IMG/VR virus record: IMGVR_UViG_3300008261_000426
Coordinates: 1 to 24,531 of that record
Strand: one strand, 5' to 3'
Length of the DNA stretch: 24,531 nucleotides
Source of the DNA: a virus
Positions 1 to 24,531 of the stretch are shown here, in pieces; the stretch's first letter is position 1, and each line of letters opens with the position of its first letter. The notes below the pieces were generated by a model. It made no database searches, had not been told where the DNA came from, and saw nothing but the letters and a program-made list of their open reading frames with translations. Position numbers and translations under genes: made by a program.

Positions 1-23
1 CAGCTGAAAAGCCAGCTAAGTAA
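1..23 (+). CDS. 3' end of a plus-strand gene cut by the left edge
   Basis: In frame 3 the first bases read Ala-Glu-Lys-Pro-Ala-Lys then TAA at 21-23. An Ala/Lys/Pro-rich tail is common in phage structural or DNA-binding proteins, but six residues cannot identify it. A good intrinsic terminator follows eight bases later, which supports a real gene end here. The product is unknown. Confidence 0.4.
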
Positions 24-30
24 ATAACGT

Positions 31-76
31 TGGGGAGGGTCCAGGATTCCAGTTCTTGACTCTCCCCACATCTTTT
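31..76 (+). terminator. intrinsic terminator after the left-edge gene
   Basis: Arms 31-41 (TGGGGAGGGTC) and 58-68 (GACTCTCCCCA) pair over 11 positions with one G-U wobble and a 16-nt loop, followed by CATCTTTT. The right arm contains most of the -35 hexamer of the next promoter, so the two signals share bases. Confidence 0.6.
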
Positions 77-84
77 GGTAAAAT
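56..84 (+). promoter_or_regulatory. sigma-70-type promoter for the 107..555 genes
   Basis: TTGACT (56-61), a 17-bp spacer, then TAAAAT (79-84). The predicted start near 91 gives a leader of about 16 nt with AGAGG (95-99) seven bases before the ATG at 107. The -35 hexamer overlaps the right arm of the preceding terminator. Confidence 0.75.
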
Positions 85-106
85 GAAACGATAGAGAGGC
101 GGAGCA

Positions 107-394
107 ATGAATACACCAGAAACTAAATTAGCAAATCAAATTGCTAGTGCTACTGAAGACCATTGGTTTAATCCAGCAGTCATTGGTAGATTACTAGCAA
201 ACCAACCTATCTATACATTAGACCGAATTATGGAAATGGTCGCCCAAATTATTCGTTCCCAAGAAATCAGACACGATGTCGAGTGGGAACAAGGGCGGAC
301 ATCAGAAGGGCTCTTTGTTGCTAAAGAACTAAACAAGACCCTAAAGTCTATCAAGAAGAAGTACAAGTTAGAGAATATCAAACTACCACAATGA
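107..394 (+). CDS. small hypothetical phage protein, 95 aa
   Basis: A 95-residue, probably soluble and helical protein with a charged Lys-rich C-terminus. It has no signal peptide or membrane segment, and I do not recognise a family. The start is supported by the promoter at 56-84 and by AGAGG seven bases upstream; GGAG at 101-104 lies too close to the ATG to serve. Its stop overlaps the ATG of the next gene as ATGA, so the two are probably translationally coupled and form a short plus-strand operon, opposite in direction to the rest of the window. Confidence 0.75.
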   Translation: MNTPETKLANQIASATEDHWFNPAVIGRLLANQPIYTLDRIMEMVAQIIRSQEIRHDVEWEQGRTSEGLFVAKELNKTLKSIKKKYKLENIKLPQ

Positions 395-555
395 GTAAAC
401 CAGCAAATCCTGCCATCAAGATGATGGACAAGATCTACAAAGCTCAAGCCAAAGAAAAACGGGCGGATCTTGAAAGATATAACAACCTATGTGGTCCCAT
501 AGTTACTACTAAAACAAAGATAACTATAAAGACTACAAAGATATTAACTAAATGA
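391..555 (+). CDS. small hypothetical protein, 54 aa
   Basis: It starts at the ATG inside the ATGA overlap with the previous gene and ends at TGA 553-555. The 54 residues are Lys-rich and basic, with a predicted helical first half and a Thr/Ile/Lys-rich tail. The four-base overlap and the terminator about 57 bases downstream are the main reasons to call it. No family is recognised. Confidence 0.6.
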   Translation: MSKPANPAIKMMDKIYKAQAKEKRADLERYNNLCGPIVTTKTKITIKTTKILTK

Positions 556-609
556 GATATATGAATACGAGCATCTCATGCTAGATTAAATAAACATAAC
601 TAGCCCAAA

Positions 610-629
610 TTATCCACATGTTATCCACG
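610..629 (+). other. tandem DnaA-box-like sites
   Basis: TTATCCACA at 610-618 is a perfect match to the bacterial DnaA box, and TTATCCACG at 621-629 differs in the last base. A weaker inverted match, TGTGGATTT, lies at 633-641. The sites overlap the arms of the hairpin at 612-639, so the similarity could be partly a by-product of the terminator. Confidence 0.4.
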
Positions 630-644
630 ACATGTGGATTTTTT
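612..644 (+). terminator. intrinsic terminator of the plus-strand operon
   Basis: A perfect 10-bp inverted repeat, ATCCACATGT (612-621) and ACATGTGGAT (630-639), with an 8-nt loop, runs into a T tract (639-644). It lies 57 bases after the stop of the 391..555 gene. Confidence 0.65.
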
Positions 645-740
645 GTGTGGTAAATTGGGGGCCATATTTTCTATTTACGACCATATGATAAAAATCCCTG
701 AAAATTATAATAAAATGAATATAATATATATATAAATGTC

Positions 741-883
741 GACAAATCTATATAGAATTGATCAGAATTGGGGGCAAATTTCCCCGTTTACGGGGCATAT
801 TTAAATGCCCCTGAAGATGAAATTGTCGACAAATTGCTTGACAAATCCTACCAAATATGCTCTATATACATCTATAGACAAAT
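741..883 (+). repeat. four direct GACAAAT heptamers
   Basis: GACAAAT occurs at 741-747, 828-834, 840-846 and 877-883. The first two sit in a longer shared word, TGTCGACAAAT. The spacing is irregular. Such iteron-like repeats next to an AT-rich run can bind an initiator protein; short repeats in AT-rich DNA can also arise by chance. Confidence 0.35.
770..811. repeat. mutually exclusive G4/C4 hairpins
   Basis: Blocks GGGGG (770-774), CCCC (782-785), CGGGG (791-795) and GCCCC (807-811) alternate. CCCCG-TTTA-CGGGG (782-795) forms one hairpin; GGGGCAT-ATTTAA-ATGCCCC (792-811) forms a second that shares the middle GGGG block; the first two blocks can also pair. Only one arrangement of the shared blocks can form at a time. 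Confidence 0.5.
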
Positions 884-1022
884 GTGGAGCAAAATGGTAT
901 TATGTGGGGCTAAATGGAGGGCTTGGTCAATTACACATATATCCTTATATCTACAAATAGATAGTATTTAGATCTAAATTAATAGTCATTCATATGTAAG
1001 ATGTTGCCTAGAAATGGTGTTT

Positions 1023-1041
1023 AAAGCCTCTCAGAGGCTTT
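1023..1041 (-). terminator. palindrome ending the minus-strand array, probable terminator
   Basis: AAAGCCTC-TCA-GAGGCTTT is an 8-bp perfect stem with a 3-nt loop, about 60 bases past the last minus-strand stop. The following T tract is short (TTT) on both strands, so termination may be weak or bidirectional. Confidence 0.45.
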
Positions 1042-1103
1042 CTAAGACACTTTAAATTAGGCGGGAATGATCTGTCTTTGCTCGTTTTTGTCTAATTTTA
1101 TAG

Positions 1104-1292
1104 CTATATTTCTGTCCTTGTTAGCAAGGCTATAATGGCGTACATGACATGTTTGCGAGTATATAGCTTTAATTCATTAGCAATTTCGCTACATTCTCCA
1201 CATAGCAAGAATATCTCTTCATAGTCGTTTATGTATATATAGAGTGTATTGTTACTAGTACAAATAAGGCATCTCACCAGATCCCCCGCCAT
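1104..1292 (-). CDS. small zinc-ribbon-like protein, 62 aa
   Basis: Two CxxC pairs are visible (CLIC near residues 8-11 and CGEC near 31-34), separated by a short hydrophobic stretch, as in treble-clef or ribbon zinc-binding folds. The second half is helical. The start ATG (1290-1292) directly abuts the TAA of the 41-codon gene upstream, which implies coupled translation. It is the last gene of the minus-strand array. The spacing of its Cys pairs recalls the 8713..8949 protein, so a shared fold is possible. The function is unknown. Confidence 0.65.
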   Translation of the reverse strand: MAGDLVRCLICTSNNTLYIYINDYEEIFLLCGECSEIANELKLYTRKHVMYAIIALLTRTEI

Positions 1293-1418
1293 TTATCTAT
1301 ATCTTCCTAGAAATGGGGTAATTGTAGGATGATCATCTTCATCATCATTCCATTTATTGATGCCATAGCCTATTATAGGCTCATCATCCAAATGTTCTCT
1401 ACCGCCGCCGAATTTCAC
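1293..1418 (-). CDS. small acidic protein, 41 aa, GTG start
   Basis: This GTG-initiated frame begins inside the TAG of the upstream gene (one-base overlap) and ends directly against the next ATG. Its N-terminus, (V)KFGGGRE, closely matches the N-terminus (V)KKFGGRE of the upstream 61-aa protein, which also starts with GTG. The rest is acidic, with an Asp/Glu run before a short basic end. The shared start and back-to-back position suggest a local duplication. No function is recognised. Confidence 0.5.
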   Translation of the reverse strand: MKFGGGREHLDDEPIIGYGINKWNDDEDDHPTITPFLGRYR

Positions 1419-1603
1419 TAATTGGGCACCATATTATTTAATTGAATAAAAGCTTCATAGAATGTAGGCTCTGGTACATCATTAAAGTAATATTTGCCAG
1501 AGTCATCTATTGTGTAGCCTATCCAGCCTTCGCCCTCATTATATAGTTTAGCTGCTATATGATCCATTTCAATAGGTTCCTCTCTACCGCCGAATTTTTT
1601 CAC
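1418..1603 (-). CDS. small hypothetical protein, 61 aa, GTG start
   Basis: The start codon is GTG (1601-1603), four bases after the stop of the PnuC-like gene. The protein begins KKFGGREEP, is acidic and contains several aromatic residues (WIGYTIDD, KYYFNDV). It looks soluble and compact, with no membrane segment or Cys. The next gene downstream shares its N-terminal motif and its GTG start. No family is recognised. Confidence 0.6.
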   Translation of the reverse strand: MKKFGGREEPIEMDHIAAKLYNEGEGWIGYTIDDSGKYYFNDVPEPTFYEAFIQLNNMVPN

Positions 1604-1607
1604 TTAC

Positions 1608-1817
1608 TCATTCTTCTTTCTTCCAATGCAGGTAAGATTTAATATATACTGCTGCATATGCTAAGGCCATGGCTATGAAGCCATATTGATCTGTTGCAAG
1701 GGCGTAGGCTATCCAGAGGCATTCATTAACGCATAGGATTAGCCATCCCCAGATAGTTTTTCTACCGACCAGGAATATGCCTGTAACCCCTATTGCTGCC
1801 AATACCCATGACCACAT
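1608..1817 (-). CDS. PnuC-like small membrane protein
   Basis: Three hydrophobic segments (about residues 3-19, 22-41 and 46-62) follow one another with a Trp-rich GRKTIWGW turn and a basic C-terminal tail (HWKKEE). Short proteins of this pattern, related to part of the PnuC nicotinamide-riboside/NMN transporter family, are common in actinophages. At 69 aa it is far shorter than a full transporter, so transport activity is uncertain. It could instead be a structural or lysis-related membrane protein. It sits just downstream of the GroES-like gene. Confidence 0.65.
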   Translation of the reverse strand: MWSWVLAAIGVTGIFLVGRKTIWGWLILCVNECLWIAYALATDQYGFIAMALAYAAVYIKSYLHWKKEE

Positions 1818-1819
1818 AA

Positions 1820-2116
1820 TTAAGATTTCTTAGCTATGATATTTTTAACATTAATTAGGTAGTATTTACTGCCGTCCTCATCCTCAATGTCAATGCCACT
1901 GTGGTCTGAGTAGTAGACTACATCGCCTATGTCCACCCCGTTGATTGGGATCAAATCGCCTTTGTAGTTGTACTCACCGTCGCCCATATCAATGACTGTA
2001 CCAGTCTTTGGACCGTGATCGCTGAAAGCTGCTGAGATAACAAGACCAGTTTTAGTGGTCTTGTCCCCAGCCTCAATCTTGCTTACTAATAACATACTTC
2101 CAATTGGTTTGATCAT
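1820..2116 (-). CDS. GroES-like co-chaperonin (Cpn10 fold)
   Basis: At 98 aa it has the usual GroES length and layout. It opens IKPIGSMLLVSKIEAGDKTTKTGLV, corresponding to the KPLxDRVxVxRxExEEKTxGGIxLP start (roof and mobile loop near residues 17-32), has a GTVIDMGDGEY strand, then DIGDVVYYSDHSG for the GD-V-FSKYAG motif, and ends KYYLINVKNIIAKK. This family forms a heptameric lid on GroEL. T4 gp31 is the known phage example and is needed for capsid protein folding. No GroEL gene is in the window, so it would work with host GroEL. The start overlaps the SSB stop (TAATG). Confidence 0.75.
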   Translation of the reverse strand: MIKPIGSMLLVSKIEAGDKTTKTGLVISAAFSDHGPKTGTVIDMGDGEYNYKGDLIPINGVDIGDVVYYSDHSGIDIEDEDGSKYYLINVKNIIAKKS

Positions 2117-2499
2117 TAGAAGGGATTCTGTACTGAATCCATATCCCAGCCAGCATTTGCTGGTACGAGATTCTTATTCAATGACCAAGTGGTGACTGCC
2201 ATTGTGTCCGCCTTGATTTCGTATGAGATACGCTCAATACCGTTATTGTCTGTCCATGTCTCTTCGTAGATCTTTCCTGTTACAGTGACTTCTTGACCCT
2301 TCTTAAGTATATCCTTTGAGTCTTCCGCCAGCTTTCCCCAGACCTTTACAGTCCACCATGAAGTTGGTCCGTCAGACCATTTGCCAGTAGCGTCATCTTT
2401 GATTCGCTCACTTGTTGCAATGCGTAGTCTAATTCCTGAACCAATTGGTGCTGGATCTTGACCCATTCTGCCTGTTAATGTAATTGTTGGATTTGCCAT
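2116..2499 (-). CDS. ssb: single-stranded DNA-binding protein (SSB)
   Basis: The 127-aa protein is an OB-fold SSB. N-terminal ITLTGRMGQDP matches the conserved first strand (NxVxLxGxLxxDP), followed by the SWWTVKVWGKLAED and KKGQEVTVTGKIYEETW motifs and a strand near residues 89-99. The short tail ends DMDSVQNPF, an acidic tip resembling the DDDIPF peptide that recruits replication partners. It covers replication and recombination intermediates. A near-consensus promoter lies just upstream (2524..2552). The GroES-like gene overlaps its stop. Confidence 0.9.
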   Translation of the reverse strand: MANPTITLTGRMGQDPAPIGSGIRLRIATSERIKDDATGKWSDGPTSWWTVKVWGKLAEDSKDILKKGQEVTVTGKIYEETWTDNNGIERISYEIKADTMAVTTWSLNKNLVPANAGWDMDSVQNPF

Positions 2500-2523
2500 T
2501 TTTATTCTTTCTCTTAGGGTATT

Positions 2524-2552
2524 ATTATATATAATCTATATATTCTAGTCAA
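2524..2552 (-). promoter_or_regulatory. strong sigma-70-type promoter of the ssb operon
   Basis: On the minus strand TTGACT (2552-2547), a 17-bp spacer and a perfect TATAAT (2529-2524). The start would be near 2517, giving a leader of about 18 nt with an AAGAGAAAG purine stretch before the ATG. The -35 region abuts the stop of the 47-aa gene upstream. Confidence 0.85.
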
Positions 2553-2688
2553 CTGCTTTTGTGTGTAATTCATTAATCATTTCATCCATTAAATCAAAGT
2601 AGGCCATCCTTAATTGGTTATATCTATATTGCCAATATAATGCTGAGCCACTTGTAATGAATAACATTACTGTTAGTGCTATCTTCAT
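2545..2688 (-). CDS. small membrane-anchored protein, 47 aa
   Basis: The ATG at 2686-2688 opens a 47-codon frame ending TAG 2545-2547. Residues 3-19 are hydrophobic (IALTVMLFITSGSALY), followed by an amphipathic charged tail, so it is a probable single-pass membrane peptide. It lies eight bases after the methyltransferase stop, with purine-rich GGCGGGAA upstream, and its end touches the ssb promoter. The function is unknown. Confidence 0.5.
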   Translation of the reverse strand: MKIALTVMLFITSGSALYWQYRYNQLRMAYFDLMDEMINELHTKAVD

Positions 2689-2696
2689 TTCCCGCC

Positions 2697-3263
2697 CTAT
2701 TTCTTTTTGATCCAGTACTGCCAACCAAATCCTAGAATTTCTAGCTGGTCTTTATTCTCTTTAACAAATCTATCAATTGCTGGTCCTGGTCTCATAGAGT
2801 CTAGTCCTGATTCATGATTCCAATGGTAGTCATCAAATGCCATTATTCCGCCAGACTTTAACAGAGGCCAAGCTAGACATGCATCTAAATAAACAGCATC
2901 TTCAGTATGGTCTCCGTCTATGTAAATAAAGTCATATTGTTTATCTGTAAAAGTAAAGAAATCAACTGACTTAGACTTATGTTTAATTACATTAGAGTAC
3001 TTAGCAACCTTTTCATCATATACCTGCTCTACGCTCTGCCAGTCCCATTCTTTATGCACCGCCTCATCTGAGCCTTCCCATGTATCCACATCGGTTAGAT
3101 AGGATGTTGGATTGGTTAAAACGTTCTCACGAAGCCATACGGAAGCATCTCCAGTATAGGTTCCTATCTGAAGAAATTCTAGATTAGATTGATCTCTATA
3201 ATCATTTAGGTAATTATTAAAGAATTTTACTGCTTCCTGCTGAAACCAATTAGGGTATGTCAT
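2697..3263 (-). CDS. class I SAM-dependent methyltransferase (Methyltransf_24-like)
   Basis: The 188-aa protein shows a Rossmann methyltransferase pattern: LEFLQIGTYTGDASVWL (motif I, near residues 28-44), an acidic YLTDVDTWEG after strand 2, then the diagnostic FIYIDGDHTEDAVYLD (near 112-127) and GGIMAFDDYHW. The IDGxH and FDDY motifs are typical of Methyltransf_24 and cephalosporin-hydroxylase-like families that act on sugars or small molecules. The substrate is not visible. A near-consensus promoter places the transcription start on the ATG, so the mRNA should be leaderless. Confidence 0.75.
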   Translation of the reverse strand: MTYPNWFQQEAVKFFNNYLNDYRDQSNLEFLQIGTYTGDASVWLRENVLTNPTSYLTDVDTWEGSDEAVHKEWDWQSVEQVYDEKVAKYSNVIKHKSKSVDFFTFTDKQYDFIYIDGDHTEDAVYLDACLAWPLLKSGGIMAFDDYHWNHESGLDSMRPGPAIDRFVKENKDQLEILGFGWQYWIKKK

Positions 3264-3269
3264 TTATTA

Positions 3270-3298
3270 ATTATATAATATCTACTGATCGACGTCAA
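3270..3298 (-). promoter_or_regulatory. promoter giving a leaderless methyltransferase mRNA
   Basis: TTGACG (3298-3293), a 17-bp spacer and a perfect TATAAT (3275-3270). Six bases (3269-3264) separate it from ATG 3263-3261, so +1 falls on or next to the A of the start codon and no Shine-Dalgarno can be transcribed. The element overlaps the 3' end of the 30-aa gene 3282..3374. Confidence 0.8.
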
Positions 3299-3374
3299 TA
3301 GTCTGATCGCATTTCATGCATGAGCAGTCCTCATGCCTATAATGCTGTGGTCTGATTGAATCATGTGCACTCAT
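3282..3374 (-). CDS. tiny Cys-rich peptide, 30 aa
   Basis: The ATG (3372-3374) overlaps the TGA of the HTH gene as ATGA and has a perfect GGAGG (3381-3385) six bases upstream, one of the best ribosome sites in the window. The peptide contains His residues and a DCSCMKC cluster, so it may bind one metal ion as a half zinc finger. Its last codons overlap the methyltransferase promoter. The function is unknown; the ribosome site and coupling carry the call. Confidence 0.6.
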   Translation of the reverse strand: MSAHDSIRPQHYRHEDCSCMKCDQTIDVDQ

Positions 3375-3559
3375 TTTTTGCCTCCAATATTCGGTCTTCG
3401 CCAATTTCTATATATACCAAATTTGTCAAGGGAGAAAATGATTGACTCCCTTGTCACTTTACAGTCTTCTGCTATTTGTAAAACGGATCTTTCTTGTACT
3501 ACATATTGGTCATATAACCAATCTTTATTTAAATGCCTAGAAGATGAAGTCAAGGTCAA
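3371..3559 (-). CDS. small helix-turn-helix DNA-binding protein, paralogue of 21173..21319
   Basis: No ATG is available; the likely start is TTG at 3559 or 3553. The core KDWLYDQYVVQERSVLQI, then AEDCKVTRESIIFSLDKFGI, has the spacing of an HTH, with IAEDCKVTRESI as the turn and recognition helix. The 48-aa protein at 21173..21319 is aligned along its whole length (KDWLY-x2-Y-hydrophobic-VQ, IA-x-x-C-x-V, FGI/L). It probably binds DNA as a small regulator, or is the HTH part of a homing-type system. It overlaps the 42-aa gene upstream and couples to the 30-aa gene downstream. Confidence 0.65.
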   Translation of the reverse strand: MTLTSSSRHLNKDWLYDQYVVQERSVLQIAEDCKVTRESIIFSLDKFGIYRNWRRPNIGGKK

Positions 3560-3665
3560 ATTCTATTCGGTCTACTGCTGTATCTACTGTTTTAAATACT
3601 GGAAATGTATCTGTTATGATTCCGCCTTGATTCCAGCTACTGCCTTGTTGCTCTACGCAATCCAT
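3537..3665 (-). CDS. small acidic protein, 42 aa
   Basis: ATG 3663-3665 follows AAGGAG four bases upstream and lies just beyond the terminator hairpin 3680..3713. The 42 residues are acidic, with one Cys, and end in an alternating Asp/Phe/Leu segment (EFDLDFIF). It overlaps the start of the HTH gene by about 20 bases in another frame. There is no recognised family. Confidence 0.5.
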   Translation of the reverse strand: MDCVEQQGSSWNQGGIITDTFPVFKTVDTAVDRIEFDLDFIF

Positions 3666-3679
3666 AATTCTCCTTAGAT

Positions 3680-3713
3680 AAAGAAACCCCGTACGTTTGT
3701 ACAGGGTCTCTTT
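3680..3713 (-). terminator. intrinsic terminator after the small structural-type genes
   Basis: Arms 3680-3694 and 3699-3713 pair over 15 positions with two G-U wobbles (on the transcribed strand) and a 4-nt loop; TTTCTTT lies in the 3' arm. It separates the 3724..4300 genes from the downstream 42-aa gene, whose AAGGAG follows within a few bases. Confidence 0.65.
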
Positions 3714-3723
3714 ATGTATAAAA

Positions 3724-3924
3724 TTATACTTTCTTTCGTCCAGTTTTCTTAGGTGGCTTTGGTCCTAAACTTGTTTCTCTACGAATACCATGTTTATTTC
3801 TGTCTACCTTAAGACCAGTTCTTAATCCTTGTTTAGGATATTTTCTGGTTGCTTCTGAACTAGTAACTGCTCCTGAAGCAGTTGGATTTGGAGGAGGTGT
3901 CATACCTGTTCCGTCATCGGACAT
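3724..3924 (-). CDS. small basic protein, 66 aa
   Basis: It has a disordered Pro/Thr/Ser-rich start (MTPPPNPTASG) followed by a strongly basic C-terminal half that ends PKPPKKTGRKKV. Low complexity and high positive charge suggest nucleic-acid or virion association. It belongs to a run of small genes (3724..4518) joined by TAATG overlap with the 58-aa gene. A terminator follows. No function can be assigned. Confidence 0.55.
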   Translation of the reverse strand: MSDDGTGMTPPPNPTASGAVTSSEATRKYPKQGLRTGLKVDRNKHGIRRETSLGPKPPKKTGRKKV

Positions 3925-4100
3925 TAGTACGTATCCTTCCCCATAGATTTTTCTTCAGTTTCTGTTCCAAGAGTATTGATTGAGTCTGTTCCGAACATTT
4001 CTGGTGAAGGAAGCTGTCCTGGACCCACATCATAAACATTCTGATTAGGCATTTCTACGCCCATGAATGCTTCTGAATTGCATCCACACATTGCACACAT
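3924..4100 (-). CDS. small MCAMCGCN-type protein, 58 aa
   Basis: The frame runs from ATG 4098-4100 to TAA 3924-3926 and shares TAATG with the next gene. It starts MCAMCGCN, a Cys cluster seen at the N-terminus of small proteins among structural genes of many actinophages, and continues with an acidic, probably disordered tail. The Cys cluster could bind metal or form disulfides in virions. It is preceded by the 65-aa gene at very short distance. Confidence 0.6.
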   Translation of the reverse strand: MCAMCGCNSEAFMGVEMPNQNVYDVGPGQLPSPEMFGTDSINTLGTETEEKSMGKDTY

Positions 4101-4102
4101 AA

Positions 4103-4300
4103 TTAATTACCTGTACCGAATGCTGATGTTTCTGCTGCAGTGTGAACCATTTTGTTTGTTAGTCCAGCGTTGCCTTGTGAAGACTTATCTTGTGCTGGGA
4201 AAGCTGATCCTGGATTTGAAGCGTAATTTGCATCAATTGTATTTGATCCTGATTGTTCTCCAGTAGCTGAAAAGCCGTCTGTGTTAATTCCGTTTGTCAT
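4103..4300 (-). CDS. small Ser/Asn/Gly-rich protein, 65 aa
   Basis: I place the start at ATG 4298-4300 rather than 24 bases upstream because a clear AGGAG lies seven bases before it. The product is soluble and low in complexity, rich in Asn, Ser, Gly, Thr and Ala, with no Cys or membrane segment. An extended -10 (4357..4365) gives it its own promoter. It heads the 4103-3724 group of small genes. The function is unknown. Confidence 0.55.
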   Translation of the reverse strand: MTNGINTDGFSATGEQSGSNTIDANYASNPGSAFPAQDKSSQGNAGLTNKMVHTAAETSAFGTGN

Positions 4301-4356
4301 TTTGTTTCTCCTATAGGTTGTCAATTTAGATGGTTCTAGAAGCCATCCATAAAACT

Positions 4357-4365
4357 ATTATAGCA
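4357..4365 (-). promoter_or_regulatory. extended -10 promoter for the 4300-3724 small genes
   Basis: TGC-TATAAT on the minus strand, with no convincing -35. The start near 4350 would give a leader of about 50 nt ending in AGGAG. The same TGN-TATAAT form appears at 14178, 14949 and 16346. Confidence 0.55.
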
Positions 4366-4374
4366 TTTACTTGT

Positions 4375-4518
4375 TTACTTTGGACCCTTGGCCTTTTGAC
4401 CTCTATAGCCAGTTTTCTTTTTATTCATTGATCCTGGCTTTTTATATCCCGCCCCACCTGGAGTAGCGGCAATTCTCTGCTCTAAAGCTTTTGCAATTTT
4501 GTCGTGATGCTTTCCCAT
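4375..4518 (-). CDS. small basic Gly/Lys-rich protein, 47 aa
   Basis: The frame runs from ATG 4516-4518 to TAA 4375-4377. The product is very basic, begins MGKHHDKIAKAL and ends KTGYRGQKAKGPK, with a Gly/Pro hinge in the middle. Its composition suggests binding to nucleic acid or a virion core. It lies between the strong hairpin 4543..4568 and the extended -10 at 4357. The ribosome site is weak (AATAGGAATAAA). Confidence 0.5.
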   Translation of the reverse strand: MGKHHDKIAKALEQRIAATPGGAGYKKPGSMNKKKTGYRGQKAKGPK

Positions 4519-4542
4519 TTTATTCCTATTCTTTAACATAGA

Positions 4543-4568
4543 GAGGGGCGAGAAAAATCTCGCCCCTC
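4543..4568 (-). terminator. strong GC-rich hairpin after the secreted surface protein gene
   Basis: A perfect 11-bp stem, GAGGGGCGAGA and TCTCGCCCCTC, with a 4-nt loop, 14 bases after the stop of 4582..5586. No long T tract follows on the minus strand. In this AT-rich DNA such a GC-rich stem stands out; it may terminate or protect the 3' end of an abundant mRNA. Confidence 0.6.
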
Positions 4569-4581
4569 AACTAAACATTAA

Positions 4582-5586
4582 TTACTTAACTAAAGTAACC
4601 TTTGCCTTTGGATTTTTTGCATTCCATTTCTTAATTAGTGCATTGTATGCCTTCTTAAGATCAGCAATTGATTTGTCGGAAGCTGCTTTAGCTGTTGCTG
4701 CTGCAGATGCAGCCGCTGCCTTTGTTGCTTCATGTGCAGCTTTTTCTGCTACTAGTTCAGCTTTTGCCGCAACTAATTGTGACTGTACAGAAGATAATTC
4801 TGTTGCAAGATCACGAATTGATACTGTCTTAACTGCAACACCAACTGGAGATGCTAGTCCTGAGACTGCTCCAGCAACAGTTGCTGTTGCAACAAGTGTT
4901 AAGCTTCCAGATGTTGGAACTGCTACATCAACAGACTTTGTTCCAAGAACTGCTGTTGAAGTTGTTGCTGTTTCCATTGTATATGCTGTAGTAACTGAAA
5001 GTGATGATGTAATAACCTGTAGGCTAATTGCAGCACCTGAAACTGCATTACCAAACACGTCATATCCAGCAAGTGTTACCTTCTGTGTTGTTCCAGAAGC
5101 TGCTGTGTCTGGAGTTGTTAATGTGATTGCATTAAGGGCTCCAGCACCACCTTGGAAATAGTATGTAGTTGATGTTCCGCCAACTGTAACTACTACAGAT
5201 CCAGGAGTTGTTGATGTTGTAAATACATAAAATGTAGCAGTAGCTCCACTACCTGTATTAACAGATGCTGTTGAAGATCCTGCTGATGCAGCAACTGGAG
5301 CTAACGCTGTTCCAATTGTTGTTAAAATCTTTCCATTTGTAGCAGATGCTGTTACAACTGTATTGTTAGCAAGCGTGTCTACTACAATTGACAATGCTTT
5401 AGATGCTAGAACATTGTTCTGATCTGGCACTGGAATTGTAACTGGAGCAACTGATGTTGTTCCACCTACGGCTGCAACTGAGTTAACTGTAAGTGTTGTT
5501 GCAGCATTTGCTGGCAACACAGAAACAGTTGTTGCAATTGCTAGCGCTGCAGCAGTAGCAATTGATAGTTTCTTAAATGACTTCAT
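4582..5586 (-). CDS. secreted Ala/Thr/Val-rich surface (S-layer-like) protein
   Basis: The 334-aa protein starts with a clear Sec signal peptide (MKSFKK, hydrophobic core, cleavage after PANA near residue 28). Residues 30-250 are Thr/Ser/Val/Ala-rich and beta-like; a segment near 160-185 (TPDTAASGTTQKVTLAGYD, then VFGNAVSGA) resembles bacterial Ig-like (Big) domains. Residues 255-310 form an Ala/Glu/Lys coiled coil, followed by a basic tail (KKWNAKNPKAKVTLVK). There is no LPXTG motif and no C-terminal membrane helix. AGAGGAG lies upstream and a strong hairpin follows, which suggests high expression. It could be a host-derived surface protein exported from infected cells, or a virion decoration. 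The role is inferred. Confidence 0.65.
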   Translation of the reverse strand: MKSFKKLSIATAAALAIATTVSVLPANAATTLTVNSVAAVGGTTSVAPVTIPVPDQNNVLASKALSIVVDTLANNTVVTASATNGKILTTIGTALAPVAASAGSSTASVNTGSGATATFYVFTTSTTPGSVVVTVGGTSTTYYFQGGAGALNAITLTTPDTAASGTTQKVTLAGYDVFGNAVSGAAISLQVITSSLSVTTAYTMETATTSTAVLGTKSVDVAVPTSGSLTLVATATVAGAVSGLASPVGVAVKTVSIRDLATELSSVQSQLVAAKAELVAEKAAHEATKAAAASAAATAKAASDKSIADLKKAYNALIKKWNAKNPKAKVTLVK

Positions 5587-5635
5587 TTATTTATTTCTCC
5601 TCTTTTTAATCTGCCTCTATATTGAGCACAGAAAT

Positions 5636-5836
5636 TTAATCTAACTCTAGGACTCTAACATGGAAACTACATGGGTCTCCACCTTCATCCCATTCTTGCA
5701 TTTCTTCTTCTGACATTGGTGGAGCATCGTGTGTATTACAAAATACGTCTGAAACCCAACCTCTGTCGTAACCGTTCTTGAGCCATATTTCAAACTCTAC
5801 GTGGTTAATGTATCCTTCGTCTGGATCTAAATCCAT
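5636..5836 (-). CDS. small acidic hypothetical protein, 66 aa
   Basis: A strongly acidic, probably globular protein with Trp and Cys residues (IWLKNGYDRGW, VFCNTHDAPPMSEEE, DPCSFHVRVLELD). Proteins with this outline are frequent in actinophage accessory regions. The first ten bases overlap the 3' end of the thioredoxin gene, so the two are probably translated together. The two Cys could make it a redox partner of that thioredoxin, but this is a guess from position only. Confidence 0.6.
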   Translation of the reverse strand: MDLDPDEGYINHVEFEIWLKNGYDRGWVSDVFCNTHDAPPMSEEEMQEWDEGGDPCSFHVRVLELD

Positions 5837-6129
5837 TCTGAAAGCTCCTCTAGCAACTTATGTTTTGGCATAGCACCAATAATAGTTTTTACTGGAAGGC
5901 CATCCTTAAATAATACCATAGTTGGTATGGAAGATACAGAGAATTCTGAAGATTTTTTTAGATTCTCATCAACATTTAACTTACCAACCAGTAGATTTGT
6001 CTCATTTGAGATCTCATCTAGTATTGGAGAAAGTTTTTTACATGGACCGCACCAGTCTGCCCAAAAATCTATCAGAATTAATGAATTATTGCTTACAGCA
6101 TCGTCAAATATGTCGTCTGTAATAATCAA
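5827..6129 (-). CDS. thioredoxin
   Basis: The 100-aa protein has the full thioredoxin fold signature: the IDFWADWCGPCKKLSPIL active site (CGPC at residues 27-30), the VDEN strand, the cis-proline loop SIPTMVLFKDG and the GAMPKHKLLEEL helix. It lacks a signal peptide and so acts in the cytoplasm as a dithiol reductant. Phage thioredoxins can support ribonucleotide reductase or other redox proteins. The start codon appears to be TTG at 6129 with AAAGGAT upstream. It sits between a secreted subtilase module and a secreted surface protein gene. Confidence 0.9.
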   Translation of the reverse strand: MIITDDIFDDAVSNNSLILIDFWADWCGPCKKLSPILDEISNETNLLVGKLNVDENLKKSSEFSVSSIPTMVLFKDGLPVKTIIGAMPKHKLLEELSEWI

Positions 6130-6130
6130 T

Positions 6131-6337
6131 TTATTTATCCTTTAGTTCTTCTGCTGCTTCATTGAACTTATTCATGAAAGACTGAATTACAAAGAATGTT
6201 GTCTCGTGTGCATTAAGTCCTAATGCCTTAGAATATTCTTCTGTTCTATCTTCAATTGCAATTGCGTTATACCATTTTTGATACAACTCTGTTGCAACGT
6301 CTTCAATGATTCCTTCTAGGACTGTCATGTTAGCCAT
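6131..6337 (-). CDS. small helical protein, 68 aa
   Basis: It is predicted to be almost fully alpha-helical and acidic, without Cys or a membrane segment. Its first eight bases overlap the end of the subtilase gene (ATGGCTAA), and thioredoxin starts directly after its stop, so it is in the same transcript. Its size and helicity would fit a small binding partner or an inhibitor/chaperone of the subtilase. That is only suggested by position. Confidence 0.55.
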   Translation of the reverse strand: MANMTVLEGIIEDVATELYQKWYNAIAIEDRTEEYSKALGLNAHETTFFVIQSFMNKFNEAAEELKDK

Positions 6338-7262
6338 TTAGTGCTGCCGTAACATTCATAAGTTTTCCAGTCAATCCTGTTGGATTTGCAATTACAGTTG
6401 ATGTTTTAGACATTAAGTTATAAATATCTGAATAAGATAGGTTAGGCTTATTCTTTTTAATTTCTAGCCATTTAGCAGCAGCAATTTGAACTGATACTGA
6501 ACTTCCTACTGCAGATTTAATTTCGTTTCCTGGAATTGTGGCATCCCATTGACCTAGAGCATAGAAATCTGTCTTTAACACATCAACGTTTGCCCAAATT
6601 GGAATCTCATCATAATCTGTTGCTGCTCCAATTGAAACTGAGTCATCTATACATGCAGGCCAATCAATTCGCTTATAGTCTCTACCGTTTCCTGCTGGTA
6701 AAAATGTAGGGATTCCTACAGAAATTAATCGTTTAATCTGATTTTGTGTTGATACTGTTTTAGGGCAGTAATCTTTTCCTGGAAATAGATTGTGGTTTCC
6801 CTGAGACATTGTAACTGCTTGAACATTATATTTATCTTTATTATTAAATGCCCAGTTTAATGCATTAACTATAGGCAATTCTGTTATGATTTGTCGGCTT
6901 CCAGTTGCAGTATTTCCAACAATTCTAATAAAAACAACATTGATATCTGAATTATTACCAAGTAGGATCGAAGTCATTTGTGTTCCATGATCGAATCCGT
7001 TTTTATTAATAAACTTTGATGGGATTACAGATGCTCCAGGGCCTTCCATAAAGTTTTTGCCATTTGGACATGTGTTCCAGTCAAGAATGCAAACTTCTTG
7101 TGCAATTCTTCCAGAGAACATTGGGATAGATGTATCTAAGCCAGTGTCAATTACTACAACTGTTGGCTTTGAAACATTAACCTCAGTTTTAAGTGCAGCA
7201 TTAGCTGTTGTTGGTATGATTAGGATTGCAGCAATAAAAGCTGCTGATATTTTTTTATTCAT
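6330..7262 (-). CDS. secreted subtilisin-like serine protease (S8 family)
   Basis: The 310-aa protein has an N-terminal signal peptide (cleavage after TANA near residue 22) and the subtilase triad in order: Asp39 in VVVIDTGLD, His92 in GFDHGTQMTSIL, oxyanion Asn192 in LPAGNGRD, and Ser255 in the AVGSSVSVQIAAA block that replaces the usual GTSMAxP. Four Cys (58, 65, 166, 204) could form disulfides outside the cell. There is no evident long pro-domain, so it may be active on export. The ATG directly follows a promoter without a leader. It could cleave host surface proteins or mature the neighbouring secreted protein. An envelope role at lysis or adsorption is inference. Confidence 0.85.
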   Translation of the reverse strand: MNKKISAAFIAAILIIPTTANAALKTEVNVSKPTVVVIDTGLDTSIPMFSGRIAQEVCILDWNTCPNGKNFMEGPGASVIPSKFINKNGFDHGTQMTSILLGNNSDINVVFIRIVGNTATGSRQIITELPIVNALNWAFNNKDKYNVQAVTMSQGNHNLFPGKDYCPKTVSTQNQIKRLISVGIPTFLPAGNGRDYKRIDWPACIDDSVSIGAATDYDEIPIWANVDVLKTDFYALGQWDATIPGNEIKSAVGSSVSVQIAAAKWLEIKKNKPNLSYSDIYNLMSKTSTVIANPTGLTGKLMNVTAALNG

Positions 7263-7268
7263 ACTGCT

Positions 7269-7296
7269 ATTCTACTAAATATTTACAGGTTGTCAA
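7269..7296 (-). promoter_or_regulatory. promoter giving a leaderless subtilase mRNA
   Basis: Perfect TTGACA (7296-7291), a 16-bp spacer and TAGAAT (7274-7269), then six bases to ATG 7262-7260. +1 falls on the start codon. The region lies just after the stop of the 49-aa gene. Confidence 0.8.
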
Positions 7297-7299
7297 TAG

Positions 7300-7449
7300 C
7301 TATTTTTGATACCATTTATCGGCATCTAGGTTAGGCTTAATTCCGTTTGCTTCCATTATGTCACGGACATAAATTTCCATTAGCCCAAGTGTTGCTTCAA
7401 TTTCAAATAATCTTTGTTCTATTTCTTTAATTCTTTTAGAATTAATCAT
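7300..7449 (-). CDS. small coiled-coil-like protein, 49 aa
   Basis: The start is taken at ATG 7447-7449, which forms an ATGA overlap with the stop of the zinc-ribbon gene; the longer frame upstream would overlap that gene by 60 bases. Residues 4-35 form a charged amphipathic helix (KRIKEIEQRLFEIEATLGL) suited to oligomerisation. No family is recognised. Confidence 0.6.
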   Translation of the reverse strand: MINSKRIKEIEQRLFEIEATLGLMEIYVRDIMEANGIKPNLDADKWYQK

Positions 7450-7778
7450 TCCATATTCTCTCTGTCTAGTGGTGTAGGTGCTGTCGCCCAACTGCCGCAT
7501 TGAGCGCATTCCATTTCAAGAAGGTAGTTAGATATTTCGTAGTCTTCAAAAGATACTACAAGATTCCAAACTCTGGATCCACAAACACACTCGTGGGTTG
7601 GAGTTCCTCTTAAATCTAATGCATTCTCTTCTAAGTGCTGCAATTCTTCTAATAATTCTTTTTCTTCTTCTTTATCAATATAGTAGAATCCAAGCTTATA
7701 CTTATCCAAAACAGTTCTAACGACACCTATGCCTAGCAACGTTGCTGTGATAAAAGAAAATACTTTGAATAGTTTCAT
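7446..7778 (-). CDS. membrane-anchored zinc-ribbon protein, 110 aa
   Basis: An N-terminal hydrophobic segment (about residues 7-24) is followed by an acidic helix (DKEEEKELLEELQHLEE) and a zinc-ribbon-like domain with Cys pairs CVCG near 64 and CAQCG near 92. The segment between them (SRVWNLVVSFEDYEI) and the end ATAPTPLD are conserved in proteins of many actinophages as I know them, but with no assigned function. It heads its own leaderless transcript with the 49-aa gene coupled behind it. Confidence 0.7.
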   Translation of the reverse strand: MKLFKVFSFITATLLGIGVVRTVLDKYKLGFYYIDKEEEKELLEELQHLEENALDLRGTPTHECVCGSRVWNLVVSFEDYEISNYLLEMECAQCGSWATAPTPLDRENME

Positions 7779-7784
7779 ATACCA

Positions 7785-7813
7785 ATTATACTCTAAACTT
7801 GAATATATGTAAA
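7785..7813 (-). promoter_or_regulatory. promoter giving a leaderless mRNA for the zinc-ribbon gene
   Basis: TTTACA (7813-7808), a 17-bp spacer and a perfect TATAAT (7790-7785), then exactly six bases to ATG 7778-7776. The promoter overlaps the last codons of the proteasome-like gene. Confidence 0.75.
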
Positions 7814-8350
7814 TGGTGGGGCTACGCTCATTGAAAACTCTGTTGCAGCCTCTAAAGCCATCTTCATGCGTATTTTAGGATTTTTTAGATTTTTGGTTGC
7901 GTGTAAAGCTCCTAGTGCAAACATGCCACCGCTTCCTTCTGCCATATAATTAACTACATTTTCTCCAACATGAAAGTCATCGTCAATGGTAAATATTCTT
8001 CCACATACGCCTACAATAAAAATTCCACCCTCATCCTCTTGACCAGGATTAGACACGCTTCCAAAACCTTGCCCTCTGAATGCATCTTTAACTGAGTCTA
8101 TAAATTTAGTTCTCATAAATTTATCTAATCCAGCATTTGTTTTTGTTGGTGTGTAGACTGGTGGCTTCCATGCATACTGAAGAATTTGTCCCATTCTAAA
8201 ACTATCTGTAAAAGCAATGCCGTATTGACCAACTTTAAATACCTTTGGCTCTTTACGTGAAATTATCCATCCGCTTTTTTCATCAGATGCAGCATGATCG
8301 GAACCCATGTATACGGTCCCATTTTGAGCTATTGCAACTATACAGGTCAT
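7793..8350 (-). CDS. proteasome/HslV-like Ntn-hydrolase
   Basis: The 185-aa protein begins MTCIVAIAQNGTVYMGSDHAA. Thr2, exposed after Met removal, corresponds to the N-terminal nucleophile of proteasome beta subunits and HslV; Asp18 (GSDHA) and a Lys in ISRKEPKVFKV (Lys33 or Lys36) fit the remaining catalytic positions. Glycine-rich strands (GGIFIVGVCGRIFTID, AEGSGGMFALGAL) match the beta-sandwich core. Proteins starting MTCIV with GFTxSFRMGQ-like blocks occur in many phages. Known proteasome beta subunits work in rings with an ATPase; none is seen here. It may process phage or host proteins, or have lost protease activity. A leaderless promoter precedes it. Confidence 0.75.
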   Translation of the reverse strand: MTCIVAIAQNGTVYMGSDHAASDEKSGWIISRKEPKVFKVGQYGIAFTDSFRMGQILQYAWKPPVYTPTKTNAGLDKFMRTKFIDSVKDAFRGQGFGSVSNPGQEDEGGIFIVGVCGRIFTIDDDFHVGENVVNYMAEGSGGMFALGALHATKNLKNPKIRMKMALEAATEFSMSVAPPFTYIQV

Positions 8351-8356
8351 AATCCT

Positions 8357-8385
8357 AGTATACTAAATATAAATTCGAAGGTCTA
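8357..8385 (-). promoter_or_regulatory. promoter giving a leaderless mRNA for the proteasome-like gene
   Basis: TAGACC (8385-8380, four of six matches), a 17-bp spacer and TATACT (8362-8357), then six bases to ATG 8350-8348. The -35 overlaps the stop of the upstream gene. Confidence 0.6.
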
Positions 8386-8685
8386 TTCTTCGTGGGCAAT
8401 ATGAATTAAAGATAACTTAATAAGTGTTTCTTCTAGTTCTGAGCGTACACTTATTAATTCCTGAATAGCAGAATAATACTTATCTTTCCATTCGTTTAGA
8501 TCTTTTTCCAGCCTATACAGTTTAATCTCAAGATCTTTTAATTCTATTTTAAGGTTATCCTGCTCACGCTCTGCCTGCCTTATTTTATCTTTTTTCTTTT
8601 CTTGAATAGATGTAAATAAAGTTACTGAGAATCCGCTAAAAAATGCAGATAACAGCGTAAGTATAATTACGGATAAATTAGTCAT
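8383..8685 (-). CDS. membrane-anchored coiled-coil protein, 100 aa
   Basis: One N-terminal membrane helix (about residues 4-24) is followed by a basic patch (QEKKKDKIRQ) and a long heptad-like coiled coil up to residue 90. The layout resembles spanin-like or secretin-tether-like phage proteins, or the small membrane coiled coils common in actinophages; without homology no role is claimed. A TATAAT lies nine bases before the ATG, so its own near-leaderless promoter is possible. Confidence 0.6.
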   Translation of the reverse strand: MTNLSVIILTLLSAFFSGFSVTLFTSIQEKKKDKIRQAEREQDNLKIELKDLEIKLYRLEKDLNEWKDKYYSAIQELISVRSELEETLIKLSLIHIAHEE

Positions 8686-8694
8686 TATTAACTA

Positions 8695-8700
8695 ATTATA
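8695..8700 (-). promoter_or_regulatory. possible -10 element upstream of 8383..8685
   Basis: TATAAT on the minus strand with nine bases to the ATG and no good -35 at 16-18 bp. The resulting leader would be only two or three bases. The surrounding DNA is AT-rich, so a chance match is possible. Confidence 0.35.
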
Positions 8701-8712
8701 TCGTATAATTAA

Positions 8713-8949
8713 TTAAATTAGGAGCTCAGAAGCAGATATGTCATTTCCAGAATATCTCTTCTTTAATACAAATTCTCTTACTGCCTCAGACCCATTTTGT
8801 CTGCCAGCCAATATTACTACCCATCTAGGCTCAAACTTAGAAGTAATGCATGTCTCACACATTAATAGGCTAATTGGTAGCAAACTTGATCGCTTTACGC
8901 TCAATTGATTTTTTGTCTTATTGCAGCAATAGCACAAGATCTTTTCCAT
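8713..8949 (-). CDS. zinc-ribbon protein with CYCC/CETC pairs, 78 aa
   Basis: N-terminal CYCC (residues 6-9) and CETC (near 31-34) form a four-Cys zinc site around a Leu-rich segment (SSLLPISLLM). The rest, WVVILAGRQNGSEAVREFVLKK, is a globular alpha/beta part that is recurrent in actinophage genomes to my knowledge, with no known function. It starts in a TAATG overlap with the 65-aa gene upstream. It could bind DNA or RNA. Confidence 0.7.
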   Translation of the reverse strand: MEKILCYCCNKTKNQLSVKRSSLLPISLLMCETCITSKFEPRWVVILAGRQNGSEAVREFVLKKRYSGNDISASELLI

Positions 8950-9146
8950 TATTTATCTTCCTCAATATGCTCAAATACAATTTCGTCTACAATAACGAAA
9001 TCTTCATTATTTAATAGCTCTTCTACTTCTTTTTCTTCCTGCTTATATTTTACCACAGATCCGTAGACTCCGAGTTTCTCTACTGTACCGTATATTTTCA
9101 AGTCATGAATATATACAATAGCTATTCTGTCATAGTATTCTTTCAC
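8949..9146 (-). CDS. small acidic protein, 65 aa, GTG start
   Basis: The start codon is GTG (9144-9146), inside the end of the 101-aa gene. The product is beta-rich at first (IAIVYIHDLKIYGTVEKLGVYGSVV), like a small barrel, and ends acidic (EHIEEDK). No motif is recognised. The overlap at both ends places it firmly in the operon that runs from WhiB to the 78-aa zinc ribbon. Confidence 0.6.
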   Translation of the reverse strand: MKEYYDRIAIVYIHDLKIYGTVEKLGVYGSVVKYKQEEKEVEELLNNEDFVIVDEIVFEHIEEDK

Positions 9147-9435
9147 TTGGTTGACCTTCCAGTTCGCATCTTACACCATATGATTCAATTAATTTCTTTA
9201 CTTTATTGACGTAATCTATAACCATTTCTTTTTTTACACCATCGTATTGGATAAAGTTATCCTCATATAATCTAATTGCAAGAAATTCTGGATACTGTAC
9301 TATATCAACCATTAGATCGTATACAGGCTTTTTTAGCTCTCTTATTTTTAATGCCATATCTTTTGTATAAAAAACTGGTTTGTTTGGTTCCCCAGTCCAT
9401 TCATTTACACCATATTTAAAATGATTATTTTCCAT
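9130..9435 (-). CDS. hypothetical protein, 101 aa
   Basis: The start is set at ATG 9433-9435, giving an 11-base overlap with WhiB; AAAGGA lies upstream. A longer frame to 9489 would overlap the WhiB gene by 65 bases. The protein opens with an aromatic, Asn-rich segment (HFKYGVNEWTGEPNKP), then alternates strands and helices with a Lys-rich helix near the end. It resembles uncharacterised actinophage proteins in general shape; no catalytic motif is visible. Confidence 0.6.
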   Translation of the reverse strand: MENNHFKYGVNEWTGEPNKPVFYTKDMALKIRELKKPVYDLMVDIVQYPEFLAIRLYEDNFIQYDGVKKEMVIDYVNKVKKLIESYGVRCELEGQPSERIL

Positions 9436-9736
9436 TTTGTTTTTTAATCCTTTTCCATACTTCTGGTGTTTTATGTATGTTTTTACCATTGTCTGGTGAT
9501 CCAGAACTTAAATAAACTCCGCCCCAAACTCCATACTCATCATTTTCTACGCCTACTTCATAACACATTTTAGATACTGGGCAGCTCATGCATGCCTCAT
9601 CAATATTTTTTGCGATATTAATATCTGTTTCATATTTGTCAAAAAATAGATTGGTGTCCATACCTCTACATATTGCTAAGTCATACCAATCAAACTCATC
9701 TTTATCTATTCCAAGATCACTTAAAATGCTTGACAT
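9425..9736 (-). CDS. WhiB-type [4Fe-4S] transcription factor
   Basis: The 103-aa protein has the WhiB signature: Cys23 in AICRG, then Cys49, Cys52 and Cys58 in ACMSCPVSKMC (C-x25-C-x2-C-x5-C) and the GVWGG turn (69-73) that contacts sigma factor region 4, followed by a basic C-terminus for DNA. WhiB-like proteins bind the primary sigma factor of Actinobacteria and redirect transcription in response to redox state. This is the best single marker for the host phylum. Phage copies can interfere with host Wbl proteins. It overlaps both neighbours and is transcribed with the tRNAs upstream. Confidence 0.9.
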   Translation of the reverse strand: MSSILSDLGIDKDEFDWYDLAICRGMDTNLFFDKYETDINIAKNIDEACMSCPVSKMCYEVGVENDEYGVWGGVYLSSGSPDNGKNIHKTPEVWKRIKKQNGK

Positions 9737-9950
9737 ATTTTATCGGCAACTTCCAGATTCCTTTATCGTCTACAGAAATTGTTTCTGCAGTACCCCATTG
9801 ATCTTTTCTAAACAAGCCCTTAATGCTTGTGTAGCCGCCGATATCTTTTTTCCAAATAACTAAATCATAGTTATTCCAGAAAGGTTCTTCATTTTTAGAT
9901 TTAAACTTTTCTATAAAAACTTCTACACCTTTTAATGTTAGATTAAGCAT
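9717..9950 (-). CDS. small hypothetical protein, 77 aa
   Basis: It has an AGGA six bases before the ATG at 9948-9950, and its end overlaps the WhiB start by 20 bases. The sequence is Trp- and Lys-rich with a mixed alpha/beta pattern (FWNNYDLVIWKKDIGG, WGTAETISVDDKGIWKLP). It follows tRNA-Leu by 16 bases and is probably in the same transcript as the tRNAs and WhiB. The function is unknown. Confidence 0.6.
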   Translation of the reverse strand: MLNLTLKGVEVFIEKFKSKNEEPFWNNYDLVIWKKDIGGYTSIKGLFRKDQWGTAETISVDDKGIWKLPIKYVKHFK

Positions 9951-9966
9951 TTCATTTCCTATCTAG

Positions 9967-10048
9967 TACCCGAAGTCGGACTTGAACCGACATGCTGTGA
10001 AGCAACAAATTTTAAGTCTGTCGTGTATACCTATTCCACCATTCGGGC
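9967..10048 (-). tRNA. tRNA-Leu (anticodon TAA)
   Basis: The 82-nt cloverleaf has acceptor GCCCGAA/TTCGGGT (a G-U first pair), anticodon arm ACAGA-CTTAAAA-TTTGT with TAA, a long variable arm (TGC...GCA) that marks a class II tRNA, and T arm GTCGG-TTCAAGT-CCGAC. CCA is not encoded. It reads UUA, a frequent codon in this AT-rich genome. It follows tRNA-Asn in the same transcript. Confidence 0.9.
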
Positions 10049-10053
10049 ATACG

Positions 10054-10125
10054 CTGGGAATACTGGATTCGAACCAATGACCTAGAAGTTAACAGCTTCC
10101 CGCTCTGCCGCTGAGCTAATCCCCA
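10054..10125 (-). tRNA. tRNA-Asn (anticodon GTT)
   Basis: The 72-nt cloverleaf has acceptor TGGGGAT/ATTCCCA with one G-U, D arm GCTC-AGCGGCA-GAGC, anticodon arm GGAAG-CTGTTAA-CTTCT with GTT, and T arm ATTGG-TTCGAAT-CCAGT. CCA is not encoded. It starts about 20 bases after the predicted transcription start of the promoter at 10152..10181. Confidence 0.9.
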
Positions 10126-10130
10126 ATATG

Positions 10131-10172
10131 CAAAACCGCAGCATATGTATAATTATACATGTTTTGCTGCGG
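10131..10172 (-). terminator. intrinsic terminator after the structural-type gene
   Basis: Arms CCGCAGCA and TGCTGCGG (10136-10143 and 10165-10172) pair perfectly, with a nested 16-bp AT palindrome (10145-10160) in the loop, and TTTT follows on the minus strand (10135-10132). It separates the 10189..11064 gene from the tRNA/WhiB transcript. Confidence 0.75.
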
Positions 10173-10181
10173 CTCTGTCAA
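10152..10181 (-). promoter_or_regulatory. promoter of the tRNA-WhiB transcript, nested in the terminator
   Basis: Perfect TTGACA (10181-10176), an 18-bp spacer and a perfect TATAAT (10157-10152). The -10 lies in the loop palindrome of the terminator hairpin and the spacer holds its left arm. Transcripts starting near 10145 contain only the right arm and so escape termination. Confidence 0.75.
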
Positions 10182-10188
10182 TAGATAT

Positions 10189-11064
10189 TTAAAATGTTCT
10201 TTTATTAAAAGAATTTGGGTCAAACATATTGCCCCACTTTGATTTTTTAACTTGATCTGCTTCTGATAAATCTTCTGCCTTTTCAACAGGAACACAATTT
10301 GGAACCATTCTACCGTCTTTTTCTTTCATTCCTCTTTGAGTATATCCTGTCCAGCATGCTTTTTGCATATTGTCCCATTTATCTTCTTCTTCGTTGTCTG
10401 ACTCATAATCTGATTCGTCTGCAGATTTTGATACTGGCCAATTAACATCATTTTTTTCTGGATCACCAATAGGCATAGGGTTAGCTGGAGTTACTTCCAT
10501 TTCTGGAGATTCTGTTTCTGACTCTTCTTCATCTTCTTCTGGAACTTCAATCATAGACTCAATTGCTTCCATTAAATGTTCTACTACCATGCCTAGTTGC
10601 TCTTTTGTAATTTCAGATCTAATGGCTTTTGATACATCCTCATCATCTGCAATTTCAACTACTGTTTCTGCTGGATTAACAACATCATCTAGCATGTCCT
10701 TAATCTCTTCTACTAATTCATTTGAATCCATTGATTTTTTCATATTCTTTTCCCGTTCTACAATTTTGCGTGACCAAGAAAAACCTGCGTCTCCGCCCCA
10801 TGCTAACCACATAATTTTTCCGTTAGATGGATTTTCTGTGTTGTCCCAGTCTTTTCCTTTTTTATCTACTTCATGACGTGAAAAGTATGAATACATTCTT
10901 TTAACAGTAGAAAGACTAAGAGTTTCTCCTCTTGCAAGTTGTCCTGCACGTGTCCAACCAACTGCTGTACCTGCTCCTTTAGCCTTGCCTTGCTCTTTTA
11001 ACTTAATAGCACGACGTGCTGCAGATTGCATTCCAGATGTTGGTTTGTATCCTTCTTTAGCCAT
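10189..11064 (-). CDS. phage structural-module protein of unknown function, 291 aa
   Basis: Residues 8-105 form a conserved-looking basic module (SGMQSAARRAIKLKEQGK, GETLSLSTVKRMYSYFSRHEVD, IMWLAWGGDAGFSW) that I have seen in many phage proteins near capsid or packaging genes. The middle (about 110-230) is very acidic and low in complexity, with a run of Glu/Asp near 178-190. A second small module near 240-262 (CWTGYTQRGMK, MVPNCVPVE) also recurs in phage proteins. The acidic middle might be a scaffold or linker. GGTCAAGGAGAAAT precedes the start. No biochemical role is known to me. Confidence 0.6.
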   Translation of the reverse strand: MAKEGYKPTSGMQSAARRAIKLKEQGKAKGAGTAVGWTRAGQLARGETLSLSTVKRMYSYFSRHEVDKKGKDWDNTENPSNGKIMWLAWGGDAGFSWSRKIVEREKNMKKSMDSNELVEEIKDMLDDVVNPAETVVEIADDEDVSKAIRSEITKEQLGMVVEHLMEAIESMIEVPEEDEEESETESPEMEVTPANPMPIGDPEKNDVNWPVSKSADESDYESDNEEEDKWDNMQKACWTGYTQRGMKEKDGRMVPNCVPVEKAEDLSEADQVKKSKWGNMFDPNSFNKRTF

Positions 11065-11208
11065 TTATTTCTCCTTGACCTTAAGTATGCTAACGCTTTT
11101 TATTTCGTCATCAACATTAAATATATCATGCACATAATCTTCGGCATCTTGTTGATTAAAGGCTTGAACTTCTACCTCTACATCTAATTTAACCCTATAT
11201 GTGTTCAT
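11065..11208 (-). CDS. small acidic protein, 47 aa, leaderless
   Basis: The frame runs from ATG 11206-11208 to TAA 11065-11067, which directly abuts the next ATG. It has a beta-alpha-beta pattern: an alternating strand (TYRVKLDVEVEVQAF), an acidic helix (NQQDAEDYVHDIF) and a second strand (IKSVSILKVKEK), like half of a ferredoxin-type fold. A TGG-TATACT element ends six bases upstream of the ATG, so the mRNA should be leaderless. The role is unknown. Confidence 0.6.
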   Translation of the reverse strand: MNTYRVKLDVEVEVQAFNQQDAEDYVHDIFNVDDEIKSVSILKVKEK

Positions 11209-11214
11209 GATATT

Positions 11215-11223
11215 AGTATACCA
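11215..11223 (-). promoter_or_regulatory. extended -10 promoter giving a leaderless mRNA
   Basis: TGG-TATACT (11223-11215) with exactly six bases to ATG 11208-11206. No good -35 is seen; the TGG extension may compensate. It probably drives the 47-aa gene and the 10189..11064 gene. Confidence 0.6.
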
Positions 11224-11226
11224 TTT

Positions 11227-11571
11227 TTAGTTGTAGTCTGGGTCTGTATCTGCAGACTTTGCTTTTTTGCCATCTGCTGAAATAACAATATCTTGACCTG
11301 ACTGATTAGCCTCAACCTTTAAATCTGCTTCACTTTTAGCTTTTGTATCAACTGATGCAAAAGCTGCGTTTATTTCATTTAAATCTAGTTTACCGTCGTT
11401 CATAAATCCACGAGCAAGTTTTTCAACTACTGCCGCTACTGCTGTTAACCCAGCAACTGTTACTGCTTTCATTACTGAAATTCCAGCAACTGCACCAGCA
11501 CCGATAACTCCCAAGCCACTTGCAGCAAATACCGCTACAATTCTTAATAAAATATTTCCAATAGATTTCAT
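11227..11571 (-). CDS. putative holin with EF-hand-like loop, 114 aa
   Basis: The start is placed at ATG 11569-11571, with GAGGAT a few bases upstream. Two hydrophobic helices (about residues 7-27 and 30-48) are followed by LARGFMNDGKLDLNEINAAF, then a Lys/Asp-rich soluble tail. Small two-helix proteins with a DGKLxxxEI segment near endolysins are typical r1t-like holins of actinophages, which form pores that release or trigger endolysin. The DGKLDLNE loop resembles a calcium-binding half EF-hand. The endolysin lies about 4 kb upstream on the same strand. Confidence 0.6.
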   Translation of the reverse strand: MKSIGNILLRIVAVFAASGLGVIGAGAVAGISVMKAVTVAGLTAVAAVVEKLARGFMNDGKLDLNEINAAFASVDTKAKSEADLKVEANQSGQDIVISADGKKAKSADTDPDYN

Positions 11572-11589
11572 AATTATCCTCATTTTTCC

Positions 11590-11624
11590 CAGGCAGGACT
11601 GCCTGTTAATATAAGACTATTATA
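11590..11624 (-). promoter_or_regulatory. possible promoter and leader palindrome of the holin-like gene
   Basis: TATAAT on the minus strand (11624-11619) has no good -35. The leader would contain CAGGCAG-GA-CTGCCTG (11590-11605), a perfect 16-bp palindrome that could be a hairpin or a protein-binding site before the holin ATG. Confidence 0.4.
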
Positions 11625-11626
11625 CC

Positions 11627-11815
11627 TTATTCTGAGTCTTTTTCTGCTTTTTCACGTATACCTATGGTCAAAAACCATATGGCAACTGAGAGAAGGGTCA
11701 TATATCCAACTACTACTTTAGCGCTTCCTTCTAGGACTACCCAGGCTACAAAAAATCCTAAGAATGTAAAGTTTTCGCTAAGCATAGCCATTATTCTTTT
11801 CTTTAACCAGTTCAT
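11627..11815 (-). CDS. small two-helix membrane protein (holin/antiholin candidate), 62 aa
   Basis: A basic amphipathic start (NWLKKRIMAM) leads to two hydrophobic segments (about residues 16-33 and 37-51) and a charged C-terminus (IREKAEKDSE). The size and topology fit a small holin or antiholin. Its position right before the 114-aa holin candidate suggests a two-component lysis timing pair, known in many actinophages. Its start overlaps the stop of the surface-protein gene (TAATGA). Confidence 0.6.
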   Translation of the reverse strand: MNWLKKRIMAMLSENFTFLGFFVAWVVLEGSAKVVVGYMTLLSVAIWFLTIGIREKAEKDSE

Positions 11816-12399
11816 TATTTCCTCCTTATCATTGCACTACCAACAATTATTTGTCCAACCAAAACCGCAGCAACTAAAACTTCTTTTGCCTTTTGTCTTT
11901 CTTGTTGCGACATATCTGCACCAATGCTAGATAAAGCTAGTAGCACTTCACATTTCTGCTCTTCTGTTAAACCTTCAATTGCCTCATCTGGATCAAAACA
12001 TCCAGTAATTGCACCCACAAGTGCCGCTGGTGACTCTAGTGTTAATAATGCTGACGCTACCTCAGCTGTAATAACAACTGGATTACCGTTTAAATCTTCT
12101 CTTACTTCAACTGGAATTTGAGGTGGAAGGTCTCTATATTCTAGACCAGCAGCTGCTATATCTGATGCTGTTACTGGAGATCCTTCTGCTGCTGAAACTA
12201 ACGCATCTGCAACTAATTCTTTTTCTGCAAGTGTGAATGTGCCGTCTTCAGTTAATGCATCTGATAAATTGTTTACTTCTTCAGAAGTAATTTCTCCATC
12301 TGCAGATAAAGCTTCAAGTACTGCCTCTGTATCGGCTGCTGTTAGGTTTCCGTCTGCAATAAGATTTTCAACCACTTCAACTATTTCTTCTACAGACAT
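11815..12399 (-). CDS. C-terminal part of a split surface protein: helical DG repeats and membrane anchor
   Basis: This 194-aa frame is in phase with the PPAEE repeats just upstream and is best read as the C-terminus of the 12390..14132 protein after a frame change near 12564. Residues 10-65 contain three tandem helical units with DGNLTAAD, DGEITSEE and DGTFTLAE, spaced 17-18 residues apart like degenerate EF-hand loops. A Pro-rich beta segment, two Cys in a helical part and a hydrophobic end (VLVAAVLVGQIIVGSAMI) with RRK follow, a typical C-terminal membrane anchor with a cytoplasmic positive stop. The internal ATG has no clear Shine-Dalgarno, so independent translation is doubtful. Confidence 0.65.
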   Translation of the reverse strand: MSVEEIVEVVENLIADGNLTAADTEAVLEALSADGEITSEEVNNLSDALTEDGTFTLAEKELVADALVSAAEGSPVTASDIAAAGLEYRDLPPQIPVEVREDLNGNPVVITAEVASALLTLESPAALVGAITGCFDPDEAIEGLTEEQKCEVLLALSSIGADMSQQERQKAKEVLVAAVLVGQIIVGSAMIRRK

Positions 12400-14132
12400 T
12401 TCTTCAGCTGGTGGTTCTTCTGCTGGTGGTTCTTCTGCAGGTGGTTCTTCTGCAGGTGGTTCTTCAGCTGGTGGTTCTTCAGCTGGTGGTTCTTCTGCTG
12501 GTGGTTCTTCAGCAGGTGGTTCTTCTGCTGGTGGTTCTTCAGCAGGTGGTTCTTCTGCAGGTGGGTTTCTGTATATTCACTAACTGGTCCAGACCAATTA
12601 GCAACTCTAATAATATATGTTGCACCTTCTGTTAAACCAGTTAGTTCAATTGTATCTGTTGCACCATTTGTATTTAAAGTTTGTCCAGCATAAGGGTTTT
12701 CTGCATTTGGGTCTTCTGTAATAACTTGATAATACCAAGTGTTTGGCTCGTATCCTTGAGGCAATTCTGCTGCAATTGTTACTACAGATCCATTAATAAC
12801 TGGCTCTGCAAGTATTGGTGCTGGTGTTGGAATATTAGAATTTATTGTAGAAATCAAAATTGTTGCTTTATTGTTAAGCGTACTTTGTAAATTTGTTTTT
12901 GTTGTATTAGCTAAATTAATACCATTCTGAATTGTAGAAGTAGATGGTATGGTATTTGCTAACTGTTGATTGCTGTTATTAATAACAACCACAGTTGTAA
13001 TTCTTTGATTAAGGGCTGCTAATTGAGCATTTGCTGAATCTACTGTAGCTTGAATTGCTGAATTGTCTGTAGTAGTTGCTGGAACAGTATAAGTTCCTTG
13101 ACCTATATTTCCTTGAAATTCATTTATTCCGACAGTATCTTGATCTTGAATTTGTGTAATTGCTCCACCAGCAGTTTGTCTATAATTCCATCTTGTAGTA
13201 TCTACATGGGGTCCAACTCCAGATACAGTTGCTATCCAGGCACCAGTTGTTGGATTAACATCTGCATTTAATCTTAATTGTGTTAATTGTATTGAAGCAT
13301 CTGTTGTAGGATAGGCACGAAGATCCCAAGCAATGTCCAGGCTATTGGATGTTGTGGCGTATGTAATTCCAGATCCATAACTCCATGTTGTCCAATCCAT
13401 TCCTCCTACTGAAACAGATGGAGCATTTGGAGTATCCCAATAAACTTGACCCTCATTTGTTCCAAAAGTAATGGTTGCATTGGATCCAACATAAATAGAG
13501 TTATATGTTACTCCGCCCATCTGCATGCTAAATGGCAATATCATTTGAATGCCAACGTCATCCACGCCTTGAAGAACATCTCTAACAGTGGCAATTGTAG
13601 CCTGCAATGCATTAATTGCATCTTGTGCATTAGATATTGATTGATTAGCCTGTGAAAATTCTGTTGCAGCTGTAGAAATTGCAGTTGTAACTGCTGCCTT
13701 TGCTGTATTTGCTTCTAATAACTCTGATTGTGCTATAACAGTTGATATTGCATCAATTGCTGTTTGAGCATTTGTTACTGTATTTTTAGCATCAATAATA
13801 ACTGTGGAACTTTGATCTACTCCAGTAGCATTTGTTACAACAGTTATGGCATTATTTACTGTATTTACCGCCGCATTTGCTGTTGATACCTGTGTGCCTA
13901 CTGCTACAGAGGCCTGCTGAGCCTGTTGAGCTTCTGTTATTGCAGTTGGTACTAATGTTGCAACTGCACCTGCTGCTACTTCTGCTTCCTGAACTTGTGT
14001 TGTAGCGGTTCCTAAAGCAATTATGACTGACTGTTCTAATGTATCTTCAGCATAAGCATAATCTAAAGTTGAAACTGATAGCCAACCTAATATAACTAGG
14101 GTAAAAAGTAAAGCTTTTGTCTTTCTGGTCAA
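12390..14132 (-). CDS. large secreted surface protein, N-terminal part (frame broken near 12564)
   Basis: It starts at TTG 14130-14132 with a perfect GGAGG eight bases upstream. A signal peptide (cleavage after YAYA near residue 28) is followed by Ala/Thr/Val-rich helical repeats (30-185), a beta-sandwich-like domain (about 190-350, with Gly/Trp-rich blocks such as GGMDWTTWSYGSG), a second helical stretch and a fibronectin-III-like domain (about 438-520, ending with VANWSGPVSEY). From residue 523 the frame gives a nonsense KNHxx repeat. The -1 frame gives (PPAEE)n and continues into 11815..12399. The intact protein would be about 770 aa with a signal peptide and a C-terminal anchor. The break may be a real mutation, a programmed shift or a consensus error. 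Confidence 0.7.
   Translation of the reverse strand: MTRKTKALLFTLVILGWLSVSTLDYAYAEDTLEQSVIIALGTATTQVQEAEVAAGAVATLVPTAITEAQQAQQASVAVGTQVSTANAAVNTVNNAITVVTNATGVDQSSTVIIDAKNTVTNAQTAIDAISTVIAQSELLEANTAKAAVTTAISTAATEFSQANQSISNAQDAINALQATIATVRDVLQGVDDVGIQMILPFSMQMGGVTYNSIYVGSNATITFGTNEGQVYWDTPNAPSVSVGGMDWTTWSYGSGITYATTSNSLDIAWDLRAYPTTDASIQLTQLRLNADVNPTTGAWIATVSGVGPHVDTTRWNYRQTAGGAITQIQDQDTVGINEFQGNIGQGTYTVPATTTDNSAIQATVDSANAQLAALNQRITTVVVINNSNQQLANTIPSTSTIQNGINLANTTKTNLQSTLNNKATILISTINSNIPTPAPILAEPVINGSVVTIAAELPQGYEPNTWYYQVITEDPNAENPYAGQTLNTNGATDTIELTGLTEGATYIIRVANWSGPVSEYTETHLQKNHLLKNHQQKNHLLKNHQQKNHQLKNHQLKNHLQKNHLQKNHQQKNHQLKKCL
12410..12565 (-). repeat. ten 15-bp tandem repeats encoding PPAEE
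   Basis: Ten full copies plus a partial copy of a 15-bp unit (plus strand GGTGGTTCTTCNGCN). The units differ mainly at third positions of GCN and CCN codons in the PPAEE frame, so variation is synonymous there but changes residues in the KNHxx frame. This identifies the true frame. The unit length is a multiple of three, so gain or loss of copies would only change linker length. Confidence 0.9.
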
Positions 14133-14177
14133 CTACTGACCCTCCAATGTGATACAAATTTTGTAACAACATTGATA

Positions 14178-14186
14178 ATTATAACA
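14178..14186 (-). promoter_or_regulatory. extended -10 promoter of the surface protein gene
   Basis: TGT-TATAAT (14186-14178) with no good -35. The start near 14171 would give a leader of about 39 nt that ends in GGAGG before the TTG start. A second TATAAT lies at 14210-14205. Confidence 0.55.
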
Positions 14187-14215
14187 CTAAAATGTTATTA
14201 ATTTATTATAGTTAA

Positions 14216-14404
14216 CTACTTTGGATTGTCTGTTTTATAAAAGCCAGTACCTTTAAACTGAATGCCAAACGGTGAGAAGTGTCTTGTCATCTTTGATTCA
14301 CATTCTTCACATATGTATCCTGGATCAGAATCAGTAATCGATCTTGTTACAGATAGTATTGCATGTGCATCATCTTCAGAACATTTGTATTCATATACTG
14401 GCAT
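14216..14404 (-). CDS. FmdB-family zinc-ribbon protein
   Basis: The 62-aa protein begins MPVYEYKC and has a CEEC pair near residue 32, with only one Cys (Cys8) in the N-terminal half where the family usually has CxxC; Asp/His residues follow it. The end, HFSPFGIQFKGTGFYKTD, matches the FGVxFKGSGFYxTD tail of the FmdB (putative regulatory protein) family. These small ribbons are frequent in bacteria and phages; their role is unproven. AAAGGAT lies upstream. Confidence 0.75.
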   Translation of the reverse strand: MPVYEYKCSEDDAHAILSVTRSITDSDPGYICEECESKMTRHFSPFGIQFKGTGFYKTDNPK

Positions 14405-14470
14405 ATTTATCCTTTGTTAAGTGAGCCTTTTGAAGACTTGCTCAGGTCTCCTTCGGTAGCGAATCGAAGA
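14405..14470 (-). other. short intergenic spacer with two weak hairpins
   Basis: CTTCG (14451-14455) with CGAAG (14465-14469), and TGAGC with GCTCA about 12 bases apart, can each form 5-bp stems. There is no T tract on the transcribed strand and no tRNA structure could be built. It may attenuate read-through from the Hsp20 gene. Confidence 0.25.
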
Positions 14471-14890
14471 TTATTTGATTTTAATAACTCTAGGCTTTTT
14501 CTCTTCAGGCACGTTACGAACTACGTTGACAATTAGCATTCCGTCCTTAAGAGTTGCCCCTGATACTTCCATGTATTCACCCAATGCAAATGATCGTGTG
14601 AACTTACGAGAAGCAATTCCTTTATGAATAACTTCTGCATCTGTTACTTCTACGATTTCTCCAACAATTTTAAGAGTTCCTTCATCAACTGAAAGCTCAA
14701 TATCATTCTTTGAGAATCCTGCGACTGCAAGTGATACTTGGAATGTATCTTCATCTAACTTTAATACATCATATGGTGGATATGTTTGACGTACTGAATT
14801 TTGATGCACGTCTGCCATTCTAGCCAATTCTCTATTAAAGCCAATAAAAAATGGATCTCTAAAAAGATCCATAGCAAAGTTTGTTACCAT
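14471..14890 (-). CDS. small heat-shock protein (Hsp20/IbpA-like)
   Basis: The start is ATG 14888-14890, with AAGGAG eight bases upstream. The 139-aa protein has an N-terminal arm with FRDPFFIGFNREL, the alpha-crystallin domain (YDVLKLDEDTFQVSLAVAGF, then SKNDIELSV; GIASRKFTRSFAL; GMLIVNV) and a C-terminal VIKI that fits the I-x-I anchoring motif. The order and wording match IbpA. These ATP-independent holdases bind unfolding proteins. Hsp20 genes are known in cyanophages and some other phages. Its leader contains hairpins that could sense temperature (14898..14944). It has its own promoter. Confidence 0.9.
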   Translation of the reverse strand: MVTNFAMDLFRDPFFIGFNRELARMADVHQNSVRQTYPPYDVLKLDEDTFQVSLAVAGFSKNDIELSVDEGTLKIVGEIVEVTDAEVIHKGIASRKFTRSFALGEYMEVSGATLKDGMLIVNVVRNVPEEKKPRVIKIK

Positions 14891-14897
14891 TTTATTT

Positions 14898-14944
14898 CTC
14901 CTTTTAAGCAAGTAATTTGGCTACCCCCATTTGGCAGGTAGCCA
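14898..14944 (-). promoter_or_regulatory. Hsp20 5' leader with ROSE-like hairpin over the ribosome site
   Basis: On the minus strand TTGCT (14911-14907), a 4-nt loop TAAA and AGGAG (14902-14898) can form the short imperfect helix typical of ROSE RNA thermometers: U-G, U-A, G-G, C-G, U-A. An 8-bp stem TGGCTACC/GGTAGCCA (14944-14937 and 14925-14918) caps the predicted 5' end. ROSE elements are known upstream of ibpA-type genes. The match is short and needs folding and melting data. Confidence 0.45.
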
Positions 14945-14948
14945 TATT

Positions 14949-14978
14949 ATTATACCATTTAGAGAACTAAGATTACAA
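14949..14978 (-). promoter_or_regulatory. promoter of the Hsp20 gene
   Basis: TTGTAA (14978-14973), an 18-bp spacer and TGG-TATAAT (14957-14949, -10 at 14954-14949). The predicted start near 14942 makes the 5' hairpin begin at or near the first base of the mRNA. No HrcA CIRCE or HspR HAIR inverted repeat was seen. Confidence 0.65.
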
Positions 14979-15386
14979 CTATTTTTTTGCTTTTGCTCTA
15001 ATTTTTGCTAATACTTCAAAGTCTTTTATCTTGGTTTCTCCCATGTAACCCCAAGCATAGCCCTCGGATATCATCTGTTCATTTATGGATACACTTGATC
15101 CGTCTAAATATACCCATCCCAATATTCTTCCGTATTTTTCTGAACTATCCATTTTTTCAGTTTTAATTACTACGCTTTTTGCATCTTTAATTTTTGACTT
15201 TAAGTATTCTTTTGATTCAAGTCCTAAAATCTTTTCTGCCTTATCAGATGTTCTGCTTTCTGGAGTATCTATTCCAGCCAGTCTAACTCTTGAGCTAAAA
15301 GATATGTCAAAACCTAGATCTATATCTACATCTATTGTATCTCCATCAACAACATTAGTTACTTTTTTTACATAGTATTCAAACAT
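14979..15386 (-). CDS. thermonuclease-like (SNase family) nuclease
   Basis: The start is set at ATG 15384-15386, inside a TAATG overlap with the endolysin stop, rather than 27 bases upstream. The 135-aa protein shows staphylococcal-nuclease motifs: VVDGDTIDVDI (residues 12-22), RVRLAGIDTPES (33-44, with catalytic Arg35 and metal ligand Asp40), a YGRILGWV block (Arg87) and EGYAWGY. It hydrolyses DNA or RNA with calcium in known members. No signal peptide is seen, so it would act inside the cell, perhaps on host DNA, or be released at lysis. Confidence 0.85.
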   Translation of the reverse strand: MFEYYVKKVTNVVDGDTIDVDIDLGFDISFSSRVRLAGIDTPESRTSDKAEKILGLESKEYLKSKIKDAKSVVIKTEKMDSSEKYGRILGWVYLDGSSVSINEQMISEGYAWGYMGETKIKDFEVLAKIRAKAKK

Positions 15387-16132
15387 TATAAAAACTTTAT
15401 TAATTCTGCCCAAGTTTTTGGACCGACAATTCCGTTTGAATCTAAATTGTCATGATTATCTTGAAATGAAATAACTGCTTTTTTAGTTATCTGTCCGTAG
15501 TCTCCGTCAGCCATTAAACCTAAAGCTCGTTGAATTACTTTAACACCTTCGCCTTTATTCCCTGGCTTTATTGTTCCTGGGAATGCTGGTGCTTCTTGTG
15601 CTGGAACTTTTGCCTTTACTTCATTACCTTTGTAATTTGGACGACCCCAACCAACAATACTTACAAGAACCTTAGCTTTGTTTGGCTTATAAGCTCTTGT
15701 CTGTAAACAAACTTCTCCGCCATTTCTTTGGCTTCCCTTTTTCTTTGATGAAGTATTTCCTTCAATAGTGCTAACAACTCCATCTGATTCAATTCCAGAG
15801 CAAATTCCTACGTGAGAAATTCTATCGACACCATCTCCTGGAAAATCAAAATACAGGATATCTCCTGGCTGCGGTGACTGTCCACAATCTGCTTCAAACC
15901 ATGTTCCCATTTTTTTAAATGCTGCGGCTCCTGCAACTGTTGAAACAGTATTAGGTATCTTCACGCCTGCTTGATGAGCACACCAATTTACAAACGATCC
16001 GCACCAAGCTAAGTAGTTAGCCTTAGTAAATGCACCGTATTTTGTTTCATTATCTTTTGGACCTTCAATAGTTCCTACTTCTTTTTTTGCAATTTCAATA
16101 ATTGCTGCTGCAGTACCTTTTTCTGCTGACAT
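15386..16132 (-). CDS. endolysin: CHAP amidase/peptidase with peptidoglycan-binding domain
   Basis: The 248-aa protein has an N-terminal CHAP-like domain with catalytic Cys44 in LAWCGSFVNWC, His107 in DRISHVGI and a polar IEGNT (Glu124/Asn126), plus the GDILYFDF strand. A short Pro/Ala linker (PAQEAPAFPG, near 177-186) leads to a PG_binding_1 domain (IKPGNKGEGVKVIQRAL, then DGDYGQITKKAVISFQ and GIVGPKTW). It cuts peptide bonds in the cell wall to release virions. There is no signal peptide, which fits holin-dependent export. The start overlaps the 60-aa gene (TAATG). Confidence 0.9.
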   Translation of the reverse strand: MSAEKGTAAAIIEIAKKEVGTIEGPKDNETKYGAFTKANYLAWCGSFVNWCAHQAGVKIPNTVSTVAGAAAFKKMGTWFEADCGQSPQPGDILYFDFPGDGVDRISHVGICSGIESDGVVSTIEGNTSSKKKGSQRNGGEVCLQTRAYKPNKAKVLVSIVGWGRPNYKGNEVKAKVPAQEAPAFPGTIKPGNKGEGVKVIQRALGLMADGDYGQITKKAVISFQDNHDNLDSNGIVGPKTWAELIKFL

Positions 16133-16314
16133 TATTTATCTCCTTTTAAAATTGATTTTTTAATTTTTTTACTATCTGCTTCAGATGCATACAATGCTCT
16201 TAGGTGTGCTGTTGCTCTTGACTTGCTTGGATGACATCCTACTAGTTCGCCTGTTTCTTTTACTACCGCATAGCCTTTACAACCAGCAGTTCCTTGTTTG
16301 ATTTGCCAAGGCAT
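16132..16314 (-). CDS. small conserved phage domain protein, 60 aa
   Basis: The sequence KQGTAGCKGYAVVKETGELVGCHPSKSRATAHLRALYASE follows a pattern (CxGxAVVK...GCHxTxxxAxxxLxALYASE) that I know as a short domain, alone or fused to head-maturation or capsid proteins in actinophages. The two Cys and a His suggest a structural role or metal site. A Lys-rich tail follows. It opens the endolysin transcript behind an extended -10. Confidence 0.6.
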   Translation of the reverse strand: MPWQIKQGTAGCKGYAVVKETGELVGCHPSKSRATAHLRALYASEADSKKIKKSILKGDK

Positions 16315-16345
16315 TTTCTACCCCCTAAAATAATATATATTATCA

Positions 16346-16354
16346 ATTATAGCA
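16346..16354 (-). promoter_or_regulatory. extended -10 promoter of the lysis transcript
   Basis: TGC-TATAAT (16354-16346), with its -35 region inside the 3' end of tRNA-Arg and no good match there. The start near 16339 gives a short leader with AGGGGG before ATG 16314. Confidence 0.5.
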
Positions 16355-16371
16355 TTATTGATTTTCGCTAG

Positions 16372-16444
16372 TGCCCCTGGCAAGAATCGAACTTGCGACA
16401 CATGGCTTAGAAGTCCATTGTTCTATCCACTGAACTACAGAGGC
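16372..16444 (-). tRNA. tRNA-Arg (anticodon TCT)
   Basis: The 73-nt cloverleaf has acceptor GCCTCTG/CAGGGGC with one T-G pair, D arm with AGTTCAGTGGATAGAAC, anticodon loop CTTCTAA with TCT, and T arm GCAAG-TTCGATT-CTTGC. The anticodon stem ends in an A-G mismatch (ATGGA/GCCAT). CCA is not encoded. It reads AGA, an AT-rich Arg codon that high-GC actinobacteria rarely use. Confidence 0.88.
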
Positions 16445-16450
16445 AGTATA

Positions 16451-16747
16451 TTAAATATCGTCATCCATCTGAATCAAGCCGTGCTCTTTAGCTACTTTTT
16501 TACCTTCTTCGGTTAATTCAAATGTTGCTTCCAGGTCTTCGTTATATGATATGTTTACTAATCCTCTATCAAACAACTCTAAAAATGTTTTATTTAAGTG
16601 TTCTTCATGGGCTTCCCATAGATCTGGAGCTATATCTTTAGCTTTTTCTGTTATCTGAAAAATAAACTCTCCAGTTTCATCTATACCTGAAACTTCAATG
16701 GCACCGCTTTGAATGTACTCATACATTCTATTTTCGTAATCATCCAT
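16451..16747 (-). CDS. acidic winged-helix-like hypothetical protein, 98 aa
   Basis: An acidic, helical protein of regular alpha/beta make-up, with an end FELTEEGKKVAKEHG that resembles the wing and last helix of winged-helix proteins (LTEEG motif of PadR or MarR type). Related proteins with alternating FxxTEKAxxI and LTEEG blocks recur in actinophages, usually between structural genes. It lies between two tRNA genes. Function unproven. Confidence 0.6.
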   Translation of the reverse strand: MDDYENRMYEYIQSGAIEVSGIDETGEFIFQITEKAKDIAPDLWEAHEEHLNKTFLELFDRGLVNISYNEDLEATFELTEEGKKVAKEHGLIQMDDDI

Positions 16748-16764
16748 TTTTTTTAACCTTTCTG

Positions 16765-16838
16765 TAGACCAGGTAGGACTTGAACCTACGATAGCCGAAT
16801 TATGAGTTCGGGGCCTTAACCAACTTGGCTACTGGTCC
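16765..16838 (-). tRNA. tRNA with CAT anticodon (Met elongator or Ile2)
   Basis: The 74-nt cloverleaf has acceptor GGACCAG/CTGGTCT (G-U first pair), D arm with AGCCAAGTTGGTTAAGGC, anticodon arm CCGAA-CTCATAA-TTCGG with CAT, and T arm GTAGG-TTCAAGT-CCTAC. The initiator hallmarks (GGG/CCC in the anticodon stem, unpaired first base) are absent. Whether it is Met or a lysidine-modified Ile tRNA for AUA cannot be told by eye; AUA is common here. Confidence 0.88.
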
Positions 16839-16849
16839 GAGTTGATACA

Positions 16850-17098
16850 TTATAACGTTCCATCTTCATTTTTGTCAATGGTCGTTTCAACCAATTGTTG
16901 TACGTAGTCTGAGAAATGTTTTCTAATGCTACCCTGCGGCCTTACTCCAAGTGATTTCCATAGTCTCTTGTATTCAATTACATTTGCAAACGTAGTGGGG
17001 CACAACACAGTTCCATAGTATTCTTTTAATACAGTTGGAAGTGGTACATGCTTTCCACAGCACTTACATTCTTTTGCTCTCTCTTGATATACGCTCAT
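16850..17098 (-). CDS. small CxC-C zinc-binding-like protein, 82 aa
   Basis: N-terminal CKCCGKHVPLPTVL with a further Cys in TVLCPTTFANV suggests one metal site, followed by a basic helical region (EYKRLWKSLGVRPQGSIRKHFSDYVQQLV). It overlaps the terminase large subunit stop (ATGA), so translation is coupled to packaging gene expression. No function is assigned; DNA end or HNH-like roles were considered, but no catalytic motif is seen. Confidence 0.6.
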   Translation of the reverse strand: MSVYQERAKECKCCGKHVPLPTVLKEYYGTVLCPTTFANVIEYKRLWKSLGVRPQGSIRKHFSDYVQQLVETTIDKNEDGTL

Positions 17099-18906
17099 AT
17101 TACCTGCATGCTTTCTATTGAGTCTTTTAGCTGTTCTGGCATTCTTGGTGCCCTTATCATGTTTTGAACATGCTCTTCTTCGCTAGGCTGTTCTAAACTA
17201 TTATCATCTACCATTGATTCATAAGTATGAATATTGATTTCTTCATTTCTATTTGGTCTTGTTCTGCTAATTGAATTAAATACTGAACCACAAACAGCGT
17301 CAGCTAAGTCTTTAGACCCTTTTCTTGGGTGATCCACTTTGTCACGCATAATTTTTAATTGAAGTAGTTCATCAATTAATAAAGGTATGTGCGGACCATT
17401 TAATCTTTCTTCCAAAATAACCATTGCCATATCGTCATAATGTTTTTTAGCAACTGATAATATTTCAGTATTAATGCCATATTGTTTTAGTTGTTGCATC
17501 ATGTCGTGTGAGTTCCATCGGTCAAAAGTACAGACTCCAATATTAAAGCCACGGCTTCTTAGCGAAAGTATGTAATCTTTTACTTCTGTAAAGTCAACAG
17601 ATTTATCTGGAGTAGGCGTCCAATATCTAACAGCATCAACGCTTACGATTGGTGCTGGTTGAGAATATTCATTTGTTATTTTAACATTTACCCATCTATC
17701 TACATGGGCCATGGATACAGCACAGTGGTCATGCTTTTGTGCCAAGTCGACGTGTATATAATATTTTTTATCTGGATCTGGCTTAAACCATTCTTCTAAT
17801 CTTCCAAATTGATCAACTGCTAATGAACCAACATTAAAAGACTTTTCAACTTTTTCTCTGGATTTAAAAAATGCATCTACTGCGTCTGATGGCATACATG
17901 CAAATCTACCTAGAGCGTCTACTGAATTCTTATAGAATGCAACTTTGAAGTCATCAATTTTTCTTACAGGATTTACTTCCCATGTGGGTCTTTTAAGCGC
18001 ATACATCTTTGGATATTTATAAGAAAGAATATGATCTTCTTCCCATTCAATATCAAACTCATTTCCTTCAGTCCCGTCTGGAAGGTCATCGTCTAATTTA
18101 AAATGGTGTGTGCGAATAACTGTTTCTTTTTCTGCTACAACGTCATCATATCTCTGTTGAATATAATCGTTTTTATATCTAGGAAATGAAAGTAAAATAA
18201 CTTTACCAAAGTCTGGGAAACGTGAATCTACTGATGCCCTATACATGTCATATATAGCACCGCCAGTTTTTGCCTGTTCATGACCAGTAGTATTTTCTGT
18301 AGCAAAACCTGAGATTTCATCAAGAATAATAACAATAACGTTATATCCTTCCCAAGCTTCACGTTCTGAGTGACCAGAGTGTACTGTTATAGCCTTATCA
18401 AATTTAATCTCAGATGCTTTTGGATCATACTTGCCAACAAACCATGGAGATTTGTCTATTCGTGTCTTAAAACCCTTAAAGAATACGTTATTTGCCTGCT
18501 GTGAGTTAATTGCAATGTTAATAATATCAATTGAGTCTCCAGGTGGCTTCCCATAATATGTGGCTGGATCTTTTAGGCATAACAATAAATATACAATATA
18601 TGCTACAGAAATTGTAGAGCAGTAATCTTTACCAGATCCTTTTCCTAATTGAGCAACAACTTCGTTGGCAGTTTGTTTAAACATTCTTCTGCCCTCTTCT
18701 TCACCAAAAAGCTTAATTAGAGTGGACTCTTTATAGATCTGAGAACTTTTTTCAATAAGTGTGTACTGATATTCAGATAAAGGCGGTAGACCTAAATAGT
18801 TTGGACTTTGAACAAAGGTTCTTAGATCAACTGGCTTTTCTTCAAATTCTTCGCCGTCGAGTATATCAATTAAATCTCCGAAATCAAATTCCACTAGCTT
18901 CCTCAA
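17095..18906 (-). CDS. terL: terminase large subunit
   Basis: The 603-aa protein carries both activities of the packaging motor. The N-terminal ATPase has Walker A GKGSGKD (residues 88-94) and Walker B VIIILDE (DE at 196-197), followed by an LLSFPRYK coupling motif. The C-terminal RNase H-like nuclease has Asp387 (YYIHVDLAQKHDH), Asp462 (CTFDRW) and Asp533/537 (SKDLADAVCGS). It translocates DNA into the prohead and cuts concatemers. The length is normal for the family. Its first 23 bases overlap the small-subunit gene, so the two are coupled. Confidence 0.93.
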   Translation of the reverse strand: MRKLVEFDFGDLIDILDGEEFEEKPVDLRTFVQSPNYLGLPPLSEYQYTLIEKSSQIYKESTLIKLFGEEEGRRMFKQTANEVVAQLGKGSGKDYCSTISVAYIVYLLLCLKDPATYYGKPPGDSIDIINIAINSQQANNVFFKGFKTRIDKSPWFVGKYDPKASEIKFDKAITVHSGHSEREAWEGYNVIVIILDEISGFATENTTGHEQAKTGGAIYDMYRASVDSRFPDFGKVILLSFPRYKNDYIQQRYDDVVAEKETVIRTHHFKLDDDLPDGTEGNEFDIEWEEDHILSYKYPKMYALKRPTWEVNPVRKIDDFKVAFYKNSVDALGRFACMPSDAVDAFFKSREKVEKSFNVGSLAVDQFGRLEEWFKPDPDKKYYIHVDLAQKHDHCAVSMAHVDRWVNVKITNEYSQPAPIVSVDAVRYWTPTPDKSVDFTEVKDYILSLRSRGFNIGVCTFDRWNSHDMMQQLKQYGINTEILSVAKKHYDDMAMVILEERLNGPHIPLLIDELLQLKIMRDKVDHPRKGSKDLADAVCGSVFNSISRTRPNRNEEINIHTYESMVDDNSLEQPSEEEHVQNMIRAPRMPEQLKDSIESMQVI

Positions 18907-19423
18907 TTACAACGGATTCAACAATACCAGTAATTTGAGACAGTCTCTTAGCCACATCCATTTTACATTTAGGGCATGTGGCAGTTACTTCTTTTAATAT
19001 TCCTACTAATATTTCTTGCTTTCTTTCCGCCTCTGCAACTTGCGATGCCAACTCATTATTTTCAAGTACGCCTACTGACTGTAGCATTCCAATTCTTTTA
19101 GTTTCAATATCTGCAATTAACTTTAGGGCGCCAGACTTAATGCCTAGCTGACCAGAAGTATCTGCATCTTCTACGGTCTTCCAGGCTTCTTTAATAAGCA
19201 TTGCATAGTGTTGATCTGCCCCGTTAATTGCTTCTTTAGCACGATCCCTCATTGTATTATCGTTATGAACTATGCTTTTCCACTCATCAATTAATTCAAT
19301 TACTTCTTTTCTTTGAAAGCCTGTAAGCGTTGCAATTTGAGTCGCAGAATTTCCTTGTAGCAATTTTTCTACTACAGCATTCATTCTATCCATATGTTGA
19401 GGTAAATCTATTTCAGAGCTCAT
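18884..19423 (-). CDS. terS: terminase small subunit (putative)
   Basis: The 179-aa protein begins with a helix-turn-helix-like segment (LLQGNSATQIATLTGFQRKEVIELIDEW, about residues 21-48) for DNA recognition, continues with long helices (60-150) that could form the oligomer core, and has a CPKC pair near residue 154. The position directly before terL with overlap is the usual place of the small subunit. It recognises the pac or cos site and loads TerL. The transcript appears to start on its ATG. The family was assigned by architecture and position, not by a signature. Confidence 0.75.
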   Translation of the reverse strand: MSSEIDLPQHMDRMNAVVEKLLQGNSATQIATLTGFQRKEVIELIDEWKSIVHNDNTMRDRAKEAINGADQHYAMLIKEAWKTVEDADTSGQLGIKSGALKLIADIETKRIGMLQSVGVLENNELASQVAEAERKQEILVGILKEVTATCPKCKMDVAKRLSQITGIVESVVIEEASGI

Positions 19424-19429
19424 TACTAT

Positions 19430-19458
19430 ATTATACTTCTAGTCGACTGAAATAGCAA
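19430..19458 (-). promoter_or_regulatory. promoter giving a leaderless terminase mRNA
   Basis: TTGCTA (19458-19453, four of six), a 17-bp spacer and a perfect TATAAT (19435-19430), then six bases to ATG 19423-19421. The -35 lies in the last codons of the upstream gene. Confidence 0.7.
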
Positions 19459-19780
19459 GTTTTTTAGCTATTTTAAGAAGAATTAAATATCCAATCATAT
19501 CGTCAATATCATTATCTCCTGCAAAGCCTGAGCCATTTTTAATTCTATTTATCTTATCGTCAATTCTAATTTTAATTTGTTCTTGATTATCCGCCTGAGA
19601 AAATATACGAATTGGACTTAATGCTGAGTCTCCGTATGATATATTCTTTTTAATTAACATCTCAGCAATTTCAAGACACTCATTAATAATCCTTGTTCCT
19701 GATGGAGCATCTGTTGCAATTAGTTGTAGATCAGTTATCCACATTTGATAACCTTTATCTTTTTCTGGGTATCCCGCCAT
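19439..19780 (-). CDS. DUF1599/Nmad1-like protein
   Basis: The 113-aa helical protein has the pattern KKNISYGDSALSPIRIFSQAD, then IRIDDKINRIKNG and DDMIGYLILL. The NxxYG...RIFS...R.DDK..RI...D...D.IGYL outline matches the DUF1599 / nucleotide-modification-associated family, related to all-alpha NTP pyrophosphohydrolases. Such proteins are proposed to take part in making modified nucleotides. It lies next to two glycosyltransferases, so a role in DNA-base hypermodification is possible but not shown. TAATG links it to the GT32-like gene. Confidence 0.6.
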   Translation of the reverse strand: MAGYPEKDKGYQMWITDLQLIATDAPSGTRIINECLEIAEMLIKKNISYGDSALSPIRIFSQADNQEQIKIRIDDKINRIKNGSGFAGDNDIDDMIGYLILLKIAKKLAISVD

Positions 19781-20496
19781 TACCTAGTCCCTTTCACTAT
19801 TGGATCTTCAATCCATTGTACATAATTTCCATCATCCCATTTTTGACTTCCATAAATATGTTTTACAGATTCAAAATGAAATATGCGCCACTGTTCTTTT
19901 CCGTAACAGTGGAAGTTATATAGTTTAGCATTATCTGATGAGTTTAACAAGTCTGACTCTTCTATTAGATTTGTTATAGATGTTCCTAATACATTATTAA
20001 TTCCTGCCGTCCATATTGCTGGACCAGTATGACTATGCACAAAATGAGGTGTTCCGTATTCTGGATTTAGTAATCTATCTTTAATTAAATCTAATACTGA
20101 TTTTAATATAGGATGATTTGCAGTTGCCGCAAATGTCCATTGACAAAAATGTATATCTGTTTCTGGGCATACAATAAATTCTTTATCTTCCATCATCCAT
20201 GTGGAAATTGGTTCTAAGCATTCAGTATCTAGATCTGCATAGACCCCACCGTATTTATATATAACCATATATCGCCACAAGTCTCCACGCATTACGCCAA
20301 CTGGCAATCCAACAAATATTTCATACCACTCTTGGCCATATTCCTTTAAAACAAAGTCTGCTGCTTGCTTGTCGTCCATATATCTATGCTCGTATTCTGG
20401 ATTTAATAATCTCCAGCTATTTATAGCATCATGCATATACATTGTTAATTGATCATAAGGATCTTTATATGTTTGCCAAATAGTCTTTGGTATCAT
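19780..20496 (-). CDS. DXD glycosyltransferase (Gly_transf_sug / GT32-like)
   Basis: The start is ATG 20494-20496 in an ATGA overlap with the GT25-like gene; the 19 codons upstream overlap that gene and are less likely. The protein (238 aa) begins with IPKTIWQTYKDP, the IPKxIHQxW motif of OCH1/capsular sugar transferases, then HRYMDD, GVMRGDLWRYMVIYKYGGVY and the metal-binding DLD (88-90) in YADLDTECLEP. These enzymes transfer a sugar from a nucleotide sugar using a metal. The acceptor is unknown; virion protein, DNA base or host glycan are options. Confidence 0.82.
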   Translation of the reverse strand: MIPKTIWQTYKDPYDQLTMYMHDAINSWRLLNPEYEHRYMDDKQAADFVLKEYGQEWYEIFVGLPVGVMRGDLWRYMVIYKYGGVYADLDTECLEPISTWMMEDKEFIVCPETDIHFCQWTFAATANHPILKSVLDLIKDRLLNPEYGTPHFVHSHTGPAIWTAGINNVLGTSITNLIEESDLLNSSDNAKLYNFHCYGKEQWRIFHFESVKHIYGSQKWDDGNYVQWIEDPIVKGTR

Positions 20497-21176
20497 ATGA
20501 CTTCTCTTTTCTGTGTAGTTTGAAATGTTGATTCTGTTGGAAGCAATGTGCATGGAAATTCAGAAGATGGTTTTATTGTATATACATTAAATATATGTTT
20601 TTGCCTAAACATATACCAGTCTAGCGGTAAATTAAAATTAGATGAATAAGCAATCATTTTTTCTGCCGCTTTTCTTGTAATAATATAACATAAGCACGAC
20701 CAGTCTTGATATGCAATACAGACATCATCAGCGCCAACATCATGAATACTATTATACTTTCCAAATTGATCTGCTGGTGCAAAAGCGTGGAATGCTTCCC
20801 AATTTTCTGGAAGCTGTTGAATATAGTTTATAATTATTTCCATAAAACTACTGTTCTCTACTATATCATCTTCCATCAAGATTAGATAATCTGCATCAGT
20901 TTTTAAAAAATTATTCCATGCTGTCCAATTGCTGGCCCATATTCCTATTTCTCCAAATCTCCATCCCTGCTCTCCATGTAATGAATATCCATATGGGTCT
21001 GGCTGAAATGTTGGATTGTTAGACAAAAATAAATCATACTCTTCTTTATTGGATATCTTAATTGTTGGAGTTTGAAGCAACTTAGAGTACATAGTCATAT
21101 AGTCATTTAAAGACTTTACATGATGTGATCTTTCTTCATTGCTGTCAATATGAAATATTTTATGTGAAAACTTCAT
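20493..21176 (-). CDS. glycosyltransferase of GT25 (LPS-biosynthesis) type
   Basis: The 227-aa protein starts KFSHKIFHIDSNEERSHHV, like the IxLxxxxxR start of GT25 enzymes, has GEIGIWASNWTAWNNFL (GExGCxxSHxxxW block) and the acidic LILMEDDIV (EDD at 102-104), then a Cys-rich WSCLCYIITRKAAEKMI. GT25 enzymes add galactose or glucose to glycans or collagen-like proteins. It is coupled by ATGA to the HTH gene upstream and to the GT32-like gene downstream, which suggests consecutive sugar additions. Confidence 0.75.
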   Translation of the reverse strand: MKFSHKIFHIDSNEERSHHVKSLNDYMTMYSKLLQTPTIKISNKEEYDLFLSNNPTFQPDPYGYSLHGEQGWRFGEIGIWASNWTAWNNFLKTDADYLILMEDDIVENSSFMEIIINYIQQLPENWEAFHAFAPADQFGKYNSIHDVGADDVCIAYQDWSCLCYIITRKAAEKMIAYSSNFNLPLDWYMFRQKHIFNVYTIKPSSEFPCTLLPTESTFQTTQKREVI

Positions 21177-21319
21177 CTTTTTTTAATTAATCCAAACTGT
21201 TCTAGGTATCTCTGTATTGTCATTGCAGAAACATTACATTCAGCCGCAATTTCAGTAACTGTCTTTTTTTGAACTATATATCTTCTATATAGCCAGTCTT
21301 TGCTCTGATAAAATTTCAT
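21173..21319 (-). CDS. small helix-turn-helix protein, paralogue of 3371..3559
   Basis: The 48-codon frame (ATG 21317-21319, TGA 21173-21175) is locked by ATGA overlaps to the RuvC gene before it and the GT25-like gene after it. It reads SKDWLYRRYIVQKKTVTEI, then AAECNVSAMTIQRYLEQFGL, a clear HTH with TVTEIAAECNVSAMTI as the core. It aligns without gaps to the core of the 62-aa protein at 3371..3559. It may regulate phage genes, or be a remnant of a homing element. No nuclease part is attached. Confidence 0.75.
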   Translation of the reverse strand: MKFYQSKDWLYRRYIVQKKTVTEIAAECNVSAMTIQRYLEQFGLIKKR

Positions 21320-21882
21320 CGTTCTGTTAGCACCGTATTAGAATAATGTGCTATGCCAAATGCATCTGCCACATCAAAGTCATCCAACTCTAAATTATAC
21401 TTTGTATTAAAATAGTCTACTGTCCTTTGTTTTCTCATTGCACGTAGTTTATTTTTATACCATGAGTCAGCGTATCCTGGGTTCTTAAATCTAATTTCAT
21501 CTTTTTCAAACTTTGTTGGATTTTTATTCCCTATATGTGCTTGCCATGCTGTTGGCGAAATTGTTATTACTTTTGCTCCAGTAGACATAAGTTCTGCAAT
21601 CACAACTCCATACACATAAGATAATTTAATTACAGCATCTGGAGACCTAACTAATATTGCTCCTTCAACAACTATATAATCTGACTTAAGTTCATCAAGC
21701 ATTAGTGCCATTTTCTTTTTTGCATCATATATTTTTTCGTAAATATCCATACCAAACAGATCAATCTTTCCCCATTTTAATGGCTGGTCGTTTTCCATTA
21801 GGCAAAAGGCTATTGAGTTTGTTGATGCATCTATACCAAGAACCCTGTGGGCCTTGGTCTTAACTAGGTCAGCTAATTTCAT
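21316..21882 (-). CDS. RuvC-like Holliday junction resolvase
   Basis: The 188-aa protein has the RNase H-fold acidic set of RuvC: Asp18 in VLGIDASTNS, Glu73 in YIVVEGAILV, and Asp170/Asp173 in DDFDVADAFGIAHY. A Lys/Arg-rich segment (142-153) may contact DNA. It resolves four-way junctions and branched DNA before packaging. Its position close to the Cas4/RecB-like nuclease and RecA-like genes fits a recombination module. It overlaps the zinc-finger gene upstream by 14 bases. Confidence 0.85.
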   Translation of the reverse strand: MKLADLVKTKAHRVLGIDASTNSIAFCLMENDQPLKWGKIDLFGMDIYEKIYDAKKKMALMLDELKSDYIVVEGAILVRSPDAVIKLSYVYGVVIAELMSTGAKVITISPTAWQAHIGNKNPTKFEKDEIRFKNPGYADSWYKNKLRAMRKQRTVDYFNTKYNLELDDFDVADAFGIAHYSNTVLTER

Positions 21883-22147
21883 CTATCATACCCATAAGAC
21901 TTTTTCTATTAGAAGCATTAATATTCTTTTCACATGATGAACATAAGTTGCTTTGATTATATCTACTTAACTTATTATTACATTTTTTACATGCTCTAAA
22001 TGCACCATTTCTAATTGCTTTTTTTTCATAATACTTTTCCATTATTCTTCTATTTGTAGCAATTCTACAGCATTCATCACCACAATATTTTTGATTATGA
22101 GTTTTAGGCTCAAAGTCTTTTGCACACTCTTTGTTGCCACATATCAT
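21869..22147 (-). CDS. double zinc-ribbon protein, 92 aa
   Basis: The first unit has C-x4-C (CGNKEC), then HNQKYCGDEC, a pattern (CxxxF...QKYCxxxC) frequent in small phage and HNH-associated zinc fingers. The second has CKKCNNKLSRYNQSNLCSSC. Between them lies a basic Arg/Lys helix. Nucleic-acid binding is likely; no nuclease residues are evident. It is coupled by ATGA to the Cas4/RecB-like gene upstream and overlaps RuvC downstream, which points to a role in recombination or transcription of that module. Confidence 0.7.
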   Translation of the reverse strand: MICGNKECAKDFEPKTHNQKYCGDECCRIATNRRIMEKYYEKKAIRNGAFRACKKCNNKLSRYNQSNLCSSCEKNINASNRKSLMGMIDEIS

Positions 22148-22935
22148 AATTTTGGAACCTCAAACAATTCTATTTGAACTGTGCCAACTGGTGTTTCTTT
22201 GCTATAACATTCTTTTTTAATTGGACAGTAGGTACACGGCATTTTTGATTTTGTAACTCCTGCTGGCTTCATTGGAAGATCACCATCTTTAAAGTTATCC
22301 CAAACCTCTTGCATCCATATAAAGGCATCTTCAATTATTTTTTTGTTTTTATCATTCATTGATACTGGTATGATAAGTATTTCTTGGGTATTTTTATTTT
22401 CATACAAAAAGAAACCTTCTTTTGCATTCTTTAATTTCATATACGTAAGCAATTGAAGCATATGGTTGGCAGAAGATTTCATTTCTGACTGCCTTGTATC
22501 CCATACTTCTTGCTTTGCTGTTTTGATTTCACCGATTACAGTTTCACCATCGTATTCCATAATTAAATCTATAAAGCCTCTAATTGGTGGATACTCATTA
22601 ATTATTTCTTCTTCTTCTGATCTCCACTCTGGCATTGTTTTTATTAAATTCTGTAAACGTTCATGAGCTTGAGTTCCTTGTGCCATGTTAGCAACAGCAA
22701 CTGCGTCGTTATCATCAATAAACATTGCTCCACTAAATGCCATATACCAGTATCGTGGGCAAGTTCCGTGGCCATAACCTAGGGAGCTTGGGCTAAATGA
22801 CTTTTTTGTCATCTCTCCATCTGCACGTTTGGTATTTCTATATGACTCATCAAGCAATGCGGCAAAACGTTCTGGGTCAAAGAACTTACCTGTGTGCTTT
22901 TTAAATTTTAAGTTCTTTACTATATCTCTTCCCAT
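22144..22935 (-). CDS. Cas4/RecB-like PD-(D/E)XK exonuclease with Fe-S cluster
   Basis: The 263-aa protein shows the full Cas4/AddB-type set: Cys59 in HGTCPRYWY, QAHERL (His91, Glu92), RGFIDLIMEYDG (Asp123), GEIKTAK (Glu136, Lys138), the QLLTYM motif (Gln161) and a C-terminal Cys triplet CTYCPIKKEC (234, 237, 243), which with Cys59 should hold a 4Fe-4S cluster. Such enzymes degrade or resect DNA ends. No CRISPR array or other cas gene is in the window, so a recombination or host-DNA degradation role is more likely. Confidence 0.85.
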   Translation of the reverse strand: MGRDIVKNLKFKKHTGKFFDPERFAALLDESYRNTKRADGEMTKKSFSPSSLGYGHGTCPRYWYMAFSGAMFIDDNDAVAVANMAQGTQAHERLQNLIKTMPEWRSEEEEIINEYPPIRGFIDLIMEYDGETVIGEIKTAKQEVWDTRQSEMKSSANHMLQLLTYMKLKNAKEGFFLYENKNTQEILIIPVSMNDKNKKIIEDAFIWMQEVWDNFKDGDLPMKPAGVTKSKMPCTYCPIKKECYSKETPVGTVQIELFEVPKL

Positions 22936-23285
22936 TATGAATTGTACCTAACAACATACTTGAGGGCATCCACAAGTTTGTCTATAGACTCCTTTACTGA
23001 ATAATATATATTCTTTTTGTTATTATTTTCTGTACCTGCTTTATCCTTTGCAATTGTAGAATATACAGAAGCAAGTACTGCAAATTTGGTTGACATTGCT
23101 TGTAGTTCCATAATTAAATGAGGAGCTTTAGCAGAAGGAACATCTGGATTCATTAATAATTTTACCACAATTGCAAGGGCTTTATCTAGATGCTCATCTT
23201 TCATAAACTCATGCAGATCATTAAATTCTGTAATATCGCTTATAATTTCTAATGTATTTTTAGACTCTACTTTATTTTCCGACAT
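22935..23285 (-). CDS. helical hypothetical protein, 116 aa
   Basis: It is almost entirely alpha-helical with acidic and basic patches (EFNDLHEFMKDEHLDKALAI, HLIMELQAMSTKFAVLASVY). It has no Cys and no membrane segment. It lies right before the Cas4/RecB-like gene with a one-base contact, so it may be its partner or a DNA-binding accessory protein. Similar helical proteins occur at this place in actinophage recombination modules as far as I know. The function is unassigned. Confidence 0.6.
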   Translation of the reverse strand: MSENKVESKNTLEIISDITEFNDLHEFMKDEHLDKALAIVVKLLMNPDVPSAKAPHLIMELQAMSTKFAVLASVYSTIAKDKAGTENNNKKNIYYSVKESIDKLVDALKYVVRYNS

Positions 23286-23382
23286 GCTTCTTCACTTCCT
23301 TATGTGTATACCATATTGCCCATAGCCCCATTGGATATCCAATTGAAAGCCCTATTGCTAATCCCCAAAAAAACTGTAGCAT
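23272..23382 (-). CDS. tiny membrane protein, 36 aa
   Basis: The ATG (23380-23382) is formed in TAATG with the XapX-like gene and its end overlaps the next gene by 14 bases. Residues 2-25 are hydrophobic with Gly and Trp (LQFFWGLAIGLSIGYPMGLWAIWY), followed by a Lys/His-rich tail, so it is a single-pass membrane peptide. Two tiny membrane genes in a row suggest a shared role in the envelope. Confidence 0.55.
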   Translation of the reverse strand: MLQFFWGLAIGLSIGYPMGLWAIWYTHKEVKKHVGK

Positions 23383-23537
23383 TAGAAGTATCTCCCAACT
23401 AGCCCATATCCCAACCATAAGCCAAATATTCCCATTAATCCAGCAAATACTGGTGGTGCTGGAACTGGAAGTTTAAATAATGCAAATACTATTCCAACTC
23501 CCATTCCTGTAATAGTGGTCATTAAAATTTCTTTCAT
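23382..23537 (-). CDS. XapX-domain membrane protein, 51 aa
   Basis: The frame from ATG 23535-23537 to TAA 23382-23384 begins KEILMTTITGMGVGIVFALF, then KLPVPAPPVFAGLMGIFGLWLGYGLV. The KxPxPAPPVxAGxxGIxGxxxGY core is the XapX (DUF1427) signature. It has two membrane helices with a Pro-rich turn. XapX proteins are small bacterial membrane proteins of unknown function, near xanthosine-use genes in some bacteria. It overlaps its upstream neighbour as ATGA. Confidence 0.75.
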   Translation of the reverse strand: MKEILMTTITGMGVGIVFALFKLPVPAPPVFAGLMGIFGLWLGYGLVGRYF

Positions 23538-23704
23538 TCTTGTTCCTTTCCTGGGAACCCAATTTTATCAAAGTAGTTCTGCATCTTTGTAAACACAGCT
23601 TCACGCTCTCTAGCATTTTTAGCAGCATACATTTGTTGATTCAATTCATGCATGTGTGGTGTATTAGGTAATTTTACTAATCTAAGGTCATCTTTATTTA
23701 TCAT
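23534..23704 (-). CDS. small basic protein, 56 aa
   Basis: It begins at ATG 23702-23704 with a perfect GGAGG six bases upstream and overlaps the 102-aa gene by 11 bases. It is helical and charged (NQQMYAAKNARERE, then AVFTKMQNYFDK). It overlaps the XapX-like gene as ATGA. No family is recognised. The strong ribosome site suggests high translation. Confidence 0.6.
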   Translation of the reverse strand: MINKDDLRLVKLPNTPHMHELNQQMYAAKNAREREAVFTKMQNYFDKIGFPGKEQE

Positions 23705-24002
23705 AATTTTCCTCCCAAAACCTGATCAGCTCTTCTAAAACCGACCACTCAATAATGCCAAGACGTACCTTGGCATCTTCGCCTATAATAATCTTTAAAG
23801 CTGGGTGCATATCTCTATTAACTTTAAATGTATCCGTACATATTTTTGCCCAAACATCTTTATTTAAAGTAAAAGATCTTGAAGCTTCTTTATAATCTAC
23901 CAGGAATTGCTTCCATTGAGCATCTCCCTTTTGATAATCTCCTCTTCCGCTATTCTTTTGTGCCTTAGCGCCATCTCTTTTTACTTCAGATCTTTCTGAC
24001 AT
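23694..24002 (-). CDS. small PD-(D/E)XK-like protein (putative nuclease), 102 aa
   Basis: A short N-terminal basic helix is followed by NSGRGDYQKGDAQWKQFLVDYKEA, where GR-x-D...KGD...VDYKEA resembles the GSGR-xxGD...E/D-x-K core of Hjc-like and phage PD-(D/E)XK nucleases (KGD near residues 26-28, DYK near 36-38). The rest (WAKICTDTFKVNRDMHPALKIII, then GEDAKVRLGIIEW) completes an alpha/beta fold. Members of this shape are frequent in phage recombination modules. If active, it could nick or resolve branched DNA beside RuvC. The motif is short, so the call is tentative. Confidence 0.5.
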   Translation of the reverse strand: MSERSEVKRDGAKAQKNSGRGDYQKGDAQWKQFLVDYKEASRSFTLNKDVWAKICTDTFKVNRDMHPALKIIIGEDAKVRLGIIEWSVLEELIRFWEENYDK

Positions 24003-24193
24003 TATCCAACCTTAAAAGTTGTTTCATGGCCTTTTGAACATCTCCATGACATAACCAATTCAACTGGATCCCATAGTGCACCATTTACGTCTTCGTCACA
24101 TTTAATACATGCACGTACACCAGAAAGTTTTTCAAGCTCGTATGGCTTAAACTTTTCTGGTTTTTTATTTAAAAACTCATTGAGATTTGGCAT
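24002..24193 (-). CDS. small zinc-ribbon protein, 63 aa
   Basis: CIKC (near residues 29-32) and CSKGH (near 52-56) form a Cys-Cys-Cys-His metal site in the C-terminal half; the N-terminal half is basic and helical (NEFLNKKPEKFKPYELEKL). It starts inside the end of the RecA-like gene (17-base overlap), so the two are probably co-translated. It could bind DNA next to RecA; no direct evidence. Confidence 0.65.
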   Translation of the reverse strand: MPNLNEFLNKKPEKFKPYELEKLSGVRACIKCDEDVNGALWDPVELVMSWRCSKGHETTFKVG

Positions 24194-24531
24194 CTATTTC
24201 CTCAGTTAATTTAGTAACAACATCTGGATTTTCTCTTAAATATTGTACAGCCTTTGCCCTACCCTGAAATCTTTCTCCATTAACCGTATACCATGCTCCG
24301 CCTTTTTCTACTACGCCACACATTTCTGCAACGTCTAGAGTCTCTCCAACAAGGTCTACACCAAGAGTTTCCCCTTGGTAATAAAAGTCGTACTGTCCTG
24401 ATAAATTTGGGGGGCCAAGTTTGTTGTAATCAATAATCCAGTTAACTGGTCTTCCGACTCTTTGTTCGATAATTTTGTCGCCAACTTTAATGCCAGCTTT
24501 AATAGCATTAGCCTCAGCTTCAGACGACCAT
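24177..24531 (-). CDS. RecA-type recombinase, C-terminal part (cut by right edge)
   Basis: The minus-strand frame is open from the right edge to TGA at 24177-24179. It reads as RecA's C-terminal region: PPNLSGQYDFYYQGETLG, then GETLDVAEMCGVVEKGGAWYTVNGER, with FQGRAKAVQYLRENPDVV. This parallels the PPFKxAEFDIMYGEGIS...LGVxxGIIEKSGAWYxYxGERIGQGxENxxxFLxENP block of RecA. The ATPase core lies beyond the window. It drives strand exchange and recombination-dependent replication together with SSB and RuvC. Confidence 0.85.
   Translation of the reverse strand, partial: WSSEAEANAIKAGIKVGDKIIEQRVGRPVNWIIDYNKLGPPNLSGQYDFYYQGETLGVDLVGETLDVAEMCGVVEKGGAWYTVNGERFQGRAKAVQYLRENPDVVTKLTEEIDAKSQ

Follow-up and report, generated by a model that had tools for sequence, protein, structure and literature searches.

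A conserved gene module of large freshwater lake phages codes for predicted exported proteins and may remodel the envelope of the infected cell

The phage contig IMGVR_UViG_3300008261_000426 from IMG/VR (24.5 kb; positions 1 to 24,531 of the record, 24,531 nt, referred to as the window) carries at 4582-7262 a module of five genes, which is best explained, with a probability of about 0.45, as a core envelope-remodelling module of large freshwater phages. All five genes were found on the minus strand where the initial annotation had placed them. Read from 7262 to 4582, they code for a subtilase, a 68-aa protein, a thioredoxin, a 66-aa protein, and a 334-aa protein, and they mostly overlap or have a few bases between them. 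The following features were recognized in the module and around it.

4543 to 4568, minus strand: hairpin GAGGGGCGAGA-TTTT-TCTCGCCCCTC directly 3' of the 334-aa gene, likely a transcription terminator (read from the sequence)
4582 to 5586, minus strand: predicted exported protein of 334 aa (30 relatives, alignment A1, AlphaFold model, swapped alleles)
5597 to 5603, minus strand: strong Shine-Dalgarno sequence AGAGGAG of the 334-aa gene ([AG]AGGAG ahead of the start in 54 of 58 homologues)
5610 to 5632, minus strand: conserved hairpin TCTGTGCTC...GAGGCAGA in the 5'-UTR of the 334-aa gene (covariation)
5636 to 5836, minus strand: conserved acidic protein of 66 aa with two Cys (no family match; synteny)
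5827 to 6129, minus strand: thioredoxin with WCGPC motif and no signal peptide (Pfam 1.8e-26; TIGR01068 109 bits, cut-off 96.8)
6131 to 6337, minus strand: conserved protein of 68 aa without signal peptide (no family match; synteny)
6330 to 7262, minus strand: predicted exported subtilase of 310 aa (Pfam Peptidase_S8, alignment A2, model and Foldseek, 46 relatives)
7269 to 7296, minus strand: predicted subtilase promoter TTGACA-N16-TAGAAT, 6 nt upstream of the ATG
7793 to 8350, minus strand: HslV/proteasome-like protein whose gene is conserved upstream of the module and was used as anchor (phrog_1040, 2e-19)
9425 to 9736, minus strand: WhiB transcription factor, an actinophage marker, a short way upstream of the module (Pfam Whib 1.4e-12)
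11815 to 14132, minus strand: third predicted exported protein, which a frame break within (PAEEP)n divides into the ORFs 12390-14132 and 11815-12399
15386 to 16132: CHAP endolysin, in the same window and apart from the subtilase

Judged by its genes, the phage is related to Stanwilliamsviridae and probably an actinophage. Over its full length, the terminase of the window is 63% identical to that of Gilson and other Streptomyces phages of the Stanwilliamsviridae. The gene preceding the terminase has matches only in Streptomyces and Rhodococcus phages. The sister contigs G007 and G008 (112 and 120 kb) contain portal, capsid, tail, and replication genes of the same lineage, and with the portal, capsid, and tail genes taken from them a homologous terminase and head/tail set is shared with that family. 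Because of the relatives of the terminase and its upstream gene in Streptomyces and Rhodococcus phages, and of the WhiB gene, the host is probably a freshwater actinobacterium, and the group as a whole probably consists of large (about 110-120 kb) freshwater lake phages infecting actinobacteria. WhiB is treated as an actinophage marker in PMC10202952. The group is abundant in lake viromes, with at least 600 matches in a terminase scan and 320 relatives of the HslV-like gene.

The 334-aa protein and the subtilase, used as queries, recovered 30 and 46 viral loci, respectively. Since scans with either protein are biased towards the query, the neighbouring HslV-like gene was taken as the anchor, and the best 80 of its 320 relatives gave 66 contigs with a complete region, the window included. 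Both exported genes are present in the same order on 64 of these 66 contigs; the 334-aa gene stands alone on two and is missing from none. Because nearly all contigs found through this independent anchor (64 of 66) retain the gene order, the module is not a chance assembly and, on gene order, appears to be a core of this lake phage group. The anchored contigs include near-duplicates; 58 distinct module copies were used for comparisons. In the two long contigs, G007 and G008, a distance of at least 30 kb separates the module from the genes for portal, capsid, and tail. No match to the 334-aa protein or the subtilase was found in 50,697 GenBank phage records, defence-system models gave no match, and a literature search on phage-encoded secreted subtilases or surface proteins returned nothing matching. 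The pair had been called uncommon for a phage, which is true of GenBank phages but not of this lake group, where it is standard. The thioredoxin recognized earlier is placed in its family by the WCGPC motif and a TIGR01068 score above the cut-off, and the small acidic protein with two Cys is likewise present and conserved. The HslV-like gene is the most conserved one near the module (mean identity 0.88, dN/dS 0.04). Also conserved beside the module is a 110-aa protein (7446-7778, minus strand), which has a hydrophobic helix at its N-terminus and the pattern CxC...CxxC. Upstream of the module, Hsp20 and a protein resembling staphylococcal nuclease, the latter without signal peptide, are conserved as well (14471-15413, minus strand).

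The subtilase matches Pfam Peptidase_S8 (PF00082) with E 9e-10, beyond the curated cut-off. It has a predicted signal peptide at about residues 1-23 and a catalytic domain from about residue 30, and it is without membrane anchor. The complete triad and the four cysteines described earlier are confirmed, as D39, H92, and S255 with the oxyanion Asn N192, and also C58, C65, C166, and C204, are invariant both in 21 relatives (alignment A2) and in 58 of 58 module copies. Because these residues are kept in all copies at a mean identity of 52%, the subtilase (median dN/dS 0.12) appears to be kept by selection as a protease, with activity predicted. Its AlphaFold model has a mean pLDDT of 88 and the fold of subtilisin BPN', with Foldseek E 2.6e-15 to BPN' variants; triad, oxyanion Asn, and modelled fold together place it in peptidase family S8. 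An I9-type propeptide is absent according to both sequence alignment and model, because the catalytic Asp at residue 39 leaves no space for it past the signal peptide. Such a propeptide is usual in secreted subtilisins, but it is no requirement for S8 membership. On plasmids, the enzyme matched only bacterial S8 proteins with about 25% identity. As the predicted promoter ends 6 nt ahead of the ATG, the subtilase mRNA is probably leaderless and transcribed from a promoter of the host sigma factor type, and early expression of the gene is inferred. The strict promoter pattern with a spacer of 16-19 precedes 50 of the 58 subtilase homologues, and seven more have TTGACG when inspected by eye. Within the window, a pattern scan found this arrangement near an ATG at the subtilase only.

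The 334-aa protein begins with a predicted signal peptide (about 1-28), followed by two beta-sandwich regions (about 30-258) and a 65-aa helix (260-324), and has a conserved basic C-tail (306-334). The mean pLDDT of its AlphaFold model is moderate, 76. Neither Pfam nor PHROG has a family for it, and a plasmid search gave no relative; Cob_adeno_trans, DUF3138, and other weak Pfam matches were rejected as chance matches to the Ala-rich helix. Foldseek placed phage tail and Big-1 proteins among the matches of the model, with TM-scores of 0.35 or lower. Similarity to tail or decoration proteins had been named in the initial annotation as an argument against a role at the cell surface. Searches of PHROG, Pfam, and GenBank phages revealed no kinship with a known family of this kind, only generic Ig-fold similarity, and on G007 and G008 the gene is located outside the structural cluster. 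In its 5'-UTR hairpin, 94.6% of cells are paired and four pairs are changed on both sides, a covariation reached in 0 of 500 shuffles; the hairpin also outscores nearly all of the 500 shuffles and all slid versions. On the two long contigs, the hairpin-plus-Shine-Dalgarno pattern occurs at the 334-aa gene only. Being directly ahead of the ribosome site, the hairpin could stabilise or regulate the mRNA. A 3' hairpin follows the gene in most homologues.

Comparison of closely related contigs indicates that the mature part of the 334-aa protein is swapped as a cassette, regardless of the subtilase type. Contigs L112 and L115 are mostly 94-100% identical over 7 kb, with a drop to about 45-65% inside the 334-aa gene that extends from the signal-peptide region to just short of the C-tail; the same drop is seen in L144/L170 and L155/L168. 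The pair L112/L124 is the opposite, with a diverged subtilase and a 334-aa gene about 85% identical. At 60% identity, the 334-aa homologues form three large types (27, 12, and 12 of 58) that are scattered over the subtilase types, and across pairs of copies the identity of one protein shows no correlation with that of the other (Spearman 0.06 for 58 copies, a descriptive value, as the pairs are not independent). Median dN/dS falls from 0.24 in the 334-aa gene to 0.12 in the subtilase and 0.04 in the HslV-like gene. Swapping of this kind would be expected of an exposed protein under diversifying selection.

The 334-aa protein is found without the subtilase in L098, L134, and the phages of L009 and L013. 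Homologues 48-50% identical are present on L009 and L010, which belong to phages of 55-57% GC with WhiB and no matching terminase (the L009 contig is without subtilase); this points to transfer of the gene between unrelated phage lineages. In the subclade of L003, L008, and L011, the gene directly follows the terminase gene. Because of its presence in L009 and L010 and its position in this subclade, the 334-aa protein appears to be the more mobile and more central part of the pair. Its occurrence without the subtilase, together with the unmatched types, weakens the mechanism proposed earlier, in which the protease removes surface proteins and the new protein takes their place. A scan of genome contigs with two short motifs, which would miss distant host relatives, revealed no host counterpart. 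Host origin was rejected, as the sole genome-scan match, L078, has the neighbours and terminase of this phage group. L078 (CAINGU010000031.1) is a 110-kb contig with the group's terminase and the 334-aa gene that the GTDB set places in a cyanobacterial MAG, and it is probably mis-binned phage DNA and no host gene. No relatives were found in 19 other genomes of the family of this MAG or in control genomes.

A signal-peptide heuristic was passed by 54 of 58 subtilases and 49 of 58 homologues of the 334-aa protein, and by none of the 58 thioredoxins or the 58 HslV-like proteins. The mature subtilase and 334-aa protein have no membrane segment. Both proteins thus look Sec-exported, as predicted earlier, but a count of two is too low, since a third one is coded at 11815-14132. 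In the whole-contig listing, the heuristic missed this protein and the 334-aa protein of G008, the latter owing to one of its threshold or start-codon rules, and its count is therefore a lower bound on exported proteins. The two ORFs of the third protein are two frames of one gene, with the frame shifting within the (PAEEP)n tract; the break may exist in the phage itself or stem from faulty assembly of the repeat. In relatives, a single ORF of 570-970 aa codes for the protein, which has a signal peptide and a Pro-rich tract and, at the C-terminus, a hydrophobic segment together with a basic tail; this ORF is intact in at least 47 of the 53 contigs that reach far enough upstream (composition filter, no profile). 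Pfam recognized nothing in the protein beyond an extensin-like stretch rich in Pro and an FN3 below the threshold. PHROG matches to head protease and tail proteins were dismissed as weak and confined to low-complexity or helical parts. From this layout, it is probably a wall-spanning, membrane-anchored surface protein.

Surface remodelling was weighed against other uses of the same genes. The predicted secreted, unanchored protease could be an aid to release, digesting a proteinaceous outer layer of the host once the CHAP endolysin, coded in the same window, has cut the wall, with the 334-aa protein keeping the cell stable up to that point. This is unlikely, as the subtilase is apart from the endolysin, its own host-type and probably leaderless promoter suggests early and not late expression, and the allele types of the 334-aa protein are left unexplained. 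Virion receptor-binding proteins likewise show cassette swapping, and the swapped part with a conserved tail would suit a decoration or receptor-binding protein of the virion, with heads that bind host surfaces and an incidental N-terminal hydrophobic segment. Virions often carry Ig-like folds, and proteins of phage tails and of the Big-1 type are among the structural matches. A virion protein is nevertheless quite unlikely, since 49 of 58 copies have a clear Sec-type N-terminus, at least 30 kb separate the gene from the structural cluster, fold similarity is weak (TM-scores not above 0.35), and no PHROG family was matched.

The lack of an I9-type propeptide, with the catalytic Asp already at residue 39, and the strict co-occurrence of both genes within the main clade would fit a biochemical pair, in which the 334-aa protein substitutes for the propeptide as a trans-acting chaperone or serves as inhibitor or substrate of the subtilase. 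Such a pair is improbable, given that phages without the subtilase retain the 334-aa protein and that the types of the two proteins assort independently (Spearman 0.06). Very improbable is a shield that, up to the time of lysis, would guard the infected cell against grazing by protists or another attack from outside. Genes affecting grazers are proposed for freshwater phages by Kavagutti et al. 2019 (PMC6802176), but no sequence feature of the exported set points there, and grazing defence alone would not favour discrete allele types common to several phages.

Remodelling of the surface of the infected cell is the preferred reading. Of the function suggested in the initial annotation, this general part is in line with predicted export, distance from structural genes, and swapping, but the single remove-and-replace device is not supported. 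The module proteins probably act outside the infected cell, with export predicted. Early in infection, the subtilase would be exported and, having no long propeptide, would fold with the help of disulfides; it may then trim or mature proteins beyond the membrane. The 334-aa protein would be produced in quantity, exported, and held on the cell surface by its coiled-coil and basic tail, displaying the beta-sandwich heads; together with the anchored Pro-rich protein it would alter what the surface presents outside. As the 334-aa protein occurs without the subtilase, the two need not cooperate. The selective benefit could be that adsorption of competing phages is blocked; exclusion of other phages is a tentative choice of purpose, made because it is most in keeping with the swappable allele types. 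A further-reaching and rather unlikely version is a phage-coded "serotype", in which an abundant exported protein with interchangeable heads, the phage protease, and the wall-spanning protein replace the native surface and decide which other phages adsorb, with allele types spread by cassette exchange. Predicted exported proteins are coded by nearly every member of the group with a complete region, and one of them has been swapped even where genomes are otherwise almost the same. Should these proteins indeed change the surface of infected freshwater actinobacteria, phage competition outside the cell would be widespread, and natural pairs that differ by such a swap allow this to be tested directly.

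Phage superinfection exclusion proteins would be similar in being phage proteins at the envelope of the infected cell, the location predicted here, but no sequence relation to the module proteins was found. With subtilisin BPN' and family S8, the subtilase has in common the fold, the Asp-His-Ser triad, the oxyanion Asn, and the secretion signal. It is only about 20% identical to BPN' and differs in four invariant Cys and in having no long N-terminal propeptide. Unlike S8 members in general, it is a core gene of a phage group and without close kin in the 50,697 GenBank phages. Big-1/invasin-type Ig domains resemble the 334-aa protein in beta-sandwich repeats and a DVFGN-like turn, and invasin and InvE are among the Foldseek matches, but TM-scores are 0.22-0.27 and Pfam Big_1 was found in 0 of 16 members. 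Bacterial adhesins of the invasin type are anchored by a beta-barrel, whereas the 334-aa protein has a C-terminal helix instead. Freshwater actinophages encoding whiB were reportedly obtained from metagenomes by Ghai in 2017. Chen & Banfield 2024 (PMC10914622) describe such metagenomic phages, with the same habitat and the same WhiB marker. An exported protease with a swappable surface protein is not mentioned in the searched parts of the freshwater actinophage literature, PMC10914622 included. The Stanwilliamsviridae (Gilson and others) share with the present phages the terminase, the order of exonuclease, RuvC, and upstream gene, the conserved portal/capsid/tail set, WhiB, and thioredoxin; they are without the subtilase and the 334-aa protein, whereas the lake phages have both.
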